Assembly (NCBI GenBank): GCA_903831295.1
Contig: CAIKXA010000020.1
Coordinates: forward strand, 26,287 to 90,286
Source: an uncultured bacterium
Lineage (GTDB): Bacteria; Planctomycetota; Phycisphaerae; Phycisphaerales; SM1A02
Direction of reading: 5' to 3'
DNA: 64,000 bases
A program made the position numbers and the translations under genes. Shown here piece by piece: positions 1 to 64,000 of this stretch (position 1 is its first letter; each line of letters starts with the position of its first letter). The notes under the pieces are model-generated. The model was not told the DNA's origin. It did not search any database and saw nothing but the letters and a program-made list of their open reading frames with translations.

Positions 1-122
1 CTGGAATGCATGCCGCTAGAAATACCTTCCACCACCATTCGCGCGCGCAATTCAAATGATGAAAGCTGGGCCAGTGTTTCTGGCGCGAGATAAGCTTCGG
101 CGCGAAGTTGCGATCCACTCAC
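1..122 (-). CDS. DUF58 family protein (N-terminal part, truncated by window edge)
   Basis: Reverse-strand translation from a GTG at 122: VSGSQLRAEAYLAPETLAQLSSFELRARMVVEGISSGMHS, typical DUF58 N-terminus; start overlaps the moxR stop, and MoxR-DUF58 adjacency is common. Confidence 0.8.
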   Translation of the reverse strand, partial: MSGSQLRAEAYLAPETLAQLSSFELRARMVVEGISSGMHS

Positions 123-1195
123 TTGATCAATGTGCCTAGGGGTCTTTGGCTTGTTGCCGCGTCCAAAGGAATTGAATTCAATAATGTTTGAATGACCGTG
201 TCGGAGTTCACTCCATCAGCCTCGGCATTGAAATTAGTGACGATTCGATGCCGAAGAACGGGCAGTGCAACTTCTTGAATATGTTTAGGAAGCACGTGAT
301 TCTCGCCAGAAAAAAGAGCTTTTGCTTTCGCCGCCAGCACTAAAAATTGGCTCGCTCGCGGTCCGCCTCCCCAGGCGACATACTCTTTCACAATTTTCTG
401 TGGGGTTTCGCTTTTTAAATCATCTCCACCGGTTGCCCTTGTGGCCCGAACCAGTCGAAGAGCGTAACGGGCGACATGGTCGGCGATTGGAATTCGACGC
501 ACGGCGGATTGCACCCGTGTTAAATCCATCGCATCAAGAACGGGAGACGCCTCAAACTTTAATTCACCAGTTGTGCGGGAGACAATTTCCAATTCCTCTT
601 GTTCGTTTGGATATCCGATTCGAATGTTCAACATGAATCGATCAAGTTGCGCCTCTGGAAGCGGATAAGTTCCTTCTTGTTCAATTGGATTTTGTGTGGC
701 AAGAACAAAAAACGGATTTGAAAGTTTATGTGTGACACCACCAACAGTCACCTGTCGCTCTTGCATTGACTCCAAAAGAGCGGCTTGTGTTTTTGGTGGA
801 GTTCGATTGATCTCGTCCGCCAAAACAATATTTGCAAATATCGGGCCGCGTACAAATCGAAGTGATCTCATTCCTGTGGAACGATCCTCCTCAATCACCT
901 CCGTGCCTGTGATGTCAGATGGCATGAGATCCGGCGTAAATTGAATCCTGCTGAATTGAAGCGAGAGACATTTGGCAAGCGTGGAGATCAATAAAGTCTT
1001 AGCAAGACCTGGAACCCCCTCCACAACCGAGTGTCCGGCGCACACCATGGCCAATAGAACCTCGTCCAATACTTGTTCTTGTCCAACAATCACCTTGTGA
1101 ACCTCCGATCGAACCTTTGCAATGGCCTCGCGTGCCCATGCGATTTCATTTGTAATTTCAGGCTGAAGTGGACTGTTGGTGGAAGTTTCATTCAT
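119..1195 (-). CDS. MoxR-family AAA+ ATPase
   Basis: GVPGLAKT Walker A, LADEINRTPPKTQAALLESMQE, ATQNPIEQEGTYPLPEAQLDRF. Confidence 0.95.
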   Translation of the reverse strand: MNETSTNSPLQPEITNEIAWAREAIAKVRSEVHKVIVGQEQVLDEVLLAMVCAGHSVVEGVPGLAKTLLISTLAKCLSLQFSRIQFTPDLMPSDITGTEVIEEDRSTGMRSLRFVRGPIFANIVLADEINRTPPKTQAALLESMQERQVTVGGVTHKLSNPFFVLATQNPIEQEGTYPLPEAQLDRFMLNIRIGYPNEQEELEIVSRTTGELKFEASPVLDAMDLTRVQSAVRRIPIADHVARYALRLVRATRATGGDDLKSETPQKIVKEYVAWGGGPRASQFLVLAAKAKALFSGENHVLPKHIQEVALPVLRHRIVTNFNAEADGVNSDTVIQTLLNSIPLDAATSQRPLGTLIK

Positions 1196-1217
1196 GAAAT
1201 AAGTATAGAGTTACAAC

Positions 1218-2048
1218 GTGCCAGAACTACCTGAAGTTGAAACAATTTGCCGTGGTTTAACCCTGCTTTGTGTTGGTGCTCGGGTTCTTGATGTCCACAT
1301 TCATCGCGCTGGTTTCATCCAGGGATCTAAAAAACATATCGATCTATTGACAAATCTCACGATTGCCCGCGTTCATAGACATGGAAAACAATTTGCGCTT
1401 GAATCTGTTTGTGGACGAGCTTTATTGTTTCACATGGGAATGAGCGGTTCTCTAACGGTTCACCCGTTTCAATCCACGCGAGCCAAGCATGTGCACGTTC
1501 ACTGGACGCTCATGAAGGGTAATAAAAAATTTGAATTGCACCACAAAGATCCAAGACGTTTTGGATATGTCCAACCATTTTTTTCAATTCAAGAAATTCG
1601 AAATGATATTTGGTCAACTCTTGGACTTGACGCGCTTTGCATAACTGCTGACGATCTTTTGCAAAAGTTTAAAAATAAAAAACGCTCGATCAAAGCGTCT
1701 TTACTTGATCAAGCTTGTGTTGCGGGAGTGGGAAATATTTACGCCGATGAAACATTGTTTCAGTCTGGAATTCACCCTTTAAGAAATGCTGGATCCATTT
1801 CTTTGCCTGAACTTGAGAAAATGATCAAGCGGCTAAGGATTATTTTGAACAGATCCATTCAGGGCGGCGGATCGAGCATTCAAGACCACCAGGATGCTTG
1901 TGGAAGGGCCGGAACCTTTCAAAATTGCCACCAGGTCTATGGACGCGGCGGTGAGCCCTGTGAGATTTGTGGATCGATTCTAAAGCAAACGCTTTGTGTT
2001 CAAAGAACAACCGTATTTTGCTCCGCATGTCAGCCTAGAAATAAATAA
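1218..2048 (+). CDS. mutM: Formamidopyrimidine-DNA glycosylase
   Basis: MPELPEVETI N-terminus, GVGNIYADE helix, C-terminal zinc finger CEICGS...CSACQ. Confidence 0.95.
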   Translation: MPELPEVETICRGLTLLCVGARVLDVHIHRAGFIQGSKKHIDLLTNLTIARVHRHGKQFALESVCGRALLFHMGMSGSLTVHPFQSTRAKHVHVHWTLMKGNKKFELHHKDPRRFGYVQPFFSIQEIRNDIWSTLGLDALCITADDLLQKFKNKKRSIKASLLDQACVAGVGNIYADETLFQSGIHPLRNAGSISLPELEKMIKRLRIILNRSIQGGGSSIQDHQDACGRAGTFQNCHQVYGRGGEPCEICGSILKQTLCVQRTTVFCSACQPRNK

Positions 2049-2339
2049 GCCTTCTTTGCTTGGCTCACTTTCACTTTCTGTGTTCTAAAGTATCTATTCA
2101 TAATCATAGATATATGCGCTGTCTGATTGTGAACAAATCACTAAACACACGCGGAAAGCTCTAGTAAATAAGCGCTTATAAAGATTCAACATGGTGCACG
2201 AACTGTCGGTTGGCGTTCTGTAGATTTCATCTCGCTTCGAAGCAATTCAAGACAACCACAAGAAGACCCTTCAGACAACAAAACACACATGATTGAGCGA
2301 CATTGATCGAACGCAAACAACAAGTTGTTCACACATAAA
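2049..2339. promoter_or_regulatory. Candidate chromosomal origin region (oriC) adjacent to dnaA
   Basis: 291-bp AT-leaning convergent intergenic gap; TTGTTCACA at 2325-2333 and its reverse complement TGTGAACAA at 2128-2136 (7/9 to TTATCCACA); AT-rich inverted repeat TATCTAT-N8-ATAGATA at 2091-2112. Confidence 0.35.
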
Positions 2340-3749
2340 TCAAACCTTGCCAACCGGTTGAGAAGCTGTCTTGAGATCTTGGTTTTTTGTCAAACCTTCT
2401 TCAAGTCGCGCAACATCGGCACGAAGCGAGTCATCCATTGTGCTTCTGGCAGTAACGGTTCGGACCGCATGTAAAACCGTGGTGTGGTCGCGACCGCCTA
2501 AATAACCACCAATTTCTTCAAGGCTGTAGCGAGTGTGGCGCCGGGCCAACCACATACAAACCTGGCGTGGCAAAACAACACTTTTGTGTCTTCGTTTGCC
2601 AACTAAATCAGTCAACTTCACGTCGTAATAGCGCACGACGGAATCAAGAATGGTTTGCATGGAAGGTTGGTTTATTTTTGAGCCCGGCGCAAGAACAACA
2701 ACACCAAGCGCCTCTTTTGCAAGATCGAGATTGATTGGACGACCCATGGCCAAAGCGAATCCACGAATTTTAGTGAGCGCACCTTCAAGCTCGCGAATAT
2801 TTGAATCAATTCTTGCCGCCACATAGGCCGGAACATCCTCAGGAAGAACAAGGTCGTGCAGCTTTGCTTTTGCTTTCAAAATAGACACGCGCGTTTCATA
2901 ACAAGGCCTGTCAATACGGGCCACAAGACCGCTGTTAAATCGACTCACCAAGCGTTCTTCAAGATCAGGAATATCAGAAGGGGCGGCGTCGGAACTTAAA
3001 ACAATCTGACGCCCAGACTGGTGCAGCATGTTGAAAGTGTGAAAAAATTCCTCTTGCGTTTGTTCGCGCTTGGACAAGAAGTGAATATCGTCAATCACCA
3101 ACAAATCCACATTTCTAAACCGGTTGCGAAAATCACTCATGCGACCAACCTTTACGCACTCAAGAAAAGCGTCCATGAAAGTGTTGCAACTGATGTACAA
3201 AATTCTGGCGCTTGGTTGATTGCGAAGTGTTGACTGACAAATGGATTGAAGTAGATGTGTCTTTCCTAAACCAACCGCGCCATGCACAAAGAATGGGTTG
3301 TAGGCGCGACCAAGTTTGGAGGTCACCGCAACGGCCGCCGCATGAGCCAGGCGATTTCCTGGGCCAACAACAAACGCGTCGAAGCAATAATCCGGACTGA
3401 GTAAGAGTTGTTCGTCAAGAAGAATTGGTGTTTCAGAAACATCCTCTCCAAGACTATTTTTAGAGGATCGATCCAACTTTACGGACGTGTCGACTTTTTC
3501 AACATCAGATGCGACAAAGCGAACAGTCATTAATCGACCCGAGGCGGCCTGCGCAGCTTCTGTGAACAACGCCACACACGCGCGTTGCAGATATTTAAGA
3601 CGAACGGGCTCGTTCACGACAAGGCGAAGCAAACCACCCTCCACGCCAGCAATTTTTATTTGATCAAACCAATGTCGACAAACTTCAGGATGATGGCGCC
3701 TAAGGTAGGCGTACATTTTTTGTTGAAGTTCTTGATCGGCCATGGACAT
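2340..3749 (-). CDS. dnaA: Chromosomal replication initiator protein DnaA
   Basis: GAVGLGKTHLLQS Walker A, LLVIDDIHFLSKREQTQEEFFHTFN, C-terminal DnaA-box binding GGRDHTTVLHAVRTV. Confidence 0.97.
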   Translation of the reverse strand: MSMADQELQQKMYAYLRRHHPEVCRHWFDQIKIAGVEGGLLRLVVNEPVRLKYLQRACVALFTEAAQAASGRLMTVRFVASDVEKVDTSVKLDRSSKNSLGEDVSETPILLDEQLLLSPDYCFDAFVVGPGNRLAHAAAVAVTSKLGRAYNPFFVHGAVGLGKTHLLQSICQSTLRNQPSARILYISCNTFMDAFLECVKVGRMSDFRNRFRNVDLLVIDDIHFLSKREQTQEEFFHTFNMLHQSGRQIVLSSDAAPSDIPDLEERLVSRFNSGLVARIDRPCYETRVSILKAKAKLHDLVLPEDVPAYVAARIDSNIRELEGALTKIRGFALAMGRPINLDLAKEALGVVVLAPGSKINQPSMQTILDSVVRYYDVKLTDLVGKRRHKSVVLPRQVCMWLARRHTRYSLEEIGGYLGGRDHTTVLHAVRTVTARSTMDDSLRADVARLEEGLTKNQDLKTASQPVGKV

Positions 3750-3933
3750 TGAATGGGACCTAAAGTTTGATGATGACCGAGCAGCGAAATAGAAGATGAT
3801 TCACGTCCATTCGAATCATCAACACATAAACAAATCCCAAATTTTCGCCATGAAATCCGTGACAAGGCGAGGCGAGTCAATGTAAAACCAGTTGACCCAC
3901 TCGTCAACCAAATAAAAACATTTTGTGAAGATT

Positions 3934-4890
3934 TTATTTTTCTGGACTAGGCGCGGGCAGGTTTTGGGTCAAGGATTTTTTCACAAGCGCCTCACCACTC
4001 ATGAGAACTTGCTGCTCAAGACGCTGCCGATTTGTTCTGTGATCCATCAAGATATGGACGCGGTCCATGTGCGAACCAAGAACTTCATTTAAGCGTTCGC
4101 GCGCAAACTGTAAATTTGTGCGGCGACTCATGTGCACAACCACAACAGACTCCGCTTTCCAAGCCTCCATAAGCGGCAAAAGATCATCCACATGAATATG
4201 TCGACCCACACGAGCGCGATCCCGATGCTCCTTTTCAAAGAAGGTGCATTCAGTGATCACAATCTTAGCCTTGGAGAACTCATCGCGATAGAGGAAGGGA
4301 CCAATTTCTGTGTCGCCGGTGTAAGCAACCAACGGAATTTCAGAGATGCGAGAAATTTCTGTTCCAGAAACCTTCAACTCACGCAAACGATCTTGTGGAA
4401 GACCTTGAAATTCTTCTTTGAGCTTGCTGCGATTTTCAATCACACTAAATCCAAGCGCTGGCGCGGAGTGACTAACCTCTATCGCGCACACATTTAAATT
4501 TGGTCGCAACGCATAGTGGCTGTCCGGCTCGATACCCACAATCTCATGTGGTGTCTTTTGTCTTTCCAAATCAATCCAAGATTCCATCATTAACTGAAGC
4601 GGACGAACAAGTTTTGGGTGGCACAAAACACGACCAGTTCCCAGCTTTTGAAATGATCGCTGGCTGAACCAGTAAGGCAGACCGGCCACATGATCCATAT
4701 GGGCATGACTTAGGCAAACCGTTCCGGCAGCAAGAGTTGCGCGCGGAGAAAGTCCAATATCAAAGACAATGTCGAGCTCAGGAACATGCACAACCGCCTG
4801 CTCTCCAGCGACACTAATGCCTTGGATGCGGTAGGGAGGCAGGTAGATGAAGCCTAATTGCCCTTCTCTGGGCGGAGGCTTTGGAATCAT
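3934..4890 (-). CDS. MBL-fold hydrolase, RNase Z-like
   Basis: LSHAHMDHVAGLPYW metal-binding motif, AYTGDTEIGPF, MSRRT; start chosen at internal ATG 4890 (MIPKPPP...) because the upstream extension is low-complexity AT-rich. Confidence 0.85.
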   Translation of the reverse strand: MIPKPPPREGQLGFIYLPPYRIQGISVAGEQAVVHVPELDIVFDIGLSPRATLAAGTVCLSHAHMDHVAGLPYWFSQRSFQKLGTGRVLCHPKLVRPLQLMMESWIDLERQKTPHEIVGIEPDSHYALRPNLNVCAIEVSHSAPALGFSVIENRSKLKEEFQGLPQDRLRELKVSGTEISRISEIPLVAYTGDTEIGPFLYRDEFSKAKIVITECTFFEKEHRDRARVGRHIHVDDLLPLMEAWKAESVVVVHMSRRTNLQFARERLNEVLGSHMDRVHILMDHRTNRQRLEQQVLMSGEALVKKSLTQNLPAPSPEK

Positions 4891-5065
4891 GGAGCAATCT
4901 CCTCTAGCGACGCTTTCGCGCGGCTGGGCTTGGAAAACATAAAGTATAAACGATCTATTTCTAAAAACAACCAATAACCTTGCAAAATAGAAATATTTGA
5001 TAAGAACCACGAATAAAAACAAAATTATATCGTTAGTTAAATAATACAGGCGGAAACATGAATTT

Positions 5066-5428
5066 ATGAACTCAAACCAATTGAAACCAACCAAAAAAAC
5101 CAACCCAATCTTCAGCGATTTTTCAGATGACGATTCGATGGGGAAAATTATTCAGATTTTTTTAAATGAAATTCCCAAAAGAATCGAATTGATAGAAACT
5201 AGCTTTCATTCCGGAAACAAAGAACAGCTTTGTAAAATAATTCACCAACTCAAAGGCGCGGGTGGCGGATATGGATTCAAATTGATCACCAGCAACGCGA
5301 TGGCATTTGAAAAAAAAATAAAGCAAGCCGCGGATAATTGGCAGCAAGCGACAACTAAAGCTCTTGAAGAATTTGTCGACATTCTGCACAGGGCTTATGC
5401 GGGGCGAGCTGATTCAGGGGACACTTAA
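5066..5428 (+). CDS. Hpt domain phosphotransfer protein
   Basis: KIIHQLKGAGGGYGFKLIT (H-x-L-K-G) motif; immediately precedes a response regulator. Confidence 0.85.
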   Translation: MNSNQLKPTKKTNPIFSDFSDDDSMGKIIQIFLNEIPKRIELIETSFHSGNKEQLCKIIHQLKGAGGGYGFKLITSNAMAFEKKIKQAADNWQQATTKALEEFVDILHRAYAGRADSGDT

Positions 5429-5431
5429 AAC

Positions 5432-6364
5432 ATGGCTGAAAATAAATCTATTCCCAAGGTCTTGGCCATCGATGATTCGGAACTGATTCACCGACTTTTA
5501 GAGGCCCGTCTTCAAGGCGAGAACTTGGAGCTGCACTCCGCAACCAGTTCTGAAGAGGGATTAAAGAAAGCTAAACTGTTGCAACCAGAGGTTGTGTTGT
5601 TAGATATTGGGTTGGAGGGAATGAACGGATTTGAATTGCTCACCAAACTGAAGGAGGACAATGAAACACAAAATATCGCCGTGATATTTATCAGTGCAAC
5701 GGTCGAACCAATGGACCGGGTCCGCGGGTTGGATATGGGAGCGATAGATTTCATCACCAAGCCATTCGATGCGCTTGAATTAAAGGCCCGGGTTCGCAGC
5801 GCGTTGCGAACGCAGTATTTGGTGAAAATGTTGGAGCAAAGAGCCCAACTAGACGGACTTACAGGATTGTGGAATCGCAGATACTTTGATCAGCGACTTG
5901 AACAAGAAATTTCAGAAGCCAAGAGGCACAAACGCGTGTTAACGCTTGCGCTTTGCGATGTTGATCGATTTAAAAGATTGAACGATCAATTTGGACATCC
6001 ATTTGGAGACATGGTTTTGGAAAAGGTCGCCCAAATTCTTTCGGGCGGTCGCACCAGTGATATCGTGTGTAGATATGGCGGAGAGGAATTCGGTTTGATC
6101 TTTTCATCAACAAACATTGAGCGGGGTCGCGAGGTCACAGAAAGACTTCGCGTGGCCATAGAGGAGGCCGCGTGGCCTGGAAATCCAGACCTAGTTGTGA
6201 CCGCAAGTTTTGGTGTCTGTGATACCGAATGTTTGGATGGTGATTTAACTCCCGAAGCAATGCTTAAAGCGGCCGACACGGCTCTTTATAAAGCCAAACA
6301 AAACGGTCGCAATTGCGTGAAGGCCGCCGCGCGGGTTTTAAAAAAGAAGCAAGACACAATTTAA
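5432..6364 (+). CDS. Response regulator with GGDEF (diguanylate cyclase) domain
   Basis: REC domain (VLAIDDSELIHRLL, VLLDIGLEGMNG, TKPF) then GLWNRRYFDQRL ... CRYGGEEFG. Confidence 0.93.
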   Translation: MAENKSIPKVLAIDDSELIHRLLEARLQGENLELHSATSSEEGLKKAKLLQPEVVLLDIGLEGMNGFELLTKLKEDNETQNIAVIFISATVEPMDRVRGLDMGAIDFITKPFDALELKARVRSALRTQYLVKMLEQRAQLDGLTGLWNRRYFDQRLEQEISEAKRHKRVLTLALCDVDRFKRLNDQFGHPFGDMVLEKVAQILSGGRTSDIVCRYGGEEFGLIFSSTNIERGREVTERLRVAIEEAAWPGNPDLVVTASFGVCDTECLDGDLTPEAMLKAADTALYKAKQNGRNCVKAAARVLKKKQDTI

Positions 6365-6382
6365 AAAACCACAGCAAACACA

Positions 6383-7138
6383 GTGTCCGCAACCATAGAT
6401 CAAGCACTTTGCATACGCCACTGGGACTGGTCTGAAACAAGTCAAACAGTGGTTCTTTTCACCAAGTCACATGGAATTCTTCGAGGATTAGCCAAGGGAT
6501 CAAAGCGCGATAAAGGAAAGTTTTCTGGCGGGTTTGATGTTCTTTCTCAGGGCGAGATTGGATTTTTATTGAAGCGCGATAGCGAGTTGGCCACACTGAC
6601 GGAGTGGGATGTTTGTGAAACGTTTCCTAACTTAAGGGACAACCTTCAAGCAAACAAAGCTGGTTGGTACGTGGCAGACATGCTCAACAGAATGTTGCCA
6701 GCGCTTGATCCACACCCAGACCTATATGAAATCACACTCAATCTTTTAAGGGCGCTTCAGTCTGGAACAACCCCAACGCTTTCGCTTTTAAGATTTCAGT
6801 GGGCGCTTTTGGAGGAAACAGGATGGCGACCAGAACTGAATGATCCTGATCCAGACGCCGCAACATTAGCGTTTGATCCGATCGGTGGAAAGTTTACGGT
6901 TGATATCGGAGATCCGAATCACTGGAGAATTCGAAGGGGAACAATACGCGCCCTGGAGTCTCTTGCTGGAAACAAAGAGCCATCAAATGACGAAGAAAGT
7001 TTAAACAGAGCCAATAGATTGTTGGCGGCGCATTTAAGAAACGTGTTGGCGGAAGAACCAATGACAATGGCGGCGGTTTTTGGCGCGCTTCCAACAAGCT
7101 CTCAAAAACCAACACGATCTCGTTCGGCTTCTCAGTGA
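6383..7138 (+). CDS. recO: DNA repair protein RecO
   Basis: ALCIRHWDWSETSQTVVLFTKSHGILRGLAKGSKR typical RecO OB-fold N-terminus. Confidence 0.88.
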   Translation: MSATIDQALCIRHWDWSETSQTVVLFTKSHGILRGLAKGSKRDKGKFSGGFDVLSQGEIGFLLKRDSELATLTEWDVCETFPNLRDNLQANKAGWYVADMLNRMLPALDPHPDLYEITLNLLRALQSGTTPTLSLLRFQWALLEETGWRPELNDPDPDAATLAFDPIGGKFTVDIGDPNHWRIRRGTIRALESLAGNKEPSNDEESLNRANRLLAAHLRNVLAEEPMTMAAVFGALPTSSQKPTRSRSASQ

Positions 7139-7139
7139 T

Positions 7140-7490
7140 TTAAAAAAATCGTATTCCCGCCTCGTAGTGTTTCAAAAGACCGGTTTCATTTCGAACCGCC
7201 TTGCACCAAGCCACCATGGAAGTGCGATCAATTCGAATACCAGTTGGGCGGTGCATAAGAGTGAGGCCAGTTAAGCCATCCTGTAGAAAACAGTCGGCAC
7301 AAATACGCGCGCCATTTTCACTTATATCTAAAGTTAAATACGATTGGAGTTGGTCGGGTTCATGGTGCCAAGCGATGAGAATCTCACCAGAACCAACGGC
7401 GCGTTGTTGAATGCGGCGATTTTCTAGTGATACATACTTTCCGCCGTCATCAGGCGCACTGGTATTGCTTAAATCTATTTTGAAATCCAT
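7140..7490 (-). CDS. PilZ domain protein
   Basis: RRIQQR and DISENGARI (RxxxR ... D/NxSxxG) PilZ signature. Confidence 0.8.
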   Translation of the reverse strand: MDFKIDLSNTSAPDDGGKYVSLENRRIQQRAVGSGEILIAWHHEPDQLQSYLTLDISENGARICADCFLQDGLTGLTLMHRPTGIRIDRTSMVAWCKAVRNETGLLKHYEAGIRFF

Positions 7491-7626
7491 ACAAAGATAT
7501 TCGCATTCGGAGGAACCGAAAGATGTAAAAATGATTGAAAACCAAGTGATTTATTGTGTTTTTACACATACAAACACCCGATAAGTATGGCTGACCTTCC
7601 AGTCTTAGAGCAACTAGAATCGCTTT

Positions 7627-8856
7627 ATGACATTTGTTTATAAAGAAGCGCGGCTTTCAAACGGAATGATGCTTGTTGGGGAAGTGGATCAAAGCACACA
7701 CACGGCGGCCGCAGGATTTTTTGTTCGCACCGGAGCCAGGGATGAGCCCGCGGCCATTATGGGGGTGAGTCATTTTCTTGAGCACATGATGTTCAAGGGA
7801 TCCGCGAAAAGAAGCGCCCTGGATGTGAACAACGACTTTGATCAAATAGGCGCAAGCCACAATGCTTTCACCAGTGGAGAGATGACCGCGTTCCACGCCC
7901 ACGTTTTACCCGAACATCTTTCGTCGGCAATTGAGATTTTGTCAGACATTCTTCGACCAGCTTTGCGCAAAGAAGATTTTGAAGAGGAGCGCGGAGTGAT
8001 TTTGGAGGAGATTGCCATGTATGAGGACAATCCATTCATGGGTTTGTATGAGGAAATGATGGAGGCGTATTACAAAGAACATCCATTGGCGCACAAGGTG
8101 TTGGGCACAAAGAAAACGGTTGGTGAATTGCCACTGGCGAACATGACGGAGTACTTTCATAATCGCTACGCCGCGGACAATTTAATTTTGGCTGTTGCTG
8201 GACAACTTGATTTTGAAAAAATTACAAATCAGGTTGAAAAACTATGTGGCAGTTGGCCCCGGGGAAAACCAGGCAGGGAACAACCCGCCTTTACCGCTAC
8301 ACCAAAGGAATTTACAAAGGTCATGTCAAAAACAAATCGGGCGTATTTAGGCATGATGATGCCCGCGCCAGCGCTTGGAGACATGCGCCGCTATGCCAGC
8401 AGTTTGATAAGCCAGATTATTGGCGACCGCGAGGGCAGCAAGTTTTACTGGAGTGTTGTTGAAACCGGACTTGCGGAGGAGGCGTCGTGTTCATTTGAGG
8501 GACGTGATGGTTTGGGAGAGTATTTAGTCTTCGCGGCTTGTGAGATGAAAAACGTCGCGGAGGTTGAGAAACGTCTTCGAGAAGAAATGTCTGGGCTGGG
8601 TGAAAATCTTAAACAAGAAGAATTGGATCGCGCGCGCGCGCGTATTGCCACAGGAATAGCGTTGGCAAGCGAGCGCCCATCGGGACGCATGCATCGATTG
8701 GGTTCACAGTGGGCTTATGGTTTGCCGCCAATACCAATTGAGCAAGAAATGGATCGCATAGAGAAGTTAACACTGAAGGATCTGCAAGACTGCCTGAAGG
8801 AATTCCCCCTCAACCCAGTTGTTGTTGGAAGATTATTGCCATCAAAAAATGATTGA
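7627..8856 (+). CDS. M16 family zinc metallopeptidase (insulinase-like)
   Basis: HFLEHMMFKG (HxxEH) motif and M16 C-terminal domain pattern. Confidence 0.94.
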   Translation: MTFVYKEARLSNGMMLVGEVDQSTHTAAAGFFVRTGARDEPAAIMGVSHFLEHMMFKGSAKRSALDVNNDFDQIGASHNAFTSGEMTAFHAHVLPEHLSSAIEILSDILRPALRKEDFEEERGVILEEIAMYEDNPFMGLYEEMMEAYYKEHPLAHKVLGTKKTVGELPLANMTEYFHNRYAADNLILAVAGQLDFEKITNQVEKLCGSWPRGKPGREQPAFTATPKEFTKVMSKTNRAYLGMMMPAPALGDMRRYASSLISQIIGDREGSKFYWSVVETGLAEEASCSFEGRDGLGEYLVFAACEMKNVAEVEKRLREEMSGLGENLKQEELDRARARIATGIALASERPSGRMHRLGSQWAYGLPPIPIEQEMDRIEKLTLKDLQDCLKEFPLNPVVVGRLLPSKND

Positions 8857-8876
8857 GGTTGAGCCGAAATACCAAC

Positions 8877-9887
8877 TCATGAAAGATCGGCAAGAAGGGC
8901 CGCTTGTTCGTCGGCGCGGTAACTGCTGCGAACCAAAGGACCGCTTTCGCAAATTCTAAATCCACGCGAAAGCGCCTGTGATTTGAATTCAACAAACTGA
9001 CCCGGAGTAACCCATCGATCAATTGGAAGATGATTGCGAGTGGGCTGTAGGTATTGGCCAACAGTTAAAATGTCAGCCTTGGATTCGGCGCGCACATCAT
9101 CCATAAGTTGCAGCACCTCATCGTCGCGCTCACCAATTCCAACCATAATCCCAGTTTTTGTAAGAAGACCACTTGCTTTGAATTGTTTCAACACATTGAG
9201 AGAGCGTTCGTAGCGCGCCTGAGGCCGCACCGCCGAATGCATGCGCCGAACGGTTTCCATGTTGTGGCTAATGATCCGGGGTCGCGCATCACAAACAGTT
9301 TGAATTGCTTTTTCATTGCCACAAAAATCACCAACAAGAACTTCAATGCTCATGTTGGGACACGCCGCCCGAGTAAGGTGAATTGTTTCGGCCCACAGTT
9401 GGGCGCCACCATCAGGCAGTTCATCGCGATTGACACTGGTGATGACCACGTGTTTCAGATTCATTAATCGCAAGCTTTCCGCGACACGCGCGGGCTCATT
9501 CAGATCAAGGGCGGCGGGGCGGCCTGTTTTCACATTACAAAAACCACAACTGCGGGTGCAAGTGTCGCCAAGAATCATAATTGTGGCGGAACCACGACTC
9601 CAACACTCACCCATGTTTGGGCAACTGGCTTCTTGGCAAACAGTATGAAGTTTGTGTTCGTCCATGATCGCCTTCAGGCGCAGGTATTCCTCGCCACCAG
9701 GCACGCGGGCACGTAGCCAATCTGGTTTTTTTCCAATCCTTAAACTTTGGCGGGTTTCATCTCCGTTGTTCAATATGAATTCAGAAAGACTTACTGTTGG
9801 AGTGGGAAGATTTCGGGCCGTGTCGCCACCAAGCGGCTTTGGGTGCCGAGCAAGGGTTCGATCGTTTGCGGATTTTGGCGTGGTCAC
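8877..9887 (-). CDS. lipA: Lipoyl synthase
   Basis: CQEASCPNMGECWSRGSATIMILGDTCTRSCGFCNVKTG radical SAM lipoyl synthase motifs. Confidence 0.97.
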   Translation of the reverse strand: MTTPKSANDRTLARHPKPLGGDTARNLPTPTVSLSEFILNNGDETRQSLRIGKKPDWLRARVPGGEEYLRLKAIMDEHKLHTVCQEASCPNMGECWSRGSATIMILGDTCTRSCGFCNVKTGRPAALDLNEPARVAESLRLMNLKHVVITSVNRDELPDGGAQLWAETIHLTRAACPNMSIEVLVGDFCGNEKAIQTVCDARPRIISHNMETVRRMHSAVRPQARYERSLNVLKQFKASGLLTKTGIMVGIGERDDEVLQLMDDVRAESKADILTVGQYLQPTRNHLPIDRWVTPGQFVEFKSQALSRGFRICESGPLVRSSYRADEQAALLADLS

Positions 9888-9934
9888 AGATCAATAGCGT
9901 AGCCCCAACAAGGCATGTAATTCAAGCCAAAATA

Positions 9935-10849
9935 ATGGATACTTCAAGCATGTTGAATACGACATATTTGAGAAATGGCGGATTTCAAAAAAACAAACCA
10001 TGTTTGGTGGCTCAACTCATTTTGATATTGGTAATGGTTGGTTGTGTCAACACGCCCAATGCATCGCAGATTATTAAAAACGAAGTGCCTTCAGAGTCGA
10101 CACCTCACGAGAATCAAACAAGCGAAGCGGCAAAATCAAACACAAAGAAGAACGCCGAGCCGCCACACATTCTTGTGTTTACAAAAACAAAAGCGTATCG
10201 GCACAAGAATATTTCAGACGGAGTTAGAGCATTGCGGGAAATTGGACTTGGAAAATATGTGGTTGAACAAACAGAGGATGCCGGTGTTTTTACAATCAAA
10301 AATCTAAACAGATTTGCGGCCGTTGTGTTTTTAAGTACGACTGGCGATGTATTAAACACAGAACAACAAATTGCGTTTGAACAATACATTCACACAGGTG
10401 GTGGATATGTTGGAATCCACGCGGCCGCCGACACAGAATACGAATGGCCTTGGTATGGACAACTTGTTGGAGCTTGGTTTCTGGATCACACTAAAGTTAT
10501 TTTGGCCACCGTGCACCGAGAAGATAAGACACATATCAGCACGATTGAATTTCCAGATTCATGGAAGCGAGAAGACGAGTGGTACAGATTCAGAACTAAC
10601 CCAAGAAATAACGTCCATGTGTTGGTGTGCGTAAATGACCAAGATTTAGGAGAGGTGACAATGAATGGCGATCACCCAATTTCTTGGATGCATGAATTTG
10701 AGGGAGGGCGGGCGTGGTACACCGCTATGGGACATACATCAGAATCTTTTTTAGAACCCGAATTTCAAAAGCATGTTCTGGGTGGAATTGTGTGGGCAAT
10801 GCGCCAAACACAGCAATCTAGTTCGGCGGGATCTGATCAACGACCATAA
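9935..10849 (+). CDS. ThuA-like domain lipoprotein/secreted protein
   Basis: ILVFTKTKAYRHKNISDGVRALREIG, GGGYVGIHAAADTEYEWPWYGQLVGAWFLDH, HEFEGGRAWYTAMGHT; start at ATG 9935, N-terminal signal segment with lipobox-like LVMVGC. Confidence 0.9.
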   Translation: MDTSSMLNTTYLRNGGFQKNKPCLVAQLILILVMVGCVNTPNASQIIKNEVPSESTPHENQTSEAAKSNTKKNAEPPHILVFTKTKAYRHKNISDGVRALREIGLGKYVVEQTEDAGVFTIKNLNRFAAVVFLSTTGDVLNTEQQIAFEQYIHTGGGYVGIHAAADTEYEWPWYGQLVGAWFLDHTKVILATVHREDKTHISTIEFPDSWKREDEWYRFRTNPRNNVHVLVCVNDQDLGEVTMNGDHPISWMHEFEGGRAWYTAMGHTSESFLEPEFQKHVLGGIVWAMRQTQQSSSAGSDQRP

Positions 10850-10877
10850 AAAAACTGACCCGCTTAGGTCAATTTTT
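10848..10877. terminator. Bidirectional rho-independent terminator between convergent genes
   Basis: AAAAAAACTGACC-CGCTTA-GGTCAATTTTT: 5-bp stem flanked by A-run and T-run, between stops of ThuA and deoC. Confidence 0.7.
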
Positions 10878-10891
10878 CCAACACGAATTTT

Positions 10892-11863
10892 TTACTCTCC
10901 AAGATCCCACGCGGCGGCATATCTGCCTGTTTCAAGCTTTAGAATTTGCCGCAAAATATCGTTGGCAAGCGAGCTGGCGCCAAAGCGGAACAGGTTTGGA
11001 GTCAACCAATCGTCGCCTAGTGTTTCTTTGACCATGACCAAGTAGTGAAGCGCCTGCTTGGCTGTACGAATACCACCCGCGGGTTTCATACCAATCCTTG
11101 GACCGCCAGCAAGGTGCGTATCTCGAATCGCCTCAAGCATGACAAGTGTGACAGGCATGGTTGCCGCCGGTTGAACTTTTCCAGTGCTGGTTTTAATAAA
11201 AACTTCCCCATCCACGATCGGTTGAGCGCCCGGTCGACTCAAGATTGCGTCAATCGCCAAATCACTGGCGCGCCGAACATTATCAAGGGTTTCAAGCTCT
11301 CCGGTTTCAAGAATAATTTTCAAGTGGGCAGAGCCGCACGCGGCTTTTGTTTCAACAATTTCTTCTCGAACAGCCTCGAATTGACCCGAGAGAAAAAGTC
11401 CCCGGCTCACAACCATGTCAATCTCATCGGCTCCAGCAGCGACAGCGGCGCGAACATCTTGAAGACGAATATCAAGCGGGTATTGACCACTTGGAAAACC
11501 AGTCGCAACGGCGGCAATTTTGATTGAGTGTCCAGCAAGAGCTTCTTTGGCAACGCGAATTAACATTGGGTAAACACAAATCGCCGCGACTGACGGAACA
11601 GGATCCTTTAGCGGAGCGCTGGAGATGTGCGGAGAGATCGCCTTGGCGCAAAGGGCGCGAACTTTTTCGGGACTGTCCTTTCCTTCCAGTGTTGTAAGGT
11701 CCAGCATGGACATGGCCAACCGAAGACCAGATGCTTTGGTGGAAGCCTTAATACTTCGGGTGGTAAAGGATGCGGCGCGTCGCTTTGCCATAACCGCGTC
11801 AACAGCGGCACTGGTCTTAAATAAGTTGGGAATGGTTGATGAATCTTTCATTGCGAGTTTCAT
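10892..11863 (-). CDS. deoC: Deoxyribose-phosphate aldolase
   Basis: LTTLEGKDSPEKVRALCAKAI, ICVYPMLI, AAVATGFPSGQYPLDIRLQDVRAAVAAGADEIDMVVSR, VFIKTSTGK Schiff-base region. Confidence 0.95.
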   Translation of the reverse strand: MKLAMKDSSTIPNLFKTSAAVDAVMAKRRAASFTTRSIKASTKASGLRLAMSMLDLTTLEGKDSPEKVRALCAKAISPHISSAPLKDPVPSVAAICVYPMLIRVAKEALAGHSIKIAAVATGFPSGQYPLDIRLQDVRAAVAAGADEIDMVVSRGLFLSGQFEAVREEIVETKAACGSAHLKIILETGELETLDNVRRASDLAIDAILSRPGAQPIVDGEVFIKTSTGKVQPAATMPVTLVMLEAIRDTHLAGGPRIGMKPAGGIRTAKQALHYLVMVKETLGDDWLTPNLFRFGASSLANDILRQILKLETGRYAAAWDLGE

Positions 11864-11881
11864 CCCATCACAAATATGAAA

Positions 11882-12223
11882 CTAATTTCCGCGGGCTTGT
11901 TTAAAAATCTCCGAGAGATTCTTTGTGGTTCTTAAATCAAGAACCTTGTTGTAAACATCTCCATAGAAAATCATGAGTGTTTCACTACGATCATCGACCA
12001 ACCAAAGAAGATCGTAGGTTTCGGAACCGGTTTGATTACCAACCGTGATGGTGGACATGCAAAACCCATTCGATGTCACTACGGAATCAGCGTTGGCGGT
12101 TTGAATTTTTCCGGCCTGGGTAAGAATAAGTCCACCAAGAAAGAACGCGCTTGCCCAAAGGGCGACGGTGTTCATTTGAAAATTATTTGATTGCTTTTTC
12201 ATGGTTTTTAAAATTTCTATCAA
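11882..12223 (-). CDS. Small exported protein of unknown function
   Basis: N-terminal signal/TM segment, short acidic beta-rich C-terminus (YDLLWLVDDRSETLMIFYGD); start overlaps upstream stop. Confidence 0.6.
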   Translation of the reverse strand: MIEILKTMKKQSNNFQMNTVALWASAFFLGGLILTQAGKIQTANADSVVTSNGFCMSTITVGNQTGSETYDLLWLVDDRSETLMIFYGDVYNKVLDLRTTKNLSEIFKQARGN

Positions 12224-12522
12224 CGACTCTTTTGAGTTTGCTCCACTACTTTTGGAATATTTTTATAGCCAATGCCAAACAAACTCTTTGATGAGTCGTT
12301 CCAAGACAAAGAAATGAGCTCTTGATTGGATTGATCCAGGATGTAGGCAACGCCCGCTTGGTTCATGACATATTTTCCGCCAACCATGAGGTACTGACCC
12401 CGAGAACGACCGCTTTGCGCACCAGCGCTTGGTCCAAGCGAGACAAACGCAAGAACAGCCAGCAGGATTACGTTTAGGACAATGAGTGCGTTTTTGGGTT
12501 TAATATTTTTTCTGTTTCGCAT
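12220..12522 (-). CDS. Small exported protein of unknown function
   Basis: Signal peptide ALIVLNVILLAVLAFVSLGPSAGAQS, then GKYVMNQAGVAYILDQSNQELISLSW. Confidence 0.6.
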   Translation of the reverse strand: MRNRKNIKPKNALIVLNVILLAVLAFVSLGPSAGAQSGRSRGQYLMVGGKYVMNQAGVAYILDQSNQELISLSWNDSSKSLFGIGYKNIPKVVEQTQKSR

Positions 12523-12555
12523 GATTTCTTTCTCAGTTTTACTTGGCTTGTTTCA

Positions 12556-12756
12556 TCAATCAATATTCGCGCGCTTGGATGTGAAAAGACTCACATATAC
12601 AGCGCCACCGACCAACACGAATGCCAGCCCGTAACCAATAAGTGGCCAACCGCCCGGGTTTGCCAATTCCGGCATTGGTGGAGCGTCAGCAAACGCAAGC
12701 GCGGTTGTTGCGGGTGTTAAAAAAACGACCAACTTGAAAAACATCTTCATTGGCAC
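12556..12756 (-). CDS. Small two-TM/secreted membrane protein
   Basis: 66 aa: signal peptide then Pro-rich linker and second TM (WPLIGYGLAFVLVGGAVYVSLF) with short basic tail. Confidence 0.55.
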   Translation of the reverse strand: MPMKMFFKLVVFLTPATTALAFADAPPMPELANPGGWPLIGYGLAFVLVGGAVYVSLFTSKRANID

Positions 12757-12811
12757 AGTCTAACCAATCATTGACAATAGATAAATTCGCCCGCGCCGAA
12801 AAATGCAGGGA

Positions 12812-14236
12812 TTATGAAGCCAACAACTTGTCTGGATTTTCCAAGAACCCAAGCACAGTGTTTAAAAATCTCGCACCTTCGGCTCCATCCACAATGCGGT
12901 GATCACACGAAAGACTGAGCGGCAAAACAAGTCCCGCATAGAACGCGCCGTCTTTGGTTAAAACCTGCTCCTTGGCGCGGCCAACAGCAAGGATTGCGAC
13001 TTCTGGATAATTGATAATTGGCGTGGCAAACGTTCCACCATAACTACCCACATTGCTCATGGTGAATGTTCCACCAACAAGATTTTCACGCGCGACAGTG
13101 CGCTGTTTGCAGGATTCGGCGAGTTCTTTCACAAGCGTGGCCAACTCGCCAACATTTTTCTGGTGGGCGTTGCGAAGAACTGGAACCATGAGACCATGAT
13201 CGGTATCCACCGCACAACCAAGATGGATTGGATCCTTGATCAAAATTTCCTCATTCGCATCATCCACGTTTGCGTTTAGTGTTGGATGTTTACGCAACGC
13301 CTTGCACACGGCAAGCATGACAAACGGCAACATGCTGAGTTTTGTTCCCAGGGCGGCGGCGTATTCCTTGCGCTTGCGATCAAGCTTGGTCACATCTGCG
13401 CTATCAACCACGGTGAAATGCACGGCGGTCTTCACGGAAAGATCCAGCGCCTGAGCAATCTTTCGGCGAATGCCACGGAATGGAATGCACTCCTTCACCC
13501 CGTCGCGATTCACGTTTGGATATGCGACAGAAAGTGTTGACGCAGTTGTGGTGACAGTATTGTCATTTGTGTTTGAGTTTTTGATTGGTTGAGCGATGAC
13601 AACCCGCGACGCCGTTGTTTCAAGGGCAACCTCCGCAGCGCCTTGGCTTACAGCCTGAAGATCACTCGCGGTCACTCGACCACCACGACCAGTTCCGCGA
13701 ACTTGTTGAATGTTCACGCCCAACTCCTTGGCAATCCTGCGAACCGCGGGTGTGGCCAGTGATTTATTGGCACCAGAAGAAACGCTTTCGTGTTCAGGTT
13801 GGCGGGCGAATCGGCTTGGAACACCAAGCGAACCACTCACATTTCCAACAACAGTTCCAGCATCTTCGGTGGCGTCGCTTTTTGCATCGGCTTTGGCGGC
13901 CGCAACAGGAGCAGGGGCGGCGTGTTGTTTGGCGGCCACAGAAACGGTTTTTGTTGGCGCCACAACACCAGCATTCTTAGCCGCATAGCGAACCAAAACG
14001 CTTCCAACCAAAATGGTGTCACCGGCTTTTCCGCACAACTCACCAATCACGCCATTCCAGGGACTTGGAACTTCAACAAGCGCCTTGTCTGTTTCCATTT
14101 CCGCCATTGTTTGGTGTTCCTTCACGGTATCACCAACCTGCACGCGCCATTTAATAAGTTCAGCCTCGTGAACACCCTCACCAAGATCCGGAAGAATGAA
14201 ATGACTTTTGTCGTCAGGTTGTTTTACGCCAGCCAT
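12812..14236 (-). CDS. 2-oxo acid dehydrogenase E2 (dihydrolipoamide acyltransferase)
   Basis: Lipoyl domain METDKALVEVPSP, peripheral subunit-binding domain (ATPAVRRIAKELGVNIQQVRGTGRGGRVTASDL), catalytic SLSCDHRIVDGAEGARF. Confidence 0.95.
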   Translation of the reverse strand: MAGVKQPDDKSHFILPDLGEGVHEAELIKWRVQVGDTVKEHQTMAEMETDKALVEVPSPWNGVIGELCGKAGDTILVGSVLVRYAAKNAGVVAPTKTVSVAAKQHAAPAPVAAAKADAKSDATEDAGTVVGNVSGSLGVPSRFARQPEHESVSSGANKSLATPAVRRIAKELGVNIQQVRGTGRGGRVTASDLQAVSQGAAEVALETTASRVVIAQPIKNSNTNDNTVTTTASTLSVAYPNVNRDGVKECIPFRGIRRKIAQALDLSVKTAVHFTVVDSADVTKLDRKRKEYAAALGTKLSMLPFVMLAVCKALRKHPTLNANVDDANEEILIKDPIHLGCAVDTDHGLMVPVLRNAHQKNVGELATLVKELAESCKQRTVARENLVGGTFTMSNVGSYGGTFATPIINYPEVAILAVGRAKEQVLTKDGAFYAGLVLPLSLSCDHRIVDGAEGARFLNTVLGFLENPDKLLAS

Positions 14237-14294
14237 GTGAAGTTCTCCAAGAGTGAATTAAAGTGTGTGTTTGGTGGTAATGAGCGAGCACAAA

Positions 14295-15263
14295 TTAGTA
14301 TGCGGCGGTTTCTTCAATTGCTCGAGCAATTCGATCCGCGTCCGGCATGTAATCAAGTTCAAGTTTGTAATAAGGCATGATGGTGTCAAATCCAGCCACG
14401 CGCTGCACTGGAGATTCCAGATACAAGAAGCATCGCTCCATAATGCGCGCGGCAATTTCGGCACCAAACCCGCATGTTTTAGGGGCTTCATGAACAATGA
14501 CACAGCGGCCCGTTTTCTTAACGCTGGCTTCGACCGCATCCATATCAAATGGATAGAGCGTGCGAAGATCAATCAGTTCGATAGAGCGACCACTGCGCTC
14601 AATGGCTTGCATGCATTGAACAACACTGGCTCCCCAACTCACCACCGTCATTTCATTTCCCTCACACACCACGCGGGCCTTGCCAAGTGGAAGCGTGTAT
14701 TCATCTTCGGGAACCTCTTCGCGGAAGGCGCGGTAAATGCGCTTGGGTTCAAAGAACATGACCGGATCTGGATCACGGATGGCCGCGATCAACAAACCCT
14801 TGGCGTCATATGGACTGCTTGGCATAACTACTTTGATGCCGGGTTGATGAATGTAAATACTTTCTGGACTATCGGAGTGAAGTTCGGGCGCGTGAATTCC
14901 GCCGCCAACAGGAATACGAATGGTGAGAGGCACAGTCATGGCTCCACGGGTGCGCGTGCGCATGCGGGCGGCGTGACTGCAAATCTGGTCATACGCCGGG
15001 CCAAGAAATCCCTCGAATTGAATTTCTGGGATTGGGCGCAAGCCAGCCATGGCAAGACCAATGCTTGTTCCAATGATTCCGCTTTCCGCAAGCGGTGTAT
15101 CAACCACACGCTTGCCACCAAATCTTTTGTGAAGGCCCTCGGTGACGCGGAACACGCCGCCGTTTAAGCCAACATCTTCGCCAAGAATCAGCACGCGTTC
15201 ATCGCGCTCCATTTCTTGAATGAGCGCCAAATTGATTGCTTGCACCAGTGTTAGGTTTGCCAT
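14295..15263 (-). CDS. 2-oxo acid dehydrogenase E1 beta subunit
   Basis: ILGEDVGLNGGVFRVTEGLHKRFG, DTPLAESGIIGTSIGLAMAGLRPIPEIQF transketolase Pyr-domain motifs. Confidence 0.95.
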   Translation of the reverse strand: MANLTLVQAINLALIQEMERDERVLILGEDVGLNGGVFRVTEGLHKRFGGKRVVDTPLAESGIIGTSIGLAMAGLRPIPEIQFEGFLGPAYDQICSHAARMRTRTRGAMTVPLTIRIPVGGGIHAPELHSDSPESIYIHQPGIKVVMPSSPYDAKGLLIAAIRDPDPVMFFEPKRIYRAFREEVPEDEYTLPLGKARVVCEGNEMTVVSWGASVVQCMQAIERSGRSIELIDLRTLYPFDMDAVEASVKKTGRCVIVHEAPKTCGFGAEIAARIMERCFLYLESPVQRVAGFDTIMPYYKLELDYMPDADRIARAIEETAAY

Positions 15264-15275
15264 GGTGTTGTTCCT

Positions 15276-16409
15276 TTAGTGTGAAGTTTTTGCGGGCAGT
15301 TCAATGACTGCGCCATCAATTTGTGATGGGTCCTGACCAATGCCGTGTGTTTGCATGGTGTCGCGCTGCAGCGCAAGGTCGGGTGGAATTGTTGCATACA
15401 TGTTGTTGAAGAAGTCGTCGCGGTTTGGCGGAGCAATTGATTCCGCTCGCTCAACCGCCGCGGCCACATCGCGTTGAGCGCGTTCGGCAAGCGCGGCCTC
15501 TTTTGTGTCATCCCAAAGACCACGCGTGGTGAGGAATTTACGAATGCGAAGAATTGGATCGCGGGTTTTCCATGCGTCAACTTCGGCCTGGTCGCGGTAG
15601 CGACGAGCGTCATCTGCGGTGGTGTGATCACCCAAACGATATGTGACCGCCTCGATAAAGAATGGTCGTCCCTTTTCGCGGGCAAGCGCGGCGGCTTTTC
15701 GCACGCAATACACCACGGAGAAAATATCGTTTCCATCGCATTGAATGGTGTCCATTCCATAAGCCACGGCGCGTTGCGCAACGGTTGGCGCGGAGCATTG
15801 AATTTTTCCAGGCACACTGATGGCCCAGAAATTATTTTGGCAGAAGAAGATCACGGGAATATCCAAGTTGGCCGCAAAATTCATGGCTTCATGAAAGTCG
15901 CCTTCGCTTGTTGCGCCATCACCAAAGAAGGTGCATGCCAAACGTTTTTCGCCACGATATTTAGCGGCCCAAGCCAAACCCGTGGCGTGCAACATCTGCG
16001 TGCCAATAGGAATTGCAAGCGGCATGCAATACAACTCGCGCGGAATTGCGTTGCCACGCTCATCACCCATCCAGTGCAACAAAATCATTTCCATTGGAAG
16101 ACCGCGCCAGAACAGGCCGGCATTTTCGCGGTAACACGGAACCAACCAATCGGTTTTATCCAACGCATAAGCCGCGCCCATGCTTGTGGCTTCTTGACCC
16201 ATGTTCTGCGGAAATGTTCCCATACGGCCGGAGCGTTGAAGTTTGAAAGCAACTTCGTCTAGATGGCGACATATGCACATGTGCTCATACAGGCGAACAA
16301 GATCAGTGTCCGGAATCAAACCCGCGCCCAACTTTTCATCAAAGTTGGCGTTCACATCCAGAATGGAGACGTGGTCAATCGTGGTGGTAAAAGCGCTCTT
16401 GATTGGCAT
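15276..16409 (-). CDS. 2-oxo acid dehydrogenase E1 alpha subunit
   Basis: TPP-binding FFGDGATSEGDFHEAMNFAANLDIPVIFFCQNN, YRLGDHTTADDARRYR. Confidence 0.95.
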   Translation of the reverse strand: MPIKSAFTTTIDHVSILDVNANFDEKLGAGLIPDTDLVRLYEHMCICRHLDEVAFKLQRSGRMGTFPQNMGQEATSMGAAYALDKTDWLVPCYRENAGLFWRGLPMEMILLHWMGDERGNAIPRELYCMPLAIPIGTQMLHATGLAWAAKYRGEKRLACTFFGDGATSEGDFHEAMNFAANLDIPVIFFCQNNFWAISVPGKIQCSAPTVAQRAVAYGMDTIQCDGNDIFSVVYCVRKAAALAREKGRPFFIEAVTYRLGDHTTADDARRYRDQAEVDAWKTRDPILRIRKFLTTRGLWDDTKEAALAERAQRDVAAAVERAESIAPPNRDDFFNNMYATIPPDLALQRDTMQTHGIGQDPSQIDGAVIELPAKTSH

Positions 16410-16499
16410 GGTGATTTCCTAGGACAAATAACTTGTTTCAACAAATAAAGCAGACTTTGCGTCGATTGCAAAAGTGTACCGAACGAACTGTGTATTTCG

Positions 16500-17585
16500 T
16501 CAAGCGGTGGTGGCGACTCGTTTGGGATTTACTTGGCCATTTGTGCGGCCATGTTCAATTCGACGCTTGGCATAAGCAACAGCCGCCTCGTGCGTGCTGT
16601 GGGCGCTGTTTGCTTCTTTCAAAACGGAAGTTGTCGTGTGTTCGATTTGATCGATCTTTTGGTTGATCTGCCCCTCGGTCATTCCCAAATACAAACCAGC
16701 CAAACGAATAAGACCACCGGCGTTCACAACAAAATCTGGTCCATACAAAATGCCACACTTTTTTAGGCGCGCGCCATCATCAATCGCGTGCAGTAGTTGA
16801 TTGTTGGCGGTGCCACACACAATTTCACACTTGAGATTGGTGATGGTTCGGTCATCCAGAACGCCACCCAGCGCGCACGGAGCAAGAATGTCCATCTTGG
16901 TGGTGAAAATATTTTCATTGTCGCCCACCGCGGCGATTCCCAGTTCCTTCACGGCTTTCTCAAGCGCGCCGCGATTCACATCGCTCGCAATTACTTTGGC
17001 GCCAGCTTCTTTGCACAACTTGGCAACACGATAACCCGTGGCGCCAACACCTTGCACGCCAATTGTCATGCCAGAAAAATCAACCTTGCGGCCAAAGTGT
17101 TTCAAGCACGCCTTCATGGCGTTAAAGCAACCGGTCGCGGTGAACGGACTTGGGTCGCCACCATGACTGACGGTTTCACCACCCATGACGTGTTGGGTTT
17201 CCTCAGCCATCCAATCGCAGAATTGCGGCGTCACACCAACATCTTCCGCGGCGATATATGCGCCATTCATAGTGTCAACAAAGCGACCCATCGCGCGGCC
17301 CTCGGCCTCTGTTGCCGCCTGGCCAGGCTTGATCAAGATCACGCTTTTTGCGCCGCCCATTGCAAGATCCGCGGCAGCGGATTTGTAGGTCATGCCTTCT
17401 GATAGACGAAGCACGTCGCGGATTGCCTCAGCTTCATCGGTGTATGCCCAACGGCGCGTACCGCCAAGCGCGTTACCAAGCACCGTGCTGTGAATTGCAA
17501 TGATGGAGCGAAGACCAGTGGCTGAGTCGTGGTGAAAGCAAAGTCGTTCGTGACCATGATCCGCGAGTGTTTCAAAAAGCTTCAT
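16500..17585 (-). CDS. Leucine/valine/phenylalanine dehydrogenase
   Basis: LGNALGGTRRW, KSAAADLAMGGAKSVILIKPG, GVQGVGATGYRVAKLCKEAGAKVIASDVN. Confidence 0.92.
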   Translation of the reverse strand: MKLFETLADHGHERLCFHHDSATGLRSIIAIHSTVLGNALGGTRRWAYTDEAEAIRDVLRLSEGMTYKSAAADLAMGGAKSVILIKPGQAATEAEGRAMGRFVDTMNGAYIAAEDVGVTPQFCDWMAEETQHVMGGETVSHGGDPSPFTATGCFNAMKACLKHFGRKVDFSGMTIGVQGVGATGYRVAKLCKEAGAKVIASDVNRGALEKAVKELGIAAVGDNENIFTTKMDILAPCALGGVLDDRTITNLKCEIVCGTANNQLLHAIDDGARLKKCGILYGPDFVVNAGGLIRLAGLYLGMTEGQINQKIDQIEHTTTSVLKEANSAHSTHEAAVAYAKRRIEHGRTNGQVNPKRVATTA

Positions 17586-17636
17586 GAATGCAACCTTCCG
17601 TATGAATTAAAGAAATAAATAAATGAGAACACCAAA

Positions 17637-19577
17637 CTATTTTCCAACCTTGACACCATCAAACACACTTCCTGAACCAAATTGTGGAATAGATGATTGG
17701 TTTACTTTTTGACCAGACCCACGCGCCTTTAAATCCATGGTGCGCTCTGGAATGGTGTACGCGGAATTTGGCAGTAGATCTGAACGCAACATGGCCGCCG
17801 CCGCGGCGCGCTTCATTGTGGAATCCGTGTTGTTGTGCAAAGATCGGATTTCCGCCTGGATTTCAAGATTTGCCATTGCAACAAGATGTTCAACCATGGC
17901 CATGTCGTGTTCGAGCGCGTTGCCCTCAAGACCATTTCGCAGCGCGCGGTCAAGTTTAGAAATTGAGCACACCATGGCGTGAATCCAAAGAGCGCACATG
18001 GAGAGGCGCGCCTGCACAGTCTGGTTGGTGATAAGTTTTTCTTCGTGCTCTTTGAAAGCCATCTTCACTTGGTGGCTGTGTTCACGAATGTGCATCATGG
18101 TTGAAAGACCAAACCGCTTCAGGCGCGGATGCAGCATTTCGGATTTTGGAAGACCACCACGGATACCCAGGAAAAGTTCGCTGCCAATTTTCACGGCGCT
18201 ACTCATAGCCTTTAGAGGATTGGCGCGAACCGAAAGCATCCACTCACCAAGTTGTTTGGAGCCGTATGCAAATATGAAACTGTGCATGACTTCATTTGCG
18301 CCCTCAACAATAATGTTGATGCGCGAGTCGCGCCAAATTCGCTCGATGCCGTTCTCGGTCATGTAACTTTCGCCGCCCATGATTTGCATGGTGTCATCCA
18401 CCACGCGGTAACCCATTTCACTGCAGAACACCTTGCACATAGCGGTTTCCAACATGATGTCGTCGTCGTGTCGATCAAGGAAGCCGGTGGTCATATAAAG
18501 AATGGCGTCCATGGCATACAGGCGCGCGCCCATACGCGCGATTTTTTCTTGGATGAGATCAAATTCCGCGATGGGCCGATCAAATTGATAGCGGTATTTG
18601 GCCCATTTACATGCTTGTTCATAAGCGAATGTGGCTCCGCCCAACATACCGGCACTGAGAGTGCAACGACCGTAATTTAAACATGTCAGCGCAACATTTA
18701 GGCCGCGACCTTCTTTGTGAAGAAGATTTTCCTTTGGCACTTTGACGTTGGTGAGCTTGATGCGCGCTTGCCATGTTCCGCGAATACCGCACTTGGAGCG
18801 ATTGCGGCTGAAGATTTCAACACCCTCCATGTCGGGAGTGCAAATAAGCGCGCTGACCGCGTCCTTTTCTTTTCCCGTCTTGGGGTCTTTTAGTTTTTGT
18901 TTAGCCATCACGGTGAAGAAACCAGCGAGCGCGGCGCTTGTGGCCCATTTCTTTTCACCATTGAGGATGTAGAAATTTCCACACGGACTAATTTCACAAC
19001 GCGTTTCTTGACCACCCGCGTCGCAACCAACATTTGGCTCGCTTAGGCAAAATGCGGAAAGTGAATCCTTCGCCATTCTTGTTAGAAAACGGCTCTTTTG
19101 TTCGTTGTTTCCAAAAAGCATCAGCGCCTTGCAACCAATGCTTTGATGCGCGCTGACAAGCACCGCGGTGCTGCCGCAATAGCGGCCAATGAGCTCGAGT
19201 GAGCGGTTGTAGCTGGTAATGCCAAAATTGCCGCCGCCATATTCCTTTGGAATGGTCATGCCAAGCGCGCCCAAATCAAAGAGACGCTTCACAACCCAAT
19301 CTGGAATTTCTTGTTTCTGATCGATTTCAATGGCGGGATGTTCTGTCTTGAGATATTGCTCAAGTGCGGCAAGAAGTTGGTCGCAGCGCGCGGTTTCTTC
19401 CGCGGAACTTTCTGGATAAGGAAAGGCGACCGATTCACGGAAGTTGCCCCAGAAATAATTTTTTACCAAACCCATTTTTTCCGGATCTGGTCCAAGCATC
19501 TCTTGAGCTTGCTCGATTTGTTTGCGATCTTTTTCAGAAACGTTTTTTAAATCAGTGGCAAGATTTGTGGCGGCCAT
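17637..19577 (-). CDS. Long-form acyl-CoA dehydrogenase
   Basis: IPKEYGGGNFG, LSEPNVGCDAGGQET, MGGESYMTENGIERIWRDSRINIIVEGANEV; about 646 aa, ACADVL/ACAD9-like length. Confidence 0.93.
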   Translation of the reverse strand: MAATNLATDLKNVSEKDRKQIEQAQEMLGPDPEKMGLVKNYFWGNFRESVAFPYPESSAEETARCDQLLAALEQYLKTEHPAIEIDQKQEIPDWVVKRLFDLGALGMTIPKEYGGGNFGITSYNRSLELIGRYCGSTAVLVSAHQSIGCKALMLFGNNEQKSRFLTRMAKDSLSAFCLSEPNVGCDAGGQETRCEISPCGNFYILNGEKKWATSAALAGFFTVMAKQKLKDPKTGKEKDAVSALICTPDMEGVEIFSRNRSKCGIRGTWQARIKLTNVKVPKENLLHKEGRGLNVALTCLNYGRCTLSAGMLGGATFAYEQACKWAKYRYQFDRPIAEFDLIQEKIARMGARLYAMDAILYMTTGFLDRHDDDIMLETAMCKVFCSEMGYRVVDDTMQIMGGESYMTENGIERIWRDSRINIIVEGANEVMHSFIFAYGSKQLGEWMLSVRANPLKAMSSAVKIGSELFLGIRGGLPKSEMLHPRLKRFGLSTMMHIREHSHQVKMAFKEHEEKLITNQTVQARLSMCALWIHAMVCSISKLDRALRNGLEGNALEHDMAMVEHLVAMANLEIQAEIRSLHNNTDSTMKRAAAAAMLRSDLLPNSAYTIPERTMDLKARGSGQKVNQSSIPQFGSGSVFDGVKVGK

Positions 19578-19613
19578 GGTGAACTCCTAAAGATTGTCAG
19601 GGCGATGATGTCT

Positions 19614-19639
19614 ATTCAACGCTGATAAGAGTGTTGAAT
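19614..19639. repeat. Inverted repeat in acyl-CoA dehydrogenase upstream region
   Basis: ATTCAACGCT-GATAAG-AGTGTTGAAT, 10-bp stem with one G-T wobble, about 40 bp upstream of the 19577 start codon. Confidence 0.5.
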
Positions 19640-19706
19640 CAACCCCTAAATCCAATCCAATGTAAGAAAAATTAAAATATGCATACAGCCAGGGCGACTG
19701 AGATGT

Positions 19707-20588
19707 TTATCGCTTTAAAAATGCGTCAAGGCGCGCCCGGGCCTCGGGAGTATGTCGCAAATCAATAAGGTGTTTTTGTTCGCATAACACGCCGGCTTGA
19801 AATCCGTGCTGTAAACCCGCCTTGATTGCGTCAATCACGGCGCGCGCCGCGGCGGTGTTTGGCAGTTGTGTTTCAAGTTGCGCCAGTGCGGCGAGTGTTG
19901 CTTGGTGAAATTGCGGGTCCGCGATTGAAAGCGGAGAGCGAAGTGTTTGTGATTTTGGATTGGCGTGAATCCAAGCGGCGGCAACCTCGACGTGTGATTC
20001 GCCGGGGGAAATATTTTTTGCAAATAGGCCAGTGGGAATTTCAGTCGCATCAAACGGCGCGCCCGAGCAGGTGGCCATGATGGCCTTGGAAATATCCATG
20101 CGCGCGGCAAGCATCATGGTGCCGCCCCAACCCGGACAAATTCCTAGACCACATTCAGGAAGGCCAACTTTCCAACTTTTTTCACCGGGCGTTGGAGTGG
20201 CGCCAACAAGCGCATCGCAGTGCATCGCAAGTTCAAGTCCGCCGCCAAGAGCGGCCTTGTGAATAATCGCAACACTGGTGAATGGAAGTTTTGTGATGAG
20301 ACCGTAAGCCACGCTTCCTGCCCGCAAATACACATCAAGATCCGCGTCGTTGAGCGCGTCAATTTCCGCCAGATCCGCGCCCGCAACAAACACACGATCG
20401 CTGGCGCTTTGAAGAATGAGTCCCGACAGATTTTTTTGCGCGAGCGCGCGCAGAGAGCAATCCAGTGAGTTGATCAACCAACGATCAAGCACAACCACAC
20501 CGCCACGGGGTTTGGATGGATTTGGAATAAGTGAAAGAACCGCGATATTGTCGGCGCGAATTTCAAATGGAAGCGGGGTTTCACTCAT
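19707..20588 (-). CDS. Enoyl-CoA hydratase/isomerase family protein
   Basis: DRVFVAGADLAEIDAL, AALGGGLELAMHCD, PECGLGICPGWGGTMML. Confidence 0.85.
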   Translation of the reverse strand: MSETPLPFEIRADNIAVLSLIPNPSKPRGGVVVLDRWLINSLDCSLRALAQKNLSGLILQSASDRVFVAGADLAEIDALNDADLDVYLRAGSVAYGLITKLPFTSVAIIHKAALGGGLELAMHCDALVGATPTPGEKSWKVGLPECGLGICPGWGGTMMLAARMDISKAIMATCSGAPFDATEIPTGLFAKNISPGESHVEVAAAWIHANPKSQTLRSPLSIADPQFHQATLAALAQLETQLPNTAAARAVIDAIKAGLQHGFQAGVLCEQKHLIDLRHTPEARARLDAFLKR

Positions 20589-20591
20589 GGT

Positions 20592-21359
20592 TCACTTTTC
20601 GTGAGTTTCAAATCGCGCGCGCAGGCGTTCTTGCGCTTCAGCACCAGCAATGATTTTTGCGGAAAGATCGGCGGCATTTGATAAAACAGACTCGTTGATC
20701 AATCCATCAAGTTCATGCAACAAACGCTTGGTGGTGGCTATGGCAAGCGGTCCACCAGAGGATAATTTTTGAGCGAAGTCCATTGTGGCGGATTCCAATT
20801 CAGCAACTGGAACCAAGTGCGTTGCCAAACCAATTCGAACAGCTTCTTCACCACCAACAAGTCCACCCGCAAGAAGAAGTGCGCGTGCGCGGCCCGCGCC
20901 AATTTTAGAAATAAGAAACGGAGCAACAACCGCGGGACATACACCAAGATCAACTTCGGGGTAACCCAACTTTGCCTGCTCGTGGGTAAAGGCAAAATCA
21001 CACGCGACCACCAGGCCGCATCCACCACCAACCGCCGCGCCCTGAACCCTTGCAATCACTGGAATAGAAAGTTTGCGCAAAGCCAAACCAACGCGCGCAA
21101 GACCATGCAGCATGAGTCCCATTTTTTTTACGTCGTTTAAAACGCCACGAAGATCCATGCCGGCGCAAAATGATTTTCCATTGCCCGAAAGAATAAGAAC
21201 ACGGGCGGCGGAATTGGACGCAACCGTAGCCACGGCGTGTTCAAGTTGCTCAATCAATTCAAAATGAAGAGCGTTGCGGGCATCGGGGCGATTGAGTGAA
21301 ATTTCAACAACGCCAACGGCGGCGTGTGTGGAAGAATTGATTTGAACCAACTCGTTCAT
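20592..21359 (-). CDS. Enoyl-CoA hydratase/isomerase family protein
   Basis: LNRPDARNAL, GNGKSFCAGMDLRGV, GAAVGGGCGLVVACD, PEVDLGVCPAVVAP. Confidence 0.92.
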   Translation of the reverse strand: MNELVQINSSTHAAVGVVEISLNRPDARNALHFELIEQLEHAVATVASNSAARVLILSGNGKSFCAGMDLRGVLNDVKKMGLMLHGLARVGLALRKLSIPVIARVQGAAVGGGCGLVVACDFAFTHEQAKLGYPEVDLGVCPAVVAPFLISKIGAGRARALLLAGGLVGGEEAVRIGLATHLVPVAELESATMDFAQKLSSGGPLAIATTKRLLHELDGLINESVLSNAADLSAKIIAGAEAQERLRARFETHEK

Positions 21360-21377
21360 GCTTTGAAGGGTAGCGAA

Positions 21378-22331
21378 CTAAGAGCGTTGCTTCCAAACAG
21401 CCGCAACACGATCAACGCTCTCTGAGCCGCCAACACCCGAACTACTGGCCAAAAGAGCCGACGTGCGATTTGTTTGGTGTGAAATTGGATCAAGATTTTG
21501 CAGCCAATACTTAGTCGTCAACAAGGCGTGCGGACCTTTGGCAAGTAGCGTGTTTATAAGTTTGGAGGTTTCTTGGGCCAGGGATTTTTGGTGAGTGAAG
21601 GAATCCAATCGCCCCGTAATGTTTGTGTTGACTGAGCTGGCATCAGCTATATGAGATGCAAAACCCAATTCAAATGCGCGCGTGCCATTTATAAATTGAC
21701 CGCCCAACAATAACTCACGCGCCGCCCCCAAACCCATGCGTGAGGAAAGTGTTGGAGCGCTTATCGATGGTGATAACCCAATGGCGTGAGTTGGATATCC
21801 AAACTTGGCATCGGGCGTTGCAACGACAAAGTCACAGGACGAGACCAGCGCGCAACCACCAGCGAGCGCCGCGCCCGACACTGACGCAATAGTGATGGCT
21901 GGAAGTTGGGAAATAATTTCAACACATTGATGAAGGCGCTGTAAATAGCCGGTCAGCACGGGCTGCGCACTGTCCGCGTCATTCGCCACGGAGCGAAGAT
22001 CAAATCCCGCGCAGAATGAAGGACCATTTGCGCAAAGAACAACAACACGCGTGGTGGAATCATCAAACACTTTGTGTGAAGGCGTGAATTGATTTGTGAT
22101 TTTTTCACCAAGAACAGGGGAATGAGTTTCCTTAAAAAACGGATTTGCCGCGCAGTTTTTTTGAATGTCTTTCAGGGCGTTCTCAAGCGCGGTGAACATC
22201 TCATCCCCAAGCGCATTGCGACGATCGGGATCGTTGAGCGTGATCGTGGCCACGGATCGCGACTGTTTGTTGTCGTTCAAACCACTTGAATATTCCAGTA
22301 GAAGAAGAGGCTTGTGCGCAGGCAAAGTCAC
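21378..22331 (-). CDS. Enoyl-CoA hydratase/isomerase family protein
   Basis: LNDPDRRNALGDEMF, GPSFCAGFDLRSV, GAALAGGCALVSSCD; GTG start at 22331 overlaps the upstream TGA (GTGA). Confidence 0.88.
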   Translation of the reverse strand: MTLPAHKPLLLLEYSSGLNDNKQSRSVATITLNDPDRRNALGDEMFTALENALKDIQKNCAANPFFKETHSPVLGEKITNQFTPSHKVFDDSTTRVVVLCANGPSFCAGFDLRSVANDADSAQPVLTGYLQRLHQCVEIISQLPAITIASVSGAALAGGCALVSSCDFVVATPDAKFGYPTHAIGLSPSISAPTLSSRMGLGAARELLLGGQFINGTRAFELGFASHIADASSVNTNITGRLDSFTHQKSLAQETSKLINTLLAKGPHALLTTKYWLQNLDPISHQTNRTSALLASSSGVGGSESVDRVAAVWKQRS

Positions 22332-22930
22332 CGCCCAACTCCAGGACCCGAAGGCACCGCCCCCATGCTCCAAATTACTTTGTTGATGTGCTCCCAACCA
22401 AGCACATTCACGCTGCCAGCGCGAATTGAAAAACTTCTACCGCGCGTAACCGGCAACTCAAGCCATGTTGCGATCAACACACGCGAAAAATGTCCGTGCG
22501 TGAACATGGCGATATTTCCAGCGAGTGATTCACAGCGATCAAGTAGTTTGACCGCGCGCTTATGCACATCGGAGAGGTGCTCGCCGCCCGGACAACCGTG
22601 ATGCCACAAATCCCAACCAGGATTTTTTGTTGCGATTTCAAGCGACGTCCAACCTTCGTAGTCGCCGTAATCCCATTCTGCCAAAAGTGGATCAATTTGG
22701 ACTTGTTTTTCTAGACCGCACAATTGCGCGGTGTGGATTGCGCGAGTGCGAGGGCTTGAAAGAACCGTTGCGAATTGCATGGCGCTTATCCAAGGCTTTA
22801 ATTCAACAGCGGCCTGATTTCCACGCGCGGTGAGTGGAATATCCGTGCTGCCGGTGTGGCGTCCATTTAAACTCCATTCAGTTTCGGCGTGTCGTATGAC
22901 CCAGATTTGCGGGCGGGGATCAGGTTTCAT
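22328..22930 (-). CDS. Histidine phosphatase family protein
   Basis: IWVIRHAETEWSLNGRHTG (RHG motif), MFTHGHFSRVL. Confidence 0.93.
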   Translation of the reverse strand: MKPDPRPQIWVIRHAETEWSLNGRHTGSTDIPLTARGNQAAVELKPWISAMQFATVLSSPRTRAIHTAQLCGLEKQVQIDPLLAEWDYGDYEGWTSLEIATKNPGWDLWHHGCPGGEHLSDVHKRAVKLLDRCESLAGNIAMFTHGHFSRVLIATWLELPVTRGRSFSIRAGSVNVLGWEHINKVIWSMGAVPSGPGVGR

Positions 22931-22933
22931 TTT

Positions 22934-23446
22934 TTATTTTTTCGGCGGCACAACAACGGGCTTGGTTGGCGCGGGCGCTAGTTTTTTTGGAGTTGGGATT
23001 GGAATTTGGCTTGGGCTTGGAAGCGCCACAAATGGATCGCGAAGATATACAAGAATGCTTCCATCAGGGCCCTGCAATGTGAGTTGATCTATTTCGACGC
23101 GTGGAACAAATGATAATTCCCGGCGTTCTGGCGGCGGATCAATAATCATTTTTAAAGTACCGGCCGAAACCTTCCATGTGCCGCGTCGCACAAAATCACC
23201 CGCTCGGGCGGTCACCACGCCGCCTTCGCCCAAAGAAAGAGTGGCGCCGGCGGGACTTTCAATTGCCTCATCGGATTTCGCCGCATTCGGGTCTTGCGCC
23301 AAAGAACTGTCGCCGGGAGAAAAAATCCAGCGGCCCACAAGCTGGGGAGTTGGCGCATCAATGTTGCTGGTTATTTTTGCGTTTGGCGTGGTGGCGCACG
23401 CCGAGGTAAATAAAATAAGTGCTGTAAAGGTTGCGCGGTGATTCAC
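22934..23446 (-). CDS. Putative lipoprotein of unknown function
   Basis: N-terminal ALILFTSACATTP lipobox; Pro/Lys-rich C-terminus. Confidence 0.6.
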   Translation of the reverse strand: MNHRATFTALILFTSACATTPNAKITSNIDAPTPQLVGRWIFSPGDSSLAQDPNAAKSDEAIESPAGATLSLGEGGVVTARAGDFVRRGTWKVSAGTLKMIIDPPPERRELSFVPRVEIDQLTLQGPDGSILVYLRDPFVALPSPSQIPIPTPKKLAPAPTKPVVVPPKK

Positions 23447-23561
23447 GTTGGCATCTTACGAGCAAGCGGCATGCGTTGCGACTATTTAAAAACTACACAC
23501 CATATTTATTTGTATGAGTAGTTTGTGATGGAGATCTAAGACACCACACACACGCGCAGTC

Positions 23562-25586
23562 TTAAAGCAAGGGCAGGTGAATATCCAAGCGGTACGCGAA
23601 AGCCCGAAGCAACAACAATTCTTGGGTGGTGTAAACGTTGTCGGCTGCGGCGACACACACGAGCGCCTTGGCAAGAAGCTGTCGGTCGCTTGGAGCAAGA
23701 GCATCTAGGCCTTCAAGCGAGATATGTAGCGCATCAAGCGCGCATTCTGCCGCGGATGGAAACGCGAGTCCATTCAATTCACACGCGGCGGCACCAAGAT
23801 CAAACGCGCGGGCGCCATGACCTGAACCACCAGCCCGAGCCAGCGTTCCCAGCACAATCCGCATTTCTTGGGCACACTCCTGCATGGAACGAGTTGGTTT
23901 TTTTTGCGACATCGCTCCAAATCGAGTTTCAATTCTTCGAGTTAGAACAATGCGCGTCATCCACTCGAATAAATCAATTTGACTATCAGAGCGCATGGCC
24001 GCCGTGAGCGTTGTGCGAAACGCGACATATTGTTGCTTGGTCAATTGGGTTAATGTTGGAACACAAAGATCAAGCACAATCAAGCGAATTTCATCGGGTA
24101 ACTCCAACATGCTTGAAGCGAGTCGATCCCAACACGCCACCACCGATTCACCAAGCTGTTTCAGCGCGAGCGCGCGAACTTGATCTCGATTTTCATTTTC
24201 GGGATTGGTCACAAGCAGCAACAAAATCGCCTGGACATCTAGTGGTTCACGAGCCGCGATCTGCACGGCGTCAGGAATTTTTTTCAACAACATGCGTGCT
24301 CCATCAAGTGATTCTTGTGGAACAATCTTGGACAAGGTCGCCTGAAAAACATCGTCGCGCGTTAATGGTCGGCCATCCGCGTGCGTCGCAGCCAGAAATG
24401 ACGGATGAAATTCAGGTGGATTATTTGAGGAATCCGAAGACGCGCGCGGGGCGCCATCACCTACAAATCCAGCCGCCAAACTGCCTGAATTAGAAATTGC
24501 ACCGATTGAATCCATCGGCGTTGCGCCCGAAGATTGGCCAACAACATCGCTGATAAATCCACCTCGCTCAATACGTTGAATGCGCTCAGGAAGCGGAGGG
24601 TGGGTGGAAAGCCAAGAGTGAATTGACTTTGAAAAAAAGAAATGATTTAAACCAGAGGCCGCGGGAGATTGAATTGGTGTGAAGGGCAGACCACCAATTT
24701 TTCGAAGCGCCGACGAGATGCCCGCTGGATTTCTGGAATATTGCACGGCCGACGCGTCAGCAAGAAACTCTCGTTGGCGGCTTACGGCGGCTTGAAGAAG
24801 TCGTCCAAAGAATGCGCCAATTCCGCCGACAACAAGCAGGCCAAGGCCAACCGCAACAAACGCAAGCGCCGCGCCGCCACGATCATCTTTTTTGCTGGAC
24901 ATGCGTGGGGCGGTGGCTATTCGGCCCGCAACCTGAAGCATGACGCGTCCAATGAGGGCGATCAACATCACACCAGCTACCACGCACGCAATACGCAAAT
25001 TTAGACGCGTGTCTTTATGCGCGACATGGCTGAACTCGTGTCCTGTTACGCCCTGCAATTCATCGCGATTGAGTTGGGTGATGGCGCCGCGGGTGAAACC
25101 CAGAACCGCGTCTTGTGGATTTTTTCCCGCAGCAAAAGCGTTGATCGAATCCTCTTGCAAAATATAAATTGGCGGAACGGGCATTCCACTAGCAATCGCC
25201 ATTTCATCCACAACATCGCGCAGCTTTTGTTCGTCTGGATTATCGGTGGCGCCCTGTAACGGCTGACCACCAAGAGCTTCGGCCACAGATTTTCCGGTGC
25301 CGCCAAGGCGAAGGCGTTGCACACCCGCGCCAAGAAATATAATCAGGCAGACCGCGCCGGTGATCTCCATAAAAATTTGCGGGTTCCACCAAATTTCCAC
25401 GCCTTTTGCGCCGCGATCTTGCGCCTGTGGAATAATCACAAACAGGGCGAGCCCATAAAAACTGAGCGCCACACACGCAATTGACAATAGAAAAAGAACC
25501 ACAAGCCAAGTTGTGCGTCGCCTTGCCTGGTCTTGTTGCTCAAAAAAATTCATTCTCGGCTTTCGGCAAAAGACATCGGCAAACAC
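23562..25586 (-). CDS. M48 (HtpX-like) metallopeptidase with C-terminal TerB-like domain
   Basis: VTGHEFSHVAHKDTRLN (HExxH), multiple TMs, C-terminus DRQLLAKALVCVAAADNVYTTQELLLLRAFAYRLD resembles TerB-like repeats. Confidence 0.85.
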   Translation of the reverse strand: MFADVFCRKPRMNFFEQQDQARRRTTWLVVLFLLSIACVALSFYGLALFVIIPQAQDRGAKGVEIWWNPQIFMEITGAVCLIIFLGAGVQRLRLGGTGKSVAEALGGQPLQGATDNPDEQKLRDVVDEMAIASGMPVPPIYILQEDSINAFAAGKNPQDAVLGFTRGAITQLNRDELQGVTGHEFSHVAHKDTRLNLRIACVVAGVMLIALIGRVMLQVAGRIATAPRMSSKKDDRGGAALAFVAVGLGLLVVGGIGAFFGRLLQAAVSRQREFLADASAVQYSRNPAGISSALRKIGGLPFTPIQSPAASGLNHFFFSKSIHSWLSTHPPLPERIQRIERGGFISDVVGQSSGATPMDSIGAISNSGSLAAGFVGDGAPRASSDSSNNPPEFHPSFLAATHADGRPLTRDDVFQATLSKIVPQESLDGARMLLKKIPDAVQIAAREPLDVQAILLLLVTNPENENRDQVRALALKQLGESVVACWDRLASSMLELPDEIRLIVLDLCVPTLTQLTKQQYVAFRTTLTAAMRSDSQIDLFEWMTRIVLTRRIETRFGAMSQKKPTRSMQECAQEMRIVLGTLARAGGSGHGARAFDLGAAACELNGLAFPSAAECALDALHISLEGLDALAPSDRQLLAKALVCVAAADNVYTTQELLLLRAFAYRLDIHLPLL

Positions 25587-25683
25587 AATGCGCGCGATTT
25601 GAATTGTGGCGAGGATTTATTTACGCCCTGGAAAAATTGAGCAACCCTGGAAAAGTTAAACTGAGATTTGAATGTCACTCGCA

Positions 25684-26301
25684 TTAAGACATTCGCGCGG
25701 AAGGAACCACGCGCGAATCCTCTGAGGTTGTCCAAAGTTCGGCGCGTTGAAATCCAAAAACACCTGCGACCAAATTGCCCGGAAACGTGACCACGCCCTC
25801 GTTGTAGCGCATCACCGCGTCGTTGAACGCCTGGCGAGCGAACGCAACTCGATTTTCCGTGGTGACCAATTCTTCCTGAAGCGAATTAAATTGAGCGCTG
25901 GCTTTTAAATCCGGGTACGCCTCTACGCGCGCGAACAATCCGCGCAATGCGCCACCTAAAGCCATGGAAGCGGTGGACAGCGCGCGAATGGCGCCAAAAT
26001 TTCCAGCCGAAGCTTCGCCCGCCGCCGCGTTCACATCGCCGCGCGCGCGTATGACCGCCTCCAACGTTGTGCGCTCATGTTGCATATAGCCCTTCACAAC
26101 TTCGATCAGGTTGGGAATTAAATCAGAGCGTCGGCGCAGTTGCACATCGATTTGACTAAACGCGTTGGCGACACGCACGCGTCGAATCGCAAGTCCGTTG
26201 TATAAAACAATCAAAGTCACAAGCGCAATAAACGCCACAACGCCACATCCGAACACAACTCCAAAATTGGTGAATGCTGCGAGCGTCATGATTGAAACCA
26301 T
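25684..26301 (-). CDS. LemA family protein
   Basis: YNGLAIRRVRVANAFSQIDVQLRRRSDLIPNLIEVVKGYMQHERTTLEAVIRAR; start placed at ATG 26301 to avoid overlap with gmk. Confidence 0.93.
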   Translation of the reverse strand: MVSIMTLAAFTNFGVVFGCGVVAFIALVTLIVLYNGLAIRRVRVANAFSQIDVQLRRRSDLIPNLIEVVKGYMQHERTTLEAVIRARGDVNAAAGEASAGNFGAIRALSTASMALGGALRGLFARVEAYPDLKASAQFNSLQEELVTTENRVAFARQAFNDAVMRYNEGVVTFPGNLVAGVFGFQRAELWTTSEDSRVVPSARMS

Positions 26302-26351
26302 TATGACCACTTTTATTGTGTTTACACGCGCCGAACGCAAGCCTGTTTGGT

Positions 26352-26948
26352 TTATAAATTCGCGCGCTCGCCCACATGCGCTTTCAACTTTGCGCCCACA
26401 AGACACGCCACCTCCTCAATGGCGGCGGCAAGATCATCATTGATCACAAACGCATTGTAAATACCATTCTCTCGGGCGCGTTGCATTTCAATGGTTGATT
26501 CACAAAAGCGCCGCTGAATGGAGGCTTCGTCTTCGCGGCCACGCAAACGCAGGCGCGCGAGCAGCGACTCCTCGCTGGGCGGCAGAATAAAAATTCCAAG
26601 CATGTCGGGATATTTGTCGCGCACTAGTTCGGCCCCCTGAACATCGATATCAAGCACGGCCAACTCGCCCCGCGCCAACGCCGCGTCAACAGGTTGCCGT
26701 GGTGTTCCATACCAACTACGGCCAAATACCTGCGCAAATTCAATGAACAATTTTTGATCGATCATTTGTTGAAAAACTTCAGGCGTGACAAATGAATAGT
26801 CCACACCATTTTTTTCATCGTTTGTTGGCGCGCGCGTGGTGGCACTCACGCTGAAGTGTCCACCAAAGCGCCGAAGCATTTCATGCGCGATCGTGGTCTT
26901 GCCAACGCCCGAAGGGCCACTAAGAACCAGAAGTAATCCTGCTGCCAT
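26352..26948 (-). CDS. gmk: Guanylate kinase
   Basis: LSGPSGVGKTTI, SATTRAP, DYSFVTPEVFQQMI, DIDVQGAE, IFILPPSEESLLARLRLRGRE. Confidence 0.95.
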   Translation of the reverse strand: MAAGLLLVLSGPSGVGKTTIAHEMLRRFGGHFSVSATTRAPTNDEKNGVDYSFVTPEVFQQMIDQKLFIEFAQVFGRSWYGTPRQPVDAALARGELAVLDIDVQGAELVRDKYPDMLGIFILPPSEESLLARLRLRGREDEASIQRRFCESTIEMQRARENGIYNAFVINDDLAAAIEEVACLVGAKLKAHVGERANL

Positions 26949-27147
26949 AGAGCGATGCTACGGAGCGCGCGGGAAATTTGGAAATAGCGATTATTTTAGG
27001 CAATTCTTGAGCGATTGAAATGAAGCCACGGCGGAAACGACAAACCAAAACGCTACAACACACACAAGTAGATATCACACAGATGCGAACCGCATCAAAC
27101 AAAAAAACAAAGGTGCGTTGGTAAATAAATTTCTACGCGCGCTCAAT

Positions 27148-27468
27148 CTACGGCACGGCCTTTCTTCTTCTTTGGCCTTGAAATTGTTGATACAGCTTCA
27201 ATACCGTCTTGTCTGGAAGGGCCGTGCGCCAACGAGGTCCATATTGATCATTCATATTTTGCGCGAACACCCATTCTTCTTGCACGGTGTGTGACAATGG
27301 CTTTTTCCACCACGGCAAGCCAACACCCACGTGCGTATCGGAACTGCCAGAGCTAGACGCCACGCCCGCAGGACGCGACACCATGCTCGCAGCCACCGTA
27401 CCGGCCGCACAAACCAGCACTAGAAAAATAATTCGTGTTTTGCGTTGGATATTTAAGCACCGAGACAT
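27148..27468 (-). CDS. Small exported/anchored protein downstream of an XRE-TPR regulator
   Basis: 106 aa MSRCLNIQRKTRIIFLVLVCAAGTVAASM...; N-terminal hydrophobic segment; start lies inside the 3' end of the upstream gene (16-bp overlap). Confidence 0.55.
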   Translation of the reverse strand: MSRCLNIQRKTRIIFLVLVCAAGTVAASMVSRPAGVASSSGSSDTHVGVGLPWWKKPLSHTVQEEWVFAQNMNDQYGPRWRTALPDKTVLKLYQQFQGQRRRKAVP

Positions 27469-28697
27469 TGCGCGCCTCCTTGAGGGTCTAAAAATTTTGC
27501 TTCCTGCAGAATGCGCCAACCCGTGGCGCGGAAGTTTGGAAATCGCCCCATGGTTCCAGCAAGAATGCGAACCTCCTCGTTATCAAGCACCCACGGCTCG
27601 TTGTCCAATCGCTCGTGTCTTTCCAAATCCATTTGAAACGCGCGTTCGCGCAGACTCCAATTTTCTAAACGATCCGCGATTTCCATTGCCTTGTTGGTGA
27701 AGATGGCCATGGACAACGAAATATCCTCCTCACCTAAATGGCGCAGAGCCACATTGCAACCAAAGATGCACCACCACCCCCAACTTTCAAGCCACTCGCC
27801 AGGCGCATGGGCGGCAACATCAACCACACGATCAAGCGCCACAGTGAGGCGTTGCAAAACATCCTTGGGCGAAAGATCGCCAAGCACCGCCTCTATTTCC
27901 AACAACCCACCACGACACGTGTTGGCCACCGCCGCATATCGATCATCAGCGAATGTGTCGGCAAGATCCTCGTATTCCCTGAGTGCTTGCGACAAATCCG
28001 CGTGGGCGCGACGCGCGTGTGTTTGCGCCAAATCACTTTCAACACAAATCAATCTACGAAAACTATTTCCACGCACATAGTGAGCAAACGCGTGGCACAC
28101 TCGCTCTCGCCGCTCCGTCATGGTGGTTGATTCAAGCAACTCAAGCACCTCGCGCGCCGCGGAACGGCTTTCCGTGAGATTCCAAACAGCGTAATGGGCG
28201 TTGGCCAAATTCACGGTGAGCATGAGGCGCAAACCCGCCGGAATTCCGCGCTCCGAAAGAGCCGCCTGTAAACAAGGCAAACTTTTGTTGTATTGACCCA
28301 TACCGTCATATGCGCCAGCGCAACGATTGCACGCCAACGCGCGCTCGCTTGGAGTTTTTGAAGCCAGGGTCATTTGCTTGGAGATGTCCGCCATTTTTCT
28401 ATAGTCACCCGCTCGATGCGCCGCGAGCGCCTGCGCATCAAGGGATGAAAAATCACCGTCGCAAAGCCGCACATCTTCGCAGGTCCACACGCCATCGATT
28501 ACATCGCCCACCGTCCAATCCAAGGCGTCGGCGATGCCCACCAATAAATCCAATTTTGGATTACCACTTGGAGGCAATAATTTTCCCGGATCACGACCCA
28601 ATGCGCGCGCAACTTCTCCACGCGACCAACCCCGATACACCTTGGCTAAATCGATAAATTTCGCCAAACGCTCGCGCCGATCTTCGGCTGTTCGCAT
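27453..28697 (-). CDS. XRE-type HTH plus TPR-like regulator
   Basis: N-terminal HTH WSRGEVARALGRDPGKLLPPSGNPKLDLLVGIADALDWTVGDVI; long alpha-helical TPR-like C-terminus (RALACNRCAGAYDGMGQYNKSLPCLQAAL). Alternative start at 28742. Confidence 0.75.
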   Translation of the reverse strand: MRTAEDRRERLAKFIDLAKVYRGWSRGEVARALGRDPGKLLPPSGNPKLDLLVGIADALDWTVGDVIDGVWTCEDVRLCDGDFSSLDAQALAAHRAGDYRKMADISKQMTLASKTPSERALACNRCAGAYDGMGQYNKSLPCLQAALSERGIPAGLRLMLTVNLANAHYAVWNLTESRSAAREVLELLESTTMTERRERVCHAFAHYVRGNSFRRLICVESDLAQTHARRAHADLSQALREYEDLADTFADDRYAAVANTCRGGLLEIEAVLGDLSPKDVLQRLTVALDRVVDVAAHAPGEWLESWGWWCIFGCNVALRHLGEEDISLSMAIFTNKAMEIADRLENWSLRERAFQMDLERHERLDNEPWVLDNEEVRILAGTMGRFPNFRATGWRILQEAKFLDPQGGAQCLGA

Positions 28698-28748
28698 TAC
28701 GCCCAGTCCTTTTGTCAGCCCCGCGTGGCCGACACACCGCATCTACAC

Positions 28749-28769
28749 AACACGATGTTGACACGTGTT
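28749..28769. promoter_or_regulatory. Candidate operator (inverted repeat) upstream of the XRE-TPR gene
   Basis: AACACG-N9-CGTGTT, containing palindrome ACACGTGT at 28761-28768. Confidence 0.35.
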
Positions 28770-28919
28770 TTGGTGGTTTCAAAATGAATGGTTGAAATTC
28801 ATCTTTATTACTAATTTTAATTCAAAATACGGAAAAATAGGTCAAGCAATGCAAAACCATAAACCACTTATAAACAATAAACAGAAATCGACTTCACACG
28901 CAAGGATGCGAAGTGGATA

Positions 28920-28960
28920 ACCCGTTGGCGAGATGGACACAAGTGGTTTGTCCATCGGGT
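28920..28960. repeat. Stem-loop beyond the 3' end of lpd (possible terminator or RNA structure)
   Basis: ACCC-(bulge)-GATGGACA-CAAGTGGTT-TGTCCATC-GGGT; 8-bp perfect core plus 4 bp across a bulge. Confidence 0.4.
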
Positions 28961-29023
28961 AAAAATTTGTTAGGTGAAAAAATAAATCCCGTCGATCAAA
29001 AACACATCCGTGACGCGCTCGAT

Positions 29024-30529
29024 TTATCCGTGAATCACGCGGCCCTCGGAGGCAAGCGCGGCCTCATGGATGCTTTCAGCCATAGTGGGATGCGCATGCA
29101 CGGTTGAGATAATGTCCTCGATAGTGGCTTCAAGCCGCTTGGCGATACAAATTTCATGGATCAATTCGCTGGCGTCTTCGCCAAAAATATGCGCGCCCAA
29201 AATTTCTCCGTATGGCTTGCTTGCGATCAGTTTCACAAGACCTTCCGTGGCGCCAACCGCGATTGCTTTGCCGTGCGCCTTCAGGGGATATTTTCCAACC
29301 GTGTATGACAAACCCTTTGCTTTCACATCGCGCTCGGTCATGCCCACGCTGGCCACTTGAGGATTGCAATACGTTGCGCCAGGAATACTGGCGTAATCCA
29401 CTCCCAAAGTGTGGTGGCCCATGAATCGTTCAACACACGCCACGGCCTCCTCGCTTGCAACGTGCGCAAGCCACGGTGGACCAATCACGTCACCAATCGC
29501 GTACACACCGGGCAAACTTGTTTGATACGTGGGCTCGGATTTTTCCGTGTAGTCCGTCCATATATGTCCACGCGCCGGACCCGCGTCCCACATTTTTAAA
29601 CCAAGCGACGCGTCGCACAATCCTTCAACGCGCGCGCGTACGCCAGCGGCCACAAGAACCACCTCGCACTCCAGAACTTTTTTGCTGGCGTCTTTCACGC
29701 TTTCAATCGTGACCTTGGCGCCGCTTGCGCCCTTGTCCACGGAGGCCGCTTTATGCCCGGTGAAAAATTGAATGCCTTGTTTCTCAAATGATTTTTGAGC
29801 GGCGGCGCAAATGTCGTCATCTTCCACCGGAAGAATGCGATCTTGCATTTCAATCACAGTCACTTTGGTGCCGAACGAGTTGTAAAAATATGCAAACTCC
29901 ATGCCGATCGCGCCAGAGCCAATGATCACCATGCTCGCTGGTTTCTTAGGCAAATTCATGGCTTCATAACTGGAGATCACCACCTTGCCGTCGTTTGGAG
30001 CGAACGGAAGTTGCACGGGTTGGGCGCCAGTTGAAATAAGAATGCGATCCGCCTCGATGGTTTCACCCGCGCCATCGCCGGAACCACCGTAGTACGCGCC
30101 GGTTGCCTTGCCCACCAGAATTTTGCATGGCTCGTTACCAACTTTGCCCGAGAGAATTTTTGCGTGACCCACAATGTGTTCAATTTTATTTTTCTTGAAC
30201 AAGTAGGCGATGCCAGAATTCAAAGTGCCTGTGATGTTGCGGCTTCGACCAACAACTTTGCTCCAATCCACGGAGACATCCGTGGACTTAAATTGAAATC
30301 CCCATTCGGCGCCGTGCGTGATTGCCTCGCGATACAGTTCCGCATTGTGCAGCAACGCTTTGGTTGGAATGCAACCCCAGTTCAAACACACGCCACCAAG
30401 TTTGTCGCGCTCAACGCACGCCACCTTTAAACCCATCTGCGCGGCGCGAATGGCGCCGACATAACCACCAGGACCGCCACCAATCACCACAAGATCAAAG
30501 CGCTTTAGGGCCATAACTGCAATCTCCAT
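29024..30529 (-). CDS. lpdA: Dihydrolipoyl dehydrogenase (E3)
   Basis: VIGGGPGGYVGAIRAAQMGLKVACVERDKLGGVCLNWGCIPTKALL redox-active motif, HAHPTMAESIHEAAL. Confidence 0.97.
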   Translation of the reverse strand: MEIAVMALKRFDLVVIGGGPGGYVGAIRAAQMGLKVACVERDKLGGVCLNWGCIPTKALLHNAELYREAITHGAEWGFQFKSTDVSVDWSKVVGRSRNITGTLNSGIAYLFKKNKIEHIVGHAKILSGKVGNEPCKILVGKATGAYYGGSGDGAGETIEADRILISTGAQPVQLPFAPNDGKVVISSYEAMNLPKKPASMVIIGSGAIGMEFAYFYNSFGTKVTVIEMQDRILPVEDDDICAAAQKSFEKQGIQFFTGHKAASVDKGASGAKVTIESVKDASKKVLECEVVLVAAGVRARVEGLCDASLGLKMWDAGPARGHIWTDYTEKSEPTYQTSLPGVYAIGDVIGPPWLAHVASEEAVACVERFMGHHTLGVDYASIPGATYCNPQVASVGMTERDVKAKGLSYTVGKYPLKAHGKAIAVGATEGLVKLIASKPYGEILGAHIFGEDASELIHEICIAKRLEATIEDIISTVHAHPTMAESIHEAALASEGRVIHG

Positions 30530-30553
30530 ATCGATTCAATTTGAACAATGTGA

Positions 30554-30574
30554 TTTCTTGGGACATCCAAGAAA
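30554..30574. repeat. Perfect 8-bp stem-loop in the lpdA / hybrid kinase divergent region
   Basis: TTTCTTGG-GACAT-CCAAGAAA. Confidence 0.5.
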
Positions 30575-30657
30575 ATATACAGGTTTCGTATGAGAAGTTA
30601 TCGTAGCGATGCTTCAGGTGTTGGGCGGGGAAGTTTCTTTCCCATAGGAAAACAGCT

Positions 30658-32433
30658 TTGATGAGTGAAACCACAAACAAAGACAACGCGCAGGATGAAA
30701 AAGATCTATTGGCCGCCGCGTTGCAAGCCGCGGGCCACGGCGTTTGGCACTGGAATTTGCTGGATGGATCCGCCTGGTATTCGGCGGGATTTAGAAAAAT
30801 GTTGGGATTTAGCGATAGCGCAGAATTTCCAGATCGCTTTGAAACATTCGCCAGCCGCGTGCATCCCGACGATATTGGCCGCGTGCATCACGCCGTTGCG
30901 ACACACTTGGATGGCGAGGATAAATTTGATTTGGAATTTAGAATGCGCGTCAAGGACGGAACTTGGTCTTGGTTTCGCGCGCGCGGGCGCTCCGTTGTTG
31001 AGGATGGAAAATCAACCAAGATGCTTGGCACGCTGACCGAGTGGCCGCTTTCTAGTGCCCGCGATCAACTTGCGGCTTCGGCCAGCGACAAACTGGCCGC
31101 GGCGCTGCACGATCAAAGTCAAAGTTCTCGCGCGCTTGAAAAAGCTCGCGCTGATTTGCAGATTCAAAATCAGGAGTTACAACGCGCGCGAGCAACCGCC
31201 GAGGCGGCAACCATGAGCAAGAGCATGTTTCTGGCAAACATGAGCCACGAAATTCGCACACCCATGACGGCGATACTTGGGTTTGTGGATCTTCTTACGG
31301 AGGAACAAAAAGACTTGGCGGAGCGGGAGTTTATTGTGAACGCGATTCGTCGCAACGGCAAACATCTTCTCACCATCATCAACGACATTCTTGATTTGTC
31401 CAAAATCGAAGCCGGCGGCATGGGTGTGGAAATTATTTCTTGCGCTCCGCTGAATATTATTCAAGATGTTGTTTCGTTCATGCAACCCCAGGCGCTTGAT
31501 CGCGGCTTGGAATTGTTTGTGGAGTTGAAATCACCCATTCCAGAAACCATCGAGACAGATCCAACGCGTTTGCGCCAAATATTGATGAATTTGATTGGAA
31601 ACTCCATCAAATTCACCGAGCATGGTGGAGTGAAGGTGTTGGTTCATTTCACCAATGAACCAATGGAACCCAGGGTTGAACCCGATCAAAGCGATGCGGC
31701 GCCGGCGGCAAATCGAATTCAAGTGCAAGTGATGGACACGGGAATTGGAATTGACGATGTGCAGCGACAAAAACTATTCCACCCATTCACGCAGGCCGAC
31801 GCATCAACCACGCGGCGATTTGGCGGGACCGGTCTTGGCCTGACAATCAGTCGAAGGCTGTCGCGCATGTTGGGGGGAGATATTTTCAGCAGCAGCCAAG
31901 CTGGACTTGGAAGCATATTCACCGTTGAAATTGGAATTGGAAACGCAAATTTGGATCGGATGATCACAGTCCTCACGCCACAAACACCGGTGCATTTGGA
32001 ATCAAAATCCAAGATACAGAGTGAAGATCCGCAGCAAATAATTCACAACGCGAAGACCTCCGTGCTTGTGGCAGAGGATGGCGAGGACAATCAAAGGCTG
32101 ATGGTTCACCACCTGACGCGCGCCGGCATGAAAATCACCGTGGCCAACAATGGACATGAAGCGGTGGATCTTGCTATCGCCGCGCAAAAACAAGGACGGG
32201 CGCCCGACGTGATTTTAATGGACATGCAAATGCCAGTCATGGACGGCTACGAGGCGACCGAAAAATTGAGGTCGTTGGGGTGGAGGGGCGCGATTATTGC
32301 GATCACCGCCCACGCAATGAATGGCGACCGCGATCGATGCATGAAGTCTGGTTGCGATGAATACCTGACAAAGCCCATCGAAAAAGATGCGCTGATTCAA
32401 GCCGTGCAAAATCTGGCGAAATTCAAGAGGTGA
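30658..32433 (+). CDS. PAS-containing hybrid sensor histidine kinase with receiver domain
   Basis: PAS (ALQAAGHGVWHWNLLDGSAWYS), FLANMSHEIRTPMTAILGF H-box, FGGTGLGLTISRRL, REC VLVAEDGEDNQRL...DVILMDMQMPVMDG. Confidence 0.95.
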   Translation: MMSETTNKDNAQDEKDLLAAALQAAGHGVWHWNLLDGSAWYSAGFRKMLGFSDSAEFPDRFETFASRVHPDDIGRVHHAVATHLDGEDKFDLEFRMRVKDGTWSWFRARGRSVVEDGKSTKMLGTLTEWPLSSARDQLAASASDKLAAALHDQSQSSRALEKARADLQIQNQELQRARATAEAATMSKSMFLANMSHEIRTPMTAILGFVDLLTEEQKDLAEREFIVNAIRRNGKHLLTIINDILDLSKIEAGGMGVEIISCAPLNIIQDVVSFMQPQALDRGLELFVELKSPIPETIETDPTRLRQILMNLIGNSIKFTEHGGVKVLVHFTNEPMEPRVEPDQSDAAPAANRIQVQVMDTGIGIDDVQRQKLFHPFTQADASTTRRFGGTGLGLTISRRLSRMLGGDIFSSSQAGLGSIFTVEIGIGNANLDRMITVLTPQTPVHLESKSKIQSEDPQQIIHNAKTSVLVAEDGEDNQRLMVHHLTRAGMKITVANNGHEAVDLAIAAQKQGRAPDVILMDMQMPVMDGYEATEKLRSLGWRGAIIAITAHAMNGDRDRCMKSGCDEYLTKPIEKDALIQAVQNLAKFKR

Positions 32434-32534
32434 GTTCGGTGGTTTGCTTGGATTGCCCACAAATACGCAATTAATCAAATGTGTTTTTGACGCATGGGCG
32501 GTGAAGCCGTAACATTCGTGCCCTTGGAAAAAGC

Positions 32535-33344
32535 ATGCGAATAGGCATCATTAGCGACGTACATGGAAACCTTGAGGCACTGCAAACAGTGCTGGCGGAT
32601 ATCGACACCAAAGGCGTTGATGGAATTATTTCATTGGGTGACATTATTGGCTACGGACCCGATCCGGTGGCTTGCGTGGATCTGGTGGCCAAGCGTTGCA
32701 AGTGGAGTTTGATGGGCAACCATGACTACGCCGTGATGTATGAGCCAACCAATTTCAACAAGGCCGCCGAGGACGCGGCGTTTTGGACGCGCGAACAATT
32801 TGAGGCCGAGGCGAAGCGCGATCGAGATGGAGCCATCAAGCGGTGGGAATTTCTTGGCAAGCTGAGGGTTCGCGTGGCCATGGGCCCGTTTCTTTGCGTG
32901 CACGGTTCGCCGCGGCGGCCGATCAATGAATACATTTTTCCAGAAGACGCGGAAAAGAGTAAAATGGCTCAAATTTTTGAGCGCATAGATAAGTTTTGCA
33001 TGGTGGGGCATACCCATGTTCCCGGCGTGTTCACTGGCGACAACGAGTTTTATAAACCACATGAGATGAACTTTGTTTATGAATTCAACGACCAGGAAAA
33101 AGCCATTATCAATCCCGGGTCGGTTGGTCAGCCGCGTGATTCAGACAACCGCGCTTCGTATGTGATTTTAGATATGAAGGTGGAAAATGTTGTGACTGAC
33201 GAAAATGTAAAGAAGGAAGTAATTACCGCTGAGCGGGCGCACTTCTACAGACTTGACTATCCAATTCAACCAGTGGTTGACAAAATTCACGCAATTAAAG
33301 AACTGTCCGATTGGTTGGGCGATCGATTGCTTGAGGGAAGATAA
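32535..33344 (+). CDS. Metallophosphoesterase (YfcE/Calcineurin-like)
   Basis: IGIISDVHGNLEAL, SLGDIIGYGPDP, MGNHDYAV, VGHTHVPG, NPGSVGQPRD. Confidence 0.95.
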   Translation: MRIGIISDVHGNLEALQTVLADIDTKGVDGIISLGDIIGYGPDPVACVDLVAKRCKWSLMGNHDYAVMYEPTNFNKAAEDAAFWTREQFEAEAKRDRDGAIKRWEFLGKLRVRVAMGPFLCVHGSPRRPINEYIFPEDAEKSKMAQIFERIDKFCMVGHTHVPGVFTGDNEFYKPHEMNFVYEFNDQEKAIINPGSVGQPRDSDNRASYVILDMKVENVVTDENVKKEVITAERAHFYRLDYPIQPVVDKIHAIKELSDWLGDRLLEGR

Positions 33345-33348
33345 AACT

Positions 33349-35568
33349 TTGAGCGAGCAGAAGAAAAAAGCGCGTTGGCCACTCACCCTTGCAGCCTTTC
33401 TTGCCACAGCGGGCGTGATTGCCGCGGCAATTTGGGGTCCGGGAGCAAAGAAAAATGGGGGAGTTGATCCAGCGCTTCCGCAGACGGTAGCCGGCGCGGT
33501 TTCGCCGACAGCAACAACGGCGACAACAGCGACGACGACCGCGGCGATGCCAGCACCAGCGAACACGGCGGCTCCGGTGGCTGCGGCGAACACAACAAGC
33601 GCAACGCCAAACACGCAAGCGCCAACTCAAATCACAACCCAAAAATTCACCGCGCAATTGCCAGCGGGAACAACCGCGCCTAAAGCGACAACCGCGCTGG
33701 GATCGCTTGATCCAAGCAAGTTCAAATTTCAAATTCAATTTTCAACTATCAGCGCTGGTTTTTCGCGCATCATCTTCAGCGATTTTTGGAACAGCGCTGT
33801 TGCGGCGCAGGAGTCGCGTCAAATTCAAAAAGCGCTGGCTCGTAAAGAAACCAGCTCGGCAACAATGCCGGATGATTCGCAGCGCTATGAATTGCAGACC
33901 GTGCAAACACTCGAGGGTTATGAAGTTCCCTTGCTCAGCGCGCGCGCGATCGAAATAGATGGAAGCCCCGCGAGTTTGTATGGCGCGGTATGGGCGGAAC
34001 GATCTCCCGGCGTGTTTGAAACTGAAGTAGTGGGCGACAACGGCGCTGTGGTGTTGCGAGTGACTCGCCAGTTCACCGTGGCGGAAAATTCATACGACCT
34101 AAACCTTCAGCAAACCGTGCAAAATGTATCGCCCGACGCGCACTCCGTGCGTTGGATTCAATATGGCCCGGGCGATCTTTCAATTGATCAAAGCGGCATG
34201 ATGGATATTCGCCGCTTCCAATTTGGCTATTTATACAACGCGCAACGCGATCCAAGCCGCTCCAATGTTGTGGTGCACGGAGCCATGTTTGAACGCGCCG
34301 ATGCGTTGAAAAAAATCACCGCGGGCACGCCGCAACTTTGGCCGCAACCAGATCAGAAGACGCAGGGGTTTGAGTTAAGTTGGTACGGCACAACAAATCG
34401 CTATTTCGCCTTGGCGGTACACGCGCCATTTTCTCCGCCAAAAGATTCCTCAAAAATCATGAGTGCGGTGGAGGGCGTATTTGTAAAAGCGGATGCCGGT
34501 GATGCGACCACGCAAACAATCGTGTGTGAACTTCGTAGCGCGCAAACACAACTCGCCGCCGGAGCGACCGCTCGTTTTGACATGGGCGTGTACGCCGGTC
34601 CGCTCAATCCCAAAGTGCTTGCTGTTGTGGAGCCATATCAATCGTTGCGCATGGATGGCCTGATTGAATATCTCATGGGTGGCTGCTGCAGTTTCTGCAC
34701 CTTCAGTTGGTTGGCGGATTTTATCGTGATCATGCTCACTTTCCTGCATGATTATGTTGTGTTTGATTGGGCCATCGCCATCATGGTGTTGGTCATGGTG
34801 GTGCGATTTTTCTTGCACCCCGTCACCAAGCGCAGTCAGATTTCCATGACCAAGGTCACGCGTGGAATGGCTTCCATCAAGCCAGAACTTGATGCGCTGC
34901 AAAAGCGCTACCCCGGCGACACCAAGAAATTGCAGGCAGAGCAAATGCGTTTGTACCGCGAGAAGGGAATCAATCCCGTGGGTTGCGTGGGCGGAATGCT
35001 GCCAACATTCTTGCAGACACCAATTTGGATCGCGCTGTACGCGGTGTTGTATTTCGCATTCGCACTGCGTCAACAGCCGGCATTCTTTGGAGTGTTTCAG
35101 CAATTTGGCGGCTGGGAATTTTTGGGCGATCTCAGCGCGGCGGATCATTTCATTCGCTTCCCCGCACCACTCATCAAATGGCCGTTTGAGTTTGCGTCCA
35201 TCAATCTCATTCCAATTCTTATGGGCGGACTTTTCTTCTTGCAACAGAAATACATGACGCCGCCGCCAAACGCGTCCATGACGCCAGAGCAATTGCAGCA
35301 GCAGAAGATGATGAAGTGGATGACGGTGGTGTTGTTCCCGGTGATGCTTTACAACGCGCCAAGCGGACTCACGCTGTACATCATGACCAGCACCACAATT
35401 GGAATTTTTGAGGGCAAGCGCATTCGCGCGCAAATGGACAAGATGGATTTCACGCCCAAGCCACGCGACCCCGCCAAGCAGGATCGCATTGGACGCTTCT
35501 ATGAGAAGGCCATGGAGCGCGCGCGCAGCAAGCGTGCTCCGCAAAATAAATTCAAGGATCGCGACTAA
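33349..35568 (+). CDS. yidC: Membrane protein insertase YidC
   Basis: C-terminal VRFFLHPVTKRSQISMTKVTRGMASIKPELDALQKRY...GINPVGCVGGMLPTFLQTPIWIALY; TTG start at 33349. Confidence 0.95.
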   Translation: MSEQKKKARWPLTLAAFLATAGVIAAAIWGPGAKKNGGVDPALPQTVAGAVSPTATTATTATTTAAMPAPANTAAPVAAANTTSATPNTQAPTQITTQKFTAQLPAGTTAPKATTALGSLDPSKFKFQIQFSTISAGFSRIIFSDFWNSAVAAQESRQIQKALARKETSSATMPDDSQRYELQTVQTLEGYEVPLLSARAIEIDGSPASLYGAVWAERSPGVFETEVVGDNGAVVLRVTRQFTVAENSYDLNLQQTVQNVSPDAHSVRWIQYGPGDLSIDQSGMMDIRRFQFGYLYNAQRDPSRSNVVVHGAMFERADALKKITAGTPQLWPQPDQKTQGFELSWYGTTNRYFALAVHAPFSPPKDSSKIMSAVEGVFVKADAGDATTQTIVCELRSAQTQLAAGATARFDMGVYAGPLNPKVLAVVEPYQSLRMDGLIEYLMGGCCSFCTFSWLADFIVIMLTFLHDYVVFDWAIAIMVLVMVVRFFLHPVTKRSQISMTKVTRGMASIKPELDALQKRYPGDTKKLQAEQMRLYREKGINPVGCVGGMLPTFLQTPIWIALYAVLYFAFALRQQPAFFGVFQQFGGWEFLGDLSAADHFIRFPAPLIKWPFEFASINLIPILMGGLFFLQQKYMTPPPNASMTPEQLQQQKMMKWMTVVLFPVMLYNAPSGLTLYIMTSTTIGIFEGKRIRAQMDKMDFTPKPRDPAKQDRIGRFYEKAMERARSKRAPQNKFKDRD

Positions 35569-35638
35569 ATCATTGGCACGCGCCTAGAACGCGCGCGGGT
35601 AAATCCTGTGTTGAGTTGATGCAAGTTGACCCAGAGAG

Positions 35639-37186
35639 TTGGCTTTCATGAAAAATGAAATATCACCGCAAGGCAAGCACAAAGAACAATGGCAGCTTGA
35701 TGATGTCATTGTGGCCGCCTCGTCGCCACCAGGAAGATCCGCGCGCGCGGTGATTCGTGTTTCTGGAATCGGTGCGCTGAAAATTTTAAGCAAGATTGAG
35801 CGACTTTCGACGGTGCGCAACCGTGGAATATTTTCAACCCGCTTGTTTTTTACATTTGGTGAATTACCCGCGCTTGTTGTGGCAATGCCGGGACCCAATT
35901 CCTACACGGGCGAGGATTCTTTTGAACTTCTTGTTCCGGGAAATCAAGACCTTGTTGAAATGATCGTGACGGCGATCGAGCTTATCGACAAGCGTGTTCG
36001 CCGCGCTGGCCCGGGTGAATATTCATTGCGCGCGTTTTTAAGTGGGCGATTAACGCTTGAGCAAGTGGAGGGCGTGGCCGCGACTATTTCCGCGCGCACC
36101 GACGCCGAGCTTCGCGCCGCGGAATATTTACGCAAGGGCACGCTTGGACAAATCGCCACGAGAGTATTGGAGGCGTTGGCCGACATGTTGGCGTTGGTGG
36201 AGGCGGGAATTGATTTCACCGATCAAGAGGATGTTGTGGCAATCTCACCAGATATTTTGTGCGCTGGTTTAAGCGCGGCGCTGAAGGAGATTGACAATAT
36301 TTTAAATCACAGCGTTCCAATGGAGCAACTTGAAGCTGCGCCGTGGGTGGTGCTTGCGGGAAATCCAAACGCGGGAAAGAGCGCGCTGATGAACGCGTTG
36401 TTGAAGCAGGACCGTGCGGTTGTGACCAATCAAGCCGGCACAACGCGCGACGCGTTGGTGGAGCCATGGATCGTTCCGGTTGCCGGCGGAAACCTGGAGG
36501 TTTTATTGGTTGATTCGCCAGGCGCAGAAACGACTAGTGAAATGAGCGACACGGTTTCTCCACCATCTGAAGAATTACGTGGCGCTAGATTTGGCGCGGA
36601 TGAAATTTCTTTGCTGCAACAACTCGGTCAAGAGGCGCGCCTAAAAGCCATCAAACACGCCACGCTGATACTTCATTGCCACGCCGCGGACGCGGGTTTG
36701 CCACCAACCGTGGCCGCGAACGAAATTCTTGTGTTGACCAAATTTGATTTGTTCAAGCCTGGCCAGACGGGTGGCAAAGAAATCTTGTTGGACAAGAGCG
36801 TTGGTTTAAATACGGCAACTCAATCCAACAGCATGAATCTCTCTGGCGGTGTACATACGGTTTGCACCAGCGCCCAAAATAAAGTTGGCTTGGATGAACT
36901 TGCCCACGCGGTTGGCGCGGCACTTATCACTATTGGAATTTCCAGGGCCGGAGAAGGCGTGGCGCTTGCGCAAAGGCATCGGGCGTTATTGGCGGCGTGC
37001 GAAAATGATGTAAAGCAAGCTTTATCCGCCGCTGTTTGCGACATTGGACGCAGACATATTTCAACGCCGGAACTTGTGGCCAGCGCCATGCATAGCGCTA
37101 TAGAAAATCTTGGCGGCATTGCTGGTCGCATGACGCCCGACGACATTCTTGGGCGCATCTTCTCCAGATTTTGCGTGGGTAAGTAA
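35639..37186 (+). CDS. mnmE: tRNA modification GTPase MnmE
   Basis: GPNSYTGEDSFEL, RRAGPGEYSLRAFLSGRLTLEQVEGVA, LAGNPNAGKSALMNALL, C-terminal IFSRFCVGK. Confidence 0.96.
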   Translation: MAFMKNEISPQGKHKEQWQLDDVIVAASSPPGRSARAVIRVSGIGALKILSKIERLSTVRNRGIFSTRLFFTFGELPALVVAMPGPNSYTGEDSFELLVPGNQDLVEMIVTAIELIDKRVRRAGPGEYSLRAFLSGRLTLEQVEGVAATISARTDAELRAAEYLRKGTLGQIATRVLEALADMLALVEAGIDFTDQEDVVAISPDILCAGLSAALKEIDNILNHSVPMEQLEAAPWVVLAGNPNAGKSALMNALLKQDRAVVTNQAGTTRDALVEPWIVPVAGGNLEVLLVDSPGAETTSEMSDTVSPPSEELRGARFGADEISLLQQLGQEARLKAIKHATLILHCHAADAGLPPTVAANEILVLTKFDLFKPGQTGGKEILLDKSVGLNTATQSNSMNLSGGVHTVCTSAQNKVGLDELAHAVGAALITIGISRAGEGVALAQRHRALLAACENDVKQALSAAVCDIGRRHISTPELVASAMHSAIENLGGIAGRMTPDDILGRIFSRFCVGK

Positions 37187-37275
37187 AAACAAACTTTCAG
37201 TCTCGTGACCCACATATTGCTGGGTGCAATTCAAATTACCAATCAAATATCGCGCACAATCGCTACCTTGCCCAC

Positions 37276-37656
37276 ATGAAAGGTTCCCTGACCGTACGTG
37301 TGCGATATTGCGAATGCGACCCGATGGGCGTGGTGCATCACACGGTGTATCCAGTTTGGTTTGAAATGGGTCGCACGGAATTGTTGCGCTCCACTGGAAA
37401 GACCTACCGCGAAATGGAAGAGGCCGGCGCGTTCTTGGCCATTGTCCGCTTGCAGGTGAGTTATAAAAAGCCCGCCAAATATGACGATGAGGTGCGCTTG
37501 GAAACCACCATGACCGATGTTGGTCAAGTGAAGATTGAACACACCTATGAATTGTTTCGCGGTGATGAATTGTTGTGCAGTGCGTCCACCACACTTGCTT
37601 GCATTGACCGCGAGGGCAAGGCGCGGCAGATTCCCGCGAATTTATTTCCAGCGTGA
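37276..37656 (+). CDS. Acyl-CoA thioesterase, YbgC/4HBT family
   Basis: VRYCECDPMGVVHHTVYPVWFEMGRTELLR. Confidence 0.92.
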   Translation: MKGSLTVRVRYCECDPMGVVHHTVYPVWFEMGRTELLRSTGKTYREMEEAGAFLAIVRLQVSYKKPAKYDDEVRLETTMTDVGQVKIEHTYELFRGDELLCSASTTLACIDREGKARQIPANLFPA

Positions 37657-37667
37657 GCGCCGCAACA

Positions 37668-38033
37668 CTAGCCGCGTGATTGCGAGTCGTCTTGAAACTT
37701 TCCAAGCCGCGTGCGAATGCGCAACAATCCCTGCACCACATTTTTCAGGTCATTCTCTAGGCCGCCGCGCAGTGCGCGATCCACTTCAAATGCCGCCGCG
37801 GAACTTTCCACCAACAACGTCAATGTTCCGGCGCGCATGGATTCAACCGACGCCACTTTTTGCAACGCCAACGGCGCGAGTTGCATCCACGCGTCGCTTG
37901 CGGCGCCAATGGATTTTTCCGTTCGCACAAACTGCTTGGCAAATATTGAAACATCTTTATTGATGGATCGATCAGGCTCCCGCCAAGCGCGCCAGCCGCT
38001 TAGTTTTTGAAGTCGATGTTCAAGGGGATCCAT
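37668..38033 (-). CDS. DUF721 / DciA-like protein
   Basis: AWMQLAPLALQKVASVESMRAGTLTLLVESSAAAFEVDRALRGGLENDLKNVVQGLLRIRTRLG resembles DUF721 core (W..L.P..L......R.G.L.V.V.SS..). Confidence 0.6.
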   Translation of the reverse strand: MDPLEHRLQKLSGWRAWREPDRSINKDVSIFAKQFVRTEKSIGAASDAWMQLAPLALQKVASVESMRAGTLTLLVESSAAAFEVDRALRGGLENDLKNVVQGLLRIRTRLGKFQDDSQSRG

Positions 38034-38095
38034 AAACTTATGGTAGCGCCCACGCTTGATAGATTGAAATACGCGTCAACCCACGTGAGTATCCT

Positions 38096-39154
38096 GTGGA
38101 CACCGTGCTTCCAATTCGTCTGGAAAAATTGCGTTGCGAGTTTGGATCAACCGTTGCGGTGGATTCTGTCGACCTGCACATTCCAGCCGGCGCGCTGTAT
38201 TTCATGTTGGGACCATCTGGTTGCGGCAAGACCACATTGTTGCGCATGATCGCCGGCTTTCAAGAACCCACCGGCGGAAAGATTTTCTTTGGCGATCGCG
38301 ATGTCACCAACACGCCGGCTGAAAAGCGAAACACCGGAATGGTTTTTCAAAGCTACGCCCTGTGGCCACACCTAAGCGTGTTTGATAATGTCGCCTTTGG
38401 ACTTCAGGTACGCGGTGTTTCTGCGGCTGAGCAGAAAAAACGCGTTGGTGCCGCGCTTGAAATGGTGCGCATGGGAAATTTGGCGCAGCGAAAACCAAAC
38501 CAACTTTCCGGTGGTCAACAGCAACGCGTTGCCCTGGCGCGCGCCATTGTGTTCAATCCGGAAGTGTTGTTGTTGGATGAGCCACTTTCAAACCTTGACG
38601 CCAAATTGCGCCTGGAAATGCGCGGAGAAATTAAGCGAATTTGCTCTGAAATTCACATGACCACCGTGTATGTCACCCACGATCAGAAAGAGGCGCTCAG
38701 CCTTGCCGACGGTTTGTTGGTGCTTCGTGACGGACATATTGAGCAGGCCGGAACGCCAAAGAGCGTCTATCAACAACCACGCAATTCATTTGTGGCGGAG
38801 TTCATGGGCGAGACCAATTTTATAGCGGGCACCGTGAAAAGCAGCGACGCCACAAGTTGTGAAATAGAAACCGCGGCTGGAATATTGCACAGCAACTGCG
38901 GCTCTGCCAGCATCGGATCAAAAGTTACGCTGAGCATTCGTCCAGAGTCGTTTCGAATTGACGACGGCCCCAATTGCATTCGCGGACTTTGCAAGAGCAG
39001 CCTATATTTGGGCGAGATGTCGCAACACCAAATTGATACGCCGGTTGGCTTTTTGAAAGTGTTTGAACTTGATCCACGCGAGACCACGCGCGTTGGACAG
39101 CAGTTGTCGTTGCGCACGCAACCCGACGCCGTGGTTGTGCTTGCAGAGAAATAA
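38096..39154 (+). CDS. ABC transporter ATP-binding protein (MalK/UgpC/PotA-like)
   Basis: GPSGCGKTTLLRMIAGF, LSGGQQQRVALARA, LLLDEPLSNLDAKLR, TOBE-like C-terminus; GTG start. Confidence 0.94.
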   Translation: MDTVLPIRLEKLRCEFGSTVAVDSVDLHIPAGALYFMLGPSGCGKTTLLRMIAGFQEPTGGKIFFGDRDVTNTPAEKRNTGMVFQSYALWPHLSVFDNVAFGLQVRGVSAAEQKKRVGAALEMVRMGNLAQRKPNQLSGGQQQRVALARAIVFNPEVLLLDEPLSNLDAKLRLEMRGEIKRICSEIHMTTVYVTHDQKEALSLADGLLVLRDGHIEQAGTPKSVYQQPRNSFVAEFMGETNFIAGTVKSSDATSCEIETAAGILHSNCGSASIGSKVTLSIRPESFRIDDGPNCIRGLCKSSLYLGEMSQHQIDTPVGFLKVFELDPRETTRVGQQLSLRTQPDAVVVLAEK

Positions 39155-39155
39155 A

Positions 39156-39944
39156 ATGACCCAGATGGAAGTGAACAACGTTCTCGTTGAGTTGAAGCCG
39201 CAAGAAAGGCAAGTGTTCGCGCAGTTGCTGAATTCAATGTTGCCCGCGATGGTGGGCGGTAAAAAAATTATTGAATTGCTGTGCAGCGTCATTGCCGAGG
39301 GAGGCAAGCGCGGCATTGAAACCACAAATCCCACATACCAAGCGGCGCTGTGGGCCATGTATCAAATTGGCGTGCGCGGCGTTCGATTGAATCAAGAAAC
39401 CAACGCGGCCGATTTAAAAACCGAAAAGTCCACGGAGTTTGACCAGCAGTCGTTCGAGTCGCATTTCACACTTGGCAATATCGCAACGGGTCGCGCCATG
39501 GTTGCCGCCATGTTGTTGTTCACCAATCGATCCGTGCGCATAAACAATGTGATGCAACCCGTGGTGCCCCAAACCATCGAAGTGATGAAGCCAATCAATG
39601 AAGCGGTGATGAAATCGCGCCTGACAGGCGAGGAAATTCACGTCACCGCGGCGCGCTATTACATGAGGATGATTGAGGAGGGACACGCCATGGATTCCAT
39701 CCAGGTTCGCGGCGCGCTTCAGGTTCTGGCGGATCTTTCCGTGGCCGCGTTTTCTTACAGTGTTGAAAATAAAACCTTCAGCATAGAGGGCTTTAACGAA
39801 GCCAACGCCTGCGCTCTTGCCTACTTGCAAGGAATGGATGTCGATCAAATTGTGCAAATGCGTTTACGTGTCGCCAACGCAAACGCGCGCATGCGTGGCG
39901 CACCCGCGCCACAAGTTGCCGCGGCGCGTAGGCGACGTTCTTAA
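39156..39944 (+). CDS. Conserved-looking protein of unknown function
   Basis: 262-aa ORF starting 1 bp after the ABC ATPase stop; helix-rich, Arg-rich tail; no family recognised. Confidence 0.65.
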   Translation: MTQMEVNNVLVELKPQERQVFAQLLNSMLPAMVGGKKIIELLCSVIAEGGKRGIETTNPTYQAALWAMYQIGVRGVRLNQETNAADLKTEKSTEFDQQSFESHFTLGNIATGRAMVAAMLLFTNRSVRINNVMQPVVPQTIEVMKPINEAVMKSRLTGEEIHVTAARYYMRMIEEGHAMDSIQVRGALQVLADLSVAAFSYSVENKTFSIEGFNEANACALAYLQGMDVDQIVQMRLRVANANARMRGAPAPQVAAARRRRS

Positions 39945-39985
39945 ATTTAATATTTACAGGTAAAAAACACGATTGGTTTTTTGGA

Positions 39986-40017
39986 GCGCGCGTAAAATTA
40001 AATTATTTACGCGGCGC
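39986..40017. terminator. Bidirectional stem-loop between convergent genes, overlapping the tmk stop codon
   Basis: GCGCGCGTAAA-ATTAAATTA-TTTACGCG(G)CGC: 8-bp perfect core CGCGTAAA/TTTACGCG, extended by 3 bp across one bulge. Confidence 0.5.
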
Positions 40018-40674
40018 GCAAGTTTCGTTTTTGGCGCACCACTGTTGCAAGCCACCAGTTAATTGCAAGAACACTTCGTCGGGCGATCGACCAGCGTCCA
40101 CCACAAAGAATTCCTTGGGGTTCTGCTGCGCTTGGCGCAAATATCCTTGGCGAACACGCGCGTGAAACTCAGCGCCTTTGCCCTCCATTCGGTCCATGAG
40201 CGGATTCAGCCGACTCATGGCAATGGCGGTGTCCACATCAAACAACACATTCAGATCAGGCCAACGACCACCAATGGCAACCTCCGCCACGGCGCGGATT
40301 TCGTGCGGCGGCAAGCCACCCGCGGTGCCCTGATACGCCAACGTACTAGCGACAAATCGATCGCTTAGAACAAATGTTCCATCGCGCAACGCCGGCTCAA
40401 TGCGCTCCTTCACAAGTTGCGCGCGGCTGGCCATGTACAAAAGCATTTCGCAGCGCACATCCATTTCGCCGTGACTTGGATCAAGCAGAATGTCTCGCAC
40501 GCGTTCACCAATCGCTGTTCCGCCGGGCTCGCGCACGGTGAGCATTTTTAAATTTTTGTCTTTGCAAAATTTTTCCAAGCGCGCAATCTGCGTGGACTTT
40601 CCGCTGCCATCAGGCCCCTCAAAGGCCATGAATTTTCCGCGCAGATTGTTCCACCAACTGTCGGCCATGATCAC
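40003..40674 (-). CDS. tmk: Thymidylate kinase
   Basis: MAFEGPDGSGKSTQIARL, TVREPGGTAIGERVRDILL, VLSDRFVASTLAYQGTAGGL. Confidence 0.95.
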   Translation of the reverse strand: MIMADSWWNNLRGKFMAFEGPDGSGKSTQIARLEKFCKDKNLKMLTVREPGGTAIGERVRDILLDPSHGEMDVRCEMLLYMASRAQLVKERIEPALRDGTFVLSDRFVASTLAYQGTAGGLPPHEIRAVAEVAIGGRWPDLNVLFDVDTAIAMSRLNPLMDRMEGKGAEFHARVRQGYLRQAQQNPKEFFVVDAGRSPDEVFLQLTGGLQQWCAKNETCAPRK

Positions 40675-41468
40675 TCTTCAGTGGTCTCGGTCACTTGTGG
40701 ATCACCAATTACGGCCGAACCCACGCGCACCATGTTGGCGCCGCACTCAATGGCCACTTCGAAATCGTGGCTCATGCCCATGGAAAGAATATTGAACGCA
40801 TCACCACCGATTTCACTGCCTCGAATTTCTTGGAACAATTCATGGCAGCGCTCAAATGTGCGCCGCGCCGCATCGAGTCCACCCTCAAGCGGACCCATGC
40901 ACATCAACCCGCGCGCCTTCATGTTGGGCATGCCCATAAGTTGTTCCACCAAATGCTTCACGGCTGGCGGCGCAATGCCGTGCTTGTTGCTGTCGCCGGA
41001 CACATTCACCTCCAGCAGCACTTCGGTTGGAGTTGGTCGGCGTGTTGAAGCGTCTTGCACCTCCTCCGCGATCCGCATGGAGTCAATGGAGTGGATAAGG
41101 CGCGCTGTCTCCAAGCACTTTTTAACCTTGTTGCGCTGCAGCGATCCAACCATGTGCCAACGCACTTTCGGAAGCTCGGCCTTGGGATCCATTTCCTTGC
41201 GACGAGAAATCCATTCACCAATGTTTGCGGCGCGCTGTGAAAGTTGTTGCACGCGGTTCTCGCCAAAATCAACTTGGCCCATGTTCACCATTTCTCGGAT
41301 TTGTTCAATGCTGCCAGACTTGCTCACCACGATCAACACAACGCTTCCGGCGCGTTGACCAGATTTTTTTTCAGAGTCGGTCACGCGTTGGCGAACAGAA
41401 TTGAAACGGTCACGAAGCGCGGTGGCTTGATCAGCGTCAAACGGAACGGATGCTGTTGTTTCTGACAT
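40671..41468 (-). CDS. YggS-family pyridoxal phosphate-binding protein
   Basis: LIVVSKSGSIEQIREMVNMGQVDFGENRVQQ, WHMVGSLQRNKVK, ARGLMCMGPLEG, LSMGMSHDFEVAIECGANMVRVGSAVIG; start at ATG 41468. Confidence 0.95.
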   Translation of the reverse strand: MSETTASVPFDADQATALRDRFNSVRQRVTDSEKKSGQRAGSVVLIVVSKSGSIEQIREMVNMGQVDFGENRVQQLSQRAANIGEWISRRKEMDPKAELPKVRWHMVGSLQRNKVKKCLETARLIHSIDSMRIAEEVQDASTRRPTPTEVLLEVNVSGDSNKHGIAPPAVKHLVEQLMGMPNMKARGLMCMGPLEGGLDAARRTFERCHELFQEIRGSEIGGDAFNILSMGMSHDFEVAIECGANMVRVGSAVIGDPQVTETTEE

Positions 41469-41645
41469 GCGCTTCAAGCGTAACAGCACGGCGCAAATAT
41501 CGGCAACATAAAATACACCTAAAATTTTCGGTAAAAACAGCAAGTTTTTATTGTGGGTTTTTATGCGCGTGTTTCTCGGCGCGGCATCGGCAAATCCATT
41601 CACGCCGGCAACTTTGCGGCGCATTCATGGCTGTATCCTGACAAA

Positions 41646-43349
41646 GTGAGCGCACCGCAATCACAACACGCAACAGGTCCCGTGGTTCTCATCATTCGCG
41701 ATGGGTGGGGAAAAAATCCGCACCCCGAGCAGGATTCATACAACGCCGTCAAGCTTGCGCGCACGCCTTGCGCCGACGACCTAGAAAAAAACTGGCCGCA
41801 CACGCTGATTAAGACCAGTGGCGAGGACGTTGGTTTACCAATAGGCCCCGACGGACCCGTGATGGGCAACAGCGAAGTGGGGCACCAAAATATTGGCGCC
41901 GGTCGAATTGTGGACCAAGAACTCATGCGCATTACTCGCGCCATTCGTAGCGGTGAATTTGCGCGCAACGCGCCCATGATCGCGGCGTTTGAGCGCGCCA
42001 AAAAATCCGGCACCGCCGTTCATGTCATGGGCTTGCTCAGCGACGGCCAAGTGCACAGCGACTTGTCACACCTGGAGGCAATTTTGAGCGCGGCCAAAGC
42101 CAACGGCGTGGACAGCAACAAACTTTTTGTGCACGCATTTTTAGATGGCCGCGACACGCCGTCCCAGGGATCGCTGAAATATATTCCGTGGTTGCAAAAT
42201 GTTTTGCGCGCAACTGGCGGACGACTTGCCACCGTGTGCGGGCGCTTCTTTGCCATGGACCGCGACCACCGCTGGGAGCGCGTGAAGAAGGCCTATGACT
42301 TGTTGACAAAGAAATCTCATGATGGCCCAGACTCTGACACGAAACAGAATTCCACCACCAACACAAATTCTGTCGCGGGTTCAGTTCATTCCGCCACCGG
42401 AACAAGTCACACCAACGTTGACGTGATGGCCGTCATTCACCAACACTTCGCGAACCCCACAAGCAACACCGAGCGCGGCGACGAGTTCATGCCACCCACG
42501 CGCTTGCTCAGCGAGGGCGTGATTGAAAGTGGCGACACGGTAATATTTTTCAACTTTCGCGGCGACCGCCCGCGTGAATTATGCAAAGCGTTTGTGCTTG
42601 ATGACGCCGAGTGGAAAAACATTCAGGGCGGGGGATTTGACCGCGCCCCGCATCTAACCCAACTTCACTTTCTCACCATGTCGCAGTATGAGCGCGGCCT
42701 GCCAACGCAAGTCATGTTCACGCGCCCCGCCAAAATGAAAAACATTTTGGGCGAGTGCGTTTCAAGCGCGGGCCTGACGCAATTTCGCTGCGCCGAAACA
42801 GAAAAGTTTCCGCACGTCACGTTCTTCTTCAACGATTACCGCGAGGAACCGTTCACAGGCGAGCGCCGCGAAATTATTCCAAGTCCACGCGACGTTCCAA
42901 CCTACGACCTGAAGCCCGAGATGAGCGCAACCGGTGTGTGCGACGCCGTGTTGCGGCGCATTGCCGCGCCCGATTGTGAATCACTGATCGTGGTGAACTT
43001 TGCAAACCCCGACATGGTTGGACACACGGGTTCGCTGACCGCCGCCATTAAGGCCTGTGAAGTTACCGACGCATGCGTGCAGAAAATAATCAACGCCACT
43101 CTTGCGCGCGGCGGTCACCTTGTCATTACCGCCGATCACGGAAACGCCGAGCAAATGAAGAACCCCGCAACCGGCGAGCCCCAAACTGCGCACACTAATT
43201 TCACAGTTCCTCTATATATAGTTTCGCACGCTCTTCAGTCAGCCAAACTTCGTAGCGACGGTCGCTTAGCCGACATTGCGCCCACGCTTCTTCAAATGCT
43301 GGGCGTTGTGCAGCCAGCGGACATGACTGGTCGATCGTTGATTTTATAA
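41646..43349 (+). CDS. gpmI: 2,3-bisphosphoglycerate-independent phosphoglycerate mutase
   Basis: DGWGKNPHPEQDSYNAVKLA, MGNSEVGHQNIGAGRIVDQ, HAFLDGRDTPSQGSLKYI, NFRGDRPRE, VITADHGNAEQM; GTG start. Confidence 0.95.
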   Translation: MSAPQSQHATGPVVLIIRDGWGKNPHPEQDSYNAVKLARTPCADDLEKNWPHTLIKTSGEDVGLPIGPDGPVMGNSEVGHQNIGAGRIVDQELMRITRAIRSGEFARNAPMIAAFERAKKSGTAVHVMGLLSDGQVHSDLSHLEAILSAAKANGVDSNKLFVHAFLDGRDTPSQGSLKYIPWLQNVLRATGGRLATVCGRFFAMDRDHRWERVKKAYDLLTKKSHDGPDSDTKQNSTTNTNSVAGSVHSATGTSHTNVDVMAVIHQHFANPTSNTERGDEFMPPTRLLSEGVIESGDTVIFFNFRGDRPRELCKAFVLDDAEWKNIQGGGFDRAPHLTQLHFLTMSQYERGLPTQVMFTRPAKMKNILGECVSSAGLTQFRCAETEKFPHVTFFFNDYREEPFTGERREIIPSPRDVPTYDLKPEMSATGVCDAVLRRIAAPDCESLIVVNFANPDMVGHTGSLTAAIKACEVTDACVQKIINATLARGGHLVITADHGNAEQMKNPATGEPQTAHTNFTVPLYIVSHALQSAKLRSDGRLADIAPTLLQMLGVVQPADMTGRSLIL

Positions 43350-43386
43350 ATTTTTGACGCTCAGATCATCGAGCGCATATTGCGTT

Positions 43387-43408
43387 AAGTCGAGATTTTG
43401 CTTGACTT
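43387..43408. repeat. Stem-loop downstream of gpmI
   Basis: AAGTCGAG-ATTTTG-CTTGACTT, 8-bp stem with one G-U wobble. Confidence 0.4.
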
Positions 43409-43439
43409 TGCCCTCTCTAAAATCTATTCTTTTCAACTT

Positions 43440-44264
43440 ATGAAAAAAATAATGGTCGTTGTTGTTTGTTTCGCCATTTGCATTCTGAAAGCCAATGCCG
43501 AGACGACGTATTCAGCACAACAGAACGTCGCCAACTTTGGGTGGCTAAACCAAAGAGATTCGCAGATTGTCCAAGCCACTGGGCAAAATGGTTGCAACCC
43601 AACATCGTGGGTGAACTTGATGGTCAAGTTGCAAAACCAACACCCCGACATCTTTCATACAGGTCTTGTGGGGGCGACGTATGCGGACTGGACTCAGTCT
43701 GCCATTACTTTATCTGGGTCATCCTATTTAGATACTTCTCCCACAAGTGGAACAGACTCAGGAAAGATTGTCTCCGGCATGGAGAGCTACTTCCAGTCCA
43801 AAGGCTTTTTTGGTTTTTCTGTAGCGCAATATAATTTGCCGCGGTTGACCAACCTTTATGAGGCCATCTTGACTTCCGCCACTGTGCAGTTGTTGCTATT
43901 TCCTTTACCGGGAAGCAACGCCACCATCGGTCACGCTGTTTCTTTGGGCGGTTTCAACTGGACAGACAAAAATGACTTGCATTATGTAAGCCAATCAGAC
44001 AACGCCAGGCTCTCGTTTGTTGATCCGCAAGATCCTTGGCATGGTTTAGACACAAGCTCTGGGGCTTTTGGAGCGGCCTTCGCAAGCGCGCACGTTTGGG
44101 ATGGGAATGATGGGACAAATCAATTTTCAATTGTTCAGTACGCGAATAACGACTATTACATCCACTCTGCGTATGTTGTTGTTCCAGGTCCAACCATTAT
44201 TCATTGTCTTATTTCCGGAATGCTCTCATTCTTTGGGTTTAGTTTCAGGCGAAGATTGGCATAG
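43440..44264 (+). CDS. Secreted C39-like/papain-fold putative peptidase with PEP-CTERM-like C-terminal tail
   Basis: Signal peptide MKKIMVVVVCFAICILKANA; NGCNPTSWVNLMVKL (Cys), TIGHAVSLGGFNW (His), FVDPQDPW; C-terminus VPGPTIIHCLISGMLSFFGFSFRRRLA. Confidence 0.6.
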   Translation: MKKIMVVVVCFAICILKANAETTYSAQQNVANFGWLNQRDSQIVQATGQNGCNPTSWVNLMVKLQNQHPDIFHTGLVGATYADWTQSAITLSGSSYLDTSPTSGTDSGKIVSGMESYFQSKGFFGFSVAQYNLPRLTNLYEAILTSATVQLLLFPLPGSNATIGHAVSLGGFNWTDKNDLHYVSQSDNARLSFVDPQDPWHGLDTSSGAFGAAFASAHVWDGNDGTNQFSIVQYANNDYYIHSAYVVVPGPTIIHCLISGMLSFFGFSFRRRLA

Positions 44265-44370
44265 TCGCCTTGCGTGAGCGATGGACACGACTCCTTGCTC
44301 GCTGATTAGAAGCATTTAATCGATGGTCAACAACTATCAGGCTCGCAACGTGACGAATGCTTGCTGTTGA

Positions 44371-46149
44371 TTAAGCGTGTTCGCTAGCAAAACGCGCGCG
44401 CACAGAGCGGAAGTAACCCTCAAGTTCAAGAGCAATGTCCACCAACTCAGGATCAAAGGCGCGGCCAGATTCCTTGCGAAGGAATTCGGTGACCTGCTCC
44501 GCCGTCCACGCATCTTTATAAACGCGCTTGCTTGTGAGCGCGTCATAAACATCCGCCACGGCGACAATGCGCGCAAAGAGCGGAATTTCAAGTCCGCGCA
44601 ACGGTTTCGCGTCTGGGTTCGCTTGAAATTCTGTGGGCATGGCTTCAAGCATGGCCGCATCAAAGAAGCCGGGATATCCGGTGCTGTCCCACTTTTCATG
44701 GTGATGAGTTATCACTTCGCGCGCGGCATCGTCATATGGAGTAGTGGAGTGGGCAAACAATCGGCCACCCCTCACCGAGTGCGTTTGCATGTATTTGTAC
44801 TCCGCATCATCTAGCTTGCCCGGCTTTTTCAGAATGAGATCAGGAATCCCAATCTTGCCAACATCATGCAGCATGGCCGCAATACGCAATTCGTCGCGGC
44901 GTCGATGGCGTTCTGAATCATCAATGTTGTGAAGCGTGGCCCATCGCTCATACATGGCAACCGAGCATTCGGCAACGCGCTGCACATGCGCGCCGGTTTC
45001 CATTGGATCGCGCATTTCGGCGGCGGCGATGATGCGCATGATCATGCCGCGCACCAAACGCGCGCGTTCCACCGCAAGCGATGCCATTCCAATAAAAAAT
45101 TCCAGCGCAGCCTCGTCAGCCGCGGTGAAAACAGATCTATCCGCCCCAGATTTTCCACGACCACGAGCGTTGATAAGTTGCAGCACAACCAACACCTCAT
45201 CGCGCCCGTCGCGCAACGGAGCAATCAACATGCTTTGAGTGTTGTAGCCAGCCTGTATTTCAAACTCTGGACGAAATTGACAAGGAAGCGAGGCATCAAG
45301 CTTTTGAACATCATCGATGCGAAGCAAGCGACCAGTTGTCGCCACATATCCCGCGATGGAAGTGCTATCCGGTGGAAGCACAATGTCTGCCAGTGGCAAA
45401 CGCTCGCCCTTTGCAAGTGTCGCTTCAATCGTGTCGTTCTGTCTGTTCTTTAGACGAACGACGCCCTTTTCAATCATCCAGATTGATCCAGCGTCGGCGT
45501 TTGTAATTGCGCGCGCAAGACGAAGCGTTTGGTCCATCACTTCATCAAGATCTTGAGCGCGACCAAGCTTGGTTCCAAACGCCGCAACCTCTGCGATACG
45601 TTCGCGCTGCTCTTGACTTTCTTCGCCCAGCAACTTATTCATGGCAAAGAGTTTTCGATTTGCGGCATCCACTTCCGCGTTGCGACGAACAAGTTCCGAC
45701 TGGCTCTGCGCCAGCGAACGCATGGCGTTATCACGGTCGCGCTGGGCTCGACCCATGCGTGCGTGGTAGCGAATTCGCGCAACCAGTTCTAGATCATCTG
45801 GAAATTTAACTAGGTAATCATTTGCGCCGGCTCCGAAGCACTGCTCTTTGGTGACAGCGTCCGCATTGGATGAAAGCACCACAAGCGGCGTGACCGCAAG
45901 ATCTGGATTGGCGCGGATGCGCAGGATCTGCTGCATGCCATCAACACCCGGCATGATGAGGTCTTGAAGGATCACGTCGGGACGCTTGCTTAATGCCAAC
46001 GCGAATCCAGTTTCCGCATCTTGCGTGGCGATCAATTCAATATCACTAAACGATGCAAGTTTTTTGTGCAGCGCCGCCGCGATAATCAATTGATCGTCAA
46101 TCAAAAGCACAAGAGTTTTTGTTGACGAAGGTTCCGTGGTGGATGTCAC
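44371..46149 (-). CDS. Response regulator with GAF and HD-GYP domains
   Basis: REC VLLIDDQLIIAAAL...DVILQDLIMPGVDG; GAF-like region; MLHDVGKIGIPDLILKKPGKL and HHEKWDSTGYPG. Confidence 0.93.
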   Translation of the reverse strand: MTSTTEPSSTKTLVLLIDDQLIIAAALHKKLASFSDIELIATQDAETGFALALSKRPDVILQDLIMPGVDGMQQILRIRANPDLAVTPLVVLSSNADAVTKEQCFGAGANDYLVKFPDDLELVARIRYHARMGRAQRDRDNAMRSLAQSQSELVRRNAEVDAANRKLFAMNKLLGEESQEQRERIAEVAAFGTKLGRAQDLDEVMDQTLRLARAITNADAGSIWMIEKGVVRLKNRQNDTIEATLAKGERLPLADIVLPPDSTSIAGYVATTGRLLRIDDVQKLDASLPCQFRPEFEIQAGYNTQSMLIAPLRDGRDEVLVVLQLINARGRGKSGADRSVFTAADEAALEFFIGMASLAVERARLVRGMIMRIIAAAEMRDPMETGAHVQRVAECSVAMYERWATLHNIDDSERHRRRDELRIAAMLHDVGKIGIPDLILKKPGKLDDAEYKYMQTHSVRGGRLFAHSTTPYDDAAREVITHHHEKWDSTGYPGFFDAAMLEAMPTEFQANPDAKPLRGLEIPLFARIVAVADVYDALTSKRVYKDAWTAEQVTEFLRKESGRAFDPELVDIALELEGYFRSVRARFASEHA

Positions 46150-47435
46150 GCCTTCATCCTATCGGCGGTTGCTCTTGGATGGAAGAAAGACAGGTTGCTC
46201 TGTGAGTTTTTGGGCATAAGCGCAATGCCAATTAAACCGGCGGCGGTGAACAACATAAATAGCACCCCCACGCCAAGCGCGCCGAATTTTTCAGCGACCA
46301 ACAACATAACGAAGGGGCCGCTGCCACCAACCACCGCCGAAGCGCCGTCATAGGAAACCGCGATGCCCGACACGCGCACGGGCGACGCGAACAACTGCGG
46401 TAAAAGACCCAAATACGCGCCAATAAATGCGCCACCCAGCGCGCCCAAAGCAACCAACCACGTTGCGCCGCTTGTGGGCACCGACGCGTACGCTGGAAGC
46501 GCGCACACAAAAACAGCCAACAAAGACCATGCGCAGAATTTCTTCGCGCCAACCTTGTCGGCGATCCATCCGCTGAAAACATAAATTACAGATCCGCAAC
46601 CCGCCGACACCAACGCGATAAAGTCGGCCGCGGACTGCGTGGTGTGGCAGGTGAGAATTAAAAACGATGGCAGCGCCAAGTACAACGCCGCCACAACCCA
46701 CGCGTGAACGCTGCACATTAAAAATCCAGCGATCATCGCGCGTGGTGAATCGCGTAGCAGTGTGCGTAGCGGAAACGCGTCAACTTGGCCGCTTGATTTT
46801 AGGTTTTTAAACTCGGCGGTTTCGCCAACATGTCGACGCACGAAATATGCGAACACGCCGATGCAACTGCCAAAGAAAAACGCCAAGCGCCACGCCCAAC
46901 TCATGGCGTGTTCATGCCCAAATATGGAGGAAATAATCAGCGCCACGGTTTGTCCAAGCAGCAATCCAGAGTTCACGCCCGCAAGCAAAATGGACGTGAC
47001 TAAACCCGCGCGCCGCGGGCCAGCATGCTCGCTGAGCCAGCACAGTGACGACGGAATTTCTCCACCAAGCGCCATGCCCTGCACAAGTCGCAGCACCACT
47101 AACAATATTGGAGCGGCAATTCCAAGCGTGGCGTAACCAGGAAGAAGTCCGATGATGAATGTGGTGGCGGCCATTCCCAACACCGTGTGTGAAAATACGT
47201 ATGCGCGACCGCGGCGGTCGGCAACGTGCGCCCAAAGAATGCCACCAAATGGGCGCGCGAAATACCCCACCGCGAAAATGGCGAAGGCCTTAAGCGTTGA
47301 GGACGCGTCGGAGTCGGTCGGAAAAAATGCCGCGCCAATTTGCGGGGCGAACACGGCGAAAATGACGAAATCGTAGAACTCAAACACACCTCCAAGTGCG
47401 GAGATAAATGTGGTTCGCCAAAGCGGTGCGTTCAT
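46146..47435 (-). CDS. MFS transporter, metabolite:H+ symporter (MHS-like)
   Basis: GGVFEFYDFVIFAVFAPQIG, FARPFGGILWAHVADRRGRAYVF, RLVQGMALGGEIPSS. Confidence 0.92.
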   Translation of the reverse strand: MNAPLWRTTFISALGGVFEFYDFVIFAVFAPQIGAAFFPTDSDASSTLKAFAIFAVGYFARPFGGILWAHVADRRGRAYVFSHTVLGMAATTFIIGLLPGYATLGIAAPILLVVLRLVQGMALGGEIPSSLCWLSEHAGPRRAGLVTSILLAGVNSGLLLGQTVALIISSIFGHEHAMSWAWRLAFFFGSCIGVFAYFVRRHVGETAEFKNLKSSGQVDAFPLRTLLRDSPRAMIAGFLMCSVHAWVVAALYLALPSFLILTCHTTQSAADFIALVSAGCGSVIYVFSGWIADKVGAKKFCAWSLLAVFVCALPAYASVPTSGATWLVALGALGGAFIGAYLGLLPQLFASPVRVSGIAVSYDGASAVVGGSGPFVMLLVAEKFGALGVGVLFMLFTAAGLIGIALMPKNSQSNLSFFHPRATADRMKA

Positions 47436-47460
47436 AACGCAACCCTACCACGCGGCAGAT

Positions 47461-48897
47461 TTACATTCGCATCAGCAATTCTTCAACAGCCTTGCGTCGA
47501 TCGGCTAGTGAATCACCAGCATCACTTCCAACAGGCGCCATGACGCGCGACGGCGGATTGCCGCTGATAATGCGCGAGCCCTTGCTGAAAGTGATATACG
47601 AAATTGCCCACGACATAAAAACCAGAATTCGATTATTGAAACCCACCAGCAAAATCAAATGCACAAACAACCACGCTAGCCACGCAATGAGTCCGTGAAA
47701 CTTGAGGCCCGCAACTTCCGCCACGGCCTTGGCTCGACCAATAGTTGCCATTGAACCCTTGTCAAAATATTCAAACTTTCCGCGCTCCGGTATTTGCGCG
47801 CCGTTGGTGGCATTGGCGTGTGGCGTTGTGTTCGCCGCGTTGCTTGTTGGCATTGTGTTGCGCACGCCAGCTCGCACTTCGCGCGCAATTATTTTTGCCA
47901 CAAATTGTCCCATTTGCGTTGCCGCCGGCGCAACCCCAGGAACCGCGTGCCCGGTTTTGGCGCACTTCATTGACGCCATGTCGCCAATCACAAAAACATT
48001 TGGAGCGCCCATGACCGAGCAATCTGGTTCCACCAGCACGCGCCCATTTCGATCCAGCTTTGCACCAAGCGATGCGCCAAGTGAATTTGCTTTCACGCCC
48101 GCCGACCACACGATGGTGTTGGCGCGAATAGTTTCGCCATTCACCACCACGCCATTTTCATCGACATGTGTGACCGATTGATTGAGGCGAATCTCTACGC
48201 CAATTTTTTCCAGCGCTTTCAACGCGGCGTGTGAGGAACTTTCGCTCATGCTTGGTAGAAGCCGATTGCCAGCCTCGATTAAAATAACGCGCGCGTTTTT
48301 TGAATTGAAGCGGCGATAGTCCTTGGAAATAGAATCAACACCAAGTTCCTTAATGGCGCCAGCAAGTTCAACGCCCGTTGCGCCACCGCCCACCACAATA
48401 AAAGTTAAGTGTTCGCGCAGGGCGGCGGGATTGGTCTCAGCCTCGGCGTCCTCAAAGGCGCGCAAAATTTTATTACGAATAATCATCGCGTCATCAAGCG
48501 TTTTCATTCCAGGCGCAAATGGCGCCCATTGATCGTTTCCAAAATAACTCGAACTCGCGCCCGCGGCCAAAATGAGATAATCAAAACGCGCGCTTCGTTT
48601 GTTGGAAAACGTGATGCGGCACGCAGCGCAATCAATGGACACAACCTCGTCGTTGAACACATAGGCGTTTGCTTGCTTGCGAAAAATACGACGAATAGGA
48701 AAAGCAATATTGGAAGTGGGAAGCACAGACGTGGCCACCTGATACAGCAGGGGTTGAAATAAATGGTGATTTTCCTTGTCAATCAACACCACATTCACTG
48801 GCGCTTTGGCCAACGCCTGCACAGCTGAAACTCCACCAAATCCGCCGCCAATGACAACGACTATGGGTGAGTCAATGTTTGGTTTTGTCATGGGCAA
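47461..48897 (-). CDS. Type II NADH:quinone oxidoreductase (NDH-2-like)
   Basis: VVIGGGFGGVSAVQALAKAPVNVVLIDKENHHLFQPLLYQVATSVLPTSNIAFPIR; VVGGGATGVELAGAI; C-terminal membrane anchor. Confidence 0.94.
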   Translation of the reverse strand: MPMTKPNIDSPIVVVIGGGFGGVSAVQALAKAPVNVVLIDKENHHLFQPLLYQVATSVLPTSNIAFPIRRIFRKQANAYVFNDEVVSIDCAACRITFSNKRSARFDYLILAAGASSSYFGNDQWAPFAPGMKTLDDAMIIRNKILRAFEDAEAETNPAALREHLTFIVVGGGATGVELAGAIKELGVDSISKDYRRFNSKNARVILIEAGNRLLPSMSESSSHAALKALEKIGVEIRLNQSVTHVDENGVVVNGETIRANTIVWSAGVKANSLGASLGAKLDRNGRVLVEPDCSVMGAPNVFVIGDMASMKCAKTGHAVPGVAPAATQMGQFVAKIIAREVRAGVRNTMPTSNAANTTPHANATNGAQIPERGKFEYFDKGSMATIGRAKAVAEVAGLKFHGLIAWLAWLFVHLILLVGFNNRILVFMSWAISYITFSKGSRIISGNPPSRVMAPVGSDAGDSLADRRKAVEELLMRM

Positions 48898-49099
48898 TGC
48901 TCACAAAGTTGGTGGTGGAGGTATATCACGCGTGCGATTGTAGGCATGTGTCGGTAAGCGCCGTTAAGATTGGTCTTGCACGACACAAATTATTTTGCGG
49001 TGGAATTGTTGGGCGCCGCCCGCGACACGCGCAATTTTGAATGTAAATGCCAGCTTGAATGCAAACACAAGCGCAATTCATTTCATCGGAGAAAACAAA

Positions 49100-49456
49100 A
49101 TGCAATCCAAAACCACAATGACGCAATCCAACCACGCACAGTCAACCACTCATTTCACGGCAACTTCTTCTGCCCGTTCGCGAATTCGCACAATGGCCGC
49201 GCCCGCATTGCTTGCGCTTGTTGGTTGCGCGGCGTTGTTGCTGGCCGCGCGCCCAAACGCCACCACGCAAGAGTCACGCGGCAAGCCAGTGAGCATTACC
49301 AGTGAAAGCACGCCCTACGGAATGAGTTTGTTCCGCTTGTGGAGCAACGGCGACATTGAGGTGATGGTGCTTGGCCAAAACAATGTCTGGTCAGATTGGA
49401 AAAGCGTTGCGACCGGCCAGAGTGGTTACGCGCCGAGTACGAATCCGAACCAGTGA
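49100..49456 (+). CDS. Small exported protein of unknown function
   Basis: MQSKTTMTQSN...; hydrophobic MAAPALLALVGCAALLLAA then short beta-rich domain SLFRLWSNGDIEVMVLGQNNVWSDWKSV. Confidence 0.6.
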   Translation: MQSKTTMTQSNHAQSTTHFTATSSARSRIRTMAAPALLALVGCAALLLAARPNATTQESRGKPVSITSESTPYGMSLFRLWSNGDIEVMVLGQNNVWSDWKSVATGQSGYAPSTNPNQ

Positions 49457-49554
49457 TATGTGATCGCGGCGCACCATGCCAAGATGATTTGCTAAGTGAA
49501 CCTGACCACGCTTTCACACCGCGGTCATGCGTGTTTCGCAACGACCAGTTGGCT

Positions 49555-50826
49555 TTAGTGGGGGCTAATCATCTTGGACATGTTGAAGATGGGCATAAGC
49601 ATTGCGCTGGCAATGCCACCGACCACCGCACCCATGACAACAATCAGGATTGGCTCCACCATGCTGGTGGCGCTTTTAAGCGACACGTCAAGATCTTCCT
49701 CGGCAACCTGCGCTGCGCTTTCAAGCACTTCGGGTAGGCGACCAGATTTTTCACCGGCCGCGATAATGGCGGCGACATTGCGTGGAACAAATTTGAACTC
49801 ACGAAAAGTGGGGGCCAACTCGCCGCCGTGGCTTACGCGCTCCTCGACCAATTTCCACATGGCGTTGTAGCAAAGATTGTTTGTGACATCTTTTAAAATG
49901 CGCACCACATCTAGAAGAGGCACGCCCGCGCTAAGCAGGGTGGCCATGGTGCTGGTAAATCGAGACACATAGAGGTGACGAAACATGGGTCCAATCACGG
50001 GGAAGGTTAATTTTGCTTTGTCTATGGCTTGTCGACCCATCGCGCTCTTCATCCAATACCAAACTCCAAATCCAAGCACGGCAAATCCTGGCAGCCAATA
50101 CATCCAATCGAAGCGAATAAAATCCGAAAGCGCCAACAACATTTTGGTTGGAAGCGGAAGTTTGTCGCCCTGCATGGCGAACAGCGGGGCAAAGCGCGGC
50201 ATTACGGTGGTCAGAATTATTGTCACCGCAAGCACCGCAACGATAAGCATGATGGCTGGGTACGCCATTGCGCCCTTCACTTGGCGGCTTGTTTTGCGTT
50301 GTTTTGCAAGGTCTTTAGCCACGCGCGCCATCATTTCATCCAGCATTCCGCTGGCCTCGGCCGCACGAACCAAACTAATCATGAGTGATGGAAATATTTT
50401 TGGCCACTTGGCAAGAGCGGCTGAAAAATCTTCGCCCTCGCATACATCATCTCGAATTGCGCGCGCCAACTCTCCAACAATTGGGCGCGACGCTTGCTCC
50501 GCGAAAGTGTCAAGCGATTCTTTCAGCGTGACTCCGGTGCGAAGCATGACGGCAATTTGCGCGCAAAAAGAAACTGTGTCATCTTTACGGAATGCATTTT
50601 CAAGTCGGTTCTTACGGCTCTTTATACTGATGGTTTCGCCAACGGACGCGCCGGCGTCGCCAAGTTGAACTTCTAAAATAGCCAAGCCTTGTCGGCGAAG
50701 TTCGCGAACGGCATCGGCGTGTGTGAGAGCCTCCAAAACCCCGCGTGACATTTCGCCGCCCGATTTGCGCGCCTTGTAATTCCATTTGTGCAAAATATTT
50801 TCGGGTGGATCAATGACGGCAGGCAT
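49555..50826 (-). CDS. Type II secretion / type IV pilus inner membrane platform protein (GspF/PilC)
   Basis: FCAQIAVMLRTGVTLKESLDTFAEQ, MLDEMMARVAKDLAKQRKTSRQVKGAMAYPAIML, VEPILIVVMGAVVGGIASAMLMPIF. Confidence 0.96.
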   Translation of the reverse strand: MPAVIDPPENILHKWNYKARKSGGEMSRGVLEALTHADAVRELRRQGLAILEVQLGDAGASVGETISIKSRKNRLENAFRKDDTVSFCAQIAVMLRTGVTLKESLDTFAEQASRPIVGELARAIRDDVCEGEDFSAALAKWPKIFPSLMISLVRAAEASGMLDEMMARVAKDLAKQRKTSRQVKGAMAYPAIMLIVAVLAVTIILTTVMPRFAPLFAMQGDKLPLPTKMLLALSDFIRFDWMYWLPGFAVLGFGVWYWMKSAMGRQAIDKAKLTFPVIGPMFRHLYVSRFTSTMATLLSAGVPLLDVVRILKDVTNNLCYNAMWKLVEERVSHGGELAPTFREFKFVPRNVAAIIAAGEKSGRLPEVLESAAQVAEEDLDVSLKSATSMVEPILIVVMGAVVGGIASAMLMPIFNMSKMISPH

Positions 50827-52573
50827 CGTGCACCTCTTCTGGCGTTGTCATGCCGGCCAACACTTTTTGCATACCGTCGTCCCAAAGCGATTCAAATCCC
50901 TGCTCGCGCAAAAGATTGCGGATAAGAGCGGGATCACAAGTGCCGCACAACAAGTCGTTCATTTTTTCATCTGGCACCATGAGCTCATACAAACCAAGTC
51001 GACCTTTCAAACCAGTTTCGCGGCACTTGCGGCAACCCGTGCCCCTCTTGGGCGTGCCTGTTTGATAGGCGTAAATACCCATGGAGGTTTTTTGCGACTC
51101 ATCCAACTCACATGGCGCCGAGCAGTTGGAACAAATGCGGCGCACAAGTCGCTGCGCCAATACGCCCCGCAAACTTGCGGCAATAAGAAAGTTTTCCACG
51201 CCAAGATTGCCCAAGCGAGTGATGGCGCTAGGCGCGTCGTTGGTGTGCAACGTGCTTAGCACAACGTGTCCAGTAAGCGCGGCCTGCACGGCGATTTGCG
51301 CGGTTTCACTATCGCGAATTTCACCAACCATGATCACGTCGGGATCTTGTCGAAGCAAAGATCGCAGCGCGCTGGCGAAAGTGAATCCCGCCTTGGGATT
51401 AATTTGCGCTTGATGCACGCCCTCAATATTTGATTCAACAGGATCCTCAACCGTGCTCACATTGATGCCGGTGCGATCAAAATTATTCAACACGCTGTAA
51501 AGCGTTGTGCTTTTACCAGAACCCGTAGGACCAGTGACCAAGATAATTCCATAAGGTTGTTCAATGACCTTTTGAAACTTATCCAACATGGTGGGGCGGA
51601 AGCCAAGTTTTTCAAGACCCAATTGCGTGCCACTGCTGTCCACAACGCGCATCACTATCTTCTCGCCAAACTTTCCTGGCAGCGTGCTCACGCGCAAATC
51701 AATTGGCCTGCCATTCACGCGCACGCTAATTTCGCCGTCTTGCGGAACGCGGCGCTCGCTGATGTCCATGTGCGCCATGATCTTAATTCGGCTTGAAATG
51801 GCGGCGTTCATGCGCCAAGGTGGCGACATGCGGTTGCTCAGCACGCCGTCAATACGAAAGCGCACGCGCATTTTTCCATCATCAGGTTCAATGTGAATAT
51901 CGCTGGCGCCTTCTTCAACCGCGGAGCAGATTGCAAAGTTGACCAACTTCACCACGGGACCCATGTCATCGCTGTCAGAACCGCCAACCATTTCATCGAT
52001 TTGTTTTTCTTGCAACGTATATGCGCCACCCTGCGTGTCATCCAACATTTCATTCACAATTTCCTGCGCTTTTTCCTGCACGGCGCCTTCGTTTCCCACA
52101 TCGGAAAGCATGGCGTCTAAGCGATCCTCCGGGCTTGCGACAAATCGAACCCGCAATCCACATTCGCGCTGGGCGATTTCACGCACGTGGTCGTTCTGTG
52201 GATCGGCCGTGGCCACAACAAGCGTGTCTTGTTCGCGGCGCAGTGGAACAATGCGATGTTCGCGGCGCATTGCATCGGGTAACAATTTCATAGAGGCGGT
52301 GTCGGCCACCAAATTTGGCTCAGCTACAAATTCAATTTCTAAACTCCGCGCAACAGCCTTCAACATGGTTGCGCTGTCGACCAATTCCATTTGCAACAAC
52401 ACTTCGCCCAGCAATAATCGTTGACTGCTGGCCGATTGACGACGAAGCGCCTCAAGTAGTTGCGCCAAGGTGATCGCGCCATCTTCGATGAGCGCCTGAC
52501 CAACGCGCGGAAGTGACCGCAGTTCGCTGTTCGATGGTGTTGACAAAGGGTGCCCCTGCGGAGATTGGTTCAT
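50810..52573 (-). CDS. Type II secretion / type IV pilus assembly ATPase (GspE/PilB) with MshEN domain
   Basis: VTGPTGSGKSTTLYSVL, HLSTLHTND-type box (VVLSTLHTNDAPSAITRL), VGEIRDSETAQIAVQAALTGH; N-terminal RVGQALIEDGAITLAQLLEALRRQ; ATG at 52573 overlaps upstream stop. Confidence 0.96.
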   Translation of the reverse strand: MNQSPQGHPLSTPSNSELRSLPRVGQALIEDGAITLAQLLEALRRQSASSQRLLLGEVLLQMELVDSATMLKAVARSLEIEFVAEPNLVADTASMKLLPDAMRREHRIVPLRREQDTLVVATADPQNDHVREIAQRECGLRVRFVASPEDRLDAMLSDVGNEGAVQEKAQEIVNEMLDDTQGGAYTLQEKQIDEMVGGSDSDDMGPVVKLVNFAICSAVEEGASDIHIEPDDGKMRVRFRIDGVLSNRMSPPWRMNAAISSRIKIMAHMDISERRVPQDGEISVRVNGRPIDLRVSTLPGKFGEKIVMRVVDSSGTQLGLEKLGFRPTMLDKFQKVIEQPYGIILVTGPTGSGKSTTLYSVLNNFDRTGINVSTVEDPVESNIEGVHQAQINPKAGFTFASALRSLLRQDPDVIMVGEIRDSETAQIAVQAALTGHVVLSTLHTNDAPSAITRLGNLGVENFLIAASLRGVLAQRLVRRICSNCSAPCELDESQKTSMGIYAYQTGTPKRGTGCRKCRETGLKGRLGLYELMVPDEKMNDLLCGTCDPALIRNLLREQGFESLWDDGMQKVLAGMTTPEEVHDACRH

Positions 52574-53181
52574 TTCTGTATTCCACTGGCAGCCGGCTTG
52601 GATTGCGCGCTCGCGCCGAAGCACACTTCAATCACGCGGTTGTCGTAATCCACCGTCACGGAACGATCCGCGATGGCGCGCACACTGGCGAATGTTCCAT
52701 CAGGCAACGCAAGGGCGTCGCCGATGCGAACGGTTTGATCACCAAACACCGCCAACTCGCCGCGAATTACGGCCTTCAGCATGAGACCAGGTAACATTCC
52801 AGGCGTTTTTGTTTGAGGGACAGTCGGCGTGAACGAAGTTTTAGCTTGCTCAACTTCTGGAGCTCCAAAGGCCTTGAATGGATCTCGGGTGGGGGAGCGA
52901 TCAAAAGTCATTTCAATCATTTGTGGTGTTGGCTGTGAATCAACGCCAGCGAACGAAACGGTTGTTGAGCGAATATCGCTTGAAGGAATTTGGTTCGTGG
53001 ACATTTGCGTTGACGAATTTACGGCCACGGTCTGCGGAATTTTTTGCGCGGGGCGCGGCGCGAATCTCAGTCCCAATGCAAATACCGCAACGGACAACAC
53101 GCCAGACAGAATCGCAAACTGTCGTGGCTTCACGCCAAGGCGTGCGCTGAGCAAATTCCATTGTTTTACAAACGCGTTCAT
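52570..53181 (-). CDS. PilP/GspC-like periplasmic alignment protein (tentative)
   Basis: Single N-terminal TM, Thr/Pro-rich linker, small C-terminal domain LKAVIRGELAVFGDQTVRIGDALALPDGTFASVRAIADRSVTVDYDNRVIEV resembling GspC/PilP; position in pilMNOP order. Confidence 0.65.
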   Translation of the reverse strand: MNAFVKQWNLLSARLGVKPRQFAILSGVLSVAVFALGLRFAPRPAQKIPQTVAVNSSTQMSTNQIPSSDIRSTTVSFAGVDSQPTPQMIEMTFDRSPTRDPFKAFGAPEVEQAKTSFTPTVPQTKTPGMLPGLMLKAVIRGELAVFGDQTVRIGDALALPDGTFASVRAIADRSVTVDYDNRVIEVCFGASAQSKPAASGIQK

Positions 53182-53801
53182 TTAGAGCCACCCTTCGCGT
53201 TTTTTGATTGGTTCCCAGCGGTCGCCGCGTCGCTTGCGCGCTCGCTGAAATATTCATCAAACGAGAACGAAGCGTCGATCACTGAAATATCTTGCGGAGC
53301 CCTTGGGTTACATGCAAATTCAATGGACCTCACAGCGACAAGGGATGGCAAACTTTCGGAGGCTTGAACTGTGCCAAAGAGCGATTCAAATGTGCCCGTC
53401 ATTTGCACATCAACCGTGCGGCGCATTGCCTTGGCGCCTTGAACACCAGGGATATCCACACTCGTCAACTTGCCCGACTTGGATTGGTGCTTGTACACGC
53501 CCTTGTTGTCCGCGGTGCGCGCCAAACTATTCAACAACGCGCCCTTGTCTGGAGTGTTTGGAAGCACTCGGCCGCGCCGATTAAGCTCAATTCGTAATCG
53601 CTCCACATCACGTTGCATTTCCACAAGTCCATCTTGACGAGCCGCCGATTCGTAAGCCACGGCGCGCAATGAGGTGGCTTCTTTTTTCCAAGCGCCAGCG
53701 CGCAAATAGTTTGGAACAATAAACAAGCCCAACAAGCCAAGCGCGATGGCTAGTGGAATCCACGCGGTCAGAACATCAACACCGTTTCGTTGATTATTCA
53801 A
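53178..53801 (-). CDS. PilO-like protein
   Basis: N-terminal TM, coiled coil, small C-terminal domain with VDVQMTGTFESLFG (PilO/GspM-like); TTG start overlapping the upstream TGA. Confidence 0.7.
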   Translation of the reverse strand: MNNQRNGVDVLTAWIPLAIALGLLGLFIVPNYLRAGAWKKEATSLRAVAYESAARQDGLVEMQRDVERLRIELNRRGRVLPNTPDKGALLNSLARTADNKGVYKHQSKSGKLTSVDIPGVQGAKAMRRTVDVQMTGTFESLFGTVQASESLPSLVAVRSIEFACNPRAPQDISVIDASFSFDEYFSERASDAATAGNQSKNAKGGSK

Positions 53802-54409
53802 TTCACACCTCCTTGTGCCATGCGCAGGGTCCCTGGTTTGCATACTTGCACGCACAGGGGAACTTGAAATGACACAGTAAATTCTTCCACGCGCTTGCCC
53901 ATGAATTCGCCAGCTTTGCTTTCGGAAATTGTGACGGCTCGAAAAGCCGAAGCACTAGCGAGCTTGTGTTCAAAGTTCGCCAGATCGGTGTTGGTTTGAG
54001 CGACGCCATTCATAACTACAAGCATTTGGCGGGGGGAGTCGGATATTTCAAGGCGCATGCCAATGAGTGAAACGCGCTCAGGCAACATATTGGTCACCGT
54101 GGCCAACACCGATGTCGCGGAAATGGTTGGCAAAAGTCCATCGCTTACGCGCAGGGCGCGCGATAAATTTGATTGTTCATGTGCCAGGGTGTTCATCACC
54201 TCATCCACGCCAGGCGCGTTGGCAACCAACATGGCTCCAACCGTTCGCTCGGAATCGGCAATGCGCGCGCTATTCCAACTATGCGCGCTCACACCAACAC
54301 TAAAGAGCAACAATAAAATTCCCAACAGCGCGATGCGTCGCTTTGAGCGTTGCGCATGCACAACGCGGCGAGTTTCGTTTGGTAGAAAATCTAAAATTGG
54401 AAGAATCAT
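53798..54409 (-). CDS. PilN-like protein
   Basis: MILPILDFLPNETRRVVHAQRSKRRIALLGILLLLFSV, LPERVSLIGMRLEIS ... LVVMNGVAQTNTDLANFEHKL (PilN/GspL-C-like). Confidence 0.75.
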   Translation of the reverse strand: MILPILDFLPNETRRVVHAQRSKRRIALLGILLLLFSVGVSAHSWNSARIADSERTVGAMLVANAPGVDEVMNTLAHEQSNLSRALRVSDGLLPTISATSVLATVTNMLPERVSLIGMRLEISDSPRQMLVVMNGVAQTNTDLANFEHKLASASAFRAVTISESKAGEFMGKRVEEFTVSFQVPLCVQVCKPGTLRMAQGGVN

Positions 54410-55434
54410 GCTGCCCTCTTGGTTGAAGTGGATTGAACATCCAAACTCGCAGCGCCAAGGGCAGCAGCCCATGTGTCACTTTTAAGTTCTTCATTGCCGG
54501 TGCTCCAACCAGTGCTGCCAACAGATGCGCTTTCCATGCCACACACGCCCTTGAGCGTGCTCAGCAATTCAACGTCGGTTGACACTCCGCCAGAAACCAC
54601 AAGGCGCGAGGGCCAACTTGATTCACCACATGCTTGACGCATGCATCGCAATGTTTCCTCAGCCAAAGAACTCCAACGCCAAGCGCCGCCAAAATCAATC
54701 GGATCCAACGCAATTGAATCTGTTTGGCTGTTGTCATTGCTCGCAGTTTCTTGCTCACGCGCTACTGAAGACCAATCACCTTGCATGGCGCGGACAAATT
54801 GAATTTGGCCATCTTTGATCAAAAGCAGAACAGCTTGTTTCGCTTCGACGTGCATGAACGCAACCAAGCCACTGTTCAAGCCTTCATACTTTTGCTCCGC
54901 CGCACGAAGAGCGGCGCATGCCGCGTTTTCAATACTGCAAGGAGAAAGCCCGGCGTTCATGACCGCTTGTGTCGCGTTTCGGATCACTGACACCGGAGCC
55001 GCCAACAACAACAAGCCGCAACGACCAGCCGTAGCGCAAGGAAGCAGCGCATGTTGAATCATGAAGTCGGCCTCACTCACACCAAAATGGTCGATGGCTT
55101 CGAAGCGCGCGCTGGCGGCCAGTTCTTGTTCATTCATGATCGGAAGCTGCGCCGTATCCATGCGGAATAGATTTGACGCAATCGTGACTCGGCAACGGCA
55201 GCCGTTTAAACCAGCGGCGGAAACCCTGGCGCCAAATTCTTGAAGCGCGGCGTCTTCCATCGATCGGTCAAGTAACACCGGGGGAAGTTCAAACGCAACT
55301 CGTCGTGTCCATGTTCCGTCTGCAGCGCGCTCAATCGCGATGCAACGCAATGCATCCGCCGCAAAATCAACCGCAACCGCCATGGTTTGTTTCGTCAGGA
55401 TGTTTTGAAAGTGTCGCATGAACATGCTCCTCAA
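54406..55434 (-). CDS. PilM-like actin-fold ATPase
   Basis: VAVDFAADALRCIAIERAADGTW, EQELAASARFEAIDHFGVSEADFMIQHALL, LVVSGGVSTDVELLSTL. Confidence 0.75.
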   Translation of the reverse strand: MRSMFMRHFQNILTKQTMAVAVDFAADALRCIAIERAADGTWTRRVAFELPPVLLDRSMEDAALQEFGARVSAAGLNGCRCRVTIASNLFRMDTAQLPIMNEQELAASARFEAIDHFGVSEADFMIQHALLPCATAGRCGLLLLAAPVSVIRNATQAVMNAGLSPCSIENAACAALRAAEQKYEGLNSGLVAFMHVEAKQAVLLLIKDGQIQFVRAMQGDWSSVAREQETASNDNSQTDSIALDPIDFGGAWRWSSLAEETLRCMRQACGESSWPSRLVVSGGVSTDVELLSTLKGVCGMESASVGSTGWSTGNEELKSDTWAAALGAASLDVQSTSTKRAA

Positions 55435-55474
55435 TCGTCATAATTCGAACCCGCATTCACTCCGGCGCCAAGAA

Positions 55475-55507
55475 AACAGAGGAACCCCATTTCGGAGTTC
55501 CTCTGTT
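55475..55507. terminator. Strong 11-bp stem-loop between gspG-like and pilM-like genes
   Basis: AACAGAGGAAC-CCCATTTCGGA-GTTCCTCTGTT, perfect 11-bp stem; followed on the minus strand by a short T-rich stretch (TTTTC), on the plus by CTTTTAT. Confidence 0.8.
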
Positions 55508-55524
55508 CTTTTATCTCAACACGA

Positions 55525-55540
55525 TGGTCGTTTCCGACCA
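55525..55540 (-). repeat. Stem-loop with GAAA tetraloop (as minus-strand RNA)
   Basis: TGGTCG-TTTC-CGACCA on the plus strand, i.e. UGGUCG-GAAA-CGACCA in the minus-strand transcript. Confidence 0.65.
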
Positions 55541-55548
55541 CCCTCCAT

Positions 55549-55568
55549 CACTCCATGATCATGGAGTG
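55549..55568. repeat. Perfect 20-bp palindrome spanning the gspG-like stop codon
   Basis: CACTCCATGATCATGGAGTG. Confidence 0.85.
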
Positions 55569-55951
55569 GGGATGAATTTGCTTGTTGCCGCGTTCCAAGT
55601 CCAGCCCTTGGTTGCGTCGATTTGATTCGCAAGATCATCAGTGGTGCAATACTTTGCTGTGACAAGCGGGGCCAAGTCGGTGGATGAATACGCCTGAGCG
55701 TCGGTGAGTGTAATTGTTGCTCCACCTGGCTTGAATTGATTCAAACGCGTCACCATGGTGGTGATTTGTGAGGCGCGAGCGGAAGCCGCGCTGGTGTTTG
55801 CGTCACCCAGTGCACCGACAACGCCAGGAATTACCAAGGCGGCCAACACGCCAAGAATTACAACGACAATCAGAATTTCAATCAGGGTAAATCCACGACG
55901 CATAATTCGTTTCGAGCTGTTCTTAATTGTATTTGTGTTCTCAGTCATCAT
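55559..55951 (-). CDS. GspG-like major pseudopilin
   Basis: RIMRRGFTLIEILIVVVILGVLAALVIPGVVGALGDA class III signal peptide; SD-like AAAGGA upstream of ATG 55951. Confidence 0.93.
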   Translation of the reverse strand: MMTENTNTIKNSSKRIMRRGFTLIEILIVVVILGVLAALVIPGVVGALGDANTSAASARASQITTMVTRLNQFKPGGATITLTDAQAYSSTDLAPLVTAKYCTTDDLANQIDATKGWTWNAATSKFIPTP

Positions 55952-56001
55952 TGTTAGTGTCCTTTCAAAGAGGTGTTTCAATCCAAATTTCTCCGACGCT
56001 T

Positions 56002-56026
56002 GAACATCAAATCCAATTTGATGTTC
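56002..56026. repeat. Perfect 11-bp stem-loop upstream of the gspG-like gene
   Basis: GAACATCAAAT-CCA-ATTTGATGTTC. Confidence 0.85.
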
Positions 56027-56036
56027 TGCAAATCAT

Positions 56037-56056
56037 TCAGAGAATTTTTTCTCTGA
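56037..56056. repeat. Perfect 8-bp stem-loop upstream of the gspG-like gene
   Basis: TCAGAGAA-TTTT-TTCTCTGA. Confidence 0.8.
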
Positions 56057-56165
56057 TTTTGAAACCATCGACCAGTAACTATGGCGACTTCAGTTGGATA
56101 TTTGGAAAAATCACTTATTTAAAACTTCAGGTTGATCTATAGATGATGTATTGGATGGTCGAAGC

Positions 56166-56657
56166 ATGAATACAATGGCTTATTCACGCACATTCAATCA
56201 ATCGCGACCATCCGCGCGCGGCTTCACTTTGATTGAAGCCTTAATTGCGATTGTGATTGTGGCAACGGTGGCCAGCGCCGGGGCGGTAGGTATTGGATTA
56301 TCAGCCGCAACCCAAGAAGAAGCGCGACTAGCGCAACTCGCCACACAAGCGGCACAGCAACAGGTTTCATTTCTAATGGAGAAGCCGTTCGCAAGCATGG
56401 TGGACCATGCGGGCACGGAAGCGCTTGGGCAAATGAAGGCACCACTAGATGCGGGCGCCACTGATCGCAGCAAGGTTTTAACGGGCGAGTGGGCCAAACT
56501 TGGTCGTGTCACCACACTCACCAGCGAGCCAATCACGTTCACGCAGTACAACGGTTTTATGGTTGACGGAATGCGCATAGATGTGCAAGTGTTTGGACCA
56601 GACGGAACTATCTACGCAACCATTCGACGACACCGAACCAATGAGGCGTCATTATGA
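56166..56657 (+). CDS. Minor pseudopilin (GspI/PilV-like)
   Basis: SARGFTLIEALIAIVIVATVASAGAVGIGLS prepilin signal. Confidence 0.85.
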   Translation: MNTMAYSRTFNQSRPSARGFTLIEALIAIVIVATVASAGAVGIGLSAATQEEARLAQLATQAAQQQVSFLMEKPFASMVDHAGTEALGQMKAPLDAGATDRSKVLTGEWAKLGRVTTLTSEPITFTQYNGFMVDGMRIDVQVFGPDGTIYATIRRHRTNEASL

Positions 56658-57268
56658 AGCGCCGCGGTTTCACTCTAATTGAAGTTGCGATTGCCTCGTT
56701 GATCACCACCGTGGTCGCCGGCGCGGTGATTGGAACTATTCGCGCGGTCACAGAAAGCACATATGCCTTGGATATTGCAGCGCAAGCAATGGCTCGCGTG
56801 GCCCGCGCCGACGCGCGCATTGCCGATCACGCAAATCGCGCGCGCATGATCTTGCAGCAAAGCACGCTGGAAATTCTTCTATGGCTTCCAACTGAACCAT
56901 TCACTTCGAGCGCAACCAACACCAGTGACTACGACTCTATTCAGGGCAATGAATTGGCGTGGTATGTCATGAACACATCTGCGGGAACACTTTCGCTTGT
57001 GTACACCACCAATCGAAATGATCACACCAAATATTCGCTGAGCACAAACTGGGAAAATTTAAGAACCTCTTTAACTTCGCAGGGCGCGTTGACAACCATT
57101 GCCGTGTTGGAAGGACTGGCTTCTGGTGGGTTTCGTGTGCAAGACAGCGACTCATGCAGTGTGCGCAGATTTTCTTTTGATGGATATTTAAAAGATGACC
57201 TTGGCGGCTTGAATGTGCAGCTCAGCGGACGTGCGCTGAACGGTCAAAACCACCCGGATTGCCCATGA
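56654..57268 (+). CDS. Minor pseudopilin (GspJ/PilW-like)
   Basis: MKRRGFTLIEVAIASLITTVVAGAVIGTIRAV prepilin signal; ATGA overlap with the upstream gene. Confidence 0.85.
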   Translation: MKRRGFTLIEVAIASLITTVVAGAVIGTIRAVTESTYALDIAAQAMARVARADARIADHANRARMILQQSTLEILLWLPTEPFTSSATNTSDYDSIQGNELAWYVMNTSAGTLSLVYTTNRNDHTKYSLSTNWENLRTSLTSQGALTTIAVLEGLASGGFRVQDSDSCSVRRFSFDGYLKDDLGGLNVQLSGRALNGQNHPDCP

Positions 57269-58956
57269 AAAACAACCTAAAGCACAATATCGCATTTCGG
57301 TTGGCGCCTCGCCTTGCGCTTGGGCATGCTCTGCGCCATCAACACAAATATCAACGCAAGGGTGCCGCCATGTTGTTGGCCATCTTTGCATTACTTGTGG
57401 TTGGCACAACAACTCTTGCGTTCACAGCCAGTCGCCAAACTACATTTCTTTCTAGTCGCAACGCGGTGAATTCCATTCGCGTGCGCGAGTTGGCGGACAG
57501 TGGTTTGGATTTAGCCAAGGCTATTTTGCGCAGTGACACAACTTCTTGGCGCACGAATCACTCGGGTGGAAAATTGCTGAACAACTACGCCCTTGACGGT
57601 GGCACCGTCACTGTTTCGCTGATCGATATTCTTAAACGCGAATCTGGCGCGTCTGCCGCCTTGTGTGTTCCAATTTCCACAACCACCGAAGTTGAAATTT
57701 CCGTCACCGCAAATCTAGATGGCGCCACGTGGACTTCTGTTTCCAATATGAGCATTCCGGAAGTAGTGAAGGGTCAGTACGCAATTTTTGCCAACAAATT
57801 ATTGTGGATTTACGGCGTAAACAATCAAATTGGCCGGTGGAATCGTTCGCCCTTGGCAAGCGAGAAGCGTCGAGTGAATATTGGAACACAGGCGGATTTT
57901 GCGTCTGCAAACTTCAGCGGCGTGTGGATTGACAGTGATATTCAATTTGAATCTGAAGTATTGCCAATTGATGCCGCGGATCCACGCACGCTCAAAAGCA
58001 CATGGGTGTACTACCCATACAACGGTGGAACAAATTTATGGAGCAGTTCGTTTCCAATCAACGGACCAGGTCGCGACAAAGTCGCCGCCGTTCGCATGAG
58101 CGCCGATGAATCCATTCGCATGGCGGCGGCGCCAGTGCCAGTTGCAGCCGTGCCAGCGCAGGCGGGAATTTCTGGTGGCAACAACATTACAAGTGGCACG
58201 CGCACGCTAGGACCATTTCGTGTGGGCTCGCCATCGGGATCATTTGGCACCAATCTCACCACAAACAATTGCACGTTGCTATTGACCGCGGGCACATACG
58301 AAATTTATGGAAGCTGGAACGCGCTCAACGCCACCATCCGCATTCAAGGCGCGGTGAAAATTGTGGTGGCGCCAAAATGGTCAATTTTTAACTGGTTTCC
58401 AAGCGGAATTGATTGGACCAACACCACCGTTGAACTGACAGCCGGCGCGGATTTAGAAGTAAACAATGGCTATAAGTTGACCATGAATAGATGTTGGATT
58501 GGTGGTTATTACCAATGTGTGAACGAGCCTGATCCGGTGAAAGCCGTTGGTGATCCGCACATGAAAGCTTGGAAGGGTTTGGCATTCCAACAAACCGCGT
58601 GCGACACAATTACTCCAGATGAACCCCGTTACTTTCAGCCATGGCATGTGCGCATCTATCCAATTAAAAGCACGCTGAGCGCGTTATTTGTGTGGAACTT
58701 GACGGACACATGCTTGGTTGGAAGTTTGTTCTTACCCAATAACACCGTGCGCTTTAATGGCCGCTCTGAAATGTATGGGCGCATTGCCGCCGACAGCGTT
58801 TTTATTGATGGCACGAGTCGTTTTCGATATGACCACGCGCTTGATGACATTGTTGGTTTGACCGAAGGCCGCGCGCCAAACCGCGGCGGTGATCCTCAAG
58901 AAATATTTCCTGTTCGTCCAATTCGTTGGGGCGCTGACAAAGGGACGGGTCCATGA
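57265..58956 (+). CDS. PilX/GspK-like large minor pilin with beta-rich C-terminal domain
   Basis: KGAAMLLAIFALLVVGTTTLAFTASRQTTFLSSRNAVNSIRVRELADSGLDLAKAIL (PilX-type N-terminus); C-terminal VGSLFLPNNTVRFNGRSEMYGRIAADSVFIDGTSRFRYDHAL repeat-like beta strands; ATGA overlap. Confidence 0.75.
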   Translation: MKNNLKHNIAFRLAPRLALGHALRHQHKYQRKGAAMLLAIFALLVVGTTTLAFTASRQTTFLSSRNAVNSIRVRELADSGLDLAKAILRSDTTSWRTNHSGGKLLNNYALDGGTVTVSLIDILKRESGASAALCVPISTTTEVEISVTANLDGATWTSVSNMSIPEVVKGQYAIFANKLLWIYGVNNQIGRWNRSPLASEKRRVNIGTQADFASANFSGVWIDSDIQFESEVLPIDAADPRTLKSTWVYYPYNGGTNLWSSSFPINGPGRDKVAAVRMSADESIRMAAAPVPVAAVPAQAGISGGNNITSGTRTLGPFRVGSPSGSFGTNLTTNNCTLLLTAGTYEIYGSWNALNATIRIQGAVKIVVAPKWSIFNWFPSGIDWTNTTVELTAGADLEVNNGYKLTMNRCWIGGYYQCVNEPDPVKAVGDPHMKAWKGLAFQQTACDTITPDEPRYFQPWHVRIYPIKSTLSALFVWNLTDTCLVGSLFLPNNTVRFNGRSEMYGRIAADSVFIDGTSRFRYDHALDDIVGLTEGRAPNRGGDPQEIFPVRPIRWGADKGTGP

Positions 58957-59525
58957 ATGAAGCCATGAATCAAGTCAAGAATGAGATCATGAGCACCAAC
59001 CACAACAAGTCCATCAACAATGTAATGGTGTGTCGGCGCGGTCAAACACTTATTGAAATATTGATTGTGGTTGCAATTGTTGCCACACTGGGCGCGCTGA
59101 GTGTGAGTTTGTTGAGCCCGCGTGATGAGGAGAAAATAGAAGGGGCGGTGCGCATGTTTGCCCAAGATGCGGAATGGGCCCGCGGAGCAACGCTGACCAA
59201 TCCAGACGACCCCGCAAGTATTCGTCTCATGCAAGACCAAACGGGCTGGATAGTGGCCCGTAACTCCACTCCAACTGTGGCCATGATTTGCAGCGACGGC
59301 TCTTCCATGCGTCGCGTTCTTGGGCAAGGAATGTCGCAAGCCGCGGAGGGGGTGCGGCTTGTGTCGTCAAATACTTCTCAGACCCAGGTCGAATTTGACC
59401 CATTTGGTGGCGTAAAGACCTCGCCGGCATCAATTGCCATGTTTTTGCCAGATTCCACTAGCAAATGCACAATTACATTCGATTCTGTCACGGGCGCTAT
59501 GAAGTTGAATTGGTCAAATCAATAA
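58953..59525 (+). CDS. Minor pseudopilin (GspH/FimT-like)
   Basis: CRRGQTLIEILIVVAIVATLGALSVSLLSPRDE prepilin signal; ATGA overlap. Confidence 0.83.
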   Translation: MNEAMNQVKNEIMSTNHNKSINNVMVCRRGQTLIEILIVVAIVATLGALSVSLLSPRDEEKIEGAVRMFAQDAEWARGATLTNPDDPASIRLMQDQTGWIVARNSTPTVAMICSDGSSMRRVLGQGMSQAAEGVRLVSSNTSQTQVEFDPFGGVKTSPASIAMFLPDSTSKCTITFDSVTGAMKLNWSNQ

Positions 59526-59572
59526 AACTTGGGCGCAAGTCACTGGCAAATTGGGTCGAACTAGGGAGGGCA

Positions 59573-61663
59573 ATGATTATGAATCACACAAACACATCAA
59601 GGTTTACATCCATTCTTCTAAGCGCGGTGTTATGTGTGTGTGCCACGTTTGTGTGTGTGCAAACGCAAACCCACGCGTCAGCCCAGGTGCCATTTCAGGA
59701 ATTAACACCAGCAACGCGGGCACCAAGGCAATCAACTGCGCCAACCACTGACGCCGCAACGCAATCTGGAGCGCAGTCAACTGCGGCAACAATTACTCCA
59801 GCGCAAGCCGAAGCCGTCAAAAAACTTTCAACACCAAACGGAATGCTTCCACAGTGGAGTGGTTCCGCAGCGCCCGCCACCACGGCAACTGAAATTACAA
59901 ATCAAGCTCCAGCCAATCAGCAGGGCATGGAAGAAAAATTAGAAGCCGTCGCCAACGGAGCGCCCCCCATAGTTGACGTGACCGAGCACGGAACTGTCAC
60001 TCTTGCAGCGCAAGGAATTGAAATCACAAAGTTGCTTGAATTGCTCAGTATTAAAAGCAAGTTGAACATTGTGGCCAGTGAAAAGGTGAAAGCACTGGTG
60101 AGCGTGAGTTTGTACGACGTGCCTGTTGATCAGGCGCTTGACGCGTTGCTGACCGTGAACGGATTTGTGTGGGAGCGACAGGGACCATTCATTATGGTTT
60201 ATGCGCGCGCGGAAAAAGAAGCCATGGATAAATCCAAATTGAAGCGTGACGCGCATGTGTTCACGCTGCAATTTCTTTCGCCAGACGACGCGCTTGCCTT
60301 AGTAAAGCCACTTCTGAGCGAAGGCGGCACCGCGGTGTCGCTTGGAAAAGTGAAGGAAGGCTACGAGCCAACCATCACCGACGGCGGCAGCGACACGTAC
60401 GCGTTTGCAACACGCGTGCTTGTGAACGACTACCCAGAGGTGATTGAAAAATCCGCCAGAATTCTGAAGGAAGCGGATGTTCAACCGCAACAAGTTCGCG
60501 TGGAAGCCACCATTCTTGTGGCTGATGTGACAGAGGACGACGCATTTGGTTTGGACATTACGGCGGTTGGCAATATTGATTTTGCCACCGTGACTGGCGG
60601 ACCAATGAACGCCTTCAATGATTTGAAAAGCGGAGAAATTACACCGGCCAACGCCACCGCCAACGCGGCCTCCCTGTATCCCGCGGGAACAGTTGATCCA
60701 ACGCTGAAGCTTGGCGTGATTTCAAATGATGTCGCCATCTTTTTGCAGATGCTTGATCAAGTGAAGAACACCACCGTGCTCGCGCGTCCATCCGTGACGG
60801 TGTTGAACCGCCAGAAAGCGCAAGTGAACATTGGCCAGAAGTTGGGCTACTTGTCCACCACTCAAACGCAAACCAGCACCACGCAAGAAGTGCAATATAT
60901 TGACACGGGCATCAAGCTCACCTTCCGCGCGTTTATTAGTCCAGACGGAATGGTGCGCATGGAGCTTGCGCCATCCATCACCGCGGCCACGTATGAAAAT
61001 GTGAAGTCGCAAGGAGTTGATTCGCAAATTCCAAATCAAAATAACCAGGATCTGCGCACAAACGTGCGCGTGAAAAGCGGGCAAACCATTGTGCTAGGTG
61101 GACTTTTCCGCGAGGTCAGTTCAACCACCAATCGCCAGATTCCGTTGTTTGGCGACTTGGTTCCTGGCGCGCTGAGCGGTCAGAAAGACGCCACGCTTCG
61201 CCAAGAAGTTATCTTTCTTGTTACGCCAACCATTGTGGAAGATCCCAAGAGTTCAATGGATGGCGACATGGCGTTGAAGGTGATTGACGCTGTGCAAACT
61301 GGCGCGCGCGCTGGCTTGCTGCCTTTCTCACACGCGCAAATTGCCGGCAACTATCAAACACAAGCGTTGGATGCGTGGCGCGCGGGAGACACTAAGAAGG
61401 CTTCGCTGTATGCCGATCAAGCCATTCGCGTGTCGCCTATGTCACCAAGCATGATTCAGATGCGTGAGGACATTCGCGCCAACAATTCCGCGCCGTGGAA
61501 AACAAAGTTGGACTCGCTTGATTTGCTTCCTGATTACATCCGTGAAAAGGGAACCGTGCTTGGATTCCCAATGGGCGTACCCAAGGATGTTTCTGACACC
61601 ACAAAAAACACGGCGGCAATACCGCCTGATCCAATTCAAACAACCACGGAGATCTTGCCATGA
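59573..61663 (+). CDS. Secretin (GspD/PilQ-like) with C-terminal extension
   Basis: STN-like domain, VRVEATILVADVTEDDAFGLDI, VLARPSVTVLNRQKAQVNIGQKLGYLSTTQTQ, VRVKSGQTIVLGGLFREVSSTTNRQIPLFGDLVPGALSG, EVIFLVTPTIVED. Confidence 0.93.
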   Translation: MIMNHTNTSRFTSILLSAVLCVCATFVCVQTQTHASAQVPFQELTPATRAPRQSTAPTTDAATQSGAQSTAATITPAQAEAVKKLSTPNGMLPQWSGSAAPATTATEITNQAPANQQGMEEKLEAVANGAPPIVDVTEHGTVTLAAQGIEITKLLELLSIKSKLNIVASEKVKALVSVSLYDVPVDQALDALLTVNGFVWERQGPFIMVYARAEKEAMDKSKLKRDAHVFTLQFLSPDDALALVKPLLSEGGTAVSLGKVKEGYEPTITDGGSDTYAFATRVLVNDYPEVIEKSARILKEADVQPQQVRVEATILVADVTEDDAFGLDITAVGNIDFATVTGGPMNAFNDLKSGEITPANATANAASLYPAGTVDPTLKLGVISNDVAIFLQMLDQVKNTTVLARPSVTVLNRQKAQVNIGQKLGYLSTTQTQTSTTQEVQYIDTGIKLTFRAFISPDGMVRMELAPSITAATYENVKSQGVDSQIPNQNNQDLRTNVRVKSGQTIVLGGLFREVSSTTNRQIPLFGDLVPGALSGQKDATLRQEVIFLVTPTIVEDPKSSMDGDMALKVIDAVQTGARAGLLPFSHAQIAGNYQTQALDAWRAGDTKKASLYADQAIRVSPMSPSMIQMREDIRANNSAPWKTKLDSLDLLPDYIREKGTVLGFPMGVPKDVSDTTKNTAAIPPDPIQTTTEILP

Positions 61664-62760
61664 AGTCACTTCTTTCATCCACATCACTTTTGCTTGTGTT
61701 CGCATTGGGCGCTTGCGCAACGCCACATTCAAAGCAGGTTCGTGAAGAAGCGCATGATCGATATGACCGCGCCAACGCGCAGGTAGTGTTTGATCAGGCC
61801 AACCAAAGTTTTCATGCCGGCCAATTTGAAGCCGCCCTGGGACATATTGACAAGGCCATTGCGCGCTATCCAAAAGATGGAAATTATGAAGTTATGCGCG
61901 GACGAATTCTGTTGGAAATGAAACGCACCGATATGGCGCGCGACGCCTTTGTGAAGGCGGCCACACTTTCGCCAACTTCCGCTGATCCGCACTATTACAT
62001 GGGCATCGTGTTGCAGCGTTGGAACGAGCTGGACAAAGCCGCCGCGGAATACGCCAAGGCATTTGAGTTGGCGCCGTCGCAGTTGCAATATGTTTCCGCC
62101 GAGTGCGAAACATTGATCGCGGCTGGACGGTTGGATGACGCCGAAAATAAATTGCTTGCCGTGAAACAGACATTTGAGTTTAGTCCCGTGCTTGATCGCA
62201 TTCATGCGGATCTTGCGGGCCAACGCGGTGATTTAAAGGAACGCGAAAGGTGGTTAAGCGCGGCGCGTTTGCGCACCGAGCCAGCCAAGGCGCAGCAACT
62301 TATGGAAGAAATTGCCGTGACACGATTTGAGCAGGGCAATTGGGTGGGCTGCATTGATGCGCTTGAAGATGAGGCGCTGAAAGATTGCTCAAAAACATCT
62401 GAACTGGTTCGCTTGCGCGCGCGTTGCTTGCTTATGATGGACCGCGCCCGCGACGCGCGTGATTTAATGTTGACATTGCGCACACAAACAGATGGCGATG
62501 GACGAAATGCCAGCGTGCTTGGTCTTGCCGCCATGCGTATTGGCGACACGGCGCGCATGATTGATGCCGGGCACATTCTCACACAAGCGCGCCCCGATAG
62601 CGCGGATGGTTGGGTGCTTCTTGGCGTGGCCGCGATGCAAAATGGTGATCGCGCGGAGGCGGTTCGTTTGTTAAGCGAAGCCAACAAGCGCGAGCCAAAC
62701 AAAAAATTACCAAAGCAATTGTTGGCTACCGCGTCCAACGTGGCTATTGCACTTCGCTGA
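61660..62760 (+). CDS. TPR-repeat lipoprotein
   Basis: SLLLVFALGACATP lipobox; FHAGQFEAALGHIDKAIARYPKDGNYEVMRGRILLEMKRTDMARDAFVKAATLSPTSADPHYYMGIVLQ; ATGA overlap with the secretin. Confidence 0.9.
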   Translation: MKSLLSSTSLLLVFALGACATPHSKQVREEAHDRYDRANAQVVFDQANQSFHAGQFEAALGHIDKAIARYPKDGNYEVMRGRILLEMKRTDMARDAFVKAATLSPTSADPHYYMGIVLQRWNELDKAAAEYAKAFELAPSQLQYVSAECETLIAAGRLDDAENKLLAVKQTFEFSPVLDRIHADLAGQRGDLKERERWLSAARLRTEPAKAQQLMEEIAVTRFEQGNWVGCIDALEDEALKDCSKTSELVRLRARCLLMMDRARDARDLMLTLRTQTDGDGRNASVLGLAAMRIGDTARMIDAGHILTQARPDSADGWVLLGVAAMQNGDRAEAVRLLSEANKREPNKKLPKQLLATASNVAIALR

Positions 62761-62905
62761 AATAGGATTTAACGCCCCGCGGCGAGGCACTGGCCACAAT
62801 CAACACGTGGCCGCGTAGGCCAAGCACTTTCATTTCGGCGCCAAGACCTTGCGTCGCGTGTGCGCCCTGCGTGTATCGAAGCGGGGAGCGGAAAATAGTG
62901 TTCAT
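62744..62905 (-). pseudogene. Truncated glycerol dehydrogenase (GldA)-like N-terminal remnant
   Basis: Manual reverse-strand translation: MNTIFRSPLRYTQGAHATQGLGAEMKVLGLRGHVLIVASASPRGVKSYFSEVQ*; matches the GldA N-terminal pattern (SPxxYxQG...LGxxxxxLGxxxLxV) then ends. Confidence 0.5.
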
Positions 62906-63008
62906 TCGTGTCTGGGTACTGCTTTACACAGCGTGCGCGTGGGATTGAGTTAGACTTATTTATCACGGGCATTTCAGCTCGGCATAAACCAAGAAAGATT
63001 CAAATCAA

Positions 63009-63521
63009 ATGAGCAACAAAAAAACAATGTGGATGTCTGCAATGGTGATCGCGGCTTCGGTATGCGTGGTGGCGATTCTTGGCGCAGCGAATCAAGCGTC
63101 CGCACCAACTGCGGCACCAGAGAAGGAAACCCGCGAAGCCGTGGCGCAATTTTATAAGGCGCTGAATGTGTTGTTCACGGGCGACATGAAGCCCATGAAC
63201 GATGTGTGGTCGCATGCCGACGATGTCACCTACATGGGTCCAGCCGGCGGATTTCAGATTGGTTGGAAAAACGTGGGTGATGAGCTTGGTCGTCAAGCCG
63301 CAATGAAGTTGGGCGGCAAGATTGAGCCTTCCGATATTCACGTGATCGTCATTGGTGGCGCGTTGGCTATTGTGAGTAATTATGAAAAGGGCGAGAACGT
63401 TGACGCGGCGGGTAAAAAAGTTCCAGTGTCAATCCGCGCCACCACCACATTCCGCAGCGAGGGCGGCAAGTGGAAAATGATTGGGCACCACACGGATTTG
63501 TTGCCGTCGCTTGCAAAGTAA
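63009..63521 (+). CDS. SnoaL-like/DUF4440 (NTF2-fold) secreted protein
   Basis: EAVAQFYKALNVLFTGDMKPMNDVWSHADDVTYMGPAGGFQIGWKNVGDELGRQ ... ATTTFRSEGGKWKMIGHHTD. Confidence 0.85.
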   Translation: MSNKKTMWMSAMVIAASVCVVAILGAANQASAPTAAPEKETREAVAQFYKALNVLFTGDMKPMNDVWSHADDVTYMGPAGGFQIGWKNVGDELGRQAAMKLGGKIEPSDIHVIVIGGALAIVSNYEKGENVDAAGKKVPVSIRATTTFRSEGGKWKMIGHHTDLLPSLAK

Positions 63522-63606
63522 ATCGCGATCAACTTGATGTGAGCGGCTGTACTCTTTGCGCGCCACCTCATCGATCATTTTTTATTCACAGGCAAGTATT
63601 CCAATC

Positions 63607-64000
63607 ATGAATTGCGTATCACATTTTATTTCAGTATTTAAAAATTCCGCCGCTCGTATTGCCGCGCCATTTATTCTGGCGGCACTGTCACTGTTGTCCG
63701 GTTGCGCCGCTGCTTCATCACGCGCCACGTATTGTCCACCCAAGGGCGCGTGGGAAAGAAAGTCGCCTGCGGAAGTTGGCTTTGACGCCACGAAACTTGC
63801 ACAAGCCATCGCGTGGGCGCAAACGCAACCAACGGATTGGCCCACGGATTTTTCCAAACAGACGGAAATATTTGGCAAGCAACTTGGTCCAGTGCCAAAG
63901 AGTCGCGCCGCCATGAACGGAATTATTCTTCGCCACGGTTACATTATTGCGGAATTTGGCGACGTTGAAGCGGTGGACCCCTCATACAGCATGGCCAAAA
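63607..64000 (+). CDS. Serine hydrolase (beta-lactamase-like family) lipoprotein, truncated by window end
   Basis: Open frame MNCVSHFISVFKNSAARIAAPFILAALSLLSGCAAASS...WERKSPAEVGFDATKLAQAIAWAQ...GIILRHGYIIAEFGDVEAVDPSYSMAK; typical pre-SxxK region. Confidence 0.8.
   Translation, partial: MNCVSHFISVFKNSAARIAAPFILAALSLLSGCAAASSRATYCPPKGAWERKSPAEVGFDATKLAQAIAWAQTQPTDWPTDFSKQTEIFGKQLGPVPKSRAAMNGIILRHGYIIAEFGDVEAVDPSYSMAK

Follow-up and report, generated by a model that had tools for sequence, protein, structure and literature searches.

A hairpin kept behind a probable major pilin gene in Phycisphaerae as a likely partial terminator and mRNA stabiliser

The pilin locus

The window, by which we mean the whole 64-kb stretch of uncultured freshwater planctomycete DNA analysed here, carries a probable major pilin or pseudopilin gene, and pilM-, pilN-, gspE- and gspF-like genes lie 3' of it on the same strand (Table 1). 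The spacing of these genes suggests that pilin, pilM, pilN, the pilO-like gene, gspE and gspF constitute one operon, and the sequence and position of the pilin point to its being the major one. The ATG at 55419 is the most likely start of the pilM-like gene, while the gene in the pilO position had no family match in profile searches. The same genome holds a second secretion/pilus ATPase gene cluster (G000, contig C37:10320-14679), whose 399-aa ATPase could be a PilT-type retraction ATPase.

The prepilin N-terminus (N_methyl) is the only Pfam family found in the pilin protein (PF07963, 31.7 bits); TIGR02532 scores 34.2 bits, profile matches are to geopilin, GspG, MshA and PilA chains, and the structure model has a predicted long N-terminal helix spanning residues 23-73. 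The cleavage/methylation motif and this helix place the protein within the prepilin family in the wide sense, while comparison of the model with PDB folds was uninformative (best E 0.9). The gspG label proposed in an earlier, sequence-only reading of this DNA could not be upheld for 55559-55951: the protein scores 43 bits against the NCBIfam model TIGR01710, for which the cut-off is 88.85, it has no PF08334 match in the Pfam search, and the secretin of the divergent cluster has its top score with PilQ. As such, GspG is too specific a name, and major pilin or pseudopilin of a type IV pilus/type II secretion-like system is the safer one. The sole PF08334 gene of the genome sits on another contig and has no hairpin behind it (L001).

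Table 1. Genes and RNA features at the pilin locus (window coordinates)
Feature	Position	Strand	Basis or remark
Inner-membrane platform gene (gspF/pilC type)	49555..50826	-	PF00482
Assembly ATPase gene (gspE/pilB type)	50810..52624	-	PF00437 and MshEN domain
pilO-position gene	53178..53855	-	position only
pilN-like gene	53798..54472	-	PF05137
pilM-like gene, next cistron	54406..55419	-	TIGR01175 PilM weak, below cut-off; adjoins pilin gene in relatives
U-rich tail TTTTCTT	55470..55476	-	sequence; tails compared across loci
Main 3' hairpin, 16 bp, terminator-like	55473..55509	-	strongest hairpin of window; 91.5% of cells paired in genus
GAAA-loop hairpin, 8 bp	55523..55542	-	between stop codon and main hairpin; z -4.2
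Perfect 20-nt palindrome over stop codon (TGA)	55549..55568	.	inverted-repeat scan; z -3.5
Probable major pilin/pseudopilin gene (gspG-like)	55559..55951	-	130 aa; prepilin N-terminus PF07963
Shine-Dalgarno GAAAGGA, pilin gene	55960..55966	-	sequence; kept in leader alignment
Predicted enclosing helix P1, 3' strand	55983..55997	-	RNAalifold
Leader hairpin P3, 11 bp perfect	56002..56026	-	z -4.9; double-sided changes at 4/11 pairs
Leader hairpin P2, 8 bp perfect	56037..56056	-	z -2.8; double-sided changes at 2/8 pairs
Predicted enclosing helix P1, 5' strand	56067..56084	-	RNAalifold

Inverted repeats at the pilin gene

The five inverted repeats previously noted around the pilin gene were all recovered, in the sequence itself and by an inverted-repeat scan, and two proved to belong to longer helices: the 11-bp hairpin at 55475-55507 forms the perfect core of a helix of 16 bp (55473-55509), and the GAAA stem at 55525-55540 grows to 8 bp (55523-55542) when one G-U pair is included. 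Their clustering exceeds chance. When perfect inverted repeats with arms of 8 or more and a loop of 11 or less are counted, 4 of the 18 in the 64-kb window fall within one 588-nt stretch at the pilin gene; separate stretches of equal span elsewhere in the window hold at most two, and 20 first-order Markov sequences never placed more than three in such a span. Measured against dinucleotide shuffles, every single hairpin is more stable than its shuffled counterparts (z -2.8 to -6.5), and the z-score reaches -5.0 for the two 5' hairpins folded together and -8.1 for the whole 3' block. The main 3' hairpin (z -6.5; segment 55470-55512, -25.4 kcal/mol) outranks every other simple hairpin on either strand of the window. 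It has the structure of an intrinsic terminator, namely a stable, G+C-containing stem with a U-tract directly after it, the first four T of the tail TTTTCTT doubling as the A-U base of the 16-bp stem.

In an unconstrained alignment of 11 genus-level sequences, 91.5% of the cells of the main 16-bp helix are paired, as are 88.6% of those of the GAAA hairpin, in which 6 of the 8 pairs show double-sided changes; slid controls on the same alignment give 36-48%. Judged from this alignment, both hairpins covary across the genus, and RNAalifold predicts them. The palindrome over the stop codon pairs in 62% of cells, is kept in the nearest species only and is absent from the RNAalifold prediction for the 11 sequences, and we reject it as a conserved element beyond those species. 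The sequence-only reading named stem arms neither conserved nor covarying in close relatives as a ground for refuting it, and on that count it stands: the 3' and 5' stems covary, and a hairpin behind the major pilin is found throughout the class. Equal weight for all five elements is not supported, in view of the stop-codon palindrome. A search of Rfam at gathering scores found no match, c-di-GMP riboswitches included, and relaxed settings yielded chance-level matches only.

The 3' hairpin in related loci

We compared the window with 47 related loci (L032-L078), which are metagenome-assembled, many of them from freshwater, several labelled Phycisphaerales and some bearing record titles that name other organisms. 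In the window and in 46 of the 47, the interval from the pilin stop to pilM holds a strong hairpin, the exception (L057) being a contig that ends before the hairpin site. These hairpins have 12-24 pairs, with free energies between about -20 and -40 kcal/mol. Of the 44 loci that span at least 6 kb, 37 have no stronger hairpin on the sense strand, as judged by a simple hairpin scanner that misses bulged stems and under-rates L056 and L063, whose main stems are visible otherwise. Many of the loci are closely related, so that the locus counts are not independent, and the diversity of the stems is a better guide. We counted 26 distinct core stems, which fall into several sequence types with no relation to one another, so it is the structure, not the sequence, that is kept. 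A repetitive palindromic (REP) element is ruled out, the hairpin being present in one copy per genome.

Among 24 outgroup Phycisphaerae loci, other genes, often further pilins, separate the first pilin from pilM. A strong hairpin nonetheless follows the first pilin in all 24 (rank 1 in 15, rank 2-5 in 9), and the second and third pilins are mostly without one. With a threshold of -19 kcal/mol and a distance limit of 110 nt from the stop, a hairpin is present at 42 of 44 pilin ends in the related set and at 24 of 24 in the outgroup, versus 4.0% and 4.5%, respectively, of other ORF ends within the compared loci, as delimited by a crude ORF caller. In other planctomycete families similar hairpins follow related pilins in some cases, not all; the phylum-level probe was a hand-written pilin consensus (the L080 N-terminus with an improvised remainder) that served only to reach these loci.

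Several loci show local peculiarities. The 3' hairpin AGAGGCGTCGGCAGAAGTGCCGGCGCCTCT is almost identical across species in L038, L040, L042, L043, L047, L048, L050-L052, L059, L060 and L073; the surrounding intergenic sequence has diverged, and the hairpin is single-copy where tested. A second, related terminator-like hairpin lies about 90-150 nt past the pilin stop in L034, L035 and L037, with a run of seven T after it in L035 and a decayed appearance in L034 and L037. After position 1336 of L049 (the L013 locus), the final portion of the pilin gene, stop codon included, is tandemly repeated ahead of the hairpin, reflecting either a recent duplication or an assembly error.

U-tails and spacing

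The tails vary from U-rich to wholly lacking in U. When U residues are counted over eight positions, 14 of the 47 loci reach at least five, another 21 contain three or four, and the remaining 12 no more than two; two of these poorest (L056, L063) were measured on another hairpin. Most species of the window's genus possess a U-tail, while L067-L070, L072 and L074-L078 have the hairpin with no U-tail, and thus not the structure of a terminator; L071 and L073 are the exceptions within L067-L078. Under published rules for stem-loops (PMC8219983), the window's hairpin, with its discontinuous tail of six U, belongs to the mixed stabiliser-and-terminator class, and the tail-less hairpins of the L067-L077 clade belong to the stabiliser class.

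A pilM start preceded by a Shine-Dalgarno sequence lies less than 50 nt past the stem in 28 of the 47 loci (a few of these starts are doubtful), and the gap is below 40 nt in at least two dozen relatives. There is no space for a whole promoter in so short an interval, and read-through from the pilin promoter is therefore likely in those lineages. The read-through into pilM that had been proposed for the window thus gains likelihood from many relatives, while the window itself has about 50 nt between U-tail and pilM, in which a promoter is possible. A promoter scan returned fewer matches than shuffled sequence, with none between the hairpin and pilM and none before the pilin gene either.

The 5' leader

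Covariation of the leader hairpins P2 and P3 was counted in six genomes (Table 1). In the RNAalifold model a further helix, P1, which was absent from the sequence-only reading, appears to enclose both; 88.5% of its cells are paired and 5 of its 13 pairs show double-sided changes, as counted on the six sequences from which it was derived. A covariance model of the leader (R1) finds, among the related loci, only the six genomes used to build it, and in 61 family genomes (evenly drawn, with few congeners) it returns the window itself and one chance-level match; by this search the leader occurs solely at the pilin gene. Strong 5' structure as a family-wide rule is rejected, the mean z being -1.1 with 8 of 47 loci below -2.

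Other leader hairpins exist among the relatives. In L053-L055, L057, L061, L064-L066 and L071 a different one (GGACAGCGAATGTCGCCGTCC; variants such as GGACATCGAATGTCGCTGTCC) lies about 80 nt upstream of the pilin start and shows apparent compensatory changes, and yet others are present in other clades.

Discussion

To build pili and pseudopili, a cell needs pilin subunits in far greater numbers than assembly proteins, and to our knowledge the means by which a single operon sets this ratio is rarely known beyond a few model bacteria. At the locus described here, we consider it probable that the 3' hairpin is a partial terminator and a 3' stabiliser. The pilin gene would be transcribed as the first cistron, and its 3' untranslated RNA would fold into the GAAA hairpin followed by the 16-bp hairpin with its U-rich tail. 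The latter would allow only part of the RNA polymerase to pass and would hold off 3'-5' exonucleases from transcripts ending at it or trimmed back to it, such that pilin mRNA would be in surplus and the assembly genes would be fed by read-through. The structured 5' leader may in turn protect the 5' end or gate translation. The locus also displays what is expected of a stabilisation operon, a stable stem-loop within an operon (as proposed from spacing) 3' of the abundant cistron. Partial termination combined with 3' protection appears to be the most economical reading of the comparative data, and the hairpin probably lets the cell produce pilin in large excess over the assembly machinery although one operon encodes both. 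That the stem sequence has been replaced repeatedly and the U-tail sometimes lost while the hairpin is kept class-wide points to selection on the hairpin itself.

Other explanations must be weighed against this one. The hairpin could be a complete intrinsic terminator that yields a monocistronic pilin transcript, with pilM onward transcribed from a promoter of its own. The long stem followed by TTTTCTT favours this, the window's U-tail looking good enough for fairly complete termination, as do the free space before pilM (about 50 nt in the window, some 100 nt in L035-L037) and the second terminator-like hairpin in some of the L035-L037 loci. We regard it as unlikely, however, given the stem-to-pilM distance of under 40 nt in so many relatives and the retention of the hairpin in L067-L078 (save L071 and L073) despite the missing U-tail; the lack of a promoter-like match before pilM also argues against it, although the same scan found none before the pilin gene. 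Conversely, the hairpin may not stop polymerase at all. In this case of selective processing and stabilisation, an endonuclease would cut a full-length operon mRNA, and the hairpin would serve only as an obstacle to 3'-5' exonucleases. Its retention in lineages devoid of a U-tail fits such a barrier, and the logic is that of the cip-cel stem-loops, which mostly have no U run (PMC4423207). This we consider somewhat unlikely, since a U-tail is present in most species of the window's genus and a second, U-tailed hairpin in some species.

On the 5' side, the inverted repeats sit where two pilus gene clusters diverge, and they might be DNA operators for a dimeric regulator of divergent promoters as opposed to RNA elements. 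An operator would be expected to hold the sequence of its arms constant, whereas the arms here change jointly as the sequence drifts, those of the enclosing helix likewise, and operators are accordingly a rather poor prospect. Single short palindromes are common and the one over the stop codon may be such a case, but attributing the entire set to chance palindromes or a dispersed repeat element is exceedingly improbable in view of the clustering beyond Markov controls, the single copy per genome, the covariation of the stems and the conservation of the 3' hairpin. A more elaborate proposal would make the leader a cis-regulatory RNA peculiar to the genus, a three-way junction in which TTTGCA is the conserved linker. 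It would gate translation of the pilin in response to a ligand, to temperature or to a protein, in concert with the 3' hairpin found across the class, which would set how much pilin is made relative to assembly machinery; we hold this to be quite doubtful.

The arrangement that we favour, a partial terminator and stabiliser behind the pilin gene, resembles designs known or proposed for papBA, puf, cip-cel and pilA2. The cip-cel operon of Clostridium cellulolyticum is a selective RNA processing and stabilisation operon (PMC4423207, PMC8219983); as here, a stable stem-loop lies just past the cistron needed in excess within the operon of a multi-subunit machine, and many U-tails are weak or absent. 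Unlike cip-cel, the present case concerns another phylum and another machine, and the window's U-tail is fairly good. In the large type IV pilus locus of Clostridium perfringens, the pilA2 transcript is far above those of pilB2, pilC2 and pilMNO, and a terminator has been proposed downstream of the pilin gene (PMC6958937). The terminator proposed there has its counterpart in the terminator-like hairpin of the window, where an excess of pilin transcript is predicted; the loci differ in that several internal promoters are proposed for C. perfringens, and its pilin gene does not stand first, immediately ahead of pilM (PMC6958937). In papBA of E. coli, the major pilin mRNA is shielded by a 5' hairpin and a 3' terminator hairpin (PMC5927463), and to that extent the flanking of a major pilin mRNA by hairpins on both sides is common to the two; papA is, in contrast, a downstream segment processed by RNase E, and its pilin and assembly pathway are unrelated.

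In the puf operon, for which PMC5927463 cites Chen et al. (1988), an intercistronic hairpin after the over-produced cistrons reportedly acts as a decay barrier and sets subunit ratios. Half-lives were reportedly measured for puf, the genes of which are different and not tied to a pilin, while the planctomycete hairpin is a matter of sequence comparison. A literature search, with most subscription journals outside its reach, found no paper describing such a pilin hairpin design in planctomycetes. Three points appear to be new, namely that the design exists in planctomycetes, that it accompanies the major pilin throughout the class while the stem sequence turns over, and that one genus has a structured leader of its own. 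The natural hairpin variants could serve to separate transcription termination from mRNA protection.

Lastly, the interval between the divergent clusters of the window (56085-56165) contains the conserved block TTCGACCATCCAATAC and the conserved palindrome ATCTATAGAT, and some relatives have a palindrome resembling GACTTNAGTC between these clusters; all are candidates for promoter or operator sites.
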